59,988 bases of DNA from a virus (IMGVR_UViG_3300025276_003682:1-59988), one strand, 5' to 3'. Shown: positions 1-59,988, counted from the stretch's first letter. Numbers and translations are program-made. Notes: generated by a model not told the origin, from the letters alone.

Positions 1-1043
1 CTAGTCCAGCGTTTACAAGCGGCTCTGGTTTAGAAATTGAAAAATCAGGAACAGCAACATTAAGATTACAATCATCTGGGTCAAACGCAAGTGAAATAAA
101 CCAAACAAGCTCAGCTCTTCAGATAGTTGATTTGTCTAGCGGAACTATGCTTTTTAAAGTAAGCAACGATGAAAAAATGCGTATCACCTCAGCGGGTAAC
201 GTTGGAATAGGAACATCAAGTCCTGATGCTAAGTTGGATATAGAGGGTGATTTTGAAACTACTTACGCTCTTAAATTTACGAATACAAAAGGAACAGGAA
301 CTGTCTCAGGATTTAGAAGTCATGGGGTTAATGGTGAAGACTTATCATTATATAATGGTGCTAATAGAATACAAAGATGGGATGAAAATGGAAATTCAAT
401 TTTTGATGGCAAGGTTGGAATTGGAACAAATAGTCCTGATGCGTTACTAGACATAGAAAGCACTACTGCTCCAACCTTAAGGATATCAAACGGGGGAGGA
501 ACCTCTCCGTTTCCAAGATTAGAGTTTTTTAGACAGTCTGGCGTGTCATCTCACATACAATACGATGTTGCTAATAAAATACTTACAACAGATAACGTCC
601 ACGCATCTGGAGTCATTAATTACAAGATAAATGGCTCAGAAAAAATGCGTATTACCTCAGCAGGTAACGTTGGTATTGGAACAATTAGTCCTAGTGCTAA
701 ATTAGAGGTAGAAGGTGACTTACAGGTCAAAGGTGTAAATATATCTAACCAAGAAAATCTTGACGTAGACACAGGGACAGAAACTATAGCAACAGTAGTA
801 AAAGCTAATTACGATGCAGCGTTCTTTGACTTTGTAATTAAAAATGGAACAAACCTTAGAGCGGGTACAGTCTTTGCAATACATGATGGAACTAATGTAG
901 AATTTACAGAAACATCTACAAACGATTTAGGAGATACATCAGATGTAACCCTTACAGTTGATATATCAGGAACAGATATGAGACTAAGAGCAACAACAAC
1001 ATCAGATAACTGGATAATAAAAAGTCTAGTTAGGACAATATAA
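1..1043 (+). CDS. Tail fibre protein, C-terminal part (5' end outside window)
   Basis: The reading frame is open from base 3 and runs to a TAA at 1041-1043, so the gene starts left of the window; an internal ATG at 132 is not needed as a start. The visible 346 residues contain three copies of a repeat built on EKMRITSAGNVGIGT followed by SPxAKLxIEG (around bases 171-250, 410-465 and 640-715). The same GNVGIGTxxP repeat occurs in the 1497-aa fibre at 13198. The C-terminus is a short beta-rich cap. Such repeats are typical of long trimeric beta-structured fibres in T4-like marine phages. The fibre role is inferred from repeats and neighbours; receptor specificity cannot be read. Confidence 0.75.
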   Translation, partial: SPAFTSGSGLEIEKSGTATLRLQSSGSNASEINQTSSALQIVDLSSGTMLFKVSNDEKMRITSAGNVGIGTSSPDAKLDIEGDFETTYALKFTNTKGTGTVSGFRSHGVNGEDLSLYNGANRIQRWDENGNSIFDGKVGIGTNSPDALLDIESTTAPTLRISNGGGTSPFPRLEFFRQSGVSSHIQYDVANKILTTDNVHASGVINYKINGSEKMRITSAGNVGIGTISPSAKLEVEGDLQVKGVNISNQENLDVDTGTETIATVVKANYDAAFFDFVIKNGTNLRAGTVFAIHDGTNVEFTETSTNDLGDTSDVTLTVDISGTDMRLRATTTSDNWIIKSLVRTI

Positions 1044-1053
1044 ATAAAAAGAT

Positions 1054-1260
1054 ATGGCATTTAAAATTCAAAAACAATTAATCCCTACAGATACATTTTC
1101 GGAAGATCCATCCTGGGCTAAAAGACAAATATGGGTGTATAAATTAAACTCCGGAGATACTGTAGAATCATTTGAAACAGAAGAAGAAGCAAATACAAAA
1201 AGAGATGAACTTATAGCTGCCGATCCTACAAACAGAGTCTACCAAGTAGTAGAAGAATAA
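1054..1260 (+). CDS. Small hypothetical protein between fibre genes
   Basis: A 68-aa ORF starting with ATG 10 bases after the fibre stop and ending in TAA. It is soluble, lacks membrane segments, and has an acidic, helical-looking second half (FETEEEANTKRDELIAADP). I do not recognise the family. Its position between a fibre and the LamG-like proteins suggests a small fibre-associated protein or assembly chaperone, but nothing in the sequence proves this. Confidence 0.6.
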   Translation: MAFKIQKQLIPTDTFSEDPSWAKRQIWVYKLNSGDTVESFETEEEANTKRDELIAADPTNRVYQVVEE

Positions 1261-1261
1261 G

Positions 1262-1290
1262 TTTGTAATTAGACAATAAGTTCATATATT
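1262..1290 (+). promoter_or_regulatory. Promoter-like GTTTG-N19-TATATT
   Basis: TTTG at 1262-1265 is followed after 19 bases by TATATT at 1285-1290, 16 bases before the ATG of the first LamG-like gene. The layout matches the recurrent GTTG-N20-TATATT element of this window and the Bacteroidota -33/-7 promoter. Not tested for transcription. Confidence 0.5.
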
Positions 1291-1305
1291 TAATAAAATA
1301 CAATT

Positions 1306-2424
1306 ATGGGAATAGCAAGAGGACCTAATATAGTAAAAGATGACTTAGTATTTGGATACGATACCGGATACGGTGTGGCTGATAATAAGACTGTTACTAG
1401 ATTCTACGCTGGAAAACCTACATCAAACCTACTTACAAAGAGTGGAGCATCATCTCTAGATGTACGTACAGATATTTACAACAATACCACTAAAACAGAT
1501 TTAGGAGGCGGAAAGTATAGGTTTGTAAACGACGGTACAGGAGGTTCTACGATAAGGCTGTATACTGATGTGAACGACCTAGTAGACGGCACAACTTACG
1601 GGTGTAGTGTAAGTTATGAAAATTTTAATCCTGGAGATGGAACAGCGGTGATACTAGACTGGTGCGACCAAAATAACACAACATTTTCTCATGCAAATTA
1701 CGGAGCTTCGAATAGACTTTTTATGTCAGGAACAAGATCATCATATACTTCTACATTTAGATTTTTGGATATAACCTTACCTATTAATTCCTCTATAGTT
1801 TTATTTAATGCTCAAGTAGAAGTATCAACACCTTCTCCATATACAGACGGAACAAGAACATCCACACAATCTCTTATAGATTTAAAAAGAACAACAGACA
1901 TAGGTGTATCAAATGTTTCTTTTGATTCAACAGGTCAACCTACTTTTGATGGTACTGATGATATTATAGAGGTAAACAGACTTATAAGCACATCAAACTA
2001 CAGTGCTGAATTTATATTTAAAGCAGACGTAAACACATCAGGGACAGAACATTGGCTAGGAAGTCAGTACCCAGGTACAGGAAGGGTTATATTTGATTTA
2101 TACACAAACAACAAGTTAAGAAATTTTATTAATGGAACATCAATTAACGGGGCAACAACAATTGCAACTGGGACTTGGTATCACGCAGTGTTTACAAGAG
2201 ATTCTGCAGGAGCTGCTAAAATTTACCTAAATGGAGTACAAGACGCTACAGGTACATTATCTACTACAGCACCAGTTAACGATAATTTTGAAATAGGCGG
2301 TTCTACTACCCTCACAAGATGGCTTACAGGAGATATACCAGTAGCAAAAATATACTCAAAAACTTTAACCGCAGAAGAAGCACAACAAAATTTCAACGCA
2401 TATAAAAATAGATTTAATATATAA
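1306..2424 (+). CDS. LamG/concanavalin-like tail adhesin, paralogue 1
   Basis: 372 aa, first of three tandem paralogues. All share an N-terminal block (KDDLVFGYDTGYGVADN) followed by TRFYxGxPTxN, a central TDIGVSNVSFDSTGQPTFDG strand pair, a C-terminal jelly-roll region with WYHAVFTRD and KIYLNGVQ, and a final NFNAYKNRFNI. The motif pattern W-Y-H-x-V plus K-x-Y-x-N-G is characteristic of LamG/concanavalin-A-like glycan-binding sandwiches used on phage tails. The middle (about residues 50-190) differs between paralogues and probably sets specificity. The structural role is inferred from location between fibres. Confidence 0.7.
   Translation: MGIARGPNIVKDDLVFGYDTGYGVADNKTVTRFYAGKPTSNLLTKSGASSLDVRTDIYNNTTKTDLGGGKYRFVNDGTGGSTIRLYTDVNDLVDGTTYGCSVSYENFNPGDGTAVILDWCDQNNTTFSHANYGASNRLFMSGTRSSYTSTFRFLDITLPINSSIVLFNAQVEVSTPSPYTDGTRTSTQSLIDLKRTTDIGVSNVSFDSTGQPTFDGTDDIIEVNRLISTSNYSAEFIFKADVNTSGTEHWLGSQYPGTGRVIFDLYTNNKLRNFINGTSINGATTIATGTWYHAVFTRDSAGAAKIYLNGVQDATGTLSTTAPVNDNFEIGGSTTLTRWLTGDIPVAKIYSKTLTAEEAQQNFNAYKNRFNI
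1330..1386 (+). repeat. LamG-family 5' block, copy 1
   Basis: DNA encoding the shared VKDDLVFGYDTGYGVADN block. Nearly identical DNA recurs near 2790-2844 and 4023-4078, including the stretch GGATACGATACCGG and CGGTGTGGCTGA-type sequence. The copies mark recent duplication or recombination exchange among the three adhesin genes. Confidence 0.7.
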
Positions 2425-2427
2425 ATT

Positions 2428-2760
2428 ATGAATAGATTCGAAAATAGAAGATGGTTAGTAATACCAGTAGAAAAAATAGACGATATTGATTTCAATCAAG
2501 TTCATGAATCAAATGCTGATTCATTAAGAAAGTCTATAGATGAGACTTTAACTTTTGTTAAGTACGAAGTAAACATTATAGAAGAAACTTATACAGAAAC
2601 TTTTGAAGATATTGAAACAGGAGAAGAAGTTACTAATACGGTAGAAGCAGGTACGTACGGTAGACCTTCAATATATAATGAAGAACACACGGAATATACT
2701 CATTCAGAAATATTAGAATTACTTTCAACCGAACAGTGGACTGAACAAATAGAAGAATAG
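2428..2760 (+). CDS. Small acidic hypothetical protein in adhesin cluster
   Basis: 110 aa, ATG four bases after the first LamG-like gene stops and ending two bases before the next one starts, so it is almost certainly co-translated with them. It opens with NRFENRRWLVIPVEKIDDID, is rich in Glu and Thr (IEETYTETFEDIETGEEV), and has no membrane segment. I do not recognise the family. A fibre-associated or chaperone role is plausible from context only. Confidence 0.6.
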   Translation: MNRFENRRWLVIPVEKIDDIDFNQVHESNADSLRKSIDETLTFVKYEVNIIEETYTETFEDIETGEEVTNTVEAGTYGRPSIYNEEHTEYTHSEILELLSTEQWTEQIEE

Positions 2761-2761
2761 T

Positions 2762-4003
2762 ATGGCAACCATAGGAGGACCTAATACAGAAAAAGATAAC
2801 TTAGTATTTGGATACGATACCGGGTACGGTGTGGCTGACAATACTTCTTCTACTAGATTTTACCCTGGTGAATCAACTGTTAACTATACTACTGATACAC
2901 CATCTCAAGGAGGGTGGACAGGAACATATAGCGTTCTTGATTCTTCTTTAAAAAAGTTTAGATTTAATGTAAGCAACTTTTCTGCTAATCCAGGAAGTGG
3001 CTGGAGGTCGTTTACTTGGGATTTACGTGCATACACAGGGCAATCAGTTACTATATCAGCTACAGTAGAGGCGCCAAGCTCAAGCCCAGGAACATTTGCT
3101 TGGGTAATGATGGGTCAAGGGAATACACATACAAATACTAGTGGCGCTGGTGGGTACATGGGTTATTCGGCTGCTAGTGAGAGAGTATATAAATCTACTA
3201 CAACTAAAGAACATATTACTTGGAGCGGAACATTAGGTAATTCAGGAACAGCTAACTCTCCATCAGGGCATATAGGTTTTACAGTATGGTACAACAACGG
3301 AGTCCCTGGCACTAGCTCTTACGTAGAAGTTTCAGATGTTCAAATAGAACTAAAGTCTCATGAAACACCATTTGTAAATGGAACAAGATCAGATACAGCG
3401 TCTCTAATAGACTTAACAAAAACAACTGATATAGGTGTATCAAATGTAAGTTTTGATTCAACAGGACAGCTTACCTTTGATGGCAGTAATGACCAGGTAG
3501 TAGTAGATGTAGACGATATAGTAAGAAACACCAGTAACATAACTATTGAAGGTATAGTTAATGCAACATCTATAAGTTCTGCAGGTCCTTGGGCTGTATT
3601 AACAGACCATGCGGCAGCAACCGATAAAGATGGGTTTTGGTGGCATTATAATATAGGGAATGCTGTTTACTTTAGAGTTGAAGACGCAACCGCTGGAGAG
3701 CAGGGCACAACCTTTTCAGGATCAGTTCCCTTCGTAGCTAACACCTATCAACATGTAGTGACAGTTGTAGGAGATAACAATGTTAAAGTATATGTTAATG
3801 GAGTATTATCCAAATCATATACCCCTAACTTTAAATGGAATAGAATAGACTCAACTAAAACTGCTTACCTACATATAGGTCGTACATACCCCAACTACTA
3901 CTTATCATGTGCAATACCAGTTTTTAAAATGCATAATAGAGAACTATCAGTTGACGAAATAAAACAAAATTACAACGCATATAAAAATAGATTTGATATA
4001 TAA
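2762..4003 (+). CDS. LamG/concanavalin-like tail adhesin, paralogue 2
   Basis: 413 aa, second of the tandem family. It keeps the shared N-terminal KDNLVFGYDTGYGVADN block, the central TDIGVSNVSFDSTG strand pair, the jelly-roll signature YQHVVTVVGDNNVKVYVNG and the terminal YNAYKNRFDI. The residue 50-210 insert (SGWRSFTWDLRAYTGQSV and onward) is different from paralogue 1 and looks like a carbohydrate-binding beta sandwich. Its last base overlaps the next ATG (TAATG). Paralogy with neighbours is directly visible; glycan binding is inferred from the fold-like motifs. Confidence 0.7.
   Translation: MATIGGPNTEKDNLVFGYDTGYGVADNTSSTRFYPGESTVNYTTDTPSQGGWTGTYSVLDSSLKKFRFNVSNFSANPGSGWRSFTWDLRAYTGQSVTISATVEAPSSSPGTFAWVMMGQGNTHTNTSGAGGYMGYSAASERVYKSTTTKEHITWSGTLGNSGTANSPSGHIGFTVWYNNGVPGTSSYVEVSDVQIELKSHETPFVNGTRSDTASLIDLTKTTDIGVSNVSFDSTGQLTFDGSNDQVVVDVDDIVRNTSNITIEGIVNATSISSAGPWAVLTDHAAATDKDGFWWHYNIGNAVYFRVEDATAGEQGTTFSGSVPFVANTYQHVVTVVGDNNVKVYVNGVLSKSYTPNFKWNRIDSTKTAYLHIGRTYPNYYLSCAIPVFKMHNRELSVDEIKQNYNAYKNRFDI
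2790..2844 (+). repeat. LamG-family 5' block, copy 2
   Basis: Second copy of the conserved adhesin 5' block, encoding EKDNLVFGYDTGYGVADN. Compare 1330-1386 and 4023-4078; the following variable domain is unrelated in sequence. Confidence 0.7.
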
Positions 4004-5181
4004 TGTATACAGGACCTCATTTAATAAAAGATAATTTAGTATTTGGATATGATACCGGATACGGTGTGGCGGATAATAGTACTGCTACTAGGTTTTACCC
4101 AGGTGAACCTACAGTTAATAGTTTGGCCAGTACTGCATTTGGATCTAGCGGCATAACCTTAGGATCGGACTCAGGAGGTACTTATTTACAAACTAATAGT
4201 GGAACTACCGGGTACAATTACATAAAAATACCAAACATAACTGTCTCTTCTAATGAAACATACACATGGTCGTTTGAGCTAAAATCAACAGAAACTATTA
4301 CACAGAACGGTAATAAATATTATTTTGATACAAATGAATATTCAAATGAGTTTTCAACTAGTAATGACCAATCAAGAGTAAGTTCATCTCAAATTAGACC
4401 TTCATCATTACCGGCTAATGAATGGGTTAAATTTGCACTTACCGTTACTATGAAACCTAGCCTAACAGGAGCTTATTCTTATGATTTTTTAAATTTTATA
4501 AAACCTCATTTCACTAGTAAGAAAATATACTATAGAAAAATGCAGTTTGAACATAATAAGAGTCACCATACACCTTTTGTAAACGGTACCCGTTCATCTA
4601 CACAATCTCTTATAGATTTAAAAAAGACAACAAATATAGATGTATCAAATGTTTCTTTTAGTTCAACAGGACAACCCGAATTTGATGGCACCGATGATAC
4701 TATACAAATCTCAGACCCTAATGTATCAAGCTCTGCAGGATTTAGTATAGAAATGATTATTAAACCTGGTAATGCATCATCATCACCGATGGTTATAACA
4801 CCAAATAGCGGCGGAATAGATCATTTTGTACGATTTAATAGCAATGGTAGGTTATATATGAGAATGGTAGTAGCAGCAGATAGTTCAGTGCAGGATTTTA
4901 CTACAACTACATCACTCTCTTCAACAGACTACCATTACACTGTCTTTACCTTTAAACAATCAGAAGGAGGTAAAGCATATTACAACGGTAGTCAAGAGAG
5001 CGCAGCTTCTGCTAACTTTACTGCACTAGATTGGAGTAGTATCTGGAAAATAGGTCAAAGAGGTAACAACACATTTTTCTTTGATGGAGAAATTCCTATA
5101 TTAAAAATACATAACCAAGTACTAACAGCCGACCAGGTAAAACAAAACTACAGAGCATATAAAAATAGATTTGGAATATAG
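4003..5181 (+). CDS. LamG/concanavalin-like tail adhesin, paralogue 3
   Basis: 392 aa, third tandem paralogue, starting in the stop codon of paralogue 2 (TAATG overlap). It retains the KDNLVFGYDTGYGVADN start, the VSNVSFSSTGQPEFDGTDD centre, YHYTVFTFKQSEGGKAYYNG in the jelly roll and the terminal YRAYKNRFGI. The variable insert (about residues 40-195) again differs, while the N- and C-terminal blocks are conserved even at DNA level, which is the pattern expected for diversification of a receptor-binding module after tandem duplication. Confidence 0.7.
   Translation: MYTGPHLIKDNLVFGYDTGYGVADNSTATRFYPGEPTVNSLASTAFGSSGITLGSDSGGTYLQTNSGTTGYNYIKIPNITVSSNETYTWSFELKSTETITQNGNKYYFDTNEYSNEFSTSNDQSRVSSSQIRPSSLPANEWVKFALTVTMKPSLTGAYSYDFLNFIKPHFTSKKIYYRKMQFEHNKSHHTPFVNGTRSSTQSLIDLKKTTNIDVSNVSFSSTGQPEFDGTDDTIQISDPNVSSSAGFSIEMIIKPGNASSSPMVITPNSGGIDHFVRFNSNGRLYMRMVVAADSSVQDFTTTTSLSSTDYHYTVFTFKQSEGGKAYYNGSQESAASANFTALDWSSIWKIGQRGNNTFFFDGEIPILKIHNQVLTADQVKQNYRAYKNRFGI
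4023..4078 (+). repeat. LamG-family 5' block, copy 3
   Basis: Third copy of the conserved adhesin 5' block, encoding IKDNLVFGYDTGYGVADN. Such conserved flanks around variable centres give homology for recombinational swapping of receptor-binding modules. Confidence 0.7.
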
Positions 5182-5210
5182 TAAGTAAATAATAATACAA
5201 TTCTAGAGCA

Positions 5211-5218
5211 TATTTATA
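5211..5218 (+). promoter_or_regulatory. TATTTATA late-type element
   Basis: TATTTATAAT lies 39 bases before the ATG of the 1997-aa fibre gene, in a 75-base gap. The same TATTTATA(AT) element precedes sheath, tube, tape measure and other structural genes here, so I read it as a candidate late promoter element. A four-codon ATG AAA AAA GGA TAA mini-ORF at 5236-5250 follows, which I do not call. Confidence 0.4.
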
Positions 5219-5256
5219 ATCGTACCTTTTGGACAATGAAAAAAGGATAAAAAATT

Positions 5257-8200
5257 ATGGCAAACGAATTTAAAGTAAAAAAAGGCCTGATCGTACATGG
5301 ATCAGGGTCTACTGTACTAGATATACAGGGATCTCAAGGACAACTTTTCTCAATAACAGATGATCTAACAGGCACTCTCTTTGCCGTATCTGATATATCA
5401 GGAGTCTCTATTTTTGATGTAAATGCAGATGGTACGACTACCTTAGATGGAAACATAACACAGACTTCTGGAACCGCAACTTTTGGTAATGGAATCACCC
5501 TACAGCAAGTAGCTGGATACTCTCTCATAGAAACAAATACAAGTTCTCTGTTTCTAAAAGCATCAAACATTCAAATCCAAGGTGATTTAATACCGGATGC
5601 AGATAGTAGCCGTAATTTAGGAGCTACTAATAGGTATTGGGAAAATTTATATGCAGATAACTTATACGGTGATGGTAGCAACTTAACAAATGTTGCAGCT
5701 ACAGAAACAGACACACTAGACTCAGTAACAGATAGAGGAGCAACAACTACTAATAATATAACTGTAGGAACCATCGGCTCTGGCGCTATAACTTCTACTG
5801 GCAAAATACAAGGTACAGAATTAGAAGGTACAAGTTTAGATATAAACGGTAATGCTGATATAGCAGGTAACTTAACTATAGATAGTGGGTATGTAACCCT
5901 AGACCCAGATACAGCTGGAAATGTTTTAACATGGAAAGAAAGTGATAGTAATCTAACAGCAGGTCAATTAAGAAGTTACGCTAATAGGGGAGATATTTAC
6001 TTATATAAAGACGGAACAAAAACAACAGAATTATCAGCCCTTACTGATTCTTTTATACCTGCAATACATATTGGCGGTACAACTGCTGCAACTGGTGGTG
6101 TTTTACAAACAACTGGTAACGTTAATATAGACGGTAGTGCAAATATATCTGGAGATACGGCTATAAGTGGTTCTTTTGGAGTCGTAGAAGCATTTACTGC
6201 AGAAGCAGGAGGTGATGTAGTCGTAATAGGAGGCCTTGAAGCAAAAAGTGGAATAGATGCTCGTAACTATGTAGATATATATCAAGACTCAGACAGTGCT
6301 GGATTAAAGATATTTGGGTACGATGATAGATCGGCTTATTCCGGTAACTTGTATATTGACACAAATGGAAATTTCCAAATAAACCAAACTCACGGTGCTG
6401 GCTCCGGTTACATTCAAATTCAAGCTGAAAATTACTTAGAATTAGGAGGAGGCTCTCTCGTATACACATCAAGTAACTTCAGAATATACGATGCTGGTCA
6501 ACTTAGCTTAGGGAATAGTGGAGATTATAAGATTAAACATAATACAGCAGCAGATAACCTTATAATACACACAGACGATAATAAAGGTATTACTATTGAT
6601 AATGCAGGTAATGTAACATTTACAGAAGATGTTGTAGTAGCCGGGAAAGTAACTGCTCAAGAATTTCATACCGATTTCGTTTCTGCATCAATAATGTATG
6701 AATCAGGTTCAACTAAGTTTGGGGATAGTTCTGATGATAATCACGACTTTACAGGTTCTCTTAATATAGAAACAGGAGATATTAATATAGATAGCGGTAG
6801 ATTTTTAACAATGTACGGTAATGGTAGTACATACCATGGAATAGGAAGTGTTGATCAAAACGCAAACAGCAGTGATGACATTAGGGTTAATTCTTATCAC
6901 AATGTTTATATAGATTTAGATTCAAATAATAACAATACAGATACTACAACTTTCTTTCAAATAAGTCAGCATAGTGGTGCATCAACTCTAAATACACCTT
7001 TTTTTAAAGTTAGAGGAGATGGAAGAGTAGGGATAAACGAAGATAACCCAGACAGTATACTACATGTCAATACCGGAACAGGCACAGGAAATGCAAATAC
7101 TGTTATTATTGATAGAGCAGGTTCGAGTGATTACTCTGGTATAAGTTTTGCAACAGCAGGAACTATAGACTGGTCAATTGGACAGAATGCCGCAGGTAAC
7201 TTTGAATTATTTGAAAATGGAGCAGATGCACAAACTAGATTAACTGTCAAAACAAGCGGTAATGTAGGGATTGGAGCAATAAACCCAGCAGATAAACTAC
7301 ATATACAAGGTGGAAATTTAAGACTAGAAAATGGAGCAACATCTGTAAATAAGCTTATACCACTAGGTACTGGAGGAAACGCTGCTTTATCTATAAAAGG
7401 AGGTAACTTCGTACATAATGTATATTTCGATACTTCTTGGAATGATTTTAGATATGCTAGATTAGTATCATCCTATAACACAAGTGATTCAAGTTTCTAC
7501 TTATATAAATCAGACGCTTCAGGTGGGACTTCTGCTACTACTACTATTTCAACCGGCATCTCAACTTTTGCAGGTAATTTATCCCTATTAGGTGATTTAA
7601 ATTTTTCTGGTGGTACTGGTAAAAAAATAGTACTTGGATCACAAAGAGTATACGCTCTTCCTGCTCAAAACACTAAGATGAGAATACTAACCTTAGCAAA
7701 CCAGACTTCTTGCAGGGTTTATATTGATAGTTCTGAAAATGCTTATAACCAACCTATAGTATTAGATATTTTCTACAATTCTCAAGGTAGTGCAAAACCA
7801 GTAATACACAGAAATAATCACTATACATGGCACACTCATAGTAATGATATTAGATTTACTAGTGATACAAGTGGTCATATATATGCGGAAAAAATAACAT
7901 ACTCAACTGGTAGGAATGTTAATATAAGAAAAGTAGAAGAGTTTAAAGGAACAGTAACTTTGTTAGATGGCTCAACAACACAAACAGGTGGCGGAGCAAA
8001 TGAAGTAATCGAAGGTGCATTTGGACGTATACAGGCCCATGGTAACATAGATGTAAATAGTGGTGGTGTTATTAAAATGAATGGCACTGAAGTTATATCA
8101 GCAGCTAGAGTAATAAACGCTACATCTGCAACTTTTGCAGGAAACGTTACAACTTCCGATAATTCATTTTATATCTCTTCTAGAAAGTTTATAGCAAGAG

Positions 8201-11200
8201 ACGCCAACGGCACAGGTCTTTTTGCAGATGATGCATCTAGCGGCTTAAGTATAGCTGACAATGGAAACGCAACTTTTACAGACAATGTAAGCTCTCTCGG
8301 AACGATATCTGCGACAGGAAAAATATCAGGTACAGAATTAGAAGGAACATCTTTAGATATAAACGGTAATGCTGATATATCAGGAAATTTAGTTATTGCA
8401 GGTACAGTTGATGGTGTAGATATATCCACATTATCAACAACGTTTGCACCAATTAGTCATAATCATGCTGCTTCTGAAATTACATCCGGAACGCTGGATA
8501 ATGCTAGGTTAGACGCTAAAGTATTTATAAATGATGGTGGTACATTTAGTACAGGGTTTGCATCAGATGTAGATACTTTGTCTGGGTTTATCATTAAAAG
8601 AGTTACAGGTTTTACAGGCACTGATCACAGAGCATTTACAGGACACCACAACTTACTTCAAATACCTAATACTAGTTCTAATCAACATGATGCTCAAATA
8701 GCATTTGAAACAGGTACAATCGCTGATGGTGGTATAAAGTTTAGAAACTCTTCCGGCGGTACATGGGGTTCTTGGTATAGACTATATCACGAAGGTCATT
8801 TACCAACTCTATCAGAGTTAGGTGCTGCTGCTGATACAGTAGTAAATCAGAGTGATTTTGTTTCGGCTGCAAATGGAGGAACTTTTAGTGGCGCTATAAC
8901 ATCTACAGGTAAGATATCAGGTACAGAATTAGAAGGAACTAGCCTAGATATAAATGGAGCTGCAACTTTTGATACTAACGCTAATGGTCTAGGAAAAATT
9001 GATCATAAAAATAGTAATGCTGGTTCTTCTGCTTACACTTCTATAAGGATTATGAATGATGTAGGTGGAGCAGAAATATGGAGGAACAGCTCTACTAGAA
9101 CACAAACCGGAGGAGCAGCACAATCATTTAATATATATAATAGCCAAGACACAAATATATGGTCTGGCGGTACTAGAGCAGTTAATTTCAACACATCACA
9201 AAACGCAACTTTTACAGGTAATATAACTGTTGGGTCAACAGGAGCTGCTCCGCTTTTATTTAGTAAGAGTACTTACGGTGACATGGACACTGATGCTTTT
9301 TACAGAATAAAATTTCAAGATCAAGGAGGTGTACATAACGATGTAGGTATTGGACAAACTGCAACTGGAAATTTAGGCTTTAACATTACAGCTGGTAAAG
9401 ATTTTTTATTTAATGGAGGTACGAGTGGTAATGCTTTAACTTTAAATGCTGGTGGAAACGCAACTTTTGCAGGTAATGTAGATTTAGGAAATTCTTCAAA
9501 TATTACTATGGGTGTTGGTGCACCAGGCCAATTGCGAGTAAAAGGCTCTGGTTATACAGGTGCTATTGCTTTAGACGCATCGGCTATGTATATTTATCAT
9601 GATAGCTCTCTTAGAGATTTAGTTTTAGGAACAAATGAAACCGCAAGATTAACTATTGATGGAAGTAGTGGAAACGCAACTTTTGCAGGAACAGTAACTG
9701 CTAATGGAGTTGCTTTAACTGGTGATCAAGACTTAAGCAGTTTTTTAACAGCATCTTCTACAGATTTAGATAGTAGGTACTTTACTGAAACAGAAGTTAC
9801 AAATCTTTTAGCAGATAAAACAGATCTTAATCATATACGATCTTTAGGAACCCAAGCATTTACAAATGGAACAAATCCTAGTATTACAACAGCACAGGTT
9901 ATATCAGAGATTGAATCTGATGGTGGTTTTGATTCATATAGTTCTGTATTTAAAACATCATGGAGTTATGCTGGTAATTACAATTTAACTGATGCTGGTA
10001 GATTTACTGAAACTGCTGGTTCATCTTGGATAACTTGGACTGATAACTCAAGTGATTCAGAAAGAGGGAATATAACAACATTGGCAATCGCACCAAATTC
10101 AGGTGGTTCTGCTGGAAAAGTATTTATATATAATGACCAAGGTAGTGGTTATGCACCAGGTTGGAGAGAAGTATGGACTTCTACTTCAGATGGATCTGGT
10201 TCAGGATTAGATGCAGACAAGTTAGATGGGCAAGAAGGAACACATTATGCAAACGTGCAAGCAGATTGGAATGCAACATCAGGTGATGCTTTTATACAAA
10301 ACAAACCTAGCACGTTTACACCAAGTAGTCATACTCATGCTGCAAGTGATATAACATCAGGTACGTTAGCTGTAGCAAGAGGAGGTACAGGATTAACAGC
10401 TAATACTACTTATATTAATTCAAATGCTTTTGCTAATTTTGCAGTAACAACAGCCGATTATGATACCATTACAACTAGAGGTCTTTATAGGTTTCAAGGA
10501 ACTTTAAACGGGCCTTTCGGCACTTCCCATACTACAGGACTAGCACTTTTAGAGAGCAGCGGTAATTACGGTTGGCAAATGGCTTCTAACAGCAGTGTTA
10601 ATAATGCAGAGGGGTTAGCATATAGGTACAAAGATTCGAGTTGGGGACCATGGCAAACACTAGTTACTAAAACTTTTGGGGATGGCAGGTACGTACGTCC
10701 TAATACTGCTCCTAACGCACCAACTAACTTAGTAACATCAATTGTAAGCGATACAGTTAATGTAACTTTTACAGCCTCTACTACAGCTAATATAGATAAT
10801 TACTTAGTATTTAGTTCGGTAGCAGGAGGAGATTACGGATTAATTTCTATTATACCTCCGGCGGACTTTAGTGGGACCATGAGTATTATAGATGATTCCT
10901 TTAACGCAGGAGGGACACAAGCATATAGGGTCTATGCCGTTAAAAATGGAGTCTATTCAAGTCCTTTAACTGGGACCAGATCATTTACAGTAGGTACAGT
11001 AGAACCTGTAAATATGAGTGTAGTAAATTTAAATACTGCTTATTATATTCAATACGATGCACCAGCCAGTAAAGCAAGATTTATAACAGCTTATAATATT
11101 TATAAACATGAACATGCAACACAAGCTAGTTTACTTAGAAGCTCAGCTACACTGATATATTCAGGAGTAAATAATAGCTACATGTACACTATAAGTGGGA

Positions 11201-11250
11201 ATAATAATAATAATTTTCACCAATTTTGGGTAGAAACAACAGTAGCGTAA
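5257..11250 (+). CDS. Giant tail fibre/structural protein (1997 aa)
   Basis: ATG start after a 75-base leader. The N-terminal DIQGSQGQLFSITDDLTG module (5302-5430) also occurs in the fibre at 13198. The body is made of beta-rich repeats: ELEGTSLDINGNADI-type blocks near 5806, 8320 and 8910, NATFAGN/NATFTGN strands, and GNVGIGAINP. Two SHNHAASEITSGTL / SHTHAASDITSGTL segments (about residues 1067 and 1692) resemble collar motifs of T4-type fibres, each followed by a fibre-tip-like segment ending in WGSWYRLYHEGH or WGPWQTLV. Residues about 1820-1910 look like a fibronectin-III domain (APNAPTNLVTSIVSDTVNVT). Probably a long side fibre or baseplate-attached fibre with several tip domains. The exact T4 counterpart is unclear. 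Confidence 0.75.
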   Translation: MANEFKVKKGLIVHGSGSTVLDIQGSQGQLFSITDDLTGTLFAVSDISGVSIFDVNADGTTTLDGNITQTSGTATFGNGITLQQVAGYSLIETNTSSLFLKASNIQIQGDLIPDADSSRNLGATNRYWENLYADNLYGDGSNLTNVAATETDTLDSVTDRGATTTNNITVGTIGSGAITSTGKIQGTELEGTSLDINGNADIAGNLTIDSGYVTLDPDTAGNVLTWKESDSNLTAGQLRSYANRGDIYLYKDGTKTTELSALTDSFIPAIHIGGTTAATGGVLQTTGNVNIDGSANISGDTAISGSFGVVEAFTAEAGGDVVVIGGLEAKSGIDARNYVDIYQDSDSAGLKIFGYDDRSAYSGNLYIDTNGNFQINQTHGAGSGYIQIQAENYLELGGGSLVYTSSNFRIYDAGQLSLGNSGDYKIKHNTAADNLIIHTDDNKGITIDNAGNVTFTEDVVVAGKVTAQEFHTDFVSASIMYESGSTKFGDSSDDNHDFTGSLNIETGDINIDSGRFLTMYGNGSTYHGIGSVDQNANSSDDIRVNSYHNVYIDLDSNNNNTDTTTFFQISQHSGASTLNTPFFKVRGDGRVGINEDNPDSILHVNTGTGTGNANTVIIDRAGSSDYSGISFATAGTIDWSIGQNAAGNFELFENGADAQTRLTVKTSGNVGIGAINPADKLHIQGGNLRLENGATSVNKLIPLGTGGNAALSIKGGNFVHNVYFDTSWNDFRYARLVSSYNTSDSSFYLYKSDASGGTSATTTISTGISTFAGNLSLLGDLNFSGGTGKKIVLGSQRVYALPAQNTKMRILTLANQTSCRVYIDSSENAYNQPIVLDIFYNSQGSAKPVIHRNNHYTWHTHSNDIRFTSDTSGHIYAEKITYSTGRNVNIRKVEEFKGTVTLLDGSTTQTGGGANEVIEGAFGRIQAHGNIDVNSGGVIKMNGTEVISAARVINATSATFAGNVTTSDNSFYISSRKFIARDANGTGLFADDASSGLSIADNGNATFTDNVSSLGTISATGKISGTELEGTSLDINGNADISGNLVIAGTVDGVDISTLSTTFAPISHNHAASEITSGTLDNARLDAKVFINDGGTFSTGFASDVDTLSGFIIKRVTGFTGTDHRAFTGHHNLLQIPNTSSNQHDAQIAFETGTIADGGIKFRNSSGGTWGSWYRLYHEGHLPTLSELGAAADTVVNQSDFVSAANGGTFSGAITSTGKISGTELEGTSLDINGAATFDTNANGLGKIDHKNSNAGSSAYTSIRIMNDVGGAEIWRNSSTRTQTGGAAQSFNIYNSQDTNIWSGGTRAVNFNTSQNATFTGNITVGSTGAAPLLFSKSTYGDMDTDAFYRIKFQDQGGVHNDVGIGQTATGNLGFNITAGKDFLFNGGTSGNALTLNAGGNATFAGNVDLGNSSNITMGVGAPGQLRVKGSGYTGAIALDASAMYIYHDSSLRDLVLGTNETARLTIDGSSGNATFAGTVTANGVALTGDQDLSSFLTASSTDLDSRYFTETEVTNLLADKTDLNHIRSLGTQAFTNGTNPSITTAQVISEIESDGGFDSYSSVFKTSWSYAGNYNLTDAGRFTETAGSSWITWTDNSSDSERGNITTLAIAPNSGGSAGKVFIYNDQGSGYAPGWREVWTSTSDGSGSGLDADKLDGQEGTHYANVQADWNATSGDAFIQNKPSTFTPSSHTHAASDITSGTLAVARGGTGLTANTTYINSNAFANFAVTTADYDTITTRGLYRFQGTLNGPFGTSHTTGLALLESSGNYGWQMASNSSVNNAEGLAYRYKDSSWGPWQTLVTKTFGDGRYVRPNTAPNAPTNLVTSIVSDTVNVTFTASTTANIDNYLVFSSVAGGDYGLISIIPPADFSGTMSIIDDSFNAGGTQAYRVYAVKNGVYSSPLTGTRSFTVGTVEPVNMSVVNLNTAYYIQYDAPASKARFITAYNIYKHEHATQASLLRSSATLIYSGVNNSYMYTISGNNNNNFHQFWVETTVA
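5302..5430 (+). repeat. Shared fibre N-terminal module, copy 1
   Basis: Encodes STVLDIQGSQGQLFSITDD followed by LTGTLFAVSDISGVSIFDV. A close copy lies at 15369-15498 inside the second giant fibre, showing module exchange between the two genes. Confidence 0.7.
5800..5880 (+). repeat. Internal fibre repeat ELEGTSLDINGNADI, copy 1
   Basis: DNA for KIQGTELEGTSLDINGNADI. Copies at about 8317-8395 and 8908-8957 in the same gene differ by few substitutions, indicating intragenic duplication. Confidence 0.65.
8317..8395 (+). repeat. Internal fibre repeat ELEGTSLDINGNADI, copy 2
   Basis: Second intragenic copy, encoding KISGTELEGTSLDINGNADI followed by SGNL. Confidence 0.65.
8908..8957 (+). repeat. 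Internal fibre repeat ELEGTSLDING, copy 3
   Basis: Third, shorter intragenic copy, encoding KISGTELEGTSLDING and then diverging. Confidence 0.6.
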
Positions 11251-11251
11251 T

Positions 11252-11410
11252 ATGGAAGAGAATTTAAAGTACTGGGAAGATAAAAGAGATCAAAGAATAG
11301 AGGATATAGAATGCCAAACAACAATAGGTAACCCAGACCGGTCATTAATGAATTTATTAATATTGCAGTTAGAAGAAGCAAATACAAAAATCTTAGAAAT
11401 AAATGGGTAA
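11252..11410 (+). CDS. Small helical protein between fibre genes
   Basis: A 52-aa ORF starting with ATG one base after the giant fibre stop and overlapping the next gene by 8 bases. It is charged and probably helical (ENLKYWEDKRDQRIEDIE; LLILQLEEANTKILEI). The tight coupling to both neighbours supports real translation. I do not recognise it; a fibre chaperone or trimerisation partner would fit the position but is speculative. Confidence 0.5.
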   Translation: MEENLKYWEDKRDQRIEDIECQTTIGNPDRSLMNLLILQLEEANTKILEING

Positions 11411-13196
11411 GTTTTCACAACAAGTAGTTACAAGAAGTAATATTATTTCTATCACTGGAGCAGGAATGTACGAAAGTGAGGGAACAGTAATAGGTCCGGT
11501 ACAAAAAGGAGGAACTGGTAACTGCCTAATTTCATCTTCAGGTGGGGAATATGATGGAGGGGATAGAGTAATAGGCTTTCACAACGGTTATGATATAGAC
11601 GGAGATATACTAATAACTGTAGGTTGGGGAGATGGGTGTGCCGTAAGAAGGCTAAACAACGATGGTTCAATGACTAAGTTATATCACGATAACCAAGCAT
11701 TATATAGAGATACAAGTTCAACTTATAACCACTTGCAATCCTGTGCAATGGCAAAAGGGGTAAACAAAGCTGTTATAGGTACATACAACGTTTATGGTTA
11801 TTCTATAATAGACTACAGAGGAGCTGTTGATGGAACAACAAACGGAGGAGCAGTAATAAGAGAAGATAGACCAGCACATACAAACCCAACAGACTTTATA
11901 GATGATTCAGGAACCAATTCAAGAGCAAACGGTTATATTAGAAGATATGGATCATCGTACTATGGAGCACTTTGTGCAGCAGGTGAATGGATTTACGCAT
12001 CATCCCATGATTCAAACACTCACTATAAAAAATACGGAAGAAGAAATTTAGCAACTGGTGCTCAAGAATTTATTAGTGGAGTAACAGATAAGAAATCGGG
12101 AACAGCAGATGAAGATAGAAATGGGTACAGAGCTTTTTTAGCATACGACGAAGTAAACGATAGAATGTTCTACTTTAATCATGACGGTAATGGAGCTTTT
12201 ACTGTTATACTAGATGCTTCAACAGCATCACCTGAAGCAGTTTGGTGTGATCTAGAAGATACAATAGCAGGTACAAATTCTGTTTTCACTATGAGTGGAT
12301 ATAGTAGAGAACAGGGACTTTATATACCTGATCCTGTTAGTGCACCAAACGTAATTATAATGGGCGGATACGATTATATTATGGAAGTTAACTTTACTCC
12401 ATGTTTAACTGGAGGAGTACCCAACGTCACTAAAAGAACTAGTAATAGAAATTATACAAATGGCGTAAATCACCCAGGTAACATGAGATTGGGTAATAAG
12501 TTTCAAAAATCAACCGGAACACCTATGGATAAGATGCCCGACTATGCAGGAAGTTTCTGTGGGTATTATGCCGATAGAGGATATGCAAAAGTAGATGGAG
12601 GATTTGTGGATACAGATAACTTCAAGATATACGCTAGAAAAGAAACGTCAAACTACGTAGAGGATCAAGCTAGTGTATATGGAGGTTCAGCAAGGGGAAG
12701 GAGCTTTCAATCTGACTATGCAGTTAACGCAGTATTAATGTCATCAGCAAACGGGTCTAAATACTGGGTAAGAATGGGGTATGGATCAGATGGACATTCA
12801 TTTAGAATATGGCCAGAAGCTACAAAGCCAATAGAGTTTATTGGGAACTGGGAAATAGAATATGGAACATACACTTTAGATAATTCTGCTAATGTGGATA
12901 TGGTGTTTGTAGGCGGTGCGTCTTATTTCTGTATACCAACTAATTGCACCCTCAGTATATTCGTTAGTAATGATAACGGAACTACTTATGAAGCCTATAA
13001 TAAAGATACAGTAGAATCACATGTCTTTGGATCAACAGGGACCCAGTTAAGACTAAAATTGATTGCAACAGGGCATCCAAATAAAGCTCCTTTTTTAGTA
13101 AGTCAGACACCATTAACAGTGGATTACGGATCGATGCATGATGCTGCCAAACATTCGAATATAAAATTTAAGATAACAAGAAAAAGACTAAGATAA
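11403..13196 (+). CDS. Tail-associated structural protein, unknown fold
   Basis: 597 aa, overlapping the small ORF upstream by 8 bases and ending two bases before the next fibre. It has repeated hydrophobic-Gly beta-strand patterns (GYDIDGDILITVGWGDGC; NKAVIGTYNVYGYSIIDY; RMFYFNHDGNGAFTVILD; NVIIMGGYDYIMEVNF) that resemble blades of a beta-propeller, then a C-terminal IEFIGNWEIEYGTYTLDNS region. No catalytic motif is recognisable. Placement between two giant fibres suggests a tail adhesin. Propeller assignment is by eye only. Confidence 0.6.
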   Translation: MGKFSQQVVTRSNIISITGAGMYESEGTVIGPVQKGGTGNCLISSSGGEYDGGDRVIGFHNGYDIDGDILITVGWGDGCAVRRLNNDGSMTKLYHDNQALYRDTSSTYNHLQSCAMAKGVNKAVIGTYNVYGYSIIDYRGAVDGTTNGGAVIREDRPAHTNPTDFIDDSGTNSRANGYIRRYGSSYYGALCAAGEWIYASSHDSNTHYKKYGRRNLATGAQEFISGVTDKKSGTADEDRNGYRAFLAYDEVNDRMFYFNHDGNGAFTVILDASTASPEAVWCDLEDTIAGTNSVFTMSGYSREQGLYIPDPVSAPNVIIMGGYDYIMEVNFTPCLTGGVPNVTKRTSNRNYTNGVNHPGNMRLGNKFQKSTGTPMDKMPDYAGSFCGYYADRGYAKVDGGFVDTDNFKIYARKETSNYVEDQASVYGGSARGRSFQSDYAVNAVLMSSANGSKYWVRMGYGSDGHSFRIWPEATKPIEFIGNWEIEYGTYTLDNSANVDMVFVGGASYFCIPTNCTLSIFVSNDNGTTYEAYNKDTVESHVFGSTGTQLRLKLIATGHPNKAPFLVSQTPLTVDYGSMHDAAKHSNIKFKITRKRLR

Positions 13197-13197
13197 T

Positions 13198-16100
13198 ATG
13201 GCTACAATAACAGGAACTAGAAGACATTTGGGGATTACCTCCGATACTTTTGACAGTAACGGAAACGTAGTAGTTGGCGGTGATTTAACTGTAGAAGGAA
13301 CTACAACAACTTTAGATACAGCTAATCTATTAGTAGAAGATAAAAATATAATTATCGGAAATGTATCTACACCTTCTGATACTACTGCTGATGGTGGTGG
13401 GATAACTTTGAAAGGAGCTAGTGACTATACCATTAATTGGGTAAATGCTAATGACAGGTGGGAATTTAATCAAGGAATATACTCATCAGGAACATTAGCA
13501 TCTAATGGTCTAAATATTAATGGTAATGCTATTATATCAGGAAATTTAAGCGGAGTTGATACGTTAACTGCTACAACGTTGATTGTAACAAATTACGGAC
13601 TAGTTTCTGGTGATATTCCTAATAATGCTGCTAACACTACAGGTTTAGCATCTCATGCAACTAATTTAAATGCTACAGATGATAGAGATATTGCCCCAGA
13701 AGATTTAACTTATAATGATGATCTTCGTATATTTTTTGCAGAAAAATCAGGTATAGAAGGCGGCACGGTTGGAAGTGATTATCAAGATTTATTAGTTTTA
13801 AACTCCTATGCCGATTCATCAGGTGGTACTGCAAACGCATTAGGTTTTGATAAGAATTCAAAAAGAATATTACATTACAATTCAGCCCAAACAGCAACCA
13901 ATTGGGGAACACCAAAACAATTAGCATATACCGATAGTGATATAACAGGTGAAGCAGCTACAGTAGCAGAAATAGGTAATTTAACGGGGCATATAACATC
14001 TGTAGATAGGGCAACATCATTAGGTTCGTTTACAACAGCAGAATTAAATGCAGCTATTTCTGATGGGACAATAAATTCACAAACACTACCTTCAGACTTT
14101 GTATCAGCAGCAAATGGAGGGACATTCGCTAATACAGTTAACATTGCAGATATAATTGACGGGCCTTTTGCAGCTCTTAGATTAATGAACCAAAAAACTT
14201 ATGGTTCAGGTACTGGTACAAACGAAGAAGTAAGGTTTGTAATGGGTATATCTGAAAGCGGTATATCTTTTGATAGTAGAGAAGGTTTTGCTATAGAGCT
14301 TGGAATTGCCGATCAAAGTGACTCCAGTAATGGTGTTGTTAATTTTAAAGTAAGAGATGGCGGTACATTAGGTACTTACTCAACAGTAACTGGTTCTGAT
14401 AAATCAGTTTCTTTCGTAGGCGATTTATCTATTAATTCAAGTTTATATGTAAAAGGAGCTAACGAAAGAATATACATGAACGGGGGAGGAGCTACAAACT
14501 GGAGAGGTGTTGAAGTGAATTCATCAGGTTTGTGGTCATGGGGTGAAACTGGGGTGGGTAACTACTTTTCTAAAAACATCGGGATTGGAACTACATCTAC
14601 AAGTAACTTATTAAGTTTGAGGGGCAGCGGTCAAAATTACTCAACTAGTCCTGCTATAAAAATGTGGGATTCATATAATTCTAAAGGATGGTATGTAGGT
14701 AGCGCTAATAATCATGCAGCTGGAGATTTTTACATAAGATCAGTTACTTCAGAAGCAGCTTATCCTGTAGCTGCTAATCAAGAATTTACAATAAAACAAT
14801 CTGGAAACGTTGGAATCGGGACAATTAATCCTGATGGTAAACTAGAGGTATTGGGGGTTGACAATAATACAATACTAACGTTAACTAGAGGCAATGCTTC
14901 TCAATATTTAACTTTTAGGGGTTATCAAATGGCTAGCAATGGAAACAACATGCTTGTTTCGGCTGATGATACTAAGCAAGTTTGGTTGGGTCATCAAAGT
15001 AGTACATCGGAATTAGTAGTAGATGTAGGAGGTAACGTCGGTATCGGGACAACTACTCCACAATCTAAATTTGACGTTAAATTGGCAAACAATACAGTAG
15101 CAAGTATTGGAGGTACAGTATCAGCTGGTTCTTACGCCGGTTTACATTTTGGTTATTCAGAAGCAGCCAATGTAAACTACAGGCATTCAGCAATTGTATT
15201 TGAAAGAGATGATGCAGCCCATGGAGATGCAAGAGGTAATATACACATATTAAATAGTCCTGGAGGAAGCACTAGTGCAAATCTAGGTGATGCTAGACTA
15301 ACTATAACACCGAGTGGTAGCGTTGGTATAGGGACAACTAGTCCTAGCAGTAAATTAGAAGTATATGCATCAGGTTCGACAGTATTAGACATACAAGGAT
15401 CACAAGGACAGTTATTCTCTATAACAGACAATCTAACAGGAGATTTATTCACAGTCTCAGATATATCAGGAGTACCAATATTTAATGTAAATGCTACCGG
15501 CCTAGCTACTGTTGATGGAGTAATGAGTATCGGCCTAAACGGGGCAACACCGATATTCACTCTAGATGTTGGCGGGGATATAGGTACAGATAGGTACATA
15601 AGACACAACGGAGATTCCAATACCTACTTCGGTTTTAGCGGTGCGGATACTATACAATTTAATACAAACTCAAGTGAAAGATTAAGAATAGACAGCTCCG
15701 GAGACGTATTTATAACAGGCCAGGTTGGTATTGGAGCAACACCTGTATCACCTTTAACTGTAAAATCAAATTCAGTAAGCTCAGGTGAATCTGGTATAGT
15801 TATACAAGCAAACGGAAATACAAATAGTATAATTAAATTAGGAGAAAAAGCTACTGACGGAGCAAGGTTAGAAATGCTTGACGCTGGAGTTACTAAAATA
15901 GCTTTATTCACAGATGGTACAGGTAACTATATAACTGCAGGCAACGTTGGGATTGGAGTGACTAGCCCGGCTACTTTATTGCATACAGCGATATTACCAG
16001 TACCTTCAAGTACAGTTGCAAATGAATTAAGAATAGAAAGTAGAACTGTTACCGGCTACGGTGGGGAATCTAACATTAATCTATATACATCACAATACGG

Positions 16101-17691
16101 TAACCCAGGAATTTACTTTGGTAATCAAGCAGCAATAGCATCACAACCAGCTTCCATTAAGTTTACAGGATCTAGTAGCTTACTAACTATCAATACTACT
16201 GGGGCGTTCCAAGTCTCAAGAAGCGGTGTTCCTAGGCTGAATATTTCTAATACTGTCGCCTATTTTACTGGAATTAACGTTGGTATTGGGATGACTAATC
16301 CTAGCAGTAAATTAGAAGTAGACGGAGATATAAAAGGTGACTCATTCAGTAGTGACGGTAATGCTAAATTCTATACATGGAGAGCATTAGAAAATACAAC
16401 TAATGGAACAAATATTTATCATAGAATAGCAAGAATTACTGCAACTCAATCCACCAGGTTTATTATAGAACTTGCAGGTAGATCTGCTTCCTACGGTGAT
16501 GGTCAAATACCTGCTTATGGAAAACTTGTAGGGCAATTAAATAATGATAATAATTATGATTTAATTTACTACGATTTTACAAACGGTGTTAACGGAACTA
16601 GTCAAGTAGTTACTCAAATAGGACAAGTAGATGTAAGTACTACAGCAACAGACATTTATATACGAAACGGTGAATTCTCAGAAATCACAGCTACAGCACA
16701 TATTTCTGATGGAACGATAACACCATACAGCAACAGTAACGGATCAACCTCTGCACCATCAGGATTTTCTACTGCAAACACAGCCACAGTATGGAACTCA
16801 ACAAACTCAAGTGCACTTGCAGCTACATTAACATCATCGTTCCCAAAAGGAAGTACTACAAACTACACCACAGCAGCAACAAGTAATACTGACGCCTGGT
16901 ATAAGTTATTTCAAATACAGGACAACAATTCTTGTCCAATAGAATGTCATATAAGGAGTTATGCTCATACATCGCTATCTTTCATAGCATCAGAGGGATA
17001 TGCAGGAGGCGCAGCACATATCAACATTCTAGATGCACATGTAAGCTCTACCAATTCTGCCTATAAATTTATAGAAGGTATACGTATTACAGCATCAGGA
17101 GTTGTAGAAATACTACTGAATGGCGGAAGTAATGTATCCGTAGAAATGACATTAATTGGAGATGCAATTCCAGAATCATCATTAGTTGTTTCAACAGAAA
17201 GTACTGCAAATATAAGAGACTCAGTAACGTCCCTTTCAACCGGTATGGTAAGAGCTTACGGAGATGTATCGGTTGGAGAGACTTTATCATATACAAGACC
17301 AACAGCGAATAATCAATTCAGAGGTGAAATAGTTACTTTTGGAAATCACGGTACAATAACTGCAGGAGATCTAGTGTATCTTAATACTTCTGGCGCTTGG
17401 AACAGAGCAAAAGCAGATACAGGTACAACAAGTAAAGCTCTTTTAGGAGTAGCACTGGGAACTAAAGCTTCTGATGGGATACTATTAAGAGGTTTTTCAA
17501 GATCTACTGCAACTTTTACAGAATCTGTAAACGCAGGATTACCGTTATATGTAAGTACTGCCACAGCTGGAAATGCAACTGCAGCTATTCCAAGTACTAC
17601 AGGACATATAGCTAGAATAGTAGGATACTCTACCGGAGTTTCATCAGAAATATACTTCTGCCCAGATAACACATTTGTAGAAATAGCATAG
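13198..17691 (+). CDS. Second giant tail fibre with NVGIGT repeats (1497 aa)
   Basis: ATG two bases after the previous stop. It begins with TFDSNGNVVVGGDLTVEGTT, then carries at least six GNVGIGT-type repeats (for example GNVGIGTINPDGKLEVLG, GSVGIGTTSPSSKLEVYA, NVGIGMTNPSSKLEVDG) spread between about 14580 and 16320. The DIQGSQGQLFSITDNLTG module at 15369-15498 is shared with the 1997-aa fibre. The C-terminal about 130 residues (GDVSVGETLSYTRPTANN to the end) form a separate compact domain with GDLVYLNTSGAW and GLPLYVSTATAG, as found at the ends of fibre proteins of marine T4-like phages. Structural fibre; receptor unknown. Confidence 0.75.
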   Translation: MATITGTRRHLGITSDTFDSNGNVVVGGDLTVEGTTTTLDTANLLVEDKNIIIGNVSTPSDTTADGGGITLKGASDYTINWVNANDRWEFNQGIYSSGTLASNGLNINGNAIISGNLSGVDTLTATTLIVTNYGLVSGDIPNNAANTTGLASHATNLNATDDRDIAPEDLTYNDDLRIFFAEKSGIEGGTVGSDYQDLLVLNSYADSSGGTANALGFDKNSKRILHYNSAQTATNWGTPKQLAYTDSDITGEAATVAEIGNLTGHITSVDRATSLGSFTTAELNAAISDGTINSQTLPSDFVSAANGGTFANTVNIADIIDGPFAALRLMNQKTYGSGTGTNEEVRFVMGISESGISFDSREGFAIELGIADQSDSSNGVVNFKVRDGGTLGTYSTVTGSDKSVSFVGDLSINSSLYVKGANERIYMNGGGATNWRGVEVNSSGLWSWGETGVGNYFSKNIGIGTTSTSNLLSLRGSGQNYSTSPAIKMWDSYNSKGWYVGSANNHAAGDFYIRSVTSEAAYPVAANQEFTIKQSGNVGIGTINPDGKLEVLGVDNNTILTLTRGNASQYLTFRGYQMASNGNNMLVSADDTKQVWLGHQSSTSELVVDVGGNVGIGTTTPQSKFDVKLANNTVASIGGTVSAGSYAGLHFGYSEAANVNYRHSAIVFERDDAAHGDARGNIHILNSPGGSTSANLGDARLTITPSGSVGIGTTSPSSKLEVYASGSTVLDIQGSQGQLFSITDNLTGDLFTVSDISGVPIFNVNATGLATVDGVMSIGLNGATPIFTLDVGGDIGTDRYIRHNGDSNTYFGFSGADTIQFNTNSSERLRIDSSGDVFITGQVGIGATPVSPLTVKSNSVSSGESGIVIQANGNTNSIIKLGEKATDGARLEMLDAGVTKIALFTDGTGNYITAGNVGIGVTSPATLLHTAILPVPSSTVANELRIESRTVTGYGGESNINLYTSQYGNPGIYFGNQAAIASQPASIKFTGSSSLLTINTTGAFQVSRSGVPRLNISNTVAYFTGINVGIGMTNPSSKLEVDGDIKGDSFSSDGNAKFYTWRALENTTNGTNIYHRIARITATQSTRFIIELAGRSASYGDGQIPAYGKLVGQLNNDNNYDLIYYDFTNGVNGTSQVVTQIGQVDVSTTATDIYIRNGEFSEITATAHISDGTITPYSNSNGSTSAPSGFSTANTATVWNSTNSSALAATLTSSFPKGSTTNYTTAATSNTDAWYKLFQIQDNNSCPIECHIRSYAHTSLSFIASEGYAGGAAHINILDAHVSSTNSAYKFIEGIRITASGVVEILLNGGSNVSVEMTLIGDAIPESSLVVSTESTANIRDSVTSLSTGMVRAYGDVSVGETLSYTRPTANNQFRGEIVTFGNHGTITAGDLVYLNTSGAWNRAKADTGTTSKALLGVALGTKASDGILLRGFSRSTATFTESVNAGLPLYVSTATAGNATAAIPSTTGHIARIVGYSTGVSSEIYFCPDNTFVEIA
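15369..15498 (+). repeat. Shared fibre module, copy 2
   Basis: Encodes STVLDIQGSQGQLFSITDN followed by LTGDLFTVSDISGVPIFNV, matching 5302-5430. In this gene the module is internal rather than N-terminal. Confidence 0.7.
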
Positions 17692-17719
17692 TAAAGTTAA
17701 CATAAAATATATAAAGGAG

Positions 17720-18418
17720 ATGCCAGAAGGAAAAAAGATAGAAAAAGCAGATCACAAGTTTGAATATAAGCCCGGTTACAAAGAAAAGGAATTAAATTTT
17801 AGCAAAAATAAAATATCATTTTCCGATGGTTTAGAGACCTTTAACATAATGATGGAGTGGGAAACTCCGATAATGAAAAGATCAGCTGAATGGGTAACAA
17901 ACGATGGTAAAGCAGAAAGCGTATTAGAAATAGGATTCGGTATGGGGATAGCAGCAGGCCTGATACAGAAATACTCTCCAGATATACACACAATAGTAGA
18001 ATTACACCCAGAGATAGTTATAAGAGCACAAGCATTTGCAAATACCCAAAACAAACTATTTAGTCAAAAAAAATCGACAGCCCATAAAAAGGTAGAAATT
18101 ATTGGAGGAAAAGACTGGTATGGAGAATTCCAAAAAACGTTTGAAGAATCAAAATTAAGACAATACCATGCAGTTTTTATTGATACATATAATGACAATA
18201 ATCTAGATAAGATTAAAGACTACATTACTAAAATACTAGCTCCAAAAGGAAGAATGACATGGTGGAATCCAATGCAAGATAGTATACCGGACGAAAAAAC
18301 TCAAAAAAAACGAGGACTTACATATGAACGTATTAAAATGAGCGATCATGGAATATTGGTACCTAGTAATAAATACCATACAACAGATACGTACTGGATG
18401 CCTAAATACGAAAGATAA
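17720..18418 (+). CDS. GAMT-like class I SAM-dependent methyltransferase
   Basis: 232 aa. Residues 45-50 MEWETP, 68-76 VLEIGFGMG (motif I, SAM binding), 93-97 VELHP and 153-157 FIDTY reproduce in order the signature of guanidinoacetate N-methyltransferase (GAMT) and the related arginine methyltransferase RMT2, including the WETP element that contacts substrate in GAMT. The C-terminal HGILVPSNKYHTTDTYWMP also resembles the GAMT end. The substrate in a phage is unknown: a small guanidino compound or a protein arginine are both possible. AAGGAG abuts the ATG with no spacing, so it is unlikely to act as a ribosome site. It is unusual among tail-fibre genes. Confidence 0.75.
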   Translation: MPEGKKIEKADHKFEYKPGYKEKELNFSKNKISFSDGLETFNIMMEWETPIMKRSAEWVTNDGKAESVLEIGFGMGIAAGLIQKYSPDIHTIVELHPEIVIRAQAFANTQNKLFSQKKSTAHKKVEIIGGKDWYGEFQKTFEESKLRQYHAVFIDTYNDNNLDKIKDYITKILAPKGRMTWWNPMQDSIPDEKTQKKRGLTYERIKMSDHGILVPSNKYHTTDTYWMPKYER

Positions 18419-18440
18419 TTAATATAATAACAAAAGAGTT

Positions 18441-19979
18441 ATGCCAACAATACCAACAAGTAAACAGTCAATAGACGGAACAGTAGGACACTCACTAGAT
18501 ACAACAGGGTATACCTGGAGTGATACTAGAGATGCAAGTACCGGTTCTGGACTAGTATCTATTAACCCAACAGTAATGGGACCTGAAGCTTATAAACAAA
18601 CAGGAGGTAGAGGAAATTTGTGGAAAATAAGTAGAGATATGTTATCTTTTAATTTCTCTGGGGTAACAGGTACAATAACACAGTTAAATTTAAAACTATA
18701 TAAATCTACCGGATACACATCATTCAAAGACGTTATAGTAATTAAAAATAGTAATACATGGGATTCAAGCTTCTTTGCTTTAACTACAGCCGACTATAAC
18801 GTAGACTTTAGTACCCCGTACTCTGCTGAATATACAATGCCAACAGGAGGATCAGGAACTTTAAAAACCATTTCGTTAAACTCGGATGCTAAAGCTGATG
18901 CAGTAGGTAATGCTAACTTTAATTTAGCAATATGCGACCATACCTATGACTTCAGTGACGTCGATCCAACAGGACTTTCAAACGACTTTGCTTCCTTTTA
19001 TTACAATAACTCTTCTTACTACCCTAGATTAGAATATACATTAGATACTGGGTATGGTGAAATAGTTAACGGTGTTATAGCAGCTAATATAAACAAAATT
19101 AAAGACGTAGTAAGATTAAATGTAAGTAAAGTAATAGATACTCCATACAGCAGTACAAGTAGCTGGAGTATATCCGACATTACGACTGGAGGATCTAAAG
19201 ATATAACCTCATTAATAAATGGATCTAACACTCCAGCAAACATTCAACCGTATGTTGATCCAACTGGTACTAAACTGTATGTGGTTGAGTATACCAATAA
19301 GAAAATTAGACAATTAAGTATATCAACGGCACACGACCTATCGTCTACAATTGCCAACGTTGGAATAAGCTCAGCACTTACTACCAGCTTTACGCATTTT
19401 CAAATGTCCAGCGACGGTACTAAAGCGTATATCCGATACAATAGCAGTATTGTACAGTATACGTTAAGCACAGCATGGAACATAACAACAATGGCAACTA
19501 CCGGAACTTCCCTATCTTTCTTAGTACCTTTTGGAGGGTATCCAAAAGGATTACACTTTAGTCCTGATGGAACAGAATTGACTATAGTAACAGTAGATTC
19601 CTCACCTAATCAAGTAAATATAGTTAAGTGGGACCTATCAACAGCATGGAGCCTATCAACAGCAGGTACACCATCATATAATGATATTACAACAACCGGA
19701 CCTAATGGTCCAATAACAATCGGCTCTATCGGCATAATGGAATTATGGACCGGAGAAACAATATATATGATAAATTGCAGTGCTACTGACGATACTTTAT
19801 ACGAAGACGGCGTAACCAATGCTGATTTTAAAGAGACTGACTCATTAACAGGTGTTGAAGGAAATTTTGCATCAATAGAAAATGGTAGCCACTATCTATA
19901 CTATATGAAGAGATTAGGAGGCACTAGCCCGTTTACATGGACAATCCATCAGAAAGTGCTAGGTAACTTTACTCCATAG
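18441..19979 (+). CDS. Tail-associated protein with C-terminal beta-propeller-like repeats
   Basis: 512 aa. The N-terminal about 200 residues look like a carbohydrate-binding sandwich of the type used in adhesins (LSFNFSGVTGTITQLNLKLY; YYPRLEYTLD). After a linker (residues about 210-230) come WD/YncE-like repeats: DPTGTKLYVVEYTNKKIRQL, SSDGTKAYIRYNSSIVQYTL and SPDGTELTIVT with KWDLSTAWSLSTA. The D-x-x-G-T-K/E-L signature with following strands is typical of seven-bladed propellers. Probably an adhesin at the end of the fibre cluster; function inferred from composition and place. Confidence 0.6.
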   Translation: MPTIPTSKQSIDGTVGHSLDTTGYTWSDTRDASTGSGLVSINPTVMGPEAYKQTGGRGNLWKISRDMLSFNFSGVTGTITQLNLKLYKSTGYTSFKDVIVIKNSNTWDSSFFALTTADYNVDFSTPYSAEYTMPTGGSGTLKTISLNSDAKADAVGNANFNLAICDHTYDFSDVDPTGLSNDFASFYYNNSSYYPRLEYTLDTGYGEIVNGVIAANINKIKDVVRLNVSKVIDTPYSSTSSWSISDITTGGSKDITSLINGSNTPANIQPYVDPTGTKLYVVEYTNKKIRQLSISTAHDLSSTIANVGISSALTTSFTHFQMSSDGTKAYIRYNSSIVQYTLSTAWNITTMATTGTSLSFLVPFGGYPKGLHFSPDGTELTIVTVDSSPNQVNIVKWDLSTAWSLSTAGTPSYNDITTTGPNGPITIGSIGIMELWTGETIYMINCSATDDTLYEDGVTNADFKETDSLTGVEGNFASIENGSHYLYYMKRLGGTSPFTWTIHQKVLGNFTP

Positions 19980-19998
19980 GTTAAAGTTATTTTTACTA

Positions 19999-20006
19999 TA
20001 TTTATA
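19999..20006 (+). promoter_or_regulatory. TATTTATA late-type element
   Basis: ACTATATTTATATAAAG in the 70-base gap before the 113-aa gene. It contains TATTTATA as before other structural genes; no GTTG box lies 20 bases upstream, which separates it from the other promoter class. Confidence 0.4.
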
Positions 20007-20049
20007 TAAAGAACAATAAACTAAAGTTCAACACTTAATACAATAAAAT

Positions 20050-20391
20050 ATGAATACTTATAACTGGGACTGTAAAACAGTAGATGTACACCCTTCAGAA
20101 GGAGGACAAACAAACGTTATCTATAATGTACATTGGAGAGTAGAAGGTACTTCTGATGCACTAGACGCAAACGATAATGCCTACACTGCAACAAGTATAG
20201 GAACACAACACTTAGAGTTTACATCTGGAAGCGCATTTACTGCATTCGACGACCTAGCACATGCAACAATTATTAACTGGGTAAAAGCAGGAATGGGAGA
20301 AGCGCAAGTCAATTTAATACATGGAGGGATAGACTCACAAATTTCTGAATTTCAAACACCAACTTCAGTTACACTAACAGTAGAAGACTAA
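20050..20391 (+). CDS. Conserved hypothetical phage protein (113 aa)
   Basis: 113 aa, acidic, no membrane segment, beginning NTYNWDCKTVDVHPSEGGQT and containing VIYNVHWRVEGTSDALD and AHATIINWVKAGMGEAQVN. Proteins of this general appearance are frequent beside tail genes of T4-like marine phages, but I cannot name a function. A single ATG start with an AT-rich leader. Confidence 0.6.
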   Translation: MNTYNWDCKTVDVHPSEGGQTNVIYNVHWRVEGTSDALDANDNAYTATSIGTQHLEFTSGSAFTAFDDLAHATIINWVKAGMGEAQVNLIHGGIDSQISEFQTPTSVTLTVED

Positions 20392-20414
20392 GAATAAAAA
20401 AATATAGTAAATAA

Positions 20415-20444
20415 GTTGTAGAATTAAATATTAGTTCTTATATT
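20415..20444 (+). promoter_or_regulatory. Promoter GTTG-N20-TATATT
   Basis: GTTG at 20415-20418, exactly 20 bases, then TATATT at 20439-20444, 42 bases before the ATG of the 95-aa gene. One of the exact matches to the recurrent element; strong AT stretch downstream. Confidence 0.6.
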
Positions 20445-20486
20445 ATATTATATATATAATTTAATCGATTAATTTAAAGTTAAAAA

Positions 20487-20774
20487 ATGGCAAATCAAAA
20501 GTTATCAAAAGAAGAGTTAGGAAAGATTGAAGAAATCCAAAAAAGAGTTCAAGCTGTAAGAGCTGAATTAGGAAATGTAGGCCTAGCAGAAATAGATTTA
20601 AAAACTCGTAAGACTAACATCGAGCAGTACTTAACAGAAACACAAGAGCAAGAAGCTGCTGTAGTTAAGGAGTTAGAAGAGAAATACGGTAAAGGATCTA
20701 TCGATTTACAGAACGGGGAATTCATTCCAACGGAAGAAGTTAAAGAAGAAGAAGTAGTTACTGAAGTAAAGTAA
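20487..20774 (+). CDS. Small coiled-coil protein upstream of tail sheath
   Basis: 95 aa, highly charged, predicted to be one long coiled coil (LSKEELGKIEEIQKRVQAVR; TNIEQYLTETQEQEAAVVKE), ending in an acidic tail rich in Glu-Val. Small coiled-coil proteins of this kind sit near tail genes in several marine T4-like phages. It has its own promoter and terminator, so it forms a monocistronic unit. Function unknown. Confidence 0.65.
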   Translation: MANQKLSKEELGKIEEIQKRVQAVRAELGNVGLAEIDLKTRKTNIEQYLTETQEQEAAVVKELEEKYGKGSIDLQNGEFIPTEEVKEEEVVTEVK

Positions 20775-20802
20775 ATCTACTAATTTAGTAATATTGGTTA
20801 GA

Positions 20803-20832
20803 GGGGAAGGTTTTGTACCTTCCCTTCCTATT
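20803..20832 (+). terminator. Intrinsic terminator after 95-aa gene
   Basis: GGGAAGG (20804-20810) pairs with CCTTCCC (20818-20824) across a 7-base TTTTGTA loop, followed by TTCCTATTT. The stem is GC-rich in an AT-rich context. A TATTTATA element overlaps its downstream edge at 20829-20836. Confidence 0.75.
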
Positions 20833-20848
20833 TATATACAAATAACTA

Positions 20849-20863
20849 CCTGTACACTACAGG
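20849..20863. other. Perfect 6-bp inverted repeat in sheath leader
   Basis: CCTGTA-CAC-TACAGG lies in the 147-base gap before the sheath gene. It lacks a T-run, so it is not a terminator; it could be an operator or an mRNA hairpin. Confidence 0.35.
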
Positions 20864-20885
20864 AACGGTTTACAAAATAAGCTGA

Positions 20886-20893
20886 TATTTATA
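20886..20893 (+). promoter_or_regulatory. TATTTATA late-type element before sheath
   Basis: GATATTTATAAAAG, 28 bases before the sheath ATG. Same element and similar spacing as upstream of the tube gene. Confidence 0.45.
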
Positions 20894-20921
20894 AAAGACA
20901 TTTAAATAAACTTCATTAAAC

Positions 20922-23084
20922 ATGGCAGAAACAATTATCTCTCCAGGTGTATTCACAAGAGAAAATGATATTTCATTTATCCAACCAGCCCCTGTAGCAG
21001 CAGGCGCTGCAATTATCGGACCAGCAGTAAAAGGACCAAAAGAAATTCCAACATTAGTTACCTCTTACGGTGATTATGTAAGGAAATTTGGTACTACTTT
21101 AACATCAGGATCTAACTCTTATGAATTCTTAACTTCTATCGCAGTTAAAAATTATTTTCAACAAGGTGGTAACTCAGTATTAGTTTCTAGAGTAGTAACA
21201 GGATCATTCGATTCTGCTTCATCTACTACGATAAGTAATACTACTACTGCAACAGGTACAGCATCAGCTTCAGGTTCTGGAGCACTTGTTTCCTTAGCAA
21301 TTGCAGGACAGGAATTCAATGTTGTAGATACTTCAAGTAATACGGTATATAACTTTACAGGAATTACTAACGGAGCTATTCTACCTGACAACAATGTAAA
21401 TTCCAACCTATACTTTTTTGATGTAGGTACCAATATAGAAGGAAGTATTGATAATTTAGGAGCTGTAATTAACAGCCTTAGTAATCTACCTTTTGATGTT
21501 GATCTAACTCATTCACCAGCAACAGAAATTGAAGTAGTTGCATCTACAGCAGGAACAGCAGGTAACTCTTTTAATTTTGTTACCGGTTCTGTCGCAGGAG
21601 GAGAACCTGACTCTATTTTATTTAGCTTAGAAGGAGGTACACAGACAACATCTACTACTACAAACTCATTTATATTAGCAACCTTAGGAGAAGGTGAAAT
21701 ATACAATAATGCACTTAGTACGAATTCAATAGCACAAAACTCAGATAGTTCACTAGTATCGGGTAGTGCTGATAACTTAAGATGGGAAGTAAGTAATAAA
21801 AATGAAGATTTAGGTACATTTACTTTAAGTGTTCGTCAAGGAGATGATAGCTTAAAAAACAAAATTGTACTAGAAACATTCAACAACTTATCTCTAGATC
21901 CTAAATCAGCAAATTATATAGAGAGCGTAATAGGAAATCAACAAAAAGTGCTAGCAACAGACGGAGATGGTTCGAAATATATTCAAACACAAGGAGAATA
22001 TGTTAATAAATCAAACTACATAAGAGTTTCTAGTGTACCAGCACAGACATTAGATTATTTAGCAAACGACGGAGCAACAGTTAATACTGATTCAGAAGGA
22101 GTAAGTTATGTTAATTCTCTTCCAATAGCACAATCAGGATCATTCTTTGGAGCAAATGGAGCTCATTTTGGAGACAGGCATGCTAAATTTTTCGGAGAAA
22201 TAACAGGAGTAGATTCACAAGGACTTACCGGAGCAAACTATTCAGACGTTATATCAGTATTAGGAAATAATGACGACTACATATTTAACATTATATCTGC
22301 ACCAGGGTTAGCTTATAACTTAACCGGACACACTACACCTATAGACAGTCTTATATCTTTAGCAGAGACTAGAGGAGATTGTATAGCAGTAGTAGACTTA
22401 GTAGACTACTCAGTAACAGGTGAATCAACAGTAACAGGACAAGCAGCAGGACTTAACAGTTCTTACGCAGCTTCTTACTGGCCATGGTTACAGACTCAAT
22501 CTGCAACAGGCAGAAACGAATGGATTCCAGCATCAGTTGTTATTCCAGGAGTATATGCTTTCACAGATAACAGTTCAGCACCTTGGTTTGCACCAGCAGG
22601 ATTAGTAAGAGGTGGAATTACAGGAGTAATACAAGCTCAAAAGAGACTAACAAGAACTCAGAGAGATACACTATACTCTAAGAAAGTAAATCCAATAGCT
22701 TCTTTCCCAGGACAAGGAATATCAGTATTCGGTCAGAAGACTCTACAGACTAAAGCATCAGCATTAGACAGAGTAAATGTAAGAAGATTGTTAATTGAGT
22801 TGAAAAAGTTTATTGGAGACGAATCAAGAAACTTAGTATTCGAACAAAATACATTAACAACTAGAAACAGATTCTTAGCTAAAGTAAATCCTTACTTAGA
22901 GTCAGTAGTACAAAGACAGGGTCTATATGCTTATAGAGTAGTAATGGACGACACAAACAACACTGCAGACGTAGTAGACAGAAATCAATTAATAGGTCAA
23001 ATCTTCATTCAACCAGCCAAAACTGCTGAATTCGTAGTACTAGACTTTACAATTGAGCCAACTGGAGCAACTTTTGCAGGATAA
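20922..23084 (+). CDS. Contractile tail sheath protein (T4 gp18-like)
   Basis: 720 aa, close to the 659 aa of T4 gp18. The N-terminus (TIISPGVFTRENDISFIQPA, then AAIIGPAVKGP) is the classical sheath start, and the C-terminal domain from about residue 560 (APAGLVRGGITGVI, NPIASFPGQGISVFGQKTLQ, NVRRLLIELKKFI, FLAKVNPYLESV) is the conserved sheath fold that supplies the interlocking strands. The middle (residues about 100-350) is a variable surface insert. It polymerises around the tail tube and contracts at infection. Followed directly by the tube gene, the standard T4 order. Confidence 0.95.
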   Translation: MAETIISPGVFTRENDISFIQPAPVAAGAAIIGPAVKGPKEIPTLVTSYGDYVRKFGTTLTSGSNSYEFLTSIAVKNYFQQGGNSVLVSRVVTGSFDSASSTTISNTTTATGTASASGSGALVSLAIAGQEFNVVDTSSNTVYNFTGITNGAILPDNNVNSNLYFFDVGTNIEGSIDNLGAVINSLSNLPFDVDLTHSPATEIEVVASTAGTAGNSFNFVTGSVAGGEPDSILFSLEGGTQTTSTTTNSFILATLGEGEIYNNALSTNSIAQNSDSSLVSGSADNLRWEVSNKNEDLGTFTLSVRQGDDSLKNKIVLETFNNLSLDPKSANYIESVIGNQQKVLATDGDGSKYIQTQGEYVNKSNYIRVSSVPAQTLDYLANDGATVNTDSEGVSYVNSLPIAQSGSFFGANGAHFGDRHAKFFGEITGVDSQGLTGANYSDVISVLGNNDDYIFNIISAPGLAYNLTGHTTPIDSLISLAETRGDCIAVVDLVDYSVTGESTVTGQAAGLNSSYAASYWPWLQTQSATGRNEWIPASVVIPGVYAFTDNSSAPWFAPAGLVRGGITGVIQAQKRLTRTQRDTLYSKKVNPIASFPGQGISVFGQKTLQTKASALDRVNVRRLLIELKKFIGDESRNLVFEQNTLTTRNRFLAKVNPYLESVVQRQGLYAYRVVMDDTNNTADVVDRNQLIGQIFIQPAKTAEFVVLDFTIEPTGATFAG

Positions 23085-23097
23085 ATTTAAATTAAGA

Positions 23098-23105
23098 TAT
23101 TTATA
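23098..23105 (+). promoter_or_regulatory. TATTTATA late-type element before tube
   Basis: GATATTTATAATAAAC, 16 bases before the tube ATG. A separate promoter here would allow more tube than sheath transcript. Confidence 0.45.
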
Positions 23106-23121
23106 ATAAACAATAAATAAA

Positions 23122-23607
23122 ATGGCAGTATTAGATCCAAACGAAATTATGTTTAGAGCCTTCGAACCGAAGGTACAGAATAGATTCATCATGTACATGG
23201 ACAACATTCCATCATTCATGATAAAAACAGTATCAGCTCCTTCGTTTGAAGATGGGGAAGTTGTGCTAGACCACATCAACTCTTACCGTAAGATTAGAGG
23301 GAAGAGAATGTGGAATGATATGGACATGACATTATATGATCCAATTACACCTTCCGGAGCTCAAGCAGTAATGGAATGGGCAAGACTATCTTACGAATCA
23401 GTAACAGGTCGTGCAGGGTATTCAGATTTCTACAAAAAAGACTTAACACTTAATGTTTTAGGTCCAGTAGGAGACGTAGTATCAGAATGGATTATTAAAG
23501 GTGCATTTATCAAAACTATGTCACAAGGGGACTTTGACTGGTCAGCACCAGATGCAGTTGAATTATCAATGACTGTAGCAATGGATTATTGCGTACTTAA
23601 TTACTAA
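23122..23607 (+). CDS. Tail tube protein (T4 gp19-like)
   Basis: 161 aa, matching the usual length of T4 gp19 (163 aa). Characteristic features: RFIMYMDNIPSFMIKTVSAP near the N-terminus, then RGKRMWNDMDMTLYDPITPS, and a C-terminal VELSMTVAMDYCVLNY. The protein forms hexameric rings that stack into the tail tube through which DNA passes. Directly after the sheath gene and followed by a terminator. Confidence 0.93.
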   Translation: MAVLDPNEIMFRAFEPKVQNRFIMYMDNIPSFMIKTVSAPSFEDGEVVLDHINSYRKIRGKRMWNDMDMTLYDPITPSGAQAVMEWARLSYESVTGRAGYSDFYKKDLTLNVLGPVGDVVSEWIIKGAFIKTMSQGDFDWSAPDAVELSMTVAMDYCVLNY

Positions 23608-23626
23608 TACAAGCCTTAATATAAAT

Positions 23627-23658
23627 AAAAGCTCGATTAATTTCGGGCTTTTGTTGTT
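23627..23658 (+). terminator. Intrinsic terminator after tail tube
   Basis: AAAAGCTCGA (23627-23636) pairs with TCGGGCTTTT (23643-23652), one G-U pair, 6-base loop, then GTTGTTTT. The next promoter's GTTG box starts at 23653, immediately after the stem. Confidence 0.75.
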
Positions 23659-23682
23659 TTAGAAAAGTATTCTTCGTATATT
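23653..23682 (+). promoter_or_regulatory. Promoter GTTG-N20-TATATT
   Basis: GTTG at 23653-23656, exactly 20 bases, TATATT at 23677-23682, 33 bases before the ATG at 23716. TATTTATA (23679-23686) overlaps, so both promoter classes may act here. Confidence 0.55.
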
Positions 23683-23715
23683 TATACTAAGAACTAGTTT
23701 TAATTAATAAAATTT

Positions 23716-24459
23716 ATGGAACAAACACAAAAATTCCCAACGGAGATAGTAGATCTACCTTCTATGGGTAAACTTTACCCAAAAGAATCCCAACTATCTA
23801 GCGGTACAATTGAAATGAAGTATATGACTGCTAAAGAAGAGGATATTTTAACCAACCAGAACTATATAGAAAAAGGTATAGTAATTGATAAACTACTTAA
23901 AGCTCTTATAGTAGATAAGACTATAAACTACAACGAATTGCTGGTGGGAGATAAAAACGCTCTACTAATAGCAGCACGTATTTTAGGCTACGGTAAAGAT
24001 TATGAGTTTAATTATAACGGATTAACAGAGAAAGTTGATTTATCTTTACTAGATAATAAGAAACTACATACGGATATTGTAAAAGCAACTGAAAATGCCT
24101 TTAACTTTACCCTACCTACCACAGGACACGTTATTACATTTAAACTACTTGCACACGGAGATGAATCAGCGATTGATCAAGAAGTGAAAGGGCTTAAAAA
24201 AATTAACAAAGAATCATCAGCTGAATTATCTACTAGACTAAAGCATATGATTACGGCAGTTAACGGTGAAGCAGAGAAAAAAACCGTTAGATCATTCGTT
24301 GATAATCAATTCTTAGCAAGAGACTCTAGAGCGTTTAGAAACTACCTTAGAGACTTTCAACCAGACGTAGACATGAAGTTCTATCCAGAGGACGGTCCAG
24401 AAGGGGGGATAGATATCCCAATTGGGGTTAATTTTCTTTGGCCTGACGCCGTCGTATAG
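23716..24459 (+). CDS. T4 gp26-like baseplate/tail assembly protein
   Basis: 247 aa. It begins FPTEIVDLPSMGKLYPKES and contains MKYMTAKEEDILTNQNYIEKG, then LDKLLKALIVDKTINYNELL-like sequence, which are the hallmark of the T4 baseplate gp26 family (T4_baseplate) found in many T4-like phages. In this position, just before the tape measure, it probably helps assemble the hub or chaperones the tape measure. The C-terminus overlaps the next ORF by 38 bases in another frame; see the frameshift candidate. T4 gp26 itself is 208 aa. Confidence 0.75.
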   Translation: MEQTQKFPTEIVDLPSMGKLYPKESQLSSGTIEMKYMTAKEEDILTNQNYIEKGIVIDKLLKALIVDKTINYNELLVGDKNALLIAARILGYGKDYEFNYNGLTEKVDLSLLDNKKLHTDIVKATENAFNFTLPTTGHVITFKLLAHGDESAIDQEVKGLKKINKESSAELSTRLKHMITAVNGEAEKKTVRSFVDNQFLARDSRAFRNYLRDFQPDVDMKFYPEDGPEGGIDIPIGVNFLWPDAVV

Positions 24460-24688
24460 GTTATCTGTATTTACGCAAATTCATGAAATAGTATTCCACG
24501 GCAAAGGAGGGTTTGATTACGATACGGTATATAATATGCCTATATGGTTAAGAAACTTCACCTTTCAGAAATTACAAGACCATTTCGAAAAAGAAAAAGC
24601 CGAATACGATAAAATTAATAAGAAATCCCAGACAATGAAAGGTGGACAAGTAAAGAAACCTTCTTACAGTACAAAGGCTCGTAAATAA
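24422..24688 (+). CDS. Overlapping ORF, probable frameshift extension of the gp26-like gene
   Basis: 88 aa if read from a TTG at 24422; the frame is open from 24413 after a TAG. The body (IHEIVFHGKGGFDYDTVYNM, then PIWLRNFTFQKLQDHFEKEK) looks like the downstream T segment of a tail-assembly G/GT pair. There is no ATG start and no plausible ribosome site, so translation is more likely by a shift from the upstream gene than by independent initiation. The terminator stem begins inside its last codons. Confidence 0.6.
   Translation: MGLIFFGLTPSYRLSVFTQIHEIVFHGKGGFDYDTVYNMPIWLRNFTFQKLQDHFEKEKAEYDKINKKSQTMKGGQVKKPSYSTKARK
24424..24430 (+). other. Candidate +1 frameshift site GGGGTTA
   Basis: In the upstream frame the codons are ATT GGG GTT. 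A glycyl-tRNA slipping one base on the GGGG run at 24424-24427 would continue TTA ATT TTC in the downstream frame, giving a product of about 323 aa (237 + 86). The window allowed for a shift is 24413-24459. Inference from overlap and context; no structure downstream was modelled. Confidence 0.4.
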
Positions 24689-24699
24689 CGCGAGCCTTT
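24673..24699 (+). terminator. Hairpin terminator before tape measure
   Basis: AAAGGCTCG (24673-24681) pairs perfectly with CGAGCCTTT (24691-24699) across a 9-base loop that contains the TAA stop of the overlapping ORF. The T-run is short (TTT), so termination may be partial. Confidence 0.65.
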
Positions 24700-24701
24700 A
24701 C

Positions 24702-24709
24702 TATTTATA
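24702..24709 (+). promoter_or_regulatory. TATTTATA late-type element before tape measure
   Basis: ACTATTTATAATAAAC directly follows the terminator and lies 17 bases before the tape-measure ATG, restarting transcription of the tail operon. Confidence 0.45.
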
Positions 24710-24726
24710 ATAAACTTACTATATAA

Positions 24727-27700
24727 ATGGCAGAAGGTAATTTAAATAAAGAACTAATACTCTTAAAGAGGCAACTTGAAAACTTAGGTGCTAAACCTAG
24801 AGAAATTGATGCTATAACTGCCGCATTTACGGCATTAACAGGAAATGTAGCAGGAACTGCTGCTGAAATGGAAAGAGTACGTAGCCGTGTAGCACAGTTA
24901 AATACTGAAGCTGAATCACTAAACACTCCTTTTAAAGACCTTTTAGAAATAGTTCAGAAAAATGCAGCAGCTTTAGATAATAATGTTTCTGCAATTTCCA
25001 AAGCTAAATCTCTTCAAAATAAAGTTGTAAGTATTACTCAGGAGTTAAAAATGGATAATGAAGGTATCACCGACCTATCCAAACGTCAGCTCGATACTAA
25101 ATTAGCGACCTTAGAAAAAACTAGGCAGCAATTAGGTGCAAACTCCGACCTTGCTCAAATTCAACTTGACCAGCTTAAGATAACTAATAAATCATCTGAT
25201 GCTGATAAAGCCCGAGCTGTTAAACTTAGTGAGATACTAAAATACCAGGCAGATTTTGATGCAGGATTAGGAGGTATTCTAGCTAGAACAAAACAAAGAC
25301 TTGATTTAGAAAGGTCTATAAATGAAAATATGGGTGTAGCCGGTGCCTTAGTAGGAGGTACTGGTGCATTAATGGAAAGACTAGGTATGAGATCTGGTAT
25401 TTTCCACCAAGCTATGGAAGACGCAAACGAAGAAATGCGTGATATGGCAAAAAACATGGGGGAAAATGTTTCCTTTATGAATAAGCTTAAAATAGCAGCA
25501 AAAGGTTTTTCAACTTTAGCAGATGGCTTCGGCCCTGCATTAAGGGATCCGACAGTTATAGTAGGTAAGATAGTAACCGCGTTCTTTGATGTTAATAAAG
25601 CACAAACAGAATTCATACAGTTAACAGGTCAATCAGCAGCCTCACTCGGTGGAGTAAACACTGAAGTAGCCTCTATGACTGATTTGTTAAAAACAGCAGC
25701 AGCTTTTACTAAACAGACAGGATTAAATGCAGCCGCTATATTTACACCACAACAGATAGGTCAAATAGCAGATGCTACAGAATTATTAGGCATTTCAGCT
25801 GAACAAGGAGTTAAGCTAGGAATGATAATGAAACAGACAGGTAAGTCTGCTGATGATATAGGAAATGCCATATACCGTAACGTAGATGCAGGAATATCAA
25901 ACAAAGTAGTCTACGACGATGTATTGAGTGCTTCTGATGACATAGTTGCTTCATCAGGCGGTAACGTAGAAGCATTAGGTAGAGCAGCATCAGCTGCTAG
26001 AAAGCTAGGTTTAGATTTAAGTAAAGTAAATCAAATAGCTGACGGTTTACTGGACTTTGAAGCATCTATTGAAAGTGAACTAGAAGCACAACTACTTACA
26101 GGTAAAAATATTAACTTAAATAAAGCAAGAGAATTAGCATTAAATAATGATCTTGAAGGAGTAGCAAAAGAATTAGAAAAAAACGGAGCATCTGCAGCAG
26201 AATTTGCTAAAATGAACCGTATACAGCAACAGTCTTTAGCTAAAGCTATGGGATTGTCTAGGGAAGAACTAGGTAAGATGGTATTGACTAAAAAAGCAAT
26301 GGCTAATATGTCTGACGACGAAATTGCAAACGCCAGAGGAATGACCTTAGAACAGTCCAAACAAATGGATATTCAGTCCAGAATTACGAAATCTACGGAT
26401 AAGTTAGCACAGGCATTTGCTCCAATCTTAGAAGCAGTAGTTCCTATAGTAGAAGCATTATTATCAGTAATTAGGCCCATAGCAGCCGCTGTCGGGTATC
26501 TTTTAAAGTTCAAAGCAGTATCCATTGCATTAACAACAGTACTTACTGGAATTGCCGGTTTTTTCGCAGTTAAAAAAATAGCTAATTTTGTCGGTGTAGG
26601 AATAAAAGGGTTTAGTGCAATGAGATCATCCCTAGGCGGACTGGGGAAAGGACTTGAAGGAGTTAAAGGTCTGTTTGGAAAAGCAGGGAAAAGCATAACA
26701 GACTCATTTAGTAAAGGGTTGGGAGACAAAACAAAAGTAGCTTTTGATAAAAATATAAATCGATTTAGAGATCAGGCAACTGGTAAATTAGTATCTGCTG
26801 ATAATGCAAAAAAACTAGGAGCTAAAATGCCTGATAGTTTAAAGAAAACAGGCGATACTGTAGGAGATTTAGGTAAGAAAACAAAAAACGTAAAAGCAGA
26901 TTCAGGAGCAGGCATCAGAGGATTTCTTAAAGGCCTAGGAGATGGATTGGCATCTATAGGTAGACAGATAGGTGATGTTATAAAAGGATCTATAGCAATA
27001 GGAGTTGCAGGATTAGCTCTTGGAGGTTCATTTGCACTTGCATTAAGAATGGTTAAAGATGTAGATCCGGCACAAATGCTTGCATTTGCAGGATCATTAA
27101 GTATGCTAGGACTGACCTTAGCAGTATTAGGAAAAATTGGAGGAAGTGTAATACAAGGAGCTTTAGCAATGGGAATTTTAGGAGCAGCTTTGATACCCGC
27201 AGCATACGCATTTAGCTTACTAGACGGTATTAAACCAGGTCAAATGTTTGCATTTGCTGGTGCTTTAACACTATTAGGATTAGCAGCAGCAGGTTTAGGA
27301 TTCTTATTTCCCTTTATAGCAGCAGGAGCAGGAGCAATAGCCTTACTAGGAGCTTCATTACTACCAGTAGCATTTGCATTTAACATATTAGGTAATTCAC
27401 CTATAGAATCTATTATAGGTAAATTATCCGGATTAGCATCAATAGCACCACAGTTACTAATGGTAGGAGCAGGATTGATGTCTATAGCTGCAGGATTAGG
27501 TATGGTAGCCATTTCAGGAATCGCAGCAATACCGGCTCTAGCCGCTTTATCTGCTTTTGCTTTAGTAGCCTCTCCATTAGCAGCCCTTGGAGGACTGTTT
27601 GGAAATGAAGAAGAAGACAAAGACAACTCAATGGCAGAAATATCATCTAAACTAGATACTCTTATATCGGTAGTGTCAGCAGGAGGAAATGTATACCTAG

Positions 27701-27753
27701 ACGGCGATAAAGTAGGAGAGACACAGGTACTAGGTAACTATAAACTTTCTTAA
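24727..27753 (+). CDS. Tape measure protein
   Basis: 1008 aa. The N-terminal third is a long amphipathic coiled coil (LNKELILLKRQLENLGAKPR; MERVRSRVAQLNTEAESLN), and residues about 740-960 hold a run of Gly/Ala-rich hydrophobic helices (IAIGVAGLALGGSFALAL; LGLAAAGLGFLFPFIAAGAG) ending at an acidic NEEEDKDNS. Long coiled coil plus membrane-active helices is the typical architecture of tape measure proteins, which set tail length and enter the host envelope. Placement after tube and the gp26-like/frameshift pair supports this. T4 gp29 is 590 aa, so this tail may be longer. Confidence 0.8.
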   Translation: MAEGNLNKELILLKRQLENLGAKPREIDAITAAFTALTGNVAGTAAEMERVRSRVAQLNTEAESLNTPFKDLLEIVQKNAAALDNNVSAISKAKSLQNKVVSITQELKMDNEGITDLSKRQLDTKLATLEKTRQQLGANSDLAQIQLDQLKITNKSSDADKARAVKLSEILKYQADFDAGLGGILARTKQRLDLERSINENMGVAGALVGGTGALMERLGMRSGIFHQAMEDANEEMRDMAKNMGENVSFMNKLKIAAKGFSTLADGFGPALRDPTVIVGKIVTAFFDVNKAQTEFIQLTGQSAASLGGVNTEVASMTDLLKTAAAFTKQTGLNAAAIFTPQQIGQIADATELLGISAEQGVKLGMIMKQTGKSADDIGNAIYRNVDAGISNKVVYDDVLSASDDIVASSGGNVEALGRAASAARKLGLDLSKVNQIADGLLDFEASIESELEAQLLTGKNINLNKARELALNNDLEGVAKELEKNGASAAEFAKMNRIQQQSLAKAMGLSREELGKMVLTKKAMANMSDDEIANARGMTLEQSKQMDIQSRITKSTDKLAQAFAPILEAVVPIVEALLSVIRPIAAAVGYLLKFKAVSIALTTVLTGIAGFFAVKKIANFVGVGIKGFSAMRSSLGGLGKGLEGVKGLFGKAGKSITDSFSKGLGDKTKVAFDKNINRFRDQATGKLVSADNAKKLGAKMPDSLKKTGDTVGDLGKKTKNVKADSGAGIRGFLKGLGDGLASIGRQIGDVIKGSIAIGVAGLALGGSFALALRMVKDVDPAQMLAFAGSLSMLGLTLAVLGKIGGSVIQGALAMGILGAALIPAAYAFSLLDGIKPGQMFAFAGALTLLGLAAAGLGFLFPFIAAGAGAIALLGASLLPVAFAFNILGNSPIESIIGKLSGLASIAPQLLMVGAGLMSIAAGLGMVAISGIAAIPALAALSAFALVASPLAALGGLFGNEEEDKDNSMAEISSKLDTLISVVSAGGNVYLDGDKVGETQVLGNYKLS

Positions 27754-27757
27754 CTTC

Positions 27758-27765
27758 TATTTATA
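27758..27765 (+). promoter_or_regulatory. TATTTATA late-type element
   Basis: TTCTATTTATAATAAAATAAAC, 26 bases before the ATG at 27791, in the short gap after the tape measure. Confidence 0.45.
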
Positions 27766-27790
27766 ATAAAATAAACTAAATTTAATAATT

Positions 27791-28000
27791 ATGGCTAACG
27801 GAATAATAGACAATCAACTACCTAATTCGAACTTAGGTTTAAAAGGAGCAACACCACCTCAAAGAAATGGAGCAAAAGGAAAATCTACTCTACATTACCA
27901 ATCATCGTTAAATAACATACCAGCGATTAATCAAAGTCCTTCAGGACTGGATCTAGATGGAGTAACCCCGGACAAATACTCAGATAACCCTCCAGCATAA
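27791..28000 (+). CDS. Small hypothetical protein in tail operon
   Basis: 69 aa, rich in Asn, Pro, Gly and Ser (NSNLGLKGATPPQRNGAKGK; NQSPSGLDLDGVTPDKYSDN), probably extended rather than globular. It starts with ATG downstream of a late-type element and ends four bases before the next gene. Its neighbour begins with similar low-complexity text, so it may be a small virion or assembly protein. No family recognised. Confidence 0.55.
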   Translation: MANGIIDNQLPNSNLGLKGATPPQRNGAKGKSTLHYQSSLNNIPAINQSPSGLDLDGVTPDKYSDNPPA

Positions 28001-28004
28001 GCTC

Positions 28005-30374
28005 ATGCCAATTATAAGGAACCTTAAAAAAGACTTTGAAGAAGGCCGTATGGATACTTTACGTTCAGTAACCTATAAGGAAACTGGTACTGAGGCTCCT
28101 TATGTTTCTAAGCCAATAGGTAGTTCATCCGACCAAATTACAAAAAGGATTGACGATCTAGCCCGTATGGGAAAAATGCTTACAGACAATCCGGGACTGA
28201 AACACTTGTCAAAAGAAGCATTACTTAAGCAGGGAGAGATAACGGATAAGTTAAGAAGAAACAGCAAATATAATACCGGTACAGATGTAGGTAATTTTCT
28301 TAGAAGAGCAACTGGAACAGTAGAACACTTAGCATTAGTTGCAGGGTCTACCCTAGCACAGATTCCTGTCAATGGAACTGGTACACATTTTGTTAGAGGA
28401 TTTAAAAGAGATACATACTTACAGGAATCTACCGGATTTAAAACTCCTGTTGCCGGGTCTACATACTCCCTTGAAGGTGAGAGCGTTCCTATGTCGGAAG
28501 TCAATTCTAGCTCAACACTTCCAACTAACAACACAACTGCTACACCAGGTGATTTAGGAAGTTTAAATATAGGAACAGAAGGAAAACTAGAAGGAATAGG
28601 CCGTACTGATAGTAAATACAGTCAGTATGCGACCTTTACAGGAGAAGATACTGTTAAAAATGCTAATAATGTTCAAAGCGGAGCAAGCATAGCTAAACCA
28701 TCAGAACTCCTCAGAAATACAACACCATCACCAGAAAGTTTAGGTGTGTCCAATAAGGATGTAATAGGGGATATACCTGAGAAAGTAAATTCAAGCAATT
28801 ACCGCCCGGATACTACCTATACAGAAACTGATACAACTAACAATGCAAATGCTGTCCGTACTGGAACCCCAGTTAGTAACCCTAAAGGAGAAGGACTATT
28901 TAACCAGACTTTTAGTAAACAGACAACAGCCGCAAAGGAGCAATTCGGTATAACAAATACTGGAGTTCAAGGAGATACAGCATCTCTATTAAATACCGAT
29001 ATAACTAAGTTTGAATTAGGGGATAAGAAAACTAAATTAAACACACAAGGTAATATAGTAGCAGCACAACCTGGAAGTACCGGAAGTAAAATTAACATAC
29101 CCTTAACTGAATCCCCAACCCCGGATGAGTTTGTAGATAGGCAAATGTCTAAACAACTATTTTCCTCAGGTAGTACATATACAGGAGAACAGGCTAAAGA
29201 TCACATAAACATACTCAAACATGGAGACGGTATATCAGCAGGTTTAGGAAATAGGGTGAACCTTAATGATGATACCATTGCAGGAACTTCTCAACCGATA
29301 CCGAATAGATTAGATACAGAATCAGCTACATATAATCAACTTAGTTCTTCAACTAAAATAAAAGATTTTAGAGAAACTGATGATTTTGGAGGTGGAATAA
29401 GAAATACATACTCTTTTGACTACAATGATATAAGTATTAATAAAGAAAGAAGAGTAGGCCTAGGCAATCCAGGTAAATCATCAAGACTTAGAACATCTTA
29501 CACAGTTTCTGACCCAGATACAGTAGATAAAATTAATGCACTAGATGTAAGTGAGAAACCTTTAGACGGAATAGAAGAAAACAGGGACTTAATTCAATTG
29601 GAATTCCAAGTTATAACACCAGAGGAAACATATTATATAGCCTTCAGAGCTTTTCTTGATACATTTGACGATAGTTTTAATGCTTCATGGAATTCTAGCA
29701 AATACTTAGGAAGAGCAGACAGTTTCTATACATACAATGGATTTGAAAGATCTATAAATATAGGATTTAAAATAGCAGCACAATCAAGAGAGGAAATGAA
29801 ACCTCTTTACAGAAAAGCAGCTACTTTAGCTTCTGTAACTGCACCTTCATACGGTACAGGTGGAAGATTTATGAGAGGTACTATAGCTAAAGTAACTGTA
29901 GGAGATTATATTTACGAACAACCAGGCATAATAGAATCAGTTCAATATACTTGGCAAAAAGATTACCCTTGGGAAATATCTTTCCAAAACCCAGAAAAAG
30001 AAGGAGGAAAAGATCAAATACTACCTCATGTTTTAGATGTAAGTATATCATTTAAAGTAATACATGATTTCCTTCCTGAAGTAGGTGTGACACCGTTTAT
30101 AACAAACCACAGGCCTATTAAAGGTAATAAAGACGTATACATTCCTTTAGAAGATAGGAAATTTATAATACCGGAAACAGCTGCAGAAAAAAGAGAAAAG
30201 TTAGCTAAAGAAGAAGCAGCTAAAAAAGAAGAAGCAGCAAAAGCAAAGCAAACAGCTGAGGATACTATATTAGTGGAAAACGGACTTACCGGTCCTTTAG
30301 AAAACCCGGATTCTTCAAGAGGAGCAAGCACAGACAGCACTACAAATCAAGGAATCCCCGGTATTAGTTTATAA
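28005..30374 (+). CDS. Large baseplate/tail structural protein
   Basis: 789 aa. Residues about 1-170 are charged and partly helical, residues about 170-500 are low-complexity Thr/Asn/Ser-rich linker, and residues about 515-690 form a conserved-looking domain (IQLEFQVITPEETYYIAFRA; SKYLGRADSFYTYNGFERSI; YRKAATLASVTAP; PGIIESVQYTWQ) similar in style to tube-like initiator proteins of contractile tails (T4 gp48/gp54 class). The C-terminus is a Lys/Glu/Ala helix (about 725-760). I infer a baseplate tube-cap or wedge role from place and this domain; a precise T4 equivalent is not certain. Confidence 0.55.
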   Translation: MPIIRNLKKDFEEGRMDTLRSVTYKETGTEAPYVSKPIGSSSDQITKRIDDLARMGKMLTDNPGLKHLSKEALLKQGEITDKLRRNSKYNTGTDVGNFLRRATGTVEHLALVAGSTLAQIPVNGTGTHFVRGFKRDTYLQESTGFKTPVAGSTYSLEGESVPMSEVNSSSTLPTNNTTATPGDLGSLNIGTEGKLEGIGRTDSKYSQYATFTGEDTVKNANNVQSGASIAKPSELLRNTTPSPESLGVSNKDVIGDIPEKVNSSNYRPDTTYTETDTTNNANAVRTGTPVSNPKGEGLFNQTFSKQTTAAKEQFGITNTGVQGDTASLLNTDITKFELGDKKTKLNTQGNIVAAQPGSTGSKINIPLTESPTPDEFVDRQMSKQLFSSGSTYTGEQAKDHINILKHGDGISAGLGNRVNLNDDTIAGTSQPIPNRLDTESATYNQLSSSTKIKDFRETDDFGGGIRNTYSFDYNDISINKERRVGLGNPGKSSRLRTSYTVSDPDTVDKINALDVSEKPLDGIEENRDLIQLEFQVITPEETYYIAFRAFLDTFDDSFNASWNSSKYLGRADSFYTYNGFERSINIGFKIAAQSREEMKPLYRKAATLASVTAPSYGTGGRFMRGTIAKVTVGDYIYEQPGIIESVQYTWQKDYPWEISFQNPEKEGGKDQILPHVLDVSISFKVIHDFLPEVGVTPFITNHRPIKGNKDVYIPLEDRKFIIPETAAEKREKLAKEEAAKKEEAAKAKQTAEDTILVENGLTGPLENPDSSRGASTDSTTNQGIPGISL

Positions 30375-30396
30375 ATAAAAATAAAATTCGTATATT
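30367..30396 (+). promoter_or_regulatory. Promoter-like GTTT-N20-TATATT
   Basis: GTTT at 30367-30370, 20 bases, TATATT at 30391-30396, only 6 bases before the ATG at 30403. The last G of GTTG is replaced by T, so the match is weaker, and the transcript would be nearly leaderless. Confidence 0.4.
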
Positions 30397-30402
30397 ACAA
30401 AT

Positions 30403-30708
30403 ATGGGTAGAAGATTTAAAAAAATACCAACAGTTAATACAAAAGATGGAACAGTTTACAAAAGAAACGTTATCTATCCAGAAATACCTTTGAACGAAAA
30501 CGATGTATATGTTCTATCCCAGTATGGAGACAGGTACGACACATTAGCTTTAGAATTCTATAAAGACTCGGAACTATGGTGGATTATATCATCTGCAAAC
30601 AACTACCAAAAAGGTTCATTAAACATAACACCAGGAGTACAATTAAGAATCCCGGCAGATAAAACATCAGCAATACAGTTATACGAAGAAGTTAATAAAA
30701 ATAGATAA
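30403..30708 (+). CDS. gp53-like baseplate wedge protein with LysM-type fold
   Basis: 101 aa. The core YGDRYDTLALEFYKDSELWW, then IISSANN and NITPGVQLRIP, is the LysM-like pattern shared by T4 gp53 and the P2 gpX family: a Y-G-D start, a W-W-x-I middle and a final P-G-x-x-L-x-I-P. In T4 gp53 this domain joins baseplate wedges around the hub. The protein is shorter than T4 gp53 (196 aa) and consists mostly of this domain. Its TAA overlaps the next ATG (TAATG). Confidence 0.75.
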   Translation: MGRRFKKIPTVNTKDGTVYKRNVIYPEIPLNENDVYVLSQYGDRYDTLALEFYKDSELWWIISSANNYQKGSLNITPGVQLRIPADKTSAIQLYEEVNKNR

Positions 30709-32255
30709 TGTCTAAAAAAGGAAAAGATAAGCCTCAAGGCCAACCTCAAGATGTTATAGGAGGTGGGATAGATGGAAGTGTAGTCGAGCAACTTATTGCA
30801 CGTGAAAACCTTATAGCTTCTACAAAGAGAGATAACAACCATTTACTATTCTATAATAGTAACGGTGCATGGGCAAGGATAGTATCTAGTATTAACACAA
30901 TAACTAAAGAAGAGACAGAAGCATTAGCAACAGGAGATAAAACAATAAGTGACGTAGTAGGTAACAAAAACTTAGCTTATAATAATGTAATAATGGGCGG
31001 TACCGTTAAACAAGGTACTGCTAACGAACCTACTTCAATAGGAGGAGGAGTTAATCAATCAAAACATAGTCCAATAAATATTGATATGGACGGCTACGCT
31101 TCTAGTGGCGATACTAAAGACAGTGCTTACCACAACTATGAGAGCTTAGGACATAGACCAACACCGGGGATTAATTCTGTCTCCGTTAAATCTAAAGGTA
31201 CTTACGGTAGTTTAAGAGAAGCAGAAGTAAACGTAACCGTATGGACATTGGAGGACTTAGAGATGATGCAAGCTCTATACCTACGTCCCGGCTTTACCAT
31301 ACTACTAGAATGGGGGCACTCACTTCAATTAGATAGTAAATCCGGAGAAGTTATAAAAGATATTCAGTACTATAGAAAGTTTTTAAGAAATAAGGTACCA
31401 AAAAAGACTATACAAAATGACTTAAAAGAAATTGCTTTTGATTCAAGTTACAATTACGACTCAATGGCAGGTTATATTTCAAACTTTAACTGGACCTTCA
31501 GAGAAGACGGAGGATACGACTGTATGATTAAAATTATTTCATCAGGTACAGTTTTGGAATCAATAGCAGTTACTTTCGATACTTCAAACGTTTATCCACC
31601 CGATCAGTTGGAAAGTTGGAAAAAAGATAAAGGGAAAAAAGAAAGAAGATCTATTTACCATAAACTTTTTGTAGAACTTGAACACCTAGTAGGTGATCCC
31701 GATTCATCGGTACAGGAAATTACACAAAACGTTGTAGACTTTACTCAATCTGTAGGGGATGTACAAACAGCAGCAGCATTAGCATTAGCAACAGGTAATA
31801 CCGATTTACTTGTAAGTGCATCCGCAGAAGCAGTAGAGGACTTTACTGAAATATTTACAGGAGATGATGAAGCAGCATTCGAGGACTTACAGAACGTGAA
31901 AACCTCTACAGGAAGAGCTCTACTAAAGGATACGACTTTTAAAGCAAAGTACGATAAAGTAGTAGGAGGAGGATCATTAACATATAAAAATACATCCTAT
32001 ACCTGGACTAAAGAAATGCCACTGTCTCAATATAGTGAAAATAAAGTCGTACCCTACTTAGAAGAAAAATTCGGTATGTACGGACTTAAGTTTACAAAAA
32101 CAGGAATTGGGAACAATGTAAACATAACAGTAAAAGGAGATGCATCTAGATCACAAGATTTTGACCTAAATACATTAACATCTCCAGGCTCTAGAAAGGA
32201 GACCTACGATATAATGGACTTTATAGTTGAAAATGGTAAATTACCGGGTAATTAA
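30708..32255 (+). CDS. Putative baseplate hub-type structural protein
   Basis: 515 aa, in a TAATG overlap with the gp53-like gene. Notable is residues about 160-205, GINSVSVKSKGTYGSLREAE followed by VNVTVWTLEDLEMMQALYLR and PGFTILLEWGHS, a pattern that recurs in hub and baseplate proteins of T4-like marine phages. The N-terminus is polar and disordered; residues about 330-400 are acidic helix. I infer a hub or tail-plug role (T4 gp27 position) because the next gene is the wall-degrading hub protein. No enzymatic motif seen. Confidence 0.5.
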   Translation: MSKKGKDKPQGQPQDVIGGGIDGSVVEQLIARENLIASTKRDNNHLLFYNSNGAWARIVSSINTITKEETEALATGDKTISDVVGNKNLAYNNVIMGGTVKQGTANEPTSIGGGVNQSKHSPINIDMDGYASSGDTKDSAYHNYESLGHRPTPGINSVSVKSKGTYGSLREAEVNVTVWTLEDLEMMQALYLRPGFTILLEWGHSLQLDSKSGEVIKDIQYYRKFLRNKVPKKTIQNDLKEIAFDSSYNYDSMAGYISNFNWTFREDGGYDCMIKIISSGTVLESIAVTFDTSNVYPPDQLESWKKDKGKKERRSIYHKLFVELEHLVGDPDSSVQEITQNVVDFTQSVGDVQTAAALALATGNTDLLVSASAEAVEDFTEIFTGDDEAAFEDLQNVKTSTGRALLKDTTFKAKYDKVVGGGSLTYKNTSYTWTKEMPLSQYSENKVVPYLEEKFGMYGLKFTKTGIGNNVNITVKGDASRSQDFDLNTLTSPGSRKETYDIMDFIVENGKLPGN

Positions 32256-32261
32256 AAAATT

Positions 32262-35150
32262 ATGGCTAGTACGTATACACAAAAGGGACTTAAATACTTA
32301 AATACTACACCTAAGATAGTAGAGCAACTACCGTCTAGTGAAAAACCTAACGCTATAAATATATGCAAAAGCCTTAAATCCGCAGGATACACTAAAGCAG
32401 GAGCACATGCTGTGTTATCTAATGTAGATAGAGAGAGTTCATTTAACCCAGAAAAATTAGAAAGAGTAAGCTCTACCGCAGGATACTCAGCTTCTAGTGA
32501 CATAGGTGGAAAAGGGGGTTATGGGTTAATACAGTGGACTGCTTCCAGGAGAAGAGGACTAGAAAAAGCAGCTAATTACGATAAATCAACTAGAGATAAA
32601 TTAGATTTCCAAATCAAGTACTTAGTAAAAGAAAAGAAGGGTAAAGCTATTGCAAGTATTCTTAAAAGTGAGACTAATCCCGTAATTGCATGTTTAGAGT
32701 ACCTGTTTCTAGATGTTAGATCTGGATCAGCAATACGTTTTAGAGATGCAGCCAAAGCAGACAAAGTACCTGGAACCGACGAAATAAAGAGAGTACAGAG
32801 AAGGGTAGATTCTATTTGGAGAGTTCAAAGTATAGTAGATGAAGTCTACGGCGGCAAGTTAACAGACTACCCTACAGGCAATACCCCTACAGAACAGGGT
32901 ACAGGAAACAGCGCTAACAGTTCACCTAACTCTACTACACCTACAGATCCAGATAAAGTAAATCAAGATAGTAATACTAAGCAGAGTTCTGGAGAGATTC
33001 CAGCTAGTGATCGAATACCAATATACACTATAGATAGCTTTACTAGAAAACAAGCAGAGCATTTTAAAAAGACATTAAATGGGTTTGTAGCATTCAGATT
33101 AGAGTCTATAGAAGAAAAAGACACAGGTACTTTTGATAACGATGATTTAAATGAATACTGGATACCCATGTATGTTATGTTGGACATCTACAACCAGTAT
33201 ATCAGCTTAATAGATGCCACAGCAGAACCGGAAAAAGGGACTAATACACCTGGTCGTAAACTAACAGAGTTTTATACCGGATATCAAGATGAAGATGACA
33301 GCAAAAAAGAATACCAAAAAGAATGCAAATTTCTTACAAACGAAATGCACTTTTCTATTGACCCTATGGTATGTGTACTTCCGAGGTCTGTGGATAATAT
33401 AAAACTTTATGACTCTAAGAAAATAATAATACCGTGGAGAGATCCTATGTTAGGATTTGACACTACTTCTTACGCTCCTGGACTACTATGGAAAAATGGC
33501 TTTCATAAAAATGTAGCAGAAGCACTAGAACGAGGACTAATGAGAGGAGGTACAGATGATGTACTGAATATACTTGTCTCTTGTCAAATGTTACAACAGG
33601 AATTAGATAAAATTATCTCCAGTAATAAGGATTCAGATCAAAACGAGGGTAATGATATGGTTTCTTTCCTAAATGTACTTTTAAAAGCAGTAAACGAGGC
33701 ATTAGGAGGAATAAATGATTTAGAAACTATATACAATGAACAGGATGATATGTTCTACATAGTAGATCGAAAAGTAACACCTCCTCTACGTAACATACTT
33801 CCAACTATAAGCCTATCAGGAGTAGGTTCCACAATTACTAAGCTGAATATATCTAGTAAGATCAGTTCAAATATCGGTAGTATGATATCGATCGCAGCTC
33901 AAGGTACAGGAGGACACACAAAAGATAATATAGCACCTTTGTTAGAATGGAATAGAGGTTTATTGGACAGGCACATAATACACAAAACTCAAAAAAATAC
34001 AGAGGATAACAAACAAGTAAAGGAAAATAGAGAAACACCTGAAGATGCAAGATTAAAGAAGTGGACACTTGCTTACTACGAGTACTGGCAAGAGATTAAT
34101 GGGGAAAACTGGTTTGACAATGGAGATTACGACCGATCAGCAGTAGCAAATATAAAAGGATACCATAAAGAATGGTGCCAGAAGTGGGTTGTTGAAAAAA
34201 GAAGTAAGTCAAAAGACAGTCCTTTACCGGCTCCCGGAGTAATTCCAGTAGAACTTTCTTTTACAACTATGGGAATAGGAGGATTAAAAATAGGACAAGC
34301 ATTTTTAGTTACAGAAGGTATACTACCGTTCCAGTACTCAGAAAATTTTGGATTTATTATAACCGGGTTGTCACATAATATTGCTGAAGGTAAATGGACA
34401 ACTGATGTTAAGACACAATTCTACTCAACTCGACCTCCAACCCCAGAAGAAATAGCATTCTTTAACGAAAAACATAATTCAGAAGCAGCACCATATCAAA
34501 ATACAAATTCAAGTTCTTCAACTTCAGGAGGAAGTTCAGGAAATGTAGTTGTAGAAGGAACACCTTGGGAAGCAGCTCCAGATATTTACATACCGGCAAA
34601 TCAAAGAGTTACTTATCGAAGTAATATTACAAAGCAGAAAAGACCTGTTCCAGTTCAAAAACAATTGATGGACATATTAGCACAAGCTGCAGAAGAATGT
34701 GACGTAACAATAAGTATCTCATCAGCTGGTAATGTACCAAGACCACAACGTGCAAATTCACTATTTACAGGACCCGGTGTGAACAGTAAGAATTCATTAG
34801 GAAGTAATAGACATGATAATGGATTCGCAGCAGATTTTGCTATATATTATCAAAAACAACAGCAAAACGTTGCAGAATCTGTGACACCGAAAGCAATGGA
34901 GTATTTTAAAGCTATTAGAAGATTAGGAGTGCAGAGTATAGGTACAGGAGCAAATTATATGAAGGGTACATCTACTCACGTAGATATAGCAGGTGGAAAT
35001 TCAAGAACAGGAACAATTAAGACCAACTTTACAGCTCCAGGCAAAGGACCGGTATCTTCATGGTTAAGGCAATTTATGAAAAATACAAGAACTGCAAATA
35101 ATGCTCCTACCGGAACATTTGGCGGAAAGACACTTAAATTAGTAGACTAA
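32262..35150 (+). CDS. Baseplate hub protein with lysozyme-like and M15 peptidase domains
   Basis: 962 aa. Residues about 30-175 match the phage tail lysozyme family (Phage_lysozyme2): AHAVLSNVDRESSFNPEKL with candidate catalytic Glu58, then GGYGLIQWTASRRRGLE. Residues about 785-930 look like an M15/LAS-type peptidase: SNRHDNGFAADFAIYY gives His851 and Asp858 and STHVDIAG gives His906, the three zinc ligands. Between them is a long region (about 260-720) that may form the hub body. It corresponds in role to T4 gp5, which has one lysozyme domain; here two different peptidoglycan hydrolases share one chain. Activity is inferred from motifs. Confidence 0.75.
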   Translation: MASTYTQKGLKYLNTTPKIVEQLPSSEKPNAINICKSLKSAGYTKAGAHAVLSNVDRESSFNPEKLERVSSTAGYSASSDIGGKGGYGLIQWTASRRRGLEKAANYDKSTRDKLDFQIKYLVKEKKGKAIASILKSETNPVIACLEYLFLDVRSGSAIRFRDAAKADKVPGTDEIKRVQRRVDSIWRVQSIVDEVYGGKLTDYPTGNTPTEQGTGNSANSSPNSTTPTDPDKVNQDSNTKQSSGEIPASDRIPIYTIDSFTRKQAEHFKKTLNGFVAFRLESIEEKDTGTFDNDDLNEYWIPMYVMLDIYNQYISLIDATAEPEKGTNTPGRKLTEFYTGYQDEDDSKKEYQKECKFLTNEMHFSIDPMVCVLPRSVDNIKLYDSKKIIIPWRDPMLGFDTTSYAPGLLWKNGFHKNVAEALERGLMRGGTDDVLNILVSCQMLQQELDKIISSNKDSDQNEGNDMVSFLNVLLKAVNEALGGINDLETIYNEQDDMFYIVDRKVTPPLRNILPTISLSGVGSTITKLNISSKISSNIGSMISIAAQGTGGHTKDNIAPLLEWNRGLLDRHIIHKTQKNTEDNKQVKENRETPEDARLKKWTLAYYEYWQEINGENWFDNGDYDRSAVANIKGYHKEWCQKWVVEKRSKSKDSPLPAPGVIPVELSFTTMGIGGLKIGQAFLVTEGILPFQYSENFGFIITGLSHNIAEGKWTTDVKTQFYSTRPPTPEEIAFFNEKHNSEAAPYQNTNSSSSTSGGSSGNVVVEGTPWEAAPDIYIPANQRVTYRSNITKQKRPVPVQKQLMDILAQAAEECDVTISISSAGNVPRPQRANSLFTGPGVNSKNSLGSNRHDNGFAADFAIYYQKQQQNVAESVTPKAMEYFKAIRRLGVQSIGTGANYMKGTSTHVDIAGGNSRTGTIKTNFTAPGKGPVSSWLRQFMKNTRTANNAPTGTFGGKTLKLVD

Positions 35151-35151
35151 T

Positions 35152-35814
35152 ATGTACTTACCTAAATCACAGTATAAACTAACTGATATGAGCGAACTAC
35201 CTGGAAATGTAGTAGCTTTGCTAAATCAAGCAGGAGAATTAATAGAATCAAATAAGAAAATAGTTTTAACAGCTTACGGAACTATCTTCGACACAGTAGG
35301 TATTGATTTTGACAAAGGAGATTTTTCTAAAGCAAAAAAACTTTTCATACAAAAATCAGATGAGGAGTTTGATAGAGATACAGAAGATAACCCAACACTC
35401 TCTTCTGATTCAAATGCAAAGTCTCTGAAACTACCACCAACAACAGCAGACAGAAACAAAGGAGTAGTTAAGAGATGTTTCTACTACAACAAATGTACAG
35501 GTAAAGCATCGGAGATATCTAAACCTCAGCTAAAAAATTTATCTATAAATAAAGACCACTGTACTGTATTGGCTATAGCTGATTGGTATATTAAGGGTTC
35601 CGCTAAAGATCGAACTGTGAATGGGTATTTTCTAGAAGGTTTAGAAACTGTTAATAATAAGACTATACAGGAAATTAAAAAAACGATTCCGGTGATAGAA
35701 GCATTAATAAAAAGTCCTTTGGAATACGTAGAAGACATCTTTATACCTACATCTACAGAATATAAACCACAAATAAACGATATTGTTATACCTTCCCCAG
35801 GAAAAGAGTTGTAG
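35152..35814 (+). CDS. Hypothetical protein after baseplate hub
   Basis: 220 aa, ATG two bases after the hub stop, so last gene of the baseplate operon. It is hydrophilic, with an N-terminal helix (SELPGNVVALLNQAGELIES), an acidic stretch (residues about 65-80) and a Cys-containing centre (VVKRCFYYNKCTGK). The C-terminal PQINDIVIPSPGKEL could be an extended interaction tail. No family recognised. By position it may be a baseplate component or assembly factor. A promoter for the next gene begins inside its last codons. Confidence 0.55.
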   Translation: MYLPKSQYKLTDMSELPGNVVALLNQAGELIESNKKIVLTAYGTIFDTVGIDFDKGDFSKAKKLFIQKSDEEFDRDTEDNPTLSSDSNAKSLKLPPTTADRNKGVVKRCFYYNKCTGKASEISKPQLKNLSINKDHCTVLAIADWYIKGSAKDRTVNGYFLEGLETVNNKTIQEIKKTIPVIEALIKSPLEYVEDIFIPTSTEYKPQINDIVIPSPGKEL

Positions 35815-35836
35815 ATACGAAATATTTTCGTATATT
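35808..35836 (+). promoter_or_regulatory. Promoter GTTG-N19-TATATT
   Basis: GTTG at 35808-35811 overlaps the previous stop codon; after 19 bases TATATT lies at 35831-35836, 20 bases before the GTG of the polymerase-like gene. It marks the switch from structural to replication genes. Confidence 0.55.
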
Positions 35837-35856
35837 ATAATAAAGGTTACAAACAA

Positions 35857-37182
35857 GTGTTTTATATATTAGAATCAAAAGATCAAATCGACTGGTTGGA
35901 AAACCAAACTAATTCTCCTCTATACGTAGATGTAGTTAGTACAAATTTCTATTACCACTCTAAATTAACTTCAACAGTAGGAGTATACATTAGAGTTGTA
36001 GGAGACAATCAAGGGTACTTCATTCCTATCTCTCATGAGGATGGATTGAATGTAGAAAAAGAACGTATCTGCAACATTCTTAATAAAGCACAAACACTTT
36101 ATACTTTAAATAAGAAAACACTTCTATATCACTTTAATCTACAGAGAGCTATAGACATATCTTTAGTTTATTCAATGAGTAATTATAAGAGATTAGAATA
36201 CTCTATATCAAATACAACTATTGACTGGTATTATAGAACCCACAGTGAAAATCCTAACATTAATAGAATAGTTCCCATAGTTAAACTCTACCAGAGATCT
36301 GAAAAGATATTCGATCAGATAGAGCAATACCTGGAGTTACCAATACCAGATGGATTCGACTTCTATAATAATATGACTACAAATGTGTTCTTCTTACTGG
36401 AACAGAACGGTGTAGGTACAGTGTACGATGCATTTAATGAGTTGTTTAAACCGAAAAATCCATTATATAATACAGAAAATAATAGAGTATATACTGAATA
36501 TAACCTATATAATAATACATCTAGACCGACAAATACATTTAACTCTGTAAACTTTGCTGCGATACCTAAGACACCAGAACATAGACAATGTTTTAAACCT
36601 CAGAATGACTTTTTTGTAGAGTTTGACTTCGACGGATATCATTTAAGGCTTCTAGCAGAACAGTTAGATTATCCGCTAACTAATGAATCGGCTCATAAGC
36701 AGTTAGCTAAACAGTATTTTGGTAAGCAAGATATATCTGAAGAAGAGTATAACAGAGCTAAACAGATTAATTTTCATGCCATATACGGGAAGATACCAGA
36801 AGAGCATAAAAATCTTAAAATATTTAAAGAAGTACAGGAGTATATAGATGCTATGTGGAAGAGTTATACCGAATCAGGGTGTGTTTGGAATCCACAATCA
36901 GGAAAAGCATTTACAACTAAACTTCAAGATATGAATCCAGCTAAGTTAATGAATTATATGATGCAATCGTTGGAGACCTCAAATAATATCATTATATTAA
37001 AAGATATACTAAAGTACTTAAGAGATAAAAAATCATTTATAACGTTGTACACTTATGATGCGATTTTATTTGACTTTAGTAAAGAAGACGGTAAACAGAC
37101 TTTATCAGAGATACAAACAATAATGGAAAACCAGGGAAAATACCCGGTAAAATTTAAATATAGCACTAATTTAGTGTTATAA
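35857..37182 (+). CDS. Degenerate family-A DNA polymerase-like protein
   Basis: 441 aa from a GTG start. The C-terminal half keeps the order of family-A polymerase motifs: motif A VEFDFDGYHLRLLAEQL (Asp257 conserved; the usual Glu is His262), motif B NRAKQINFHAIYGKI (Lys302, Phe306, Tyr310 conserved; the usual Arg four residues before Lys is Tyr298), and motif C TYDAILFDF (Asp401 conserved; flanking His and Glu are Tyr and Ala). The N-terminal half resembles a 3'-5' exonuclease remnant, but the DxE site is lost (VDVVST). A full family-A polymerase is encoded at 57394, so this is a second, divergent copy. Either a specialised polymerase or a structural/regulatory relic. Confidence 0.7.
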   Translation: MFYILESKDQIDWLENQTNSPLYVDVVSTNFYYHSKLTSTVGVYIRVVGDNQGYFIPISHEDGLNVEKERICNILNKAQTLYTLNKKTLLYHFNLQRAIDISLVYSMSNYKRLEYSISNTTIDWYYRTHSENPNINRIVPIVKLYQRSEKIFDQIEQYLELPIPDGFDFYNNMTTNVFFLLEQNGVGTVYDAFNELFKPKNPLYNTENNRVYTEYNLYNNTSRPTNTFNSVNFAAIPKTPEHRQCFKPQNDFFVEFDFDGYHLRLLAEQLDYPLTNESAHKQLAKQYFGKQDISEEEYNRAKQINFHAIYGKIPEEHKNLKIFKEVQEYIDAMWKSYTESGCVWNPQSGKAFTTKLQDMNPAKLMNYMMQSLETSNNIIILKDILKYLRDKKSFITLYTYDAILFDFSKEDGKQTLSEIQTIMENQGKYPVKFKYSTNLVL

Positions 37183-37193
37183 ATCAGCACAAC

Positions 37194-37201
37194 TATTTAT
37201 A
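37194..37201 (+). promoter_or_regulatory. TATTTATA element abutting a start codon
   Basis: CTATTTATATATG: the element ends one base before the ATG at 37203. If it is a promoter the transcript for that start would lack a leader, so it may be coincidental here. Confidence 0.2.
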
Positions 37202-37202
37202 T

Positions 37203-37655
37203 ATGATAACAACAACTAATACACCAAGGTTCGATTACGATATAGAACCTATTTTTACCAGCGACGATATGAGCAATAAGCTGTTTTGTACCTTTTCGAC
37301 AGAAGAAGGACTTGAAGAGGTTTTAACATCAATTCAAGATAGATACAAAATTATATATAATAAAATATTTGTACTGTATTCTAAAAGTCAAGATGAATAT
37401 ATGTGTACATATAATGTAGATTTTGGAAATGTAGGAGCTTTTATAGATAACACTATACTAGTACATAGAAAGAAAGAAACTAATACTCTTTATACTATTA
37501 ATGCCTTAAACACATTAATTAAAGAACTTAACGGCGGTACATTAGATACTAGCTATAGAATAAACTGGCCTGATTATCGCAATTGCGTACTTCTTACTAA
37601 AGGTCCGGAACTCAAAAGAGTAAACACAAAGTTATATAAAATTATTGAGCTTTAG
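37203..37655 (+). CDS. Hypothetical protein before gp32
   Basis: 150 aa, 20 bases after the polymerase-like gene. It has a mixed alpha/beta look: FCTFSTEEGLEEVLTSIQDR, then YKIIYNKIFVLYSKS, a TLYTINALNTLIKELNGG helix and RINWPDYRNCVLLTKG. Small proteins with this NALNxLI...NG...W pattern occur in the replication region of other T4-like phages, but I know no assigned function. It is not recognisably RegA. It ends where the gp32 promoter begins. Confidence 0.6.
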   Translation: MITTTNTPRFDYDIEPIFTSDDMSNKLFCTFSTEEGLEEVLTSIQDRYKIIYNKIFVLYSKSQDEYMCTYNVDFGNVGAFIDNTILVHRKKETNTLYTINALNTLIKELNGGTLDTSYRINWPDYRNCVLLTKGPELKRVNTKLYKIIEL

Positions 37656-37684
37656 TTGGCTCTTTGATTTTTTATTCCTATATT
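37655..37684 (+). promoter_or_regulatory. Promoter GTTG-N20-TATATT before gp32
   Basis: GTTG at 37655-37658, exactly 20 bases, TATATT at 37679-37684, 31 bases before the gp32 ATG. A weak GAGC/GCTC hairpin (37647-37662) with a following TTTGATTTTTT overlaps it and may terminate the upstream transcript. Confidence 0.6.
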
Positions 37685-37714
37685 AATAATAAGTTATAAT
37701 TTAAAATCAGTTAT

Positions 37715-38521
37715 ATGGATATCAATGCAATCAGAGCTAAACTAGATGCTCTTAACTCTAATGGTCAGGAGAGAGAAAAAACAGACTACACTAAAATCTT
37801 TTGGAAACCAGAATTAGGTAAACAGACAATACGTATTGTACCGTCTGCATCTGATCCTTCTTTTCCCTTTAAGGAGTTAAAATTTCACTACGGAATTGGT
37901 AAATTTCCAATGGTAGCACTTTCCAATTTTGGCAAGCAGGACCCTATTGAGGAATTTGTTAAAGAGTTAAGAAAGACAAGTGATAAAGACAATTGGTCAT
38001 TATCGGGAAAGATCTCACCTAAAACTCGTATTTTTGCACCAGTTATAGTAAGAGGAGAAGAGGATAAAGGAGTCCGATTATGGGGATTCGGAGTAACAAT
38101 CTATAAAGCATTACTTGCTTTAGCAGAAGATGAAGATATTGGGGACTTCACAGACGTAATAAACGGATGGGATATGGTAGTAGAACAACAAAAAGGTAAT
38201 CCTTACCCTGAAACTACTGTTAGAATTAAACCAAAACAAACTCCATTATCAGATAACAACGAACATGTAGATACTTGGTTAAAGACTCAACCTAACCCGG
38301 TAGAAGTACATACCCAGTATGATTACGAGTTTATTAAGAAGAAACTACAAGCATATTTAGATCCAAATGCAGTAGAAGAGAGTAATGATACTCCGAGTAC
38401 TACTAAAGAGGATAAACTGCCAGAAAGCTTAGGTCAACAAAAAACAGACTTTACTTTGGAAACAGCTACGGCTGGCAACAAAGACACAGTTAGTAAATTT
38501 GATGACTTATTCAACGAGTAA
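37715..38521 (+). CDS. gp32: Single-stranded DNA-binding protein (T4 gp32-like)
   Basis: 268 aa (T4 gp32 is 301 aa). The core FWKPELGKQTIRIVPSASDP, PFKELKFHYGIGKFPMVAL and TRIFAPVIVRGEEDKGVRLW, with ETTVRIKPKQTPL, is the gp32 OB-fold pattern. The N-terminal DINAIRAKLDAL helix would mediate cooperative binding, and the acidic C-terminus VSKFDDLFNE is the usual partner-docking tail. It lacks the full T4 zinc-finger cysteine set, as in many marine T4-like phages. It coats single strands during replication and recombination; the adjacent uvsX is its functional partner. Strong own promoter. Confidence 0.9.
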   Translation: MDINAIRAKLDALNSNGQEREKTDYTKIFWKPELGKQTIRIVPSASDPSFPFKELKFHYGIGKFPMVALSNFGKQDPIEEFVKELRKTSDKDNWSLSGKISPKTRIFAPVIVRGEEDKGVRLWGFGVTIYKALLALAEDEDIGDFTDVINGWDMVVEQQKGNPYPETTVRIKPKQTPLSDNNEHVDTWLKTQPNPVEVHTQYDYEFIKKKLQAYLDPNAVEESNDTPSTTKEDKLPESLGQQKTDFTLETATAGNKDTVSKFDDLFNE

Positions 38522-38523
38522 AT

Positions 38524-39597
38524 ATGGCAAAACAGAGAAAAGAAGTAAAAGCAGCCGCATCCGCGGCAGTAAAGAAGGGCTTTAATTTAGGTAATTTTAA
38601 GAAGAAGAAAGGCTTCTCTAATGCATCTGTAAAGTTTAAAGAACAGGGATGGATTCCTTTATCGAAAGCATTCCAAGACATAACTTCATTACCGGGTATT
38701 CCTACAGGACATATTACCCTACTAAGAGGTCATAGTGATACAGGAAAAACAACTGCTCTATTAGAAGCTGCAGTTAATGCACAAAAGCAAGGTGTTTTAC
38801 CGGTATTTATTATCTCAGAGATGAAGTGGTCATGGGAACATGCTAAGGAAATGGGACTAGAATTCACAGAGGTATTAGATGAAAACGGGAAAGTTACAGA
38901 CTACGAAGGTTTTTTCTTATATGCGGATAGAGGAACGTTAAACACAATTGAGGAAGTAGCTGTACATATGGCTGACTTAATCGATGAACAATCAAAAGGT
39001 AATTTACCTCATGATATGTGTTTCTTCTGGGATTCGATCGGATCAATACCCTGTGATTTATCAGTACGTTCTAATAAGAACAATAATGAATGGAATGCAG
39101 GAGCTATGTCTACTCAATTTGGTAATAACTTAAATCAAAAGATTTTATTATCTAGAAAAGAGAATTCACCTTATACAAATACGTTAGTAGCTATTAATAA
39201 GGTATGGACTATGAAACCAGAGCATCCTATGGGTCAACCTAAGTTGCAGAATAAAGGTGGAATGTCTATGTGGTACGATGCTACATTAGTAGTAACTTTC
39301 GGTAACATCACTAATCCAGGTACTTCTAAAATTAAAGCTGTAAAGAACGGTCTTCAAGTAGAGTTTGCTAAAAGAACGAATATACAGATTGAAAAGAACC
39401 ATATTGGAGGAGTGCAGTCAAGAGGTAGAGTTGTTATGACGTCCCATGGATTTATCGAAGATGATAAAAAAGCAATTGATAAGTATAGAGATGCACACAA
39501 AGAGCATTGGCTAAAACTAGTAGGTAGTATAGATTTCGACTTAATCGAAGAAGGAGACTTAGAAGAAGAAACTATAACTCCAAACATACTAGATTAA
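38524..39597 (+). CDS. uvsX: UvsX/RecA-type recombinase
   Basis: 357 aa, two bases after gp32. Walker A is GHSDTGKT (residues 69-76); Walker B-like hydrophobic strand with CFFWDSIGSIP follows about residue 160; NKGGMSMWYDATLVVTF is typical of T4 UvsX-type proteins. It forms a filament on single-stranded DNA for strand invasion and recombination-dependent replication, loaded in T4 with UvsY and gp32. The N-terminus is unusually basic (residues 3-33, many Lys), which may aid DNA binding. Ends in a TTAATGG overlap with the next ATG. Confidence 0.9.
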   Translation: MAKQRKEVKAAASAAVKKGFNLGNFKKKKGFSNASVKFKEQGWIPLSKAFQDITSLPGIPTGHITLLRGHSDTGKTTALLEAAVNAQKQGVLPVFIISEMKWSWEHAKEMGLEFTEVLDENGKVTDYEGFFLYADRGTLNTIEEVAVHMADLIDEQSKGNLPHDMCFFWDSIGSIPCDLSVRSNKNNNEWNAGAMSTQFGNNLNQKILLSRKENSPYTNTLVAINKVWTMKPEHPMGQPKLQNKGGMSMWYDATLVVTFGNITNPGTSKIKAVKNGLQVEFAKRTNIQIEKNHIGGVQSRGRVVMTSHGFIEDDKKAIDKYRDAHKEHWLKLVGSIDFDLIEEGDLEEETITPNILD

Positions 39598-40631
39598 TGG
39601 CTAAATACGATCAATTACTAGACGGCTTAAAAGAACGTCCTCCCAGAGAGTTGAATGACCATATACTGGTTATAGATGCTATGAATATGCTAATCCGTAG
39701 CTTTTCACTTCTTAAAGCAATGAACCCCGCAGGCCACCATATAGGTGGTCTTGTAGGCTTCATGCGATCCTTAGGATTTGTAACTCGAACTTTTGACCCT
39801 ACTAGAGTGGTTATAGTATGGGACGGTAAAGGTGGATCTGCTAATAGAAAAAATATAGACCCGAACTACAAAGCACAACGTGCTACATCGAGGATTACAC
39901 ACTGGGGCTTATATGATTCTAAAGCAGAAGAACAAGAAGCTCTAATCGGACAACTATTTAGGACTCAAGATTACCTTGAATGTCTTCCTGTACAGCAAAT
40001 ATCTATGGAGAAACTAGAAGCTGATGACGTAATAGCGTACATAGCTAAAAGAGCCTCTGCTTCTAATGTTAAGAAGTGTACAATAGTGTCCTCTGATAAA
40101 GACTTTTTACAGTTAGTAGACGATACGGTAGAAGTATATGCTCCTATAAAAAAGAAAGTATTTAAAGAAGATAATATCTTTGAAGAACTAAAAGTACTTC
40201 CTGAGAATTATAATTTAGTGAAGGCACTATTAGGGGATAACTCCGATAATTTAGCAGGAGTCAAAGGGCTGGGGATAAAAACGATAATATCGGAATTTCC
40301 AGACTTAGTTGATAAACCTAAAATGTCATTACAGTACGTTTATGATGTGTGTGCTGCTAAATTAGAAGACAAGAAATTTAAAAAGATCTTTCCTAAGATA
40401 ATAACAGAATGGGATCGTGTAGAAACTAATTTTAAATTAATGGATTTACATGAAACTTCGTTGGATACTAAAGAAAAAGATCATATATTAAATATAATAA
40501 AGAGTGACATTCCCAATCTACAATCAGGGGCATTTCTACATCTTTTAGATCAAGACAAGATCGAAGGGATAACTAAAAATACTGAAGGTTGGTTAGAGAA
40601 CTTTAGAGGGTTAACGGTTTTAAAAAAATAA
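39597..40631 (+). CDS. rnh: 5'-3' exonuclease / flap endonuclease (T4 RNase H-like)
   Basis: 344 aa, start overlapping the uvsX stop. The metal-site motifs of the FEN family are present: ILVIDAMNMLIRSF near residue 25, VVIVWDGKGGSANR, KLEADDVIAYIAK, IVSSDKDFLQLVDD, then LVKALLGDNSDNLAGVKGLG (helix-3-turn-helix DNA-binding and acidic site). It removes RNA primers and 5' flaps from lagging-strand fragments. Size and place match T4 Rnh (305 aa). Same operon as UvsX and the helicase. Confidence 0.9.
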   Translation: MAKYDQLLDGLKERPPRELNDHILVIDAMNMLIRSFSLLKAMNPAGHHIGGLVGFMRSLGFVTRTFDPTRVVIVWDGKGGSANRKNIDPNYKAQRATSRITHWGLYDSKAEEQEALIGQLFRTQDYLECLPVQQISMEKLEADDVIAYIAKRASASNVKKCTIVSSDKDFLQLVDDTVEVYAPIKKKVFKEDNIFEELKVLPENYNLVKALLGDNSDNLAGVKGLGIKTIISEFPDLVDKPKMSLQYVYDVCAAKLEDKKFKKIFPKIITEWDRVETNFKLMDLHETSLDTKEKDHILNIIKSDIPNLQSGAFLHLLDQDKIEGITKNTEGWLENFRGLTVLKK

Positions 40632-40635
40632 GGTT

Positions 40636-41982
40636 ATGACATTAAAAGCATTGAATCAGTATGGAAAAGGATTCCAGCTGAAGGTATTGGGCTCATTACT
40701 AACAGACAAAAGCTTTCTTCTTAACGTAAGAGACGTATTACAAGAAGATTATTTTGACTCAGACGCACACAAGTGGATTATTAATGAACTAATAAGTTAC
40801 TTCGATAAGTATCATACTACTGTAACAATGGACGTATTAAAAGTCGAGTTACAGAAAATTGAGAATGATATACTAAAAGTAGCATTAAAAGAGGAATTAC
40901 GTAACTCATACGAAGCATCTCAAGATGATTTAGATTACGTACAGGAAGAATTTACAACTTTCTGTAAGAATCAAGAGATGAAGCAAGCTATCCTTAACTC
41001 TACTGATTTACTAAAAGCCGGTGATTTTGACGGTATTAGGAATACTATAGAAAAGGCTATGAAGGCCGGAATGGATAAGAATATCGGGCACGAGTACAAT
41101 AAAGACGTAGAATCTAGATACAGAACGGACTATAGGCCAACAGTGCCTACTCCTTGGCCTACTCTAAACGAAGGAATACAGGGAGGTTTCGGTCCTGGAG
41201 ATTTAGCAATCGTTTTTGGAAATCCTGGAGGAGGAAAAAGTTGGGCTTGTGTAGCAATGGCAGCCCATGCGGTTAAGATGGGATTTAATGTAAACTACTA
41301 TACCTTAGAGCTCGGTGAAGACTATGTAGGTAAGAGATTTGACTGCTACTTTACAGGGCATTCAATAGACATAGTAAATGATTACAGGAAAGATGTACAG
41401 ATTTATGTAGATAACCTTAAAGGTAAGCTTATAGTAAAGGAGTATGCACCTAAAGGAGCAACAGTTAATACAATTAAGTCACATATCCAAAAGTGTATAG
41501 ATATGGAACATAAACCGGATTTAGTAATAATTGACTACGTAGACTACTTAAGAGCACCTTCAAAAGGAAAATACTCAGAACGTAAAGACGAGATAGATGA
41601 TGTATTTATTGCGACTAAGGGATTAGCTAAAGAATTAAAAATCCCGATAATTACTCCGTCTCAGGTTAATAGAATGGGAGCTAAAGACTCAGTTATCGAA
41701 GGAGATAAAGCAGCCGGATCTTATGATAAAATGATGGTAGCTGATATGTGCTTCTCTCTTTCTAGAATGAAAGAAGATAAAGTATTAGGAACCGGTAGAT
41801 GGCATGTTATGAAAAACAGGTACGGACAAGACGGTATGACCTATAACTTAAAAATGGATACCAATAACGGCCATATTGAGTTCGAAGGGAAAACAGACTT
41901 GGAAGATCTAGACGGAGGTAACGGTGGACCTACATTTACCCTATCTAGAGAAAAGATGTCTGAATTATTTGACAAAAAGTAG
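40636..41982 (+). CDS. DnaB/gp41-type replicative helicase
   Basis: 448 aa. N-terminal helical domain (residues 1-150) and RecA-like motor with Walker A GNPGGGKS (195-202), the NYYTLELGEDYVGKRFD segment (H1a-like), Walker B LVIIDYVDYL and the ITPSQVNRMGAKDS sensor region. The end of the motor, DMCFSLSRMKEDK and FHVMKNRYGQDG-like text, is typical of gp41/DnaB. It unwinds the fork as a hexamer; a primase gene is not in the window. Last gene of the gp32-uvsX-rnh-helicase operon, followed by a strong terminator. Confidence 0.9.
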   Translation: MTLKALNQYGKGFQLKVLGSLLTDKSFLLNVRDVLQEDYFDSDAHKWIINELISYFDKYHTTVTMDVLKVELQKIENDILKVALKEELRNSYEASQDDLDYVQEEFTTFCKNQEMKQAILNSTDLLKAGDFDGIRNTIEKAMKAGMDKNIGHEYNKDVESRYRTDYRPTVPTPWPTLNEGIQGGFGPGDLAIVFGNPGGGKSWACVAMAAHAVKMGFNVNYYTLELGEDYVGKRFDCYFTGHSIDIVNDYRKDVQIYVDNLKGKLIVKEYAPKGATVNTIKSHIQKCIDMEHKPDLVIIDYVDYLRAPSKGKYSERKDEIDDVFIATKGLAKELKIPIITPSQVNRMGAKDSVIEGDKAAGSYDKMMVADMCFSLSRMKEDKVLGTGRWHVMKNRYGQDGMTYNLKMDTNNGHIEFEGKTDLEDLDGGNGGPTFTLSREKMSELFDKK

Positions 41983-42006
41983 AATATATATGCTATTTAT
42001 GATATC

Positions 42007-42044
42007 ATCTCCAATAAAAAGTACCTCTCTATTGGAGATTTTTT
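42007..42044 (+). terminator. Strong intrinsic terminator after helicase
   Basis: Perfect 10-bp stem ATCTCCAATA (42007-42016) with TATTGGAGAT (42030-42039), 13-base loop, then a T6 run (42039-42044). The clearest terminator in the window. Confidence 0.9.
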
Positions 42045-42060
42045 AATCTAGTACTATTAA
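42031..42060 (+). promoter_or_regulatory. Weak promoter-like ATTG-N20-TATTAA before nrdB
   Basis: ATTG at 42031-42034 lies in the 3' arm of the terminator; 20 bases later comes TATTAA (42055-42060), 22 bases before the nrdB ATG. It differs from the consensus at two positions but has the same spacing. Confidence 0.35.
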
Positions 42061-42081
42061 CAAACTAACAATTTAAAATTT

Positions 42082-43059
42082 ATGAAAAAGAACATATTCG
42101 AACCAAGCGAAGATGTTAGAGGAAACGATTACCCACATTTACTTAGGTATGCAAACGTAATTTGGGAAGCTTTCTGGACACCAGAACATTTTGACTACGA
42201 CAGAGATGTCAGGGACTTTAAGACAAAGTTTAAACCCCATGAGCAAGAAGCAATGAAGAGATCTATGCTCTGTATAGGAGTAGTTGAAAATAAAGTAAAA
42301 ACGTCATGGGCTAGGATAGATATTAGGTGTCCAAAGACAGAAATAGCAGATGCAGGACATGTATTTGCAGGGAATGAGGTTGTACATAGGAGAACATATA
42401 AACAGGGGTTAGATCTACTAGGTTTAGACGGAGCGTTTGAAGATATTATGGAAATACCTGAAATAGCAGGTAGGGTGCGCTATTTGAATAAGTACTTAAA
42501 AGGATATACATCTAGATCTAATAAAGAGTTTACAAAATCACTGATTTTATTTACCCTACTGGTGGAGAATGCAAGTTTATTTGCTAACTTTCTAACAATA
42601 TCAGCATTCGGTAAGTATAAGAATATGTTTACTAACTTTACAACAGTTGTTAATGCAACTTCGAAAGAAGAAGCTATACACGCTCAATTTGGTGCAGAAC
42701 TGATAAAAATTATTAAAGACGAAAATCCGGAGTGGTTTGATGCAGAGATGGAAGATAAGATTCGTAGAAATATTCGAAAAGCACTTGTAGCAGAAGAAGA
42801 GCTAATTGACTGGGTGTTCGAAAAAGGAGAATTGGAGTTTATGCCTAAAGCAGTAATTAAAGAATATACAAAACAAAGACTTAACCACGGATTAGAGTTG
42901 ATAGGGTATAAGAAAGAGTTTGAAGTAGACAAAGAACTACTAAAACCAACAGAATATTTTGATAGAATGGCAAAAGCACCAATTTCCTTCGATTTTTTCG
43001 CACAAAAAAGCACAGATTATAATAAACAAAACCTAATTACAGAAGACGCATGGGATTAA
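42082..43059 (+). CDS. nrdB: Class I ribonucleotide reductase small subunit
   Basis: 325 aa. Iron ligands and radical site are intact: E99-V-V-H102-R-R-T-Y106 reproduces the E..H...Y pattern of E. coli NrdB with the radical tyrosine, and E197-A-I-H200 the second metal pair. ENASLFANFLTISAFG precedes it. With NrdA it reduces ribonucleotides to deoxyribonucleotides for phage replication. The order nrdB-nrdA is the reverse of the common one, and the genes overlap by 10 bases. Confidence 0.93.
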   Translation: MKKNIFEPSEDVRGNDYPHLLRYANVIWEAFWTPEHFDYDRDVRDFKTKFKPHEQEAMKRSMLCIGVVENKVKTSWARIDIRCPKTEIADAGHVFAGNEVVHRRTYKQGLDLLGLDGAFEDIMEIPEIAGRVRYLNKYLKGYTSRSNKEFTKSLILFTLLVENASLFANFLTISAFGKYKNMFTNFTTVVNATSKEEAIHAQFGAELIKIIKDENPEWFDAEMEDKIRRNIRKALVAEEELIDWVFEKGELEFMPKAVIKEYTKQRLNHGLELIGYKKEFEVDKELLKPTEYFDRMAKAPISFDFFAQKSTDYNKQNLITEDAWD

Positions 43060-44768
43060 ATTTGGAATGGCTCAAGGATAAGGAGCAAAGAGATATGTTA
43101 AAAAGAGGCTACTTAAATGAAGGAGAAACACCAGAACAGAGGTTCCAGTCAATATGTGATACAGTACAAAAGTACTCTAACCAGTTAGCAAAGACAGAAG
43201 AAGCAAGAGAATACCTAAAAGGGATAGGTAAGAGATTTGAAAGCTATACCGCTAAAGGATGGCCTTCATTCTCCACACCGGTACTAAGATCATTCGGCTC
43301 AGAGCACAACCTACCAATTAGCTGTAACCACTCTATAATAGAAGACTCTATAGACGGTATTTACAAGAGGTTTTACGAAACAGGTATATTAGCAAGTAGG
43401 GGTGCAGGTACTGCTGTAAACGTATCTGACCTACGTCCGCTTGGTTCTCCTATTAAATCTGGGGGAGAAGCTAATAGTATTATGGAATGGATAGAACTCT
43501 ACGCAGATATGATGAGTAAGACAGCTCAAAATTCTCAAAGAAGAGGATTTATCACCTTCTACTGCGATGCAGACCACCCAGAAATCATGGATTTCCTAGA
43601 TATCGGAACAGAACGTATACCTAAGGATAAACAGAGATTTCTGACTACAGTTACCACTGCAGTTGTACTTCCTGAAGGTTTTAGACAAGCACTAAAGGAT
43701 GGCGATAAAGAAAAGAGAAAGATATTCACTAAGATACTAAACACTAGAAAAGAAGCTGGATTTCCGTATATTCTAGATGAAGAAAATTCAAATAAAGGTA
43801 TTTCTCAAGCATATATAGATAAAGGTATGAGAATACGTAACGCTAACATATGTGCTGAAGCTATCGAATATACAGATTACGAAAAGACATTCGCTTGCTG
43901 CTTGTCTTCTATAAACGCATACCATTGGGACGAAATAAAACAAGACCCTAACTTTCTGTTTGATATGAATATCCTACTAGATTGCGTTATAGAAGAGTAC
44001 ATAGAGAAAGGTGAAAAAATACCAGCAATTAAAGCTGCTATTAAATTTGCAAAAGAGCATAGAGCAATTGGTATGGGAATCTCTTCATTCCACTCCTACC
44101 TGCAGAAGAATAATATAGCATTCGGAACAGTACCTTCTATTACTGTTAACGGAGATATATTCTCTACTATGAGGAAAGAAGGAGATAGAGCATCTAAGTG
44201 GATGGCTAAGCATTTCGGAGAACCTAAAATGTTAGAGGGTTACGGAGAGCGTAATACAAGTCGTATGGCTCAAGCTCCTAAAAAATCTACTAGCTTTATA
44301 GATGGAGGAGTTACAATGGCATACAGTGAGGGTATTGAACCTCATAAAATAAACTATGGAGAAAAAATGGTAGCCAAAGTACAAGTAGAATGGAAGAATA
44401 GAGAATTAGAAGCACTACTTAGAAGCAAAGGAAAAGACACAGAAGAAGTTTGGGAGAGTATACTAAACTACGGAAGTTCTGTACAACATTTAGACTTCCT
44501 ATCAGAACATGAAAAAGATGTCTTTAAGCTATTCCATGAAATATCTCAAGTAGATGTAATAAATTTAGCTGCCCAAAGACAGAAGCATATAGATATGGGA
44601 CAATCTATTAATCTAGCAATCCACCCTAATTCAGCTCCTAAAGACGTAATTAAACTTCATTTAGACGCTTTCGATAAAGGAATCAAATCACTATACTACC
44701 AGTACAACTTAAATGCTGCACAGCAATTCTCCCAAGAACTGTTAACATGTAGCGCCTGCGAAGGTTAA
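43050..44768 (+). CDS. nrdA: Class I ribonucleotide reductase large subunit, compact form
   Basis: 572 aa. Active-site residues: LPISC (Cys92) and FACCL (Cys283 or Cys284) form the redox pair, NICAE (Asn266, Cys268, Glu270) is the radical/catalytic motif, SLYYQY gives the two radical-transfer tyrosines, and the C-terminal TCSACEG supplies the shuttle cysteines served by thioredoxin. Compared with E. coli or T4 NrdA (about 750-760 aa) the N-terminus is about 130 residues shorter, so the ATP-cone that senses dATP is missing and feedback inhibition is probably lost. A thioredoxin gene follows at 45376. Confidence 0.93.
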   Translation: MGLNLEWLKDKEQRDMLKRGYLNEGETPEQRFQSICDTVQKYSNQLAKTEEAREYLKGIGKRFESYTAKGWPSFSTPVLRSFGSEHNLPISCNHSIIEDSIDGIYKRFYETGILASRGAGTAVNVSDLRPLGSPIKSGGEANSIMEWIELYADMMSKTAQNSQRRGFITFYCDADHPEIMDFLDIGTERIPKDKQRFLTTVTTAVVLPEGFRQALKDGDKEKRKIFTKILNTRKEAGFPYILDEENSNKGISQAYIDKGMRIRNANICAEAIEYTDYEKTFACCLSSINAYHWDEIKQDPNFLFDMNILLDCVIEEYIEKGEKIPAIKAAIKFAKEHRAIGMGISSFHSYLQKNNIAFGTVPSITVNGDIFSTMRKEGDRASKWMAKHFGEPKMLEGYGERNTSRMAQAPKKSTSFIDGGVTMAYSEGIEPHKINYGEKMVAKVQVEWKNRELEALLRSKGKDTEEVWESILNYGSSVQHLDFLSEHEKDVFKLFHEISQVDVINLAAQRQKHIDMGQSINLAIHPNSAPKDVIKLHLDAFDKGIKSLYYQYNLNAAQQFSQELLTCSACEG

Positions 44769-44778
44769 AATACAAGTT

Positions 44779-45192
44779 ATGATATATATAATTTTAATTA
44801 CACTTCTCCTAGTTAGTCTAGGAGGAGTTACTTTACTCTATAAAAAAAAGATAGCAAACTTAAAAGCCGACTTTGAAAGTGAAAGAGCAGAGATAAGAAG
44901 AGATGCTAAAAAAAGATCCGGTGCTGTACAATGGGGTAAGACTATAGAACACTTCGTACCATTTATGACCGACTTTCCAGTACCTCCTGAAGATTGTACG
45001 TTCTTAGGTATGCCAATAGACTACGTTGCTTTTAAAGATACTGGAAGTAAGAATAAATGCTCGGTACATTTCGTAGAAGTAAAAAGCGGTAGCGCGTTTC
45101 TTATGGGAAAACAGAAGAATATAAAAAAGGCGATTGAAGAAGGTAGAGTGTTTTGGCATGAAATATCCGTAGATGGAAATAATGTAAAATAG
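44779..45192 (+). CDS. Membrane-anchored Holliday-junction-resolvase-like endonuclease
   Basis: 137 aa. Residues 2-22 are a hydrophobic transmembrane helix (IYIILITLLLVSLGGVTLLY), followed by a basic coiled coil and then SGAVQWGKTIEHFVPFMTDF, with GMPIDYVAF and VHFVEVKSG. The last two give the D...E-x-K core of a PD-(D/E)XK nuclease, matching the family annotated as endonuclease related to archaeal Holliday junction resolvase. Substrate is unproven; branched phage DNA would fit. A membrane anchor is odd for a DNA-repair enzyme but is seen in this family. Confidence 0.7.
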   Translation: MIYIILITLLLVSLGGVTLLYKKKIANLKADFESERAEIRRDAKKRSGAVQWGKTIEHFVPFMTDFPVPPEDCTFLGMPIDYVAFKDTGSKNKCSVHFVEVKSGSAFLMGKQKNIKKAIEEGRVFWHEISVDGNNVK

Positions 45193-45221
45193 TTGTTTTT
45201 TAGTATAATTTTTCTTATATT
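45192..45221 (+). promoter_or_regulatory. Promoter GTTG-N20-TATATT
   Basis: GTTG at 45192-45195 overlaps the preceding stop; after exactly 20 bases TATATT lies at 45216-45221, 27 bases before the small ORF that overlaps the thioredoxin gene. Confidence 0.6.
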
Positions 45222-45247
45222 ATTATATAATCATAAATCAAAGTTAT

Positions 45248-45379
45248 ATGTCAAAAAACTCAAGTAAACAACTCTATACACAGACTATAGAGTGGCTTAA
45301 AACAAGAGGAATAAAAACCTCTTCAACTACAGGAAAAAAATCAAGATTTAGCAACTTTAAAGATAGAGGTAGAAAATGA
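45248..45379 (+). CDS. Short basic ORF translationally coupled to thioredoxin
   Basis: 43 aa (SKNSSKQLYTQTIEWLKTRG, then basic Lys/Arg-rich end), absent from long-ORF lists because of its size. It starts 27 bases after a strong promoter, and its TGA overlaps the thioredoxin ATG (ATGA), which suggests coupled translation. No family recognised. Confidence 0.5.
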   Translation: MSKNSSKQLYTQTIEWLKTRGIKTSSTTGKKSRFSNFKDRGRK

Positions 45380-45636
45380 TTAAAGTAATTAAATTTTACG
45401 CAGACTGGTGCGGACCTTGTAAAGTATACGCTAAAACTTTTGACAAAGTATCAGAAGAATTAAAAGACAAGTACGAATTTGTTAATATTAATGTTGAAAC
45501 AGATACAACAGGATTAGCAGCAGAGTATAAAGTTAATGGAATACCTACAACTGTTGTAATAGACGGTGACAACGTTAAATCGGAATCCGGAAGAATGGAT
45601 GAAAAGAGATTAAAAGGATTTATAGGAAGTGAATAG
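45376..45636 (+). CDS. Thioredoxin
   Basis: 86 aa, a minimal thioredoxin fold with active site WCGPC (residues 11-15) and the cis-proline segment GIPTTVVIDGD. It most likely recycles the C-terminal cysteines of the NrdA encoded just upstream. It is shorter than E. coli TrxA (109 aa) because the first strand and helix are trimmed, which is common in phage thioredoxins. Overlaps its neighbours on both sides. Confidence 0.9.
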   Translation: MIKVIKFYADWCGPCKVYAKTFDKVSEELKDKYEFVNINVETDTTGLAAEYKVNGIPTTVVIDGDNVKSESGRMDEKRLKGFIGSE

Positions 45637-45973
45637 AAATATAGTTATAGCGATTATACTGTTCACAGCAGCACAAAGTATGATATGGTACCAGACTAAC
45701 TCTCAGTTCTTTAGTAACTGGGTAAAGGAAAGACCATTACTTATGGCCTGTTTAGGTATACCTATTAGTTATATTTTAATTTATGCTTCAAGGTATGTGG
45801 TAGCAGGGTTCGATGGACTTTTATGGCCTGGTAGGTTAATAGGATTTTCTGCAGGTATGGTAGTAATGGCTATACTGACTTATACACACTTAGGAGAAGG
45901 TATTACAGTTAAAACAGGAGTTACACTGTTACTGGCATTTATGATAGTAATGGTACAGTTATATTGGAAATAA
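45629..45973 (+). CDS. Small multispanning membrane protein
   Basis: 114 aa from a GTG that overlaps the thioredoxin end. About four transmembrane helices: residues 3-17, 37-53, 66-84 and 93-112 (NIVIAIILFTAAQSMIW; MACLGIPISYILIYAS; RLIGFSAGMVVMAILTY; TGVTLLLAFMIVMVQLYW). The family is unknown to me. It could be a holin or inner-membrane factor, but no lysis gene is adjacent, so I leave the function open. Confidence 0.6.
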   Translation: MNRNIVIAIILFTAAQSMIWYQTNSQFFSNWVKERPLLMACLGIPISYILIYASRYVVAGFDGLLWPGRLIGFSAGMVVMAILTYTHLGEGITVKTGVTLLLAFMIVMVQLYWK

Positions 45974-45994
45974 TAAATAAAATAAATTTAAGTT

Positions 45995-46300
45995 ATGTTA
46001 AGAAGACCAGATTCTATCCCAGCAGCGGATACAGTTATTGAAGACACGGTTATGGAACCATTTTTTATTGCTAAATCTTCCTCAGGAGGATACACACTTT
46101 ATGAAAGAGTAATAAAAGGAGAAAATAATACCCACTATATTAAAACTATATGCTACCCAGCAACCTTTAATGCAGCCTTAAAATCGGTCTGTAGACAATT
46201 GTTAAATAGTAAAAGCAACCACTATACTTCTATTAAAGATTATATTAGTGAGTGGAGAATTATACAAGAAAAGATATCATCTTTTACAAATATAGAGTAG
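45995..46300 (+). CDS. Hypothetical protein upstream of queC
   Basis: 101 aa, soluble, with MEPFFIAKSSSGGYTLYERV, then HYIKTICYPATFNAALKSVC and TSIKDYISEWRIIQEKI. The Y-T-x-Y-E...Y-P-x-T-F-x-x-A-L-K...Y-I-x-x-W pattern recurs in small proteins of other T4-like phages without assigned function. ATG start after a 21-base AT-rich gap. Confidence 0.55.
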   Translation: MLRRPDSIPAADTVIEDTVMEPFFIAKSSSGGYTLYERVIKGENNTHYIKTICYPATFNAALKSVCRQLLNSKSNHYTSIKDYISEWRIIQEKISSFTNIE

Positions 46301-46326
46301 GAATTTAATAGTATATTTCTTATATT
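46297..46326 (+). promoter_or_regulatory. Promoter-like GTAG-N20-TATATT before queC
   Basis: GTAG at 46297-46300, 20 bases, TATATT at 46321-46326. The -33 box has one mismatch. A 54-base leader with GTTAGCCTATACGCG and an A-rich tail follows; it does not reproduce the riboswitch-like pattern found before queD and folE. Confidence 0.45.
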
Positions 46327-46380
46327 AAATTAACCGTTAGCCTATACGCGTAATACCTGGCAAATTAAAAAAGAAAAATC

Positions 46381-47172
46381 ATGGCAAAACATGTAGTTGT
46401 AAGTCTTAGTGGGGGAATGGACTCCTCAACATTATTATTAAGAGCATTAAAAGAATACGATACTGTAACTGGTATTTCATTTGACTATGGTCAAAAACAT
46501 AGGGTAGAGTTAGAAAGAGCTCAAGAATTAATTAATTATCTAGCAGATAAAGGTCATAAAGTAAATTATCGCCAAATTAAACTAGACGGATTAGTAGATT
46601 TACTAGACTCAGCTCTAGTAGAAGGTGGAAATGATGTACCAGAAGGACATTACGAAAATGAAAATATGAAAGATACTGTCGTACCTAATAGGAATAAAAT
46701 ATTTGCTTCTATTGTACAAGCTGTAGCATTATCAATAGCAAATAGAGAAGAAGAAACTTGTGATATTGCTTTAGGTATTCATGCTGGTGATCATGCTGTT
46801 TATCCTGATTGTAGACAAGAATTTAGAGATGCAGATGATAAAGCATTTAGAGAAGGTAATTGGGAGGCTGATAGAGTAGGGTACTTTACACCTTACTTAG
46901 ATACAGATAAATTTGGAATCTTACAAGATGGAGAACGATTGGTTAAAAAGTTGGGTCTTAGTTTCGATGAAGTATACAAAAGAACAAATACTTCTTATAA
47001 GCCTTATCCTTCAGGAAATAGTGATTATAAGTCTGCTTCTAGTGTTGAGAGGATTGAGGCTTTTATTGCCCTTGGCCGAAAAGATCCCGTACAGTATGAG
47101 GATGAAACTGGAGAAGTGGATTACGAAGTAGCGAGAAAACACGTTGAGAACGTTTTATCTGCATATTTATAA
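46381..47172 (+). CDS. queC: 7-cyano-7-deazaguanine synthase QueC, zinc cysteines missing
   Basis: 263 aa. The PP-loop SLSGGMDSSTLL (residues 8-19), FDYGQKHRVELERAQ, and GIHAGDHAVYPDCRQEF are diagnostic of QueC, which converts 7-carboxy-7-deazaguanine to preQ0 using ATP and ammonia. Canonical QueC ends with a zinc site SCY...CGxCxxCxxR; here the aligned text is NTSYKPYPSGNSDYKSASSVER followed by IEAF, so all four cysteines are replaced (mostly by Ser) although VER..AF and the final DPVQYE are kept. Activity therefore needs testing. It is the first pathway gene of the modification island. Confidence 0.85.
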   Translation: MAKHVVVSLSGGMDSSTLLLRALKEYDTVTGISFDYGQKHRVELERAQELINYLADKGHKVNYRQIKLDGLVDLLDSALVEGGNDVPEGHYENENMKDTVVPNRNKIFASIVQAVALSIANREEETCDIALGIHAGDHAVYPDCRQEFRDADDKAFREGNWEADRVGYFTPYLDTDKFGILQDGERLVKKLGLSFDEVYKRTNTSYKPYPSGNSDYKSASSVERIEAFIALGRKDPVQYEDETGEVDYEVARKHVENVLSAYL

Positions 47173-47200
47173 GCTCATGTTAATTAATTAAAGTAAAAAA

Positions 47201-47347
47201 ATGAGAACTACGAGCGATCAACAAAACGGTCAACCCCACACTAACGGTACCAGAAATACTTTTAATAATAGAGTAAATAGGTACGTTATGTTAGGAAAGA
47301 GTAAAAAAGTTCAATGGGACGGTAAAAGAAGAAACCGTTCTATCTAA
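47201..47347 (+). CDS. Short Asn/Arg-rich ORF
   Basis: 48 aa (RTTSDQQNGQPHTNGTRNTF, then VNRYVMLGKSKKVQWDGKRR), below usual size cut-offs. ATG lies 28 bases after queC in an AT-rich leader, and the ORF ends 11 bases before the endolysin gene. Basic C-terminal half suggests nucleic-acid contact. No family recognised. Confidence 0.45.
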   Translation: MRTTSDQQNGQPHTNGTRNTFNNRVNRYVMLGKSKKVQWDGKRRNRSI

Positions 47348-47358
47348 AACAATCAGTT

Positions 47359-47958
47359 ATGAAAACTAAACTTGACAGTATCTCTAAGGTAATTTTATTT
47401 GCTATAATGTTATTTTCTTTAATGGCATTTACATCAATATATAAACTAAAAAGAGGTACTGTTAAAGTTAATGTAATTAAACCTGAGAAAGTTAAAGTAA
47501 GTACTACTCTAGATTCACCTATAATACCTAAAATAGTTATCAAAAACCATCAACTGTTTTTAAATGACTTAGGTCACCAAGAATCAGGAAATAGGTACAA
47601 TATAGTTAATAGGTACGGATATATGGGAAGATACCAGTTTGGAAAATCTACTTTAAAAACGTTAAAGATACGAGTAAGTCGGTCTGTATTCTTGAAAGAT
47701 ACAGTTTTGCAGGAACAAGCTATGTTTGCTTTACTTAAACATAATAAAAAACGATTGCAAAAACTTATAAATAAGTTTGATGGGAAAACCGTACACGGAG
47801 TATTAGTTACAGAATCAGGATTATTAGCAGCAGCTCATTTAGGCGGACAAGGAAGTGTTAAAAAGTGGTTTAGATCAGGAAGAGTAAGAAGGGACGGAAA
47901 TGGAGTAAAAATAACTACGTATATGAAAAAATTCGGAGGATATACCCTAAGTTTATAA
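47359..47958 (+). CDS. Membrane-anchored lysozyme/transglycosylase-like endolysin
   Basis: 199 aa. Residues about 9-27 form a hydrophobic helix (SKVILFAIMLFSLMAFTSIY) that could be a signal anchor or signal-arrest-release element. The soluble part carries LGHQESGNRYN with candidate catalytic Glu75, then GYMGRYQFGKSTLK and AAHLGGQGSVKKWF, the lysozyme-like fold shared by soluble lytic transglycosylases. It should cut peptidoglycan from the periplasmic side at lysis. It is separate from the hydrolases in the baseplate hub. No certain holin is adjacent, although a small membrane protein lies at 48544. Confidence 0.75.
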   Translation: MKTKLDSISKVILFAIMLFSLMAFTSIYKLKRGTVKVNVIKPEKVKVSTTLDSPIIPKIVIKNHQLFLNDLGHQESGNRYNIVNRYGYMGRYQFGKSTLKTLKIRVSRSVFLKDTVLQEQAMFALLKHNKKRLQKLINKFDGKTVHGVLVTESGLLAAAHLGGQGSVKKWFRSGRVRRDGNGVKITTYMKKFGGYTLSL

Positions 47959-47959
47959 A

Positions 47960-48547
47960 ATGAAAAAGAGTACAAAACACCTTATAATAGTAGGCCACCC
48001 TGATCAGAAATCTTTCTGCTATAGTGGCATATACAAAACCATTATTAGACAGATGAATAAGTATAACTCGGAATATAGAGTTATCGACTTGTATGAAGAT
48101 AAATTACATAGAGATAAAAAAGACCTGATAAAAAACTATAAGAAGTTAGTTACTTGGTCAACCCATATGTACTTTGTTTCACCAGTATGGTGGTTCAGGT
48201 TAACACCTAAGTTAGAAATGTTTTTTGACGAAGTATTCACACCTGGATTTGCATATAAATTTGTACCAATAGTAGGAAAGTATGCATACCCAAAACCATT
48301 CTTCAGTAATAAGAAAGTAAGGACGTATATTACACACGGAGCTCCAAAATTACCAGTTATAACACTGTATTTAAACTCTGTAAAGTTAAGACTAGTTATG
48401 GGAGTGTATACATTCGTATTTGGCTGGAACTTAAACAGATGGACTAAGACAAAACAATTCTGGTCAGTACCATTTGTATCAAAAGAAAAACGTAGAAAAT
48501 ACTTAAGAATAGTAAAAGAAGATATTAGAAAAGATTTAGGACTATGA
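47960..48547 (+). CDS. Flavodoxin-fold NAD(P)H:quinone oxidoreductase-like protein
   Basis: 195 aa, two bases after the endolysin gene. LIIVGHPDQKSFCYSG at the N-terminus is the flavin phosphate loop of the NQO/KefF/YwrO family; FVSPVWWFRLTPKLEMFFDE with VFTPGFAY is its second hallmark, and YITHGAP corresponds to the flavin ring-binding T-x-G segment. These enzymes reduce quinones with NAD(P)H as flavin-bound dimers. Cargo of this kind is rare in phages. It could protect from oxidative stress or alter host membrane redox state; that is inference. Confidence 0.75.
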   Translation: MKKSTKHLIIVGHPDQKSFCYSGIYKTIIRQMNKYNSEYRVIDLYEDKLHRDKKDLIKNYKKLVTWSTHMYFVSPVWWFRLTPKLEMFFDEVFTPGFAYKFVPIVGKYAYPKPFFSNKKVRTYITHGAPKLPVITLYLNSVKLRLVMGVYTFVFGWNLNRWTKTKQFWSVPFVSKEKRRKYLRIVKEDIRKDLGL

Positions 48548-48816
48548 AAAAAGTAAAAACTAGCTACTGGAATAACTACTTAAGGAAGATGGTTAGAGAT
48601 AGGAGACTAACACCAGCCGAACGTTTAGGTACAAGAATAGGCTATATGGGAGTAGGATTTTTAATAGCAGGTCAATGGACACTTAACCCAGCTATGTATG
48701 TAATAGGTTTTGGATGTGTCTTAATACAGGTAGCAATTCGTAGACAGTGGAACTTAGTAGCACTACAGTTAAACGGATTAATTGCCTGGACGATACATTT
48801 TATAAATTCGTTATAA
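48544..48816 (+). CDS. Small membrane protein (possible holin)
   Basis: 90 aa, ATG overlapping the preceding stop by 4 bases. A basic N-terminal stretch is followed by about three hydrophobic segments (GTRIGYMGVGFLIAGQW, AMYVIGFGCVLIQVAI, NLVALQLNGLIAWTIHF). Being third in a unit that begins with the endolysin, it is a candidate holin, but the topology is also compatible with other small membrane proteins. No family recognised. Confidence 0.5.
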   Translation: MKKVKTSYWNNYLRKMVRDRRLTPAERLGTRIGYMGVGFLIAGQWTLNPAMYVIGFGCVLIQVAIRRQWNLVALQLNGLIAWTIHFINSL

Positions 48817-48832
48817 AAAAAACGTATATTTA

Positions 48833-48862
48833 GTTGGAGATAAGAAATATTCTGACTATATT
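48833..48862 (+). promoter_or_regulatory. Promoter GTTG-N20-TATATT for the queD/queE operon
   Basis: GTTG at 48833-48836, exactly 20 bases, TATATT at 48857-48862. The riboswitch-like RNA begins at 48881, 18 bases further on, so the element sits right at the 5' end of the predicted transcript. A second TATATT at 48825 lacks a good -33 box. Confidence 0.6.
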
Positions 48863-48880
48863 ATACTATAGGTAATAATT

Positions 48881-48909
48881 AGTGTCGTAGCACCACTTTA
48901 AAAACACAC
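48881..48909 (+). promoter_or_regulatory. preQ1-I-like riboswitch, copy 1 (before queD/queE)
   Basis: Stem AGTG (48881-48884) with CACT (48894-48897) closes a 9-base loop TCGTAGCAC; a 7-base A/U-rich tail (TTTAAAA) leads to C48905, which can pair with G90 of the loop to form an H-type pseudoknot. Loop and tail match the preQ1-I class aptamer (loop UCGCAGUAAC and tail UUAACAAAAC in the Thermoanaerobacter example), one loop base and one stem pair shorter. The tail ends 7 bases before the ATG, so ligand binding should block initiation. The copy at 51971 has identical geometry with two compensatory stem changes. Ligand identity is inferred. Confidence 0.75.
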
Positions 48910-48911
48910 GT

Positions 48912-49136
48912 ATGCAAGAAGAAATACAAAAAGAGTTATGGAATAGAGAAATTAGAAACTCTATAAAAATCGACGGACAGAAGATACCTGATCCGAAATT
49001 ACATCAAAGAATATCTTTTATTAAATCAGCTATAAGAATGGGAGCATGTGCTTTGGGATTCTTTGGTATGTTTGAAGTTGGATTTATTGGACTATTTTTA
49101 GCAGAAATAGTTGGAATTGGTGAAGAATTAGTTTAA
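48912..49136 (+). CDS. Small membrane protein under riboswitch control
   Basis: 74 aa, the first gene after the riboswitch-like leader and 9 bases before queD. The N-terminal half is charged (EEIQKELWNREIRNSIKIDG); residues about 43-68 are hydrophobic (GACALGFFGMFEVGFIGLF), enough for one membrane helix or hairpin. It is too small for a known preQ1 transporter such as QueT or YhhQ. Co-regulation with queD/queE hints at a link to 7-deazaguanine metabolism, which is inference only. Confidence 0.6.
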   Translation: MQEEIQKELWNREIRNSIKIDGQKIPDPKLHQRISFIKSAIRMGACALGFFGMFEVGFIGLFLAEIVGIGEELV

Positions 49137-49145
49137 ATTATAATT

Positions 49146-49610
49146 ATGGGAAAATACCAATCAACAAAAGTATTTGACGGATACTCTACTGTATTTCGTC
49201 AATGGAAAGCAACAACTACACATTGTTCTAAACTACACGGATACGGTGTATCGTTTAAGATATGGTTTGAAGGAGAATTAGATGAAAGAAATTGGGTCTG
49301 GGATTTCGGAGGAATGAAAAGAGCTAAAGGGACTATAGAAAAGATGACACCTAAGGCATGGATGGATTATATGTTTGATCATACCTTTTTAGTAGCTGAA
49401 GATGATCCGTTCAAAGAATCTTTTATGCAAATGGACTTAGCAAAAGTAGCCCAAGTAAGAGTAGTTCCGGCAACAGGAGCAGAGAGCTTTGCTAAATTTA
49501 TTTACGAAAGTATAAATCCATTTATTGAATCAGAAACTGACGGAAGAGTTAAGATAGTTAAAGTAGAATTTAGAGAACACGCTAAAAACAGTGCAATTTA
49601 TGTCGCATAA
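49146..49610 (+). CDS. queD: 6-carboxy-tetrahydropterin synthase QueD
   Basis: 154 aa. FRQWKATTTHCSKLHGYGVS (Cys27, His31), then WVWDFGGMK, MFDHTFLVAEDDP and ATGAESFAKFIYES, follow the pattern of the QueD subfamily common in proteobacteria and phages where the usual HGH is HGY. It converts 7,8-dihydroneopterin triphosphate, made by FolE, to 6-carboxy-5,6,7,8-tetrahydropterin, the second step to preQ0. It lies in one operon with queE (overlap of 11 bases if queE starts at its ATG). Zinc coordination by the altered site is assumed from the family. Confidence 0.88.
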   Translation: MGKYQSTKVFDGYSTVFRQWKATTTHCSKLHGYGVSFKIWFEGELDERNWVWDFGGMKRAKGTIEKMTPKAWMDYMFDHTFLVAEDDPFKESFMQMDLAKVAQVRVVPATGAESFAKFIYESINPFIESETDGRVKIVKVEFREHAKNSAIYVA

Positions 49611-50388
49611 ACAGTTAAAAAGGGTAGAAGACTACGATAAGAATTTACCTATTGTAGAAATATATACAGCAGTGCAGTCTGAAGGTTCAAGAGCAGGGTA
49701 TCCTACAGTGGTAATTAGAACAACAGGATGTACACACAGATGCTACTTCGGTGAAGGAGGATGGTGTGATAGTTGGTATACAAGTATTCATCCGGAAAAG
49801 GGACATTTTAATTTCAAAGATATTATTAAGGCATATGAAGATAATCCTCATATTAAGGAAATGATGTTGACTGGCGGTTCACCAACAATGCATCCAGCCT
49901 TAGTAAACGAACTAACACACTTTGCACATGAAAACAATATATTCATTACTATTGAAACTGAGGGATCTCATTTTCTGCCTACCGATTATCCTATTAATTT
50001 GCTTAGCATTAGTCCTAAGTTTAGTAATAGTGTCCCCGTTGTTGGTGTTGAAACTCCTCAAGGAGCCATTACCGACGAAAGAATGGTAAAACGTCATAAT
50101 AAGTTTAGACTTAATTATGATGCAATAAAACAATCAATTACTTACCATTCTGACTACCATATTAAACCTGTATGGGACGGTAAAGATGAGGGAGCATTAT
50201 CCGAGATTATGGAATGTATTAGTATCTTAGAAGTACCTCAACATAAAGTTTGGTTTATGCCTGCTGGAGATTCTAGAGAAGCACTATTTAAATCTTACCC
50301 CGTATTATTTGATTGGGTTAGAGATAATGGTTATAGAATGACTTGGAGACCGCACATTATTGCTTTCGAAGATCAACGTGAAGTATAG
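49600..50388 (+). CDS. queE: 7-carboxy-7-deazaguanine synthase QueE (radical SAM)
   Basis: 262 aa from ATG 49600; a GTG at 49591 in frame is an alternative. IYTAVQSEGSRAGYPTVVIR precedes the cluster-binding site GCTHRCYFGEGGWCDSWY, where cysteines 44, 48 and 56 have CX3CX7C spacing instead of the usual CX3CX2C; variant spacings are known in QueE. The GGSPTMHP segment is the SAM-binding strand and ETEGSHFLP the next. It contracts the ring of 6-carboxytetrahydropterin to 7-carboxy-7-deazaguanine. Ends sharing one base with the next short ORF. Confidence 0.9.
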   Translation: MSHKQLKRVEDYDKNLPIVEIYTAVQSEGSRAGYPTVVIRTTGCTHRCYFGEGGWCDSWYTSIHPEKGHFNFKDIIKAYEDNPHIKEMMLTGGSPTMHPALVNELTHFAHENNIFITIETEGSHFLPTDYPINLLSISPKFSNSVPVVGVETPQGAITDERMVKRHNKFRLNYDAIKQSITYHSDYHIKPVWDGKDEGALSEIMECISILEVPQHKVWFMPAGDSREALFKSYPVLFDWVRDNGYRMTWRPHIIAFEDQREV

Positions 50389-50522
50389 TGGATAAAAAAG
50401 AGGCATTAGAAATATTAGAAACTATAGCAGAAAACATTAATACATGTTGTGCAATTACTATGGAACCAGATGACGTTTTGGTACTATGTGATAAACTAAA
50501 AATATATATAGAGAATGATTAA
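50388..50522 (+). CDS. Short ORF coupled to queE
   Basis: 44 aa from a GTG whose first base is the last base of the queE stop; it overlaps the next ATG by 8 bases. The protein (DKKEALEILETIAENINTCC, then PDDVLVLCDKLKIYIEN) is acidic and probably all-helical. The packed arrangement supports translation, but the GTG start makes it less sure. No family recognised. Confidence 0.45.
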   Translation: MDKKEALEILETIAENINTCCAITMEPDDVLVLCDKLKIYIEND

Positions 50523-50814
50523 CTTAAAAGAATTAATAGAATCAGCAGGTCCGGATAGACTTGACCACACGGTTACTATAGAAGGAAGCCCAGTTTGGGA
50601 CTATAAAATGGGAGGTGTACATACTGTATTTCTCATATCTGAAGACCCTTGGGAGGGTGTAGAAGAAGAGTACGTAACTTTAAGAGAACTGAGAAAGTAC
50701 ATAGTAGACAGCTTCATACCTTTCGATTCAGTAAAATTTAAAACAGAAGCAGATAGAGAATTAATTAAAAGTTTCAAATGGGAAGAAAAGCAATTAGTAT
50801 TATCACATTACTAG
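50515..50814 (+). CDS. Hypothetical protein
   Basis: 99 aa, acidic, no membrane segment (LKELIESAGPDRLDHTVTIE; EEEYVTLRELRKYIVDSF). It overlaps the preceding short ORF by 8 bases and the exported nuclease gene by 37 bases, so it belongs to the same transcript. An immunity or inhibitor role for the nuclease would be consistent with the overlap but has no sequence support. No family recognised. Confidence 0.55.
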   Translation: MINLKELIESAGPDRLDHTVTIEGSPVWDYKMGGVHTVFLISEDPWEGVEEEYVTLRELRKYIVDSFIPFDSVKFKTEADRELIKSFKWEEKQLVLSHY

Positions 50815-51359
50815 TATTATTACCTTTTGCAGGTGTTAGTCAAGTAATAGAAGTAGAAACAAAGATATACAAGGTACTGTACGATCAAGATTTAAAACAA
50901 CCTCTTGAAGTTAGGTACACAGTACAGTGTCCTAAAGGAGATGCTGACAGAGCAGGAATGGATTTTAGAACCGTTCCTAATGTGATCACATCTAGACCAG
51001 AAGACTACTCTAACAATGTATGGGATAAAGGTCATCTTGCTCCTGCAGCAGCATTTAGTTGTACTAAGGAGATGTTAAGAGAAACGTTTCTATACTTTAA
51101 CTGTGCTCTTCAACATGAAAGTTTAAATAGAGGAGTATGGAATAGGTTAGAACAATTCGAAAGAAGTCTAGCTAACTTCTATCAAGTCGAAGTAGTAATA
51201 GAGGTAATATTTGACGACAAGGTCAGAAGAGTTCCTACAGGAGCAGCAATACCTAAAGAATTTACAAAGACTATAAAGTTTGGTGATAAGAATTTAAAAT
51301 TTAGGTTCCCAAACACCAATACATCAGGAACGAATTGGATTGACTACTTAATAGACTAA
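50778..51359 (+). CDS. Exported DNA/RNA non-specific endonuclease (beta-beta-alpha-metal type)
   Basis: 193 aa. Residues 4-21 are a classical signal peptide (KAISIITLLVLLPFAGVSQ, probable cleavage after Ser21). The mature part has VWDKGHLAPAAAF with catalytic His86 of the D-x-G-H motif and YFNCALQHESLNRGVWNRLE, whose Asn residues complete the metal site, as in the Serratia nuclease/EndoG family. It should act in the periplasm or outside, cutting nucleic acid without sequence preference. Why a phage exports such an enzyme is unclear: attack on incoming competitor DNA or nutrient release are possibilities. Confidence 0.8.
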   Translation: MGRKAISIITLLVLLPFAGVSQVIEVETKIYKVLYDQDLKQPLEVRYTVQCPKGDADRAGMDFRTVPNVITSRPEDYSNNVWDKGHLAPAAAFSCTKEMLRETFLYFNCALQHESLNRGVWNRLEQFERSLANFYQVEVVIEVIFDDKVRRVPTGAAIPKEFTKTIKFGDKNLKFRFPNTNTSGTNWIDYLID

Positions 51360-51362
51360 AAA

Positions 51363-51533
51363 ATGACAGAGAAAGAATTTATTGACTGGTTAAGAGGATA
51401 CGTAGACGGAGTACATACCTACTCAGTATCACCCAAGCAGTGGCAGTACTTAAAAGATAAAGTTAAAAGTATATCTACAGGATCTACTAGGTATACTATT
51501 GATAGTGATAAGTGGACAACTAACATAGCATAA
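51363..51533 (+). CDS. Short hypothetical protein
   Basis: 56 aa (TEKEFIDWLRGYVDGVHTYS, then VSPKQWQYLKDKVKSISTGS), starting 3 bases after the nuclease and ending 2 bases before the phosphoribosyltransferase. The E-F-x-x-W-L-x-G-Y-V...W-x-x-I/L-x-x-x-L/V pattern is common in small phage proteins of unknown role. Too short for the long-ORF list, but spacing and composition support it. Confidence 0.6.
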   Translation: MTEKEFIDWLRGYVDGVHTYSVSPKQWQYLKDKVKSISTGSTRYTIDSDKWTTNIA

Positions 51534-51535
51534 CA

Positions 51536-51940
51536 ATGGAACCAAAGAAAATTTATATTACCTGGGATGAGGTTAACGAATTACTGGATAGAGTATATGA
51601 TCAATGTAAAGAAGATATATCATTAGTAACAGGTGTACCGAGAGGAGGTACAATATTAGCAATACTATTTTCACATAGATTTGATATACAATATACTCCT
51701 TATATGAGTAATCATTACCCCAATATGCTTATACTAGATGATATAGCAGATTCAGGAAAAACATTCAAAGACTTAGAACAAGACTTTCCTAAACCTAAAT
51801 ACGGAGCATTACATTACAAAATCACTTCGGTATTTGAACCAGACTATTACGCAAAGGAAATAGATAAAGACTTTGGATGGATAGTATACCCTTGGGAGAA
51901 AAAAGATTCAAATACTATTCAAAATTATTTGGAGAATTAA
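51536..51940 (+). CDS. Phosphoribosyltransferase-like protein
   Basis: 134 aa. NMLILDDIADSGKTFKDLE is the PRPP-binding signature (hydrophobic strand, D-D, then S-G-K-T loop), and TGVPRGGTILAILFS is the preceding P-R-G-G pyrophosphate loop of type I phosphoribosyltransferases such as hypoxanthine/xanthine or orotate enzymes. The hood region that sets base specificity is short, so substrate cannot be assigned. Lying between queE and folE it might salvage purine bases; a role toward deazapurine intermediates would be speculative. Confidence 0.75.
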   Translation: MEPKKIYITWDEVNELLDRVYDQCKEDISLVTGVPRGGTILAILFSHRFDIQYTPYMSNHYPNMLILDDIADSGKTFKDLEQDFPKPKYGALHYKITSVFEPDYYAKEIDKDFGWIVYPWEKKDSNTIQNYLEN

Positions 51941-51957
51941 AATAAATTGCTTATATT
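51928..51957 (+). promoter_or_regulatory. Promoter TTTG-N20-TATATT before folE
   Basis: TTTG at 51928-51931 in the end of the previous gene, exactly 20 bases, TATATT at 51952-51957. The riboswitch-like RNA starts 13 bases later at 51971. Confidence 0.6.
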
Positions 51958-51970
51958 ATTATTATATTAA

Positions 51971-51999
51971 TGAGTCGTAGAACCTCAAAAAAAACAATT
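51971..51999 (+). promoter_or_regulatory. preQ1-I-like riboswitch, copy 2 (before folE)
   Basis: Stem TGAG (51971-51974) with CTCA (51984-51987) closes the 9-base loop TCGTAGAAC; seven A residues lead to C51995, which can pair with loop G51980 as in copy 1. Compared with 48881-48909 the stem has two compensatory changes (A-U to U-A, U-A to A-U), the loop differs at one position, and the tail length is identical, so structure is conserved while sequence drifts. The tail ends about 11 bases before the folE ATG. Regulation of GTP cyclohydrolase by a pathway product is biologically sensible. Ligand is inferred. Confidence 0.75.
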
Positions 52000-52006
52000 A
52001 AAATTT

Positions 52007-52720
52007 ATGCCTAAAAAGTTTATAGACGGAACAGAATTAGTAAAAGCAGGATATGCAAACGGTATATCAAGTCAATTAGCAGAGAAGCAAAAAGCAGAAG
52101 GACCTGAAGCTAGATTAACTGAACATGAGAAACAAGTAATTATAGAAAGAGCAGCAAATGCTTATGCAGATTTTCTAACTGCATTAGGATGTAACTATAA
52201 AGACGATCCTAATTCATCTGAGACCCCTCATAGAGTAGCAAAAGCATACGTTAATGATTTATGGGCAGGAAGGTATAACCCTTTAGACCGTATTACAGCA
52301 TTTCCTTCAGACGGATATGACGGTATTGTACAGGAGAGTAATATACCAGTAACGTCTATGTGTTCTCACCATCATCAAGCTATTAGAGGTACAGTAAGTA
52401 TTGCTTATATTGCTTCGGAAGATGGAAAGGTAGTTGGACTATCTAAGCTAAATAGAATAGTAGAGCAATTCGGAAGAAGAGGAGCTATTCAGGAACAACT
52501 TACTGTGGCTATACATAATGCAGTAAATAAGATATGTGAAGGTAATTTAGGAGTTGCAGTACAAGTTAATGCTACTCATGCATGTGTATCCTGTAGAGGA
52601 GTTAAACACGGTGGTGCCTCAATGCAAACAGCAAAACTAACCGGAGCATTTTTACACGAAGATTCTGCAAAAGCAGAATTTTATAAGAATATAGAATTAG
52701 CTTCAATTTGTAAACATTAA
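52007..52720 (+). CDS. folE: GTP cyclohydrolase I (FolE)
   Basis: 237 aa. The zinc site MCSHHHQA (Cys119, His122) and THACVSCRGVKHGG (Cys193) with NRIVEQFGRRGAIQEQLT are the hallmarks of GTP cyclohydrolase type IA; the usual CEHH is CSHH here. It forms 7,8-dihydroneopterin triphosphate from GTP, the entry step of preQ0 synthesis. DPNSSETPHRVAKAYVNDLW is the conserved N-terminal helix. The riboswitch-like leader upstream and the MazG-like gene downstream frame it as a regulated unit of the modification island. Confidence 0.93.
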   Translation: MPKKFIDGTELVKAGYANGISSQLAEKQKAEGPEARLTEHEKQVIIERAANAYADFLTALGCNYKDDPNSSETPHRVAKAYVNDLWAGRYNPLDRITAFPSDGYDGIVQESNIPVTSMCSHHHQAIRGTVSIAYIASEDGKVVGLSKLNRIVEQFGRRGAIQEQLTVAIHNAVNKICEGNLGVAVQVNATHACVSCRGVKHGGASMQTAKLTGAFLHEDSAKAEFYKNIELASICKH

Positions 52721-52725
52721 ATATT

Positions 52726-53247
52726 ATGGAAGGAAAACAATTATCATTATTCCCTATACTAGATCCTAAAACTGGAAAAGACTATGTACCTTTTGTTAGT
52801 GAAGTAGAAACATTTAACGACACATTTAATAAACCTAATAACTATGAACCTACTATACCGGCTAAGAAAGAATGGCAATTCGTATATGACTTCATACTCG
52901 AAGAACTTGAAGAATATAGAGAAGCTTGCGAAAACGGAGACATTGTGGAAGTTTTGGACGCTTTGTGCGACATTGCTTATGTTTCCCTTGGGAACGGTAC
53001 TATGTTACATGGTCTTAAGGATAAGATATGGCCAGCATATCAAGAGGTACAGGCAAGTAATATGTCAAAAGCTTGCAAAACTGAAGAAGAAGCCATACAT
53101 AGCGTCAGCAAAAGAACTCAGGAACAAGGTGAGGCCTGCCATTTTGAGAAGATTGATGAGGGACGGTATATTGTCTATAGAACACGTGACAGGAAAGTAA
53201 TGAAAAGCATTAATTACTTCAGACCAGACTTAAAGCAATTCTTCTAG
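52726..53247 (+). CDS. MazG-like nucleotide pyrophosphohydrolase
   Basis: 173 aa, ATG five bases after folE. FILEELEEYREACENGDIVE followed by VLDALCDIAYVSLG gives the E-x-x-E...E...D-x-x-x-D metal-binding helices of the all-alpha NTP pyrophosphohydrolases (MazG / phosphoribosyl-ATP pyrophosphatase group). These hydrolyse (d)NTPs to NMPs and pyrophosphate. In phages such enzymes are proposed to adjust host (p)ppGpp or nucleotide pools; next to folE it might also process pterin triphosphates, which is speculation. Confidence 0.75.
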   Translation: MEGKQLSLFPILDPKTGKDYVPFVSEVETFNDTFNKPNNYEPTIPAKKEWQFVYDFILEELEEYREACENGDIVEVLDALCDIAYVSLGNGTMLHGLKDKIWPAYQEVQASNMSKACKTEEEAIHSVSKRTQEQGEACHFEKIDEGRYIVYRTRDRKVMKSINYFRPDLKQFF

Positions 53248-53248
53248 T

Positions 53249-53434
53249 ATGATTGATTTAACTAAACATAAGATATATGTAGATAGTCATAAAATGGAAA
53301 TGGTGCCTCTATCTATAGCAATTAAAGCAGTTAAAGAAGCAAGTACTCCGGAAGTAGAAAAGTATGCAGAGGAGTTTGAAAAAGCAATGGCAGAATTACG
53401 TAACTCAATAAACGACATAAAATTAGATGATTAA
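53249..53434 (+). CDS. Short helical protein
   Basis: 61 aa, ATG two bases after the MazG-like stop and overlapping dpdA by 8 bases. The second half is a predicted coiled coil (VEKYAEEFEKAMAELRNSIN). The first half (YVDSHKMEMVPLSIAIKAVK) resembles a small dimerisation unit. No family recognised; co-translated with dpdA. Confidence 0.55.
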   Translation: MIDLTKHKIYVDSHKMEMVPLSIAIKAVKEASTPEVEKYAEEFEKAMAELRNSINDIKLDD

Positions 53435-54227
53435 AATAGCTCATGAAAGTCCTAAAAGTATTTTTAACGATGTACAACAGTATACAGATTATGATTACGC
53501 ATTAGTACATTTATTAGAAGAAGATGAAGAGTACTTAAACCAGTTTAAAGAAGCAGTCAAAAAAGGTAGGGAAGTTATATTAGATAATTCTATTTTTGAA
53601 TTAGAAGAAGCTTTTGATGCTGATAAATTTGCTTACTGGATTAATGAGCTAAGACCAACTTGGTATATAGTACCTGATGCATTAGAAGATACTAAGAAAA
53701 CTATGAGTCAGATGGCTAGCTGGAATATGCACTATTCAAAATCAGTATACGGTAAAAAGATAGGAGTAGTTCAAGGTAAGACATACAAGCAGATAGCAGC
53801 ATGTTACGAATATATGGATAAAATTGCTAATGTAGACATGGTCGCAATATCTTTTGACTATTCGTATTATACCGATTCTATACCTCATCCTAACAAGTAT
53901 GTTAGCTGGATGCTAGGACGTATTAAGCTACTTGGAGATTTAGTAAGAGACGGTATAATAAATGAAGATAAACCTCATCACCTACTAGGTTGTGGACTAC
54001 CTCAAGAGTTTTCTTACTATTCTCAATACCCTTGGATTTACTCCTTAGATACTAGTAACCCTGTCGTGCATGGCATTAAAGGTATACCATACGGTTCAGA
54101 TGGATTATTCTCAAAAGAAAGACAAAAGCTTCATGAACTCATTAATTTTGAAGTAGAAGATACGAATTTAATTCTAAATAATATTCATAAATTTAAATGG
54201 CTTACAAATGGAAAGAGAGCAGTATAA
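53427..54227 (+). CDS. dpdA: DNA guanine transglycosylase DpdA (7-deazaguanine insertion)
   Basis: 266 aa TIM-barrel protein of the tRNA-guanine transglycosylase superfamily. ILDNSIFELEE (Asp53) corresponds to the base-binding aspartate region, WYIVPDALEDTKKT (Asp84) and IGVVQGKTYKQ to the central strands, HHLLGCGLPQEF to the phosphate-side loop and SLDTSNPVV (Asp208) to the putative catalytic aspartate. It lacks the zinc-binding and tRNA-recognition C-terminus of tRNA enzymes, as in short phage DpdA proteins. It would exchange guanine in DNA for a 7-deazaguanine base made by FolE, QueD, QueE, QueC and QueF encoded nearby. Confidence 0.85.
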   Translation: MIKIAHESPKSIFNDVQQYTDYDYALVHLLEEDEEYLNQFKEAVKKGREVILDNSIFELEEAFDADKFAYWINELRPTWYIVPDALEDTKKTMSQMASWNMHYSKSVYGKKIGVVQGKTYKQIAACYEYMDKIANVDMVAISFDYSYYTDSIPHPNKYVSWMLGRIKLLGDLVRDGIINEDKPHHLLGCGLPQEFSYYSQYPWIYSLDTSNPVVHGIKGIPYGSDGLFSKERQKLHELINFEVEDTNLILNNIHKFKWLTNGKRAV

Positions 54228-54399
54228 GGTAGGAGATAAAGTAAAATTTAATTTTATTGGCCAAGTAGAAGTCGGGGTTATAGAAACAATAAGCGAAGGT
54301 TATGTGAACTTCTCTAGCTATAATACTAAATACAGCATCAGATGTGGAGCACATTTATATCCAATCTCTTATGAAGGTATAGAACAAATAGTAAAATGA
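54208..54399 (+). CDS. Small SH3/KOW-like protein next to dpdA
   Basis: 63 aa overlapping dpdA by 20 bases and the next gene by 4. YKVGDKVKFNFIGQVEVGVI, then YVNFSSYNTKYSIR, is a small beta-barrel pattern (KVGDKVxF...G-x-I) like SH3 or KOW domains that bind nucleic acid or protein. It may be an accessory subunit of the DNA-modification enzymes by position. No specific family recognised. Confidence 0.6.
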   Translation: MEREQYKVGDKVKFNFIGQVEVGVIETISEGYVNFSSYNTKYSIRCGAHLYPISYEGIEQIVK

Positions 54400-54938
54400 G
54401 AAAACCCTGGATAGCATTTTTCAGTCAGACCGGTTCCGAAATAGTAGATATAGCTAATGCAATAGGCTATTGGCCTGATGCTATAATAACTAACGAAAGG
54501 CCTTCAAACATTAGGAAGATAAATAATGACTTACTAGAACAGAACCTACTAGCAACAACAATAAATAAACCCTTAGTAGAGGATTATGAAGAAGTTATAG
54601 GGTTTTATAAGGATCCTGTAATAACACTACACGGATGGTTAAGAATTATGCCTCCTTCTATATGTGAAAAATATAGTATATTTAACGGACATCCAGGACT
54701 TATTACGGAATATCCAGAACTAAAAGGTAAGGATCCACAAATGAAAGCTTTTGAAGGTAAGTACCCGGTGATGGGATGTGTTCTTCATAAGGTAGTTGCA
54801 GGAGTTGATGAAGGAAAAGTTCTAGCAGAAGAGAGATTTAATGCTTTCAATATTACTGAAGAAGAGATGTGGAAGGTAACTAGAGATAGATCTCTATTTC
54901 TTTGGGTAAACTTTCTTAAAAAAGCAGTTGGAAAGTAG
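54396..54938 (+). CDS. Formyltransferase, candidate dPreQ1 formyltransferase (DpdN-like)
   Basis: 180 aa with the PurN/Fmt-type formyltransferase signature: ITLHGWLRIMPPSICEKYS, then IFNGHPGL with catalytic Asn97 and His99, and VVAGVDEGKVL with Asp138. These are the three catalytic residues of the 10-formyl-tetrahydrofolate-dependent fold. It is smaller than E. coli PurN (212 aa) and is not near purine genes; instead it is locked between dpdA and queF. A phage dPreQ1 formyltransferase named DpdN has been described for 2'-deoxy-7-(formylamino)methyl-7-deazaguanine, and this gene fits it. Identity of substrate is inferred from context. Confidence 0.75.
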   Translation: MRKPWIAFFSQTGSEIVDIANAIGYWPDAIITNERPSNIRKINNDLLEQNLLATTINKPLVEDYEEVIGFYKDPVITLHGWLRIMPPSICEKYSIFNGHPGLITEYPELKGKDPQMKAFEGKYPVMGCVLHKVVAGVDEGKVLAEERFNAFNITEEEMWKVTRDRSLFLWVNFLKKAVGK

Positions 54939-54956
54939 TTTATAATTTCGTATATT
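54927..54956 (+). promoter_or_regulatory. Promoter GTTG-N20-TATATT
   Basis: GTTG at 54927-54930 inside the end of the formyltransferase gene, exactly 20 bases, TATATT at 54951-54956. It drives the unit beginning at 54985 and ending with queF. Confidence 0.6.
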
Positions 54957-54984
54957 GTATATAAATAATAAAAGGTTATATATT

Positions 54985-55110
54985 ATGAAAAAAGAGAGTA
55001 GTTCATTTCAAAGATTAATGGTATTTTTTTTAGAGCAAAATAGAAAATACGGAGGAAACTTTGGAGTTGCAGGAATGTTTAATACATTAAATAGGTTTTA
55101 TGGTAAATAG
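54985..55110 (+). CDS. Short ORF coupled to P-loop kinase
   Basis: 41 aa (KKESSSFQRLMVFFLEQNRK, then YGGNFGVAGMFNTLNRFYGK), 28 bases after the promoter TATATT and overlapping the next ATG by 11 bases. Basic and partly hydrophobic. No family recognised; the coupling supports expression. Confidence 0.5.
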   Translation: MKKESSSFQRLMVFFLEQNRKYGGNFGVAGMFNTLNRFYGK

Positions 55111-55618
55111 AGTTGCACTAGTTGGAGCAAGTAGTACAGGTAAGACTACTGTTTACGAACTATTAAAAAATAAATTACCTAAATACGACTTTGTTAACGA
55201 ATCTACTAGAACAATAGGCTCTTATGGATTTCCTATCAATGAGAAAGGAACTGATGCTACTCAATTAGCTATTAGTTGTTTTCATTTAGAAGCTTTACTA
55301 CAACCTACCAATCAAGTACTCGATAGATGCTTTATGGATGTTGTAGTATATACAAGATTTATGGATAACGTATCAGAAGAGACGTGGAAATATATAGACG
55401 CTACTTGGAATAGGATTAAAAACGAGTACACCCACTACATTTATTTTCCTATAGAATTTGATTCTGTAGATGATGGAGTAAGAAGTGTCAATGAGCTTTG
55501 GAGAAGAGATATTGATGCTGAATTTAAAGATGTATTAGAAGGTGTAAGTCAACCTTATTTGACGATAACAGGTTCTCCTATGCAAAGAGTAGAGCAAATA
55601 TTAAAATTTATAAAATAA
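55100..55618 (+). CDS. P-loop nucleotide/nucleoside kinase-like ATPase
   Basis: 172 aa. Walker A GASSTGKT (residues 9-16), FVNESTRTIGSYGFPINEKG, VLDRCFMDVVVYTRF (Walker B/DR motif) and VNELWRRDIDAEFKD are typical of the AAA_28/NadR-like kinase group that includes nicotinamide riboside kinases and phage deoxynucleotide kinases. The D-R-x-x-x-D pattern indicates phosphate transfer to a small substrate. It sits directly before queF; a role in phosphorylating nucleosides for DNA synthesis is likely, but the substrate is not visible. Confidence 0.7.
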   Translation: MVNRVALVGASSTGKTTVYELLKNKLPKYDFVNESTRTIGSYGFPINEKGTDATQLAISCFHLEALLQPTNQVLDRCFMDVVVYTRFMDNVSEETWKYIDATWNRIKNEYTHYIYFPIEFDSVDDGVRSVNELWRRDIDAEFKDVLEGVSQPYLTITGSPMQRVEQILKFIK

Positions 55619-55622
55619 AATT

Positions 55623-56534
55623 ATGGCAAACGTTAAGAATTATCAAGAAGTAGTTGAGATTGCTTCTAAGCATTTAGGAAAAGTTGGAGGAGACGGGTAT
55701 AAGGATACATACTCTCCTGAACTGTTAGTAAAAGTACCAAGGTACTTAAATAGAGAAGGTTACGGACTTACGTCTGATAGTTTTGTAGGGGTAGATACTT
55801 GGAACTGTTATGAAGTATCTGCAATTACTACTAAAGGACTTCCGGTAGCAGGTATGTTGAAAATAGTTTGCCCTTCAGATAGTGAATATCACGTAGAATC
55901 TAAATCTATTAAGTTATACTTGAATTCTTTTAATATGACACGGATAGGAGATAATTCTGCAGACTGTATGGCAGTTATAGAAGCAAGAGTAAAGAGGGAT
56001 TTAGATGAGTTACTAGAAACTAATACTACCGTTTCTTTTTATGCCTGTGAAAGCGAAGGAATTCCTATTTCTTTTGAAGGATATTCCGATCTCGGTGCTA
56101 TAGTAGACTTAGATCAAATAGACTTTACAGCTTTCCAGTCAGATGCAAATCAATTAGCAATAGAAGATAGAGTTGATGAGCCTGTAGAGATTAAGTTAAA
56201 ATCTAACTTACTTAGATCTAACTGTAGGGTAACTAACCAGCCAGATTGGGGAGATGTATTTATCAAAATAAAAGGAAGAGACATACCTGCAGCAGATGCA
56301 CTTGCTAAGTATATTGTTAGTCATAGGACCGTTAGTCATTTTCATGAAGAGATTTGTGAAATGGTATTTAAACATCTAATGGATGCTTATAAGCCGGATC
56401 AATTGATGGTATCTTGTTTATATACTAGAAGAGGTGGATTGGATATTAATCCTATAAGAGCAACCCACCAAAGTTTGATACCGGAATTCTTTACAAACAC
56501 AGATTTTAGAATCGCTAAAACCTTAAGACAGTAG
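55623..56534 (+). CDS. queF: NADPH-dependent preQ0 reductase QueF (type II)
   Basis: 303 aa, close to E. coli QueF (282 aa) with both T-fold halves. The N-terminal half has ESKSIKLYLNSFNMTRIG (residues 92-109), the C-terminal half LLRSNCRVTNQPDWGDV with catalytic Cys201, SHFHEEICE (His241, Glu242) and LYTRRGGLDINPIRA. It reduces the nitrile of preQ0 to the aminomethyl group of preQ1. Its presence shows that the phage pathway goes beyond preQ0, which agrees with preQ1-type riboswitches upstream and with a formyltransferase acting on the amine. Confidence 0.93.
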   Translation: MANVKNYQEVVEIASKHLGKVGGDGYKDTYSPELLVKVPRYLNREGYGLTSDSFVGVDTWNCYEVSAITTKGLPVAGMLKIVCPSDSEYHVESKSIKLYLNSFNMTRIGDNSADCMAVIEARVKRDLDELLETNTTVSFYACESEGIPISFEGYSDLGAIVDLDQIDFTAFQSDANQLAIEDRVDEPVEIKLKSNLLRSNCRVTNQPDWGDVFIKIKGRDIPAADALAKYIVSHRTVSHFHEEICEMVFKHLMDAYKPDQLMVSCLYTRRGGLDINPIRATHQSLIPEFFTNTDFRIAKTLRQ

Positions 56535-56535
56535 T

Positions 56536-56802
56536 ATGGAAAATATAAAATTACAAGAGGAACTCGCTAGTTTAAGATTTGAAGGTAAGTCAGTACTAGA
56601 TGCAACATATTCACTTTTTGATTTCTTAGGACAAAAAGCAGGACCTGAATTAGGAAAAGATGTATATAAGACAGCATTAAGAGAGAAAGAACCAGTGGGT
56701 ATAAGAGAGATAAGTAATAAATCTTATACAGGTAAAGTAATGTTATATAGAAGAGAATTCTTAAAAGAGTATTTTGATGGAAAAAGAAACAGTAGAGTTT
56801 AA
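56536..56802 (+). CDS. Hypothetical protein after queF
   Basis: 88 aa, ATG one base after the queF stop (TAGTATGG). Helical, charged protein (KLQEELASLRFEGKSVLDAT; SLFDFLGQKAGPELGKDVYK) with a basic end. It overlaps the next gene by 26 bases if that starts at ATG 56777. No family recognised. Confidence 0.55.
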   Translation: MENIKLQEELASLRFEGKSVLDATYSLFDFLGQKAGPELGKDVYKTALREKEPVGIREISNKSYTGKVMLYRREFLKEYFDGKRNSRV

Positions 56803-57034
56803 CGAACTTATAGCAAGAAGAATACCTCCAGGGGATAAATGGGAACTAGTCATCGATAAGAAAAATGTTATCAATGGCTTAGTACCGACCTTAAATCAGT
56901 ATATGCGTAAAACTGAATTTAAAGGGCATTATAGGTTAGAACCTTTGAATAGTAAATTATTTGCTATAAAAACAAAAGAGGTAACTATAGAGGAACCGGA
57001 ACCAGAAAAGTTTGATCTTTATGGAGAATATTAG
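56777..57034 (+). CDS. Hypothetical protein
   Basis: 85 aa from ATG 56777; a TTG three bases earlier is in frame but less likely. It begins EKETVEFNELIARRIPPGDK and ends in an acidic EEPEPEKFDLYGEY tail, giving a mixed alpha/beta look. Last gene before a terminator. No family recognised. Confidence 0.55.
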   Translation: MEKETVEFNELIARRIPPGDKWELVIDKKNVINGLVPTLNQYMRKTEFKGHYRLEPLNSKLFAIKTKEVTIEEPEPEKFDLYGEY

Positions 57035-57039
57035 GAGAG

Positions 57040-57063
57040 AAGTTGCTTAATTGCAACTTTTTT
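57040..57063 (+). terminator. Intrinsic terminator before the polymerase unit
   Basis: AAGTTGC (57040-57046) pairs with GCAACTT (57053-57059) across TTAATT and is followed by a T6 run (57058-57063). The stem's 5' arm also contains the GTTG box of the next promoter. Confidence 0.8.
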
Positions 57064-57071
57064 CTTATATT
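57042..57071 (+). promoter_or_regulatory. Promoter GTTG-N20-TATATT overlapping terminator
   Basis: GTTG at 57042-57045 in the terminator stem, exactly 20 bases, TATATT at 57066-57071, 24 bases before the ATG at 57096. Terminator and promoter are thus fused in 32 bases. Confidence 0.6.
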
Positions 57072-57095
57072 ATATTATATTAAAACGGTTATATT

Positions 57096-57392
57096 ATGTC
57101 AAAAGCAGAAAATCATTACAAAGAATGGCCATTGGAGGAATGTCGACTTTATTTCGATAGATACCTTTCAATGATTAAAAACAAAGACGTAAAAGTTGTA
57201 CGAGAACTCTTAGCAGAAGAGTTCGGTAGGACTAGAAGTTCTATTGGGTTTAAAGAAAGAGAAGTTATCGGAGTATTAACTAACGGCGAAGAAGGGATCT
57301 ACACTTACGGTGAGAACATGATTAAAGCTACTAACGAGGCTTTAGAAAAATCCGGAATGTCAGTTACAAGATTTAAAATTTTATTTGAATAG
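57096..57392 (+). CDS. Hypothetical protein before DNA polymerase
   Basis: 98 aa, basic and helical (WPLEECRLYFDRYLSMIKNK; VVRELLAEEFGRTRSSIGFK), with an L-A-E-E-F-G-R-T-R-S-S-I segment that looks like a helix-turn-helix recognition region. It could be a small DNA-binding regulator, though the support is only this pattern. Its TAG ends one base before the polymerase ATG. Confidence 0.55.
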   Translation: MSKAENHYKEWPLEECRLYFDRYLSMIKNKDVKVVRELLAEEFGRTRSSIGFKEREVIGVLTNGEEGIYTYGENMIKATNEALEKSGMSVTRFKILFE

Positions 57393-57393
57393 T

Positions 57394-59703
57394 ATGAATA
57401 TAGAAAAGAAATACTACACCGTCCAAGATACTGAGACGCTAAAACTAATGTACCAGCATATTGAAGATTCAGAAGTAATAGCAATAGATACTGAGACAAC
57501 TTCATTGAATATGAGGAAAGGTAAGATTGTGGGGTGGTCTATATCCGGAGCTGAAGGTACAGGTTTTTACCTACCTACTTTAGTTTGGAGTCATGAAGCT
57601 AATGAACTGGTAGTACAGGAAATAAACGGTCAAAGTACGGAGATAATTTCTAAGAACTTGCTTAAGATGTTAAAAGGTAAGAAACTTGTAATGCATAATG
57701 CTTCGTTTGACTGTAGATTTATTAAGAACTACTTTGGAATAGACTTACTAGAAGACTTATGGGTAGAGACTCTTTTACTAGTACATACAGTACAGGAAGA
57801 AGGTGCTGGTATGGGAGTATTCGGACTTAAAGCTCTTGCTATATCAATACAGGAACATATAGGATTAGATGTTGAGAAAGCCGCTAACGAAGAGCAAATA
57901 GAATTAAAAGGTTCTATAAAGAAAAATGGAGGAGAAGCTACTAAAACTAACTTTGAAATTTATAAAGCAGATCTTGATATACTTTCCAAATATGCATCTG
58001 CAGATACAGACTTAACTTTACGTCTATGTAATCACTTCCTAACAAAGCTTAAAGAAGAGAATTTAGAGAAGTTCTTTTTCGAAGATGAAGTAATGCCTAT
58101 ATACAAAGAAGTAACTATTCCTATGGAAAACTACGGAGTAGATTTAGATATGGACTTACTGCAAGAAACTCACGATAATATAGCAAAAGACTTAATAGAG
58201 AATAAGGATATAGTAAAAAAGAGCTTATTAGCAACTTCAGAAGCTAAGAAATGGGTTATGAATACTGCATTCGATAATTTTCCTCCCAACCATAAAGGTA
58301 GTTGGGCACAGAAGCTTGCTGAAAGGTACTCACTATGTCTACCTAAGTCTGAGAAAACAGGTAAGTATTCTCTTACTCAAAAGAATATCGAAGAATTAGA
58401 AGATAGTCCTGCAAAGCAGTTCCTACTAACAGGTGATAATTCAATACTTGAAGAACTAGAAATAGCTCGTATTTCTATGTCGCTATGGAAAGAGAAGAAC
58501 GATGGAGAATATATCAATATACAGTCTAAAAAGCACTTAGGTGAGATTGTATTTAACTACATGGGGATTAAGGCTAAGAGCAAGACAAGAAAAGGTCAAG
58601 CTCAGTTTGATATGGACATGTTAGAATCATTAGCAAAGACGTATGCCTGGGCTGAAAACTTAAGAATATATAATAAGTTACTTAAGATTAAATCTACATA
58701 TGTTGATAGGTTTATAGATAATAGCGAAGACGGTAGATACTATTTTTACTTTAAACAACACGGTACTGTATCAGGCCGTTACGGTTCGGATGCTCAACAG
58801 CTTCCTAAACCTAAAGAAGAAGGAGAAGATGCTCCGATTATTGTTAAGTATACTAATATTGTTAGAGCATTCTTAATTGCTGGAAAAGATAGAAAGGTAA
58901 TAGATTCGGATTATGAATCACTAGAACCTCACTGCTTTGCCTCAGTAACAGGAGATCTAAAATTACAGGAGATATTTAATAATGGCTGGGACTTTTATTC
59001 TACCGTAGCTATACAAACTGAAGAACTAAAAGGAGTATCTCCAGATAAAAAAGCTGACAACTACTTAAAGAAACTAGACCCAGTTAAACGTAATCAAGCT
59101 AAAGCATACTCTTTAGGTATTGCATACGGAATGGAGGCATATGCTTTGGGTATGACTTTGGGAATACCTACTAAAGAAGCAGAAAAATTAGTAGCAGGGT
59201 ATTTAGATGGCTTTCCTGATCTTAAAAAATGGAGAGAAGATTCTAGATTGCAAGTTAAAGCTCATGGGTATATTAAGAACTATGTAGGACGTATTAGACA
59301 CTTACCTAAGGTTACTAAAATCTATGAAAAATTTGGAGAAAGGATAATGGACTGGAGATTTAGAAACCAACTATCAGAACAGTACGGTAAGGACCAGGTA
59401 CTTCAAGTATACAGAGATTACAGAAACGGCTTGAACAACTGCTTAAACTTTCAACTTCAGTCTTTAGCAGCATCTGTAGTGAATAGAGCAGCACTTAAGA
59501 TTAACCGTAAGGCTAAGGAGATGAATATCGATGCAATTGTACAGGCACAGGTTCATGATCAACTTATAATTAATATTAGAGAAGATCAAGCGAAAGACTT
59601 TGCTCCTATAGTACAAGAGATAATGGAGAATAATCTAATACTACCTGGAGTTACGTTAAAAGCACCTCCTGAAATAGCTGATAATTGGAAAGAAGGGCAT
59701 TAA
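57394..59703 (+). CDS. polA: Family-A DNA polymerase (replicative)
   Basis: 769 aa from ATG 57394 (a TTG at 57385 is in frame but less likely). The 3'-5' exonuclease is complete: IDTETTSL (Asp32, Glu34), HNASFD (Asn102, Asp106) and YASADTD (Tyr200, Asp204). Polymerase motif A is DSDYESLEPH (Asp506, Glu511), motif B RNQAKAYSLGIAYG (Arg566, Lys570, Leu574, Tyr578) and motif C VHDQ (Asp722). Leu574 occupies the position of Phe762 in E. coli Pol I, and the motif C Glu is Gln. No 5' nuclease domain; that is supplied by the gene at 39597. It is presumably the main replicase in place of the family-B enzyme of T4. Confidence 0.93.
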   Translation: MNIEKKYYTVQDTETLKLMYQHIEDSEVIAIDTETTSLNMRKGKIVGWSISGAEGTGFYLPTLVWSHEANELVVQEINGQSTEIISKNLLKMLKGKKLVMHNASFDCRFIKNYFGIDLLEDLWVETLLLVHTVQEEGAGMGVFGLKALAISIQEHIGLDVEKAANEEQIELKGSIKKNGGEATKTNFEIYKADLDILSKYASADTDLTLRLCNHFLTKLKEENLEKFFFEDEVMPIYKEVTIPMENYGVDLDMDLLQETHDNIAKDLIENKDIVKKSLLATSEAKKWVMNTAFDNFPPNHKGSWAQKLAERYSLCLPKSEKTGKYSLTQKNIEELEDSPAKQFLLTGDNSILEELEIARISMSLWKEKNDGEYINIQSKKHLGEIVFNYMGIKAKSKTRKGQAQFDMDMLESLAKTYAWAENLRIYNKLLKIKSTYVDRFIDNSEDGRYYFYFKQHGTVSGRYGSDAQQLPKPKEEGEDAPIIVKYTNIVRAFLIAGKDRKVIDSDYESLEPHCFASVTGDLKLQEIFNNGWDFYSTVAIQTEELKGVSPDKKADNYLKKLDPVKRNQAKAYSLGIAYGMEAYALGMTLGIPTKEAEKLVAGYLDGFPDLKKWREDSRLQVKAHGYIKNYVGRIRHLPKVTKIYEKFGERIMDWRFRNQLSEQYGKDQVLQVYRDYRNGLNNCLNFQLQSLAASVVNRAALKINRKAKEMNIDAIVQAQVHDQLIINIREDQAKDFAPIVQEIMENNLILPGVTLKAPPEIADNWKEGH

Positions 59704-59718
59704 AAACTAAAGCTAACC

Positions 59719-59726
59719 TATTTATA
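59719..59726 (+). promoter_or_regulatory. TATTTATA late-type element before hsp20
   Basis: CCTATTTATAATAAAG, 75 bases before the hsp20 ATG, in a 97-base gap. The longer leader contains the hairpin at 59771-59785. Confidence 0.4.
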
Positions 59727-59770
59727 ATAAAGAAAATTGACCCTAGAGCGATTTTATTCTTTAACAACCA

Positions 59771-59785
59771 GAGAGCTTCGGCCTC
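59771..59785 (+). other. UUCG-loop hairpin in hsp20 leader
   Basis: GAGAGC-TTCG-GCCTC folds into a 5-bp stem with one bulged A and a stable C(UUCG)G tetraloop, 15 bases before the ATG. No T-run follows, so it is more likely an mRNA-stability or translation element than a terminator. Confidence 0.45.
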
Positions 59786-59800
59786 ACAAAACCAAATGAT

Positions 59801-59988
59801 ATGAGTACATTATTCAATGAACGCACACCGTTCGACTTACTATTCCGTAATCTTTTCAAGACAGACGGAGTTTTCCAACCAACAACGTTCGAAAACAAAC
59901 AACCACACCCACTAGATATTTTTTATGACGATGAAGGACTTCATTTTGAAGTTGCCTGTACTGGTCTAACTAAAAAAGACATCCAACT
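59801..59988 (+). CDS. Small heat-shock protein Hsp20 family (3' end outside window)
   Basis: The first 62 codons are visible. FDLLFRNLFKTDG is the N-terminal arm and PLDIFYDDEGLHFEVACTGL followed by TKKDI is the first half of the alpha-crystallin domain (D-I-x-x-x-D...V-x-x-x-G-x-x-K-x-D-I). Hsp20 chaperones are common in marine T4-like phages and may protect virion or host proteins during infection. The rest lies beyond the right edge. Confidence 0.85.
   Translation, partial: MSTLFNERTPFDLLFRNLFKTDGVFQPTTFENKQPHPLDIFYDDEGLHFEVACTGLTKKDIQ

Follow-up and report, generated by a model that had tools for sequence, protein, structure and literature searches.

The two leaders and their genes

The window, by which we mean the whole virus record analysed here (59,988 bases), carries two short, similar leaders upstream of genes for 7-deazaguanine synthesis. 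This raises the question whether a phage controls these genes through an RNA element related to preQ1-I riboswitches, and whether this element senses preQ1, the product of QueF. The original prediction had proposed two leaders sharing a 4-bp stem, a loop and a tail, and both were found exactly where it had placed them. Copy 1 (48881-48910) reads AGUG-UCGUAGCAC-CACU-UUAAAAA-CACACG, with an ATG at 48912, and copy 2 (51971-52000) reads UGAG-UCGUAGAAC-CUCA-AAAAAAA-CAAUUA, with the folE ATG at 52007. The parts of both copies and the surrounding genes are as follows.

46381-47172, +, queC (PF06508, 3e-38)
48834-48862, +, promoter-like TTG-N20-TATATT upstream of copy 1, a pattern common in element leaders
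48881-48884, +, copy 1, P1 5' strand AGUG (4-bp P1 with compensatory change; fifth pair absent)
48885-48893, +, copy 1, loop UCGUAGCAC, conserved alignment columns (Tte sequence and contacts from PMC10639078, PMC11625349)
48894-48897, +, copy 1, P1 3' strand CACU (4-bp P1 covariation)
48898-48911, +, copy 1, A-rich L3 (48898-48904), then tail to the ATG (pseudoknot C48905-G48890 and A48908-U48888, then 3 nt)
48912-49136, +, 74-aa ORF, the gene that follows copy 1 (relatives keep its C-terminal part)
49146-49610, +, queD, 6-carboxytetrahydropterin synthase (PF01242, 3e-15; phrog_2389, 9e-41)
49591-50388, +, queE-like radical SAM 7-carboxy-7-deazaguanine synthase (PF04055; TIGR03365, 3e-15, below its cut-off)
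51929-51957, +, promoter-like TTG-N20-TATATT upstream of copy 2, the same common pattern
51971-51974, +, copy 2, P1 5' strand UGAG (4-bp P1 covariation)
51975-51983, +, copy 2, loop UCGUAGAAC with specificity base C51983, conserved alignment columns
51984-51987, +, copy 2, P1 3' strand CUCA (4-bp P1 covariation)
51988-52006, +, copy 2, A-rich L3 (51988-51994) and pseudoknot C51995, 11 nt to the folE ATG
52007-52720, +, folE, GTP cyclohydrolase I, behind copy 2 (PF01227, 3e-42)
53427-54227, +, homologue of a DpdA-like protein, DNA 7-deazaguanine transglycosylase (78% identity to immuto gp206)
55623-56534, +, queF, NADPH-dependent preQ0-to-preQ1 reductase (TIGR03138, 2e-72)

The proposal that the copies precede queD/queE and folE holds as it stands for folE. 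Copy 1 also lies ahead of queD and queE, but the 74-aa ORF, for which no family match was found, comes first. QueF, which had been named as the source of the ligand, is indeed encoded (55623-56534). The DpdA name was carried over from the annotation in Flavobacterium phage immuto; the protein itself had no significant Pfam match, and its PHROG is of unknown function. Its gene sits between folE and queF. Ahead of queC (46381-47172) no element was found, and the phage covariance model described below had no match there.

Loop plus tail occur twice in the window, compared with 0.00 expected from 100 dinucleotide shuffles. As proposed, two stem pairs differ between the copies with compensation, namely P1 pair 1 (A-U to U-A) and pair 3 (U-A to A-U). 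Folding energies of -3.5 and -1.5 kcal/mol, calculated in 57-62 nt of context, were no better than those of shuffles. Since thermodynamic folding shows nothing, the structure rests on covariation. The claim that the pseudoknot ends just before each start codon can be made more precise: the conserved C is separated from the ATG by 6 nt in copy 1 and by 11 nt in copy 2. Only copy 1 forms the second pseudoknot pair (U48888-A48908), the corresponding bases of copy 2 being U51978 and U51998.

Occurrence in related phages

Searches of IMG/VR with FolE and QueD yielded 160 loci, to which a pattern scan of viral contigs, in which a GUG/CAC stem was required, added further loci. The same element, a conserved RNA of ~25-30 nt, is present in many marine phage contigs related to the window, with a 4-bp P1, a 9-nt loop UCGNAGNAC, an A-rich linker of ~7 nt and an invariant CA, and 83 distinct instances were collected in total. 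In most close relatives it stands ahead of folE. A riboswitch was to be doubted, according to the original prediction, if related phages lacked the motif ahead of their queuosine genes; the opposite was found. Stems in the folE leaders are UGAG/CUCA, UGUG/CACA, GGAG/CUCC, AGUG/CACU and GGUG/CACC; their loops are UCGUAGAAC, UCGUAGCAC, UCGGAGCAC, UCGAAGCAC and UUGAAGCAC, with a single 10-nt loop (UUCGAAGCAC), and the copies on the QueD side show additional loops, among them UCACAGCAC.

When loop and tail were searched without demanding a stem, four stem pairs were present in nearly every copy with these loops before an ATG, and the fifth P1 pair was almost always absent. The shuffles together with this stem pairing rule out a chance origin, and we have hardly any doubt that the RNA element is real. 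A new covariance model built from the relatives picked out both window copies convincingly (47.5 and 40.1 bits), the next match in the window reaching 14.5 bits. In larger records this model finds one or two elements each.

A strict pattern run against 84,980 species of bacteria and archaea matched three times, never in a relevant leader; they were taken as chance for this reason, though one (L261) scores 29 bits. The hairpins UGGUUCCAAGAACCA (L110, L130, L131) and UGGUUCAGAGAGCCA (L037) were discarded, as they lie inside a conserved coding stretch and are not leaders. In the Cellulophaga phages phiST, phi13:1 and phiSM and in Chryseobacterium phage MA9V-3, the phage model found no convincing element, and no Rfam riboswitch was found at gathering. 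All four have a related queD, and folE was matched too in all but phiSM.

Covariation of stem and pseudoknot

The covariation alignment comprised 56 gap-free sequences, with significance taken from 500 shuffles. P1 is paired in 99.1% of the cells, two of its four pairs show double changes, and over the whole structure 33 cells are changed on both sides, an extent of covariation that none of the 500 shuffles reaches. Since the pattern-scan loci had been preselected by their GUG/CAC stem, mainly loci from protein similarity were used for the P1 tree. On this FolE tree, pair 1 changed at least 6 times and pair 3 at least 9 times, and pairs 2 and 4 never. The P1 closing pair G4-C14 and the loop-tail pseudoknot pair G10-C25 are invariant (56/56 each), as are U5, C13, A20-A24, C25 and A26, and A12 is kept in at least 90%. 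P1 has 4 bp, the loop 9 nt (one 10-nt case) and L3 mostly 7 nt.

Covariation also links loop position 8 to the base three places beyond C25, at a level that none of the 500 shuffles matches; the 56 sequences comprise UA 27, UG 7, CG 6, GC 3, GU 1 and 12 unpaired combinations. This offset was the standout among eight tested on the full set and is equivalent to Tte C9-G33, which we take to be the second pair of the loop-tail helix P2. On the tree only 2 to 5 independent pairs were available for it, so there is little power. Contacts expected of a preQ1 switch are broken in some copies, which counts against this reading: 12 of the 56 sequences, including the window folE copy, have no second pseudoknot pair, the UUGAAG copies have no C matching Tte C7, and the UCGUAGCCC copies have no A ahead of the specificity C.

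Comparison with preQ1-I riboswitches

The Tte aptamer reads CUGGG-UCGCAGUAAC-CCCAG-UUAACAAAA-CAAGG (PMC10639078), and the phage form can be written as NGNG-UCGNAGNAC-CNCN-~7 nt A-rich-CA. A review singles out the G5-C16 pair, an AC motif that contains the specificity cytosine, the base U6 and a ceiling of C7-G11-C30 (PMC11625349), and each of them has a phage counterpart. In the loop of copy 1, U48885 corresponds to Tte U6, C48886 to C7, U48888 to C9, G48890 to G11 and C48893 to the specificity base C15. Compared one residue at a time with the type II (Tte) aptamer, the element bears out the proposed likeness to preQ1-I.

With type II (Tte, Bsu; RF00522) the element shares the H-type pseudoknot plan, a G-C atop P1, a loop that opens with U and C (Tte), AC ahead of the P1 3' strand, an A-rich L3, an A29-C30-type tail, an equivalent of G11-C30, a possible equivalent of C9-G33, and the position upstream of queuosine-pathway genes. 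It differs in having 4 instead of 5 bp in P1, 9 instead of 10-12 nt in the loop, 7 instead of 8-9 nt in L3 and 25 instead of 30-31 nt in the core up to the conserved C, and in being phage-borne, without a Shine-Dalgarno (SD) sequence and below the RF00522 threshold. Relative to Tte, it was correctly predicted to have one stem pair and one loop base fewer; L3 is also two bases shorter. These reduced dimensions count against a preQ1 switch. Type III (E. coli), said to have the smallest covariation model of the subgroups, resembles the phage element in the AC at the specificity base and in the translational control proposed here, but carries UU next to P1 and has an AAGG SD paired in P2 (PMC11625349), whereas the phage element has U-C-G and no SD. 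Type I (Carnobacterium, Haemophilus) shares the class I pseudoknot architecture, but has UC where the phage element has AC ahead of the P1 3' strand, and its ligand complex contains two preQ1 molecules (PMC11625349).

The Rfam model, proposed beforehand as a check, missed the leaders by a wide margin, which counts against a preQ1 switch: RF00522 (PreQ1) gave no window match at gathering (39 bits), with 11.1 bits for copy 2 and no match for copy 1, and in the search of the elements' own records they were not among the matches. Window matches of RF00522 at 25110, 26801 and 48119 were rejected as sub-threshold and inside genes. On 17 clostridial loci found with RF00522, the phage model gave 18 weak matches (9-13 bits), six of which fall exactly on the clostridial PreQ1 site (6 of 17 loci). 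The canonical Tte-like pattern, searched as one strict pattern, had 0 matches in viral contigs. Judged from its sequence, the element is a compact preQ1-I-like variant, type II by anatomy; we call it a variant and not a member because its anatomy is that of type II but it fails the curated RF00522 threshold.

Alternatively, the hairpin could be an operator for an RNA-binding repressor of phage or host, comparable to translational repression by T4 RegA and gp43, and its likeness to preQ1-I would then be convergent. A fixed position over the start codon and strongly conserved loop letters would fit such an operator, as would a 4-bp stem that is weak on its own. However, the bases that never vary are the ones contacting preQ1 in Tte, the CA tail and the A-rich L3 are constrained as much as the hairpin, and the element is limited to one pathway, with one or two copies per record, and tracks QueF. 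We regard an operator as unlikely.

Gene context, QueF and the probable ligand

The elements stand directly before folE, queD or queE or before a small ORF preceding queD; one lineage has a lipoprotein gene behind the element instead, at the head of a thioredoxin-queD-queE run. Their gene context comprises 7-deazaguanine operons only. In one locus (L211), folE is replaced by FolE2 (PF02649, 2e-25), which belongs to another GTP cyclohydrolase family. The element is kept there, which ties it to function rather than to gene lineage.

QueF was found in all 34 element-bearing records tested (14/14 in a first and 20/20 in a second set), and a DpdA-like protein in 14/14 records of the first set. Among relatives without a convincing element, QueF was present in 8 of 24, some of them distant, and none was found in 16; four records with QueF above the cut-off but no element (L056, L063, L107, L109) count against a preQ1 switch. 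The difference between 34/34 and 8/24 gives a Fisher p of 9e-9, which overstates the case since the records are partial, related and not independent. Because the element co-occurs with QueF, whose product is preQ1, this ligand is favoured, and the presence of QueF in 34/34 records lends support to the proposed feedback loop.

A riboswitch of the same fold might bind another ligand, such as preQ0, the preQ1 deoxynucleoside, guanine or another 7-deazaguanine, since the cytosine specificity base can pair with any guanine-like ligand and known aptamers have larger loops. Co-occurrence with QueF, and not with QueD alone, points to preQ1, however, and leaves other ligands quite unlikely. The element is very probably a preQ1 feedback switch, with predicted ligand binding and switching.

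The start-codon region and the proposed mechanism

The promoter-like pattern upstream of both copies recurs as TTG-N17-22-TAnnTT, 3-20 nt ahead of the element, in 105 of 112 distinct upstream stretches versus 9 in shuffles, and we take it to be a Bacteroidota-type promoter. With such a pattern just upstream, the conserved stretch could be a DNA or transcript-start feature, a promoter part or a stability hairpin, that senses no ligand. This is highly improbable: element-free relatives (e.g. L029) keep a similar promoter-like stretch before folE but lack the hairpin, the compensatory stem changes point to RNA pairing, and the conserved CA tail would be left unexplained.

As to how a preQ1 switch would act, the conserved C lies 4-13 nt before the ATG (5-7 nt in 48 of 51 non-folE leaders), the leader leaves no room for a terminator, and an SD-like 4-mer was found in 0 of 82 leaders. 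In Flavobacterium johnsoniae, SD sequences are absent, and mRNA structure and upstream A residues tune initiation (PMC6847099). Given the lack of SD and of terminator room and this structure-sensitive flavobacterial initiation, the ligand-bound pseudoknot most likely blocks the initiation region directly.

We propose that each leader acts as a compact preQ1-I-like (type II) riboswitch. Once QueF makes enough free preQ1, the ligand would pair with the loop cytosine (C48893, C51983), lie sandwiched by P1 and P2 (the loop-tail helix), and lock an H-type pseudoknot whose 3' end is 4-13 nt away from the AUG. Since transcription probably begins a few nt before the element, this fold would make up most of the 5' leader. 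Because flavobacterial ribosomes skip SD pairing and respond to structure and A residues near the AUG, the locked fold would block initiation; repression would then act on translation without SD sequestration. Both folE and the queD-queE operon would be translated less, leaving less preQ1 for DpdA-type DNA modification.

Novelty and meaning

The phage pathway for 7-deazaguanine modification of DNA has been described with a gene set of FolE, QueD, QueE, QueC, QueF and DpdA, which is found here as well (Hutinet et al. 2019; PMC6884629). RNA regulation is not described in that study, where the word riboswitch occurs 0 times (PMC6884629). Our literature search, which covered only a minor part of the subscription papers, found no phage for which a preQ1 riboswitch has been described; within that literature, the element is new as a compact phage variant. 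More tentatively, and with somewhat more doubt than conviction, we suggest a phage-specific riboswitch group, which would be either the fourth subgroup of preQ1-I or a class that arose by convergence. In it, a core of ~25 nt, smaller than the preQ1-I aptamers compared, would gate synthesis of the DNA-protecting base by covering the start-codon region of SD-free mRNAs.

If preQ1 is bound, the element would be among the smallest natural riboswitches and, within the literature searched, the first phage riboswitch described for preQ1. It would represent feedback control of a phage DNA-modification pathway by a translational switch working where ribosomes ignore Shine-Dalgarno sequences. In this way, phages of Flavobacterium-like bacteria could probably shut off the genes for their DNA-armouring modified base once enough has been made. 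The element is directly testable, since the cultured Flavobacterium phage immuto carries it before folE, at a site without annotation.

Genes carrying or lacking the element

In related, mostly viral loci (L-numbers), the preQ1-I-like element was also found before the following genes:

L079:579-1172 (also L172 and L183), lipoprotein-like gene, first of a thioredoxin-queD-queE run
L211:8367-8942, FolE2 (PF02649) gene in the place of folE, with the same leader element

The lipoprotein-like product of L079 comprises 197 aa, and the element before this gene has the loop UCGGAGCAC in all three loci. The folE leaders of L029, L030, L033 and L054 lack the element. Since L029, L030 and L054 retain the queD-side copy although their folE leader has none, a single switch per phage may be sufficient. 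Outside phages, a covariance model built from the phage elements scored 29 bits at L261:2186-2215 in an Oscillospiraceae MAG; no relevant gene lies downstream, and this is probably a chance match.

Possible alternative pairing within the element

Where the stem is of the GUG type and the loop ends in CAC (48881-48893 in the window, and other copies), GUGU is also able to pair with the in-loop GCAC, leaving CGUA as tetraloop. This pairing is a possible ligand-free alternative to the 4-bp stem P1 in these copies, and it is not available to GAG-stem copies.

Neighbouring genes

Window 48912-49136 (also L014, L044, L155 and L199), small ORF of 61-107 aa between element and queD
Window 53427-54227, DpdA-like protein
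Window 47960-48547, flavodoxin-like protein (PF02525)
Window 50778-51359, DNA/RNA non-specific endonuclease (PF01223)

The small ORF had no match in Pfam, NCBIfam or PHROG; in all five loci it shares a conserved, partly hydrophobic C-terminal stretch, roughly PDxKxHQxxSFIKSxIRxxG...EIVGIxEELV. The putative DpdA-like protein, named after the annotation of immuto, a cultured Flavobacterium phage with the element before folE, has no Pfam match and falls in phrog_19058, a PHROG without functional annotation. The flavodoxin-like and endonuclease genes lie beside the 7-deazaguanine genes.
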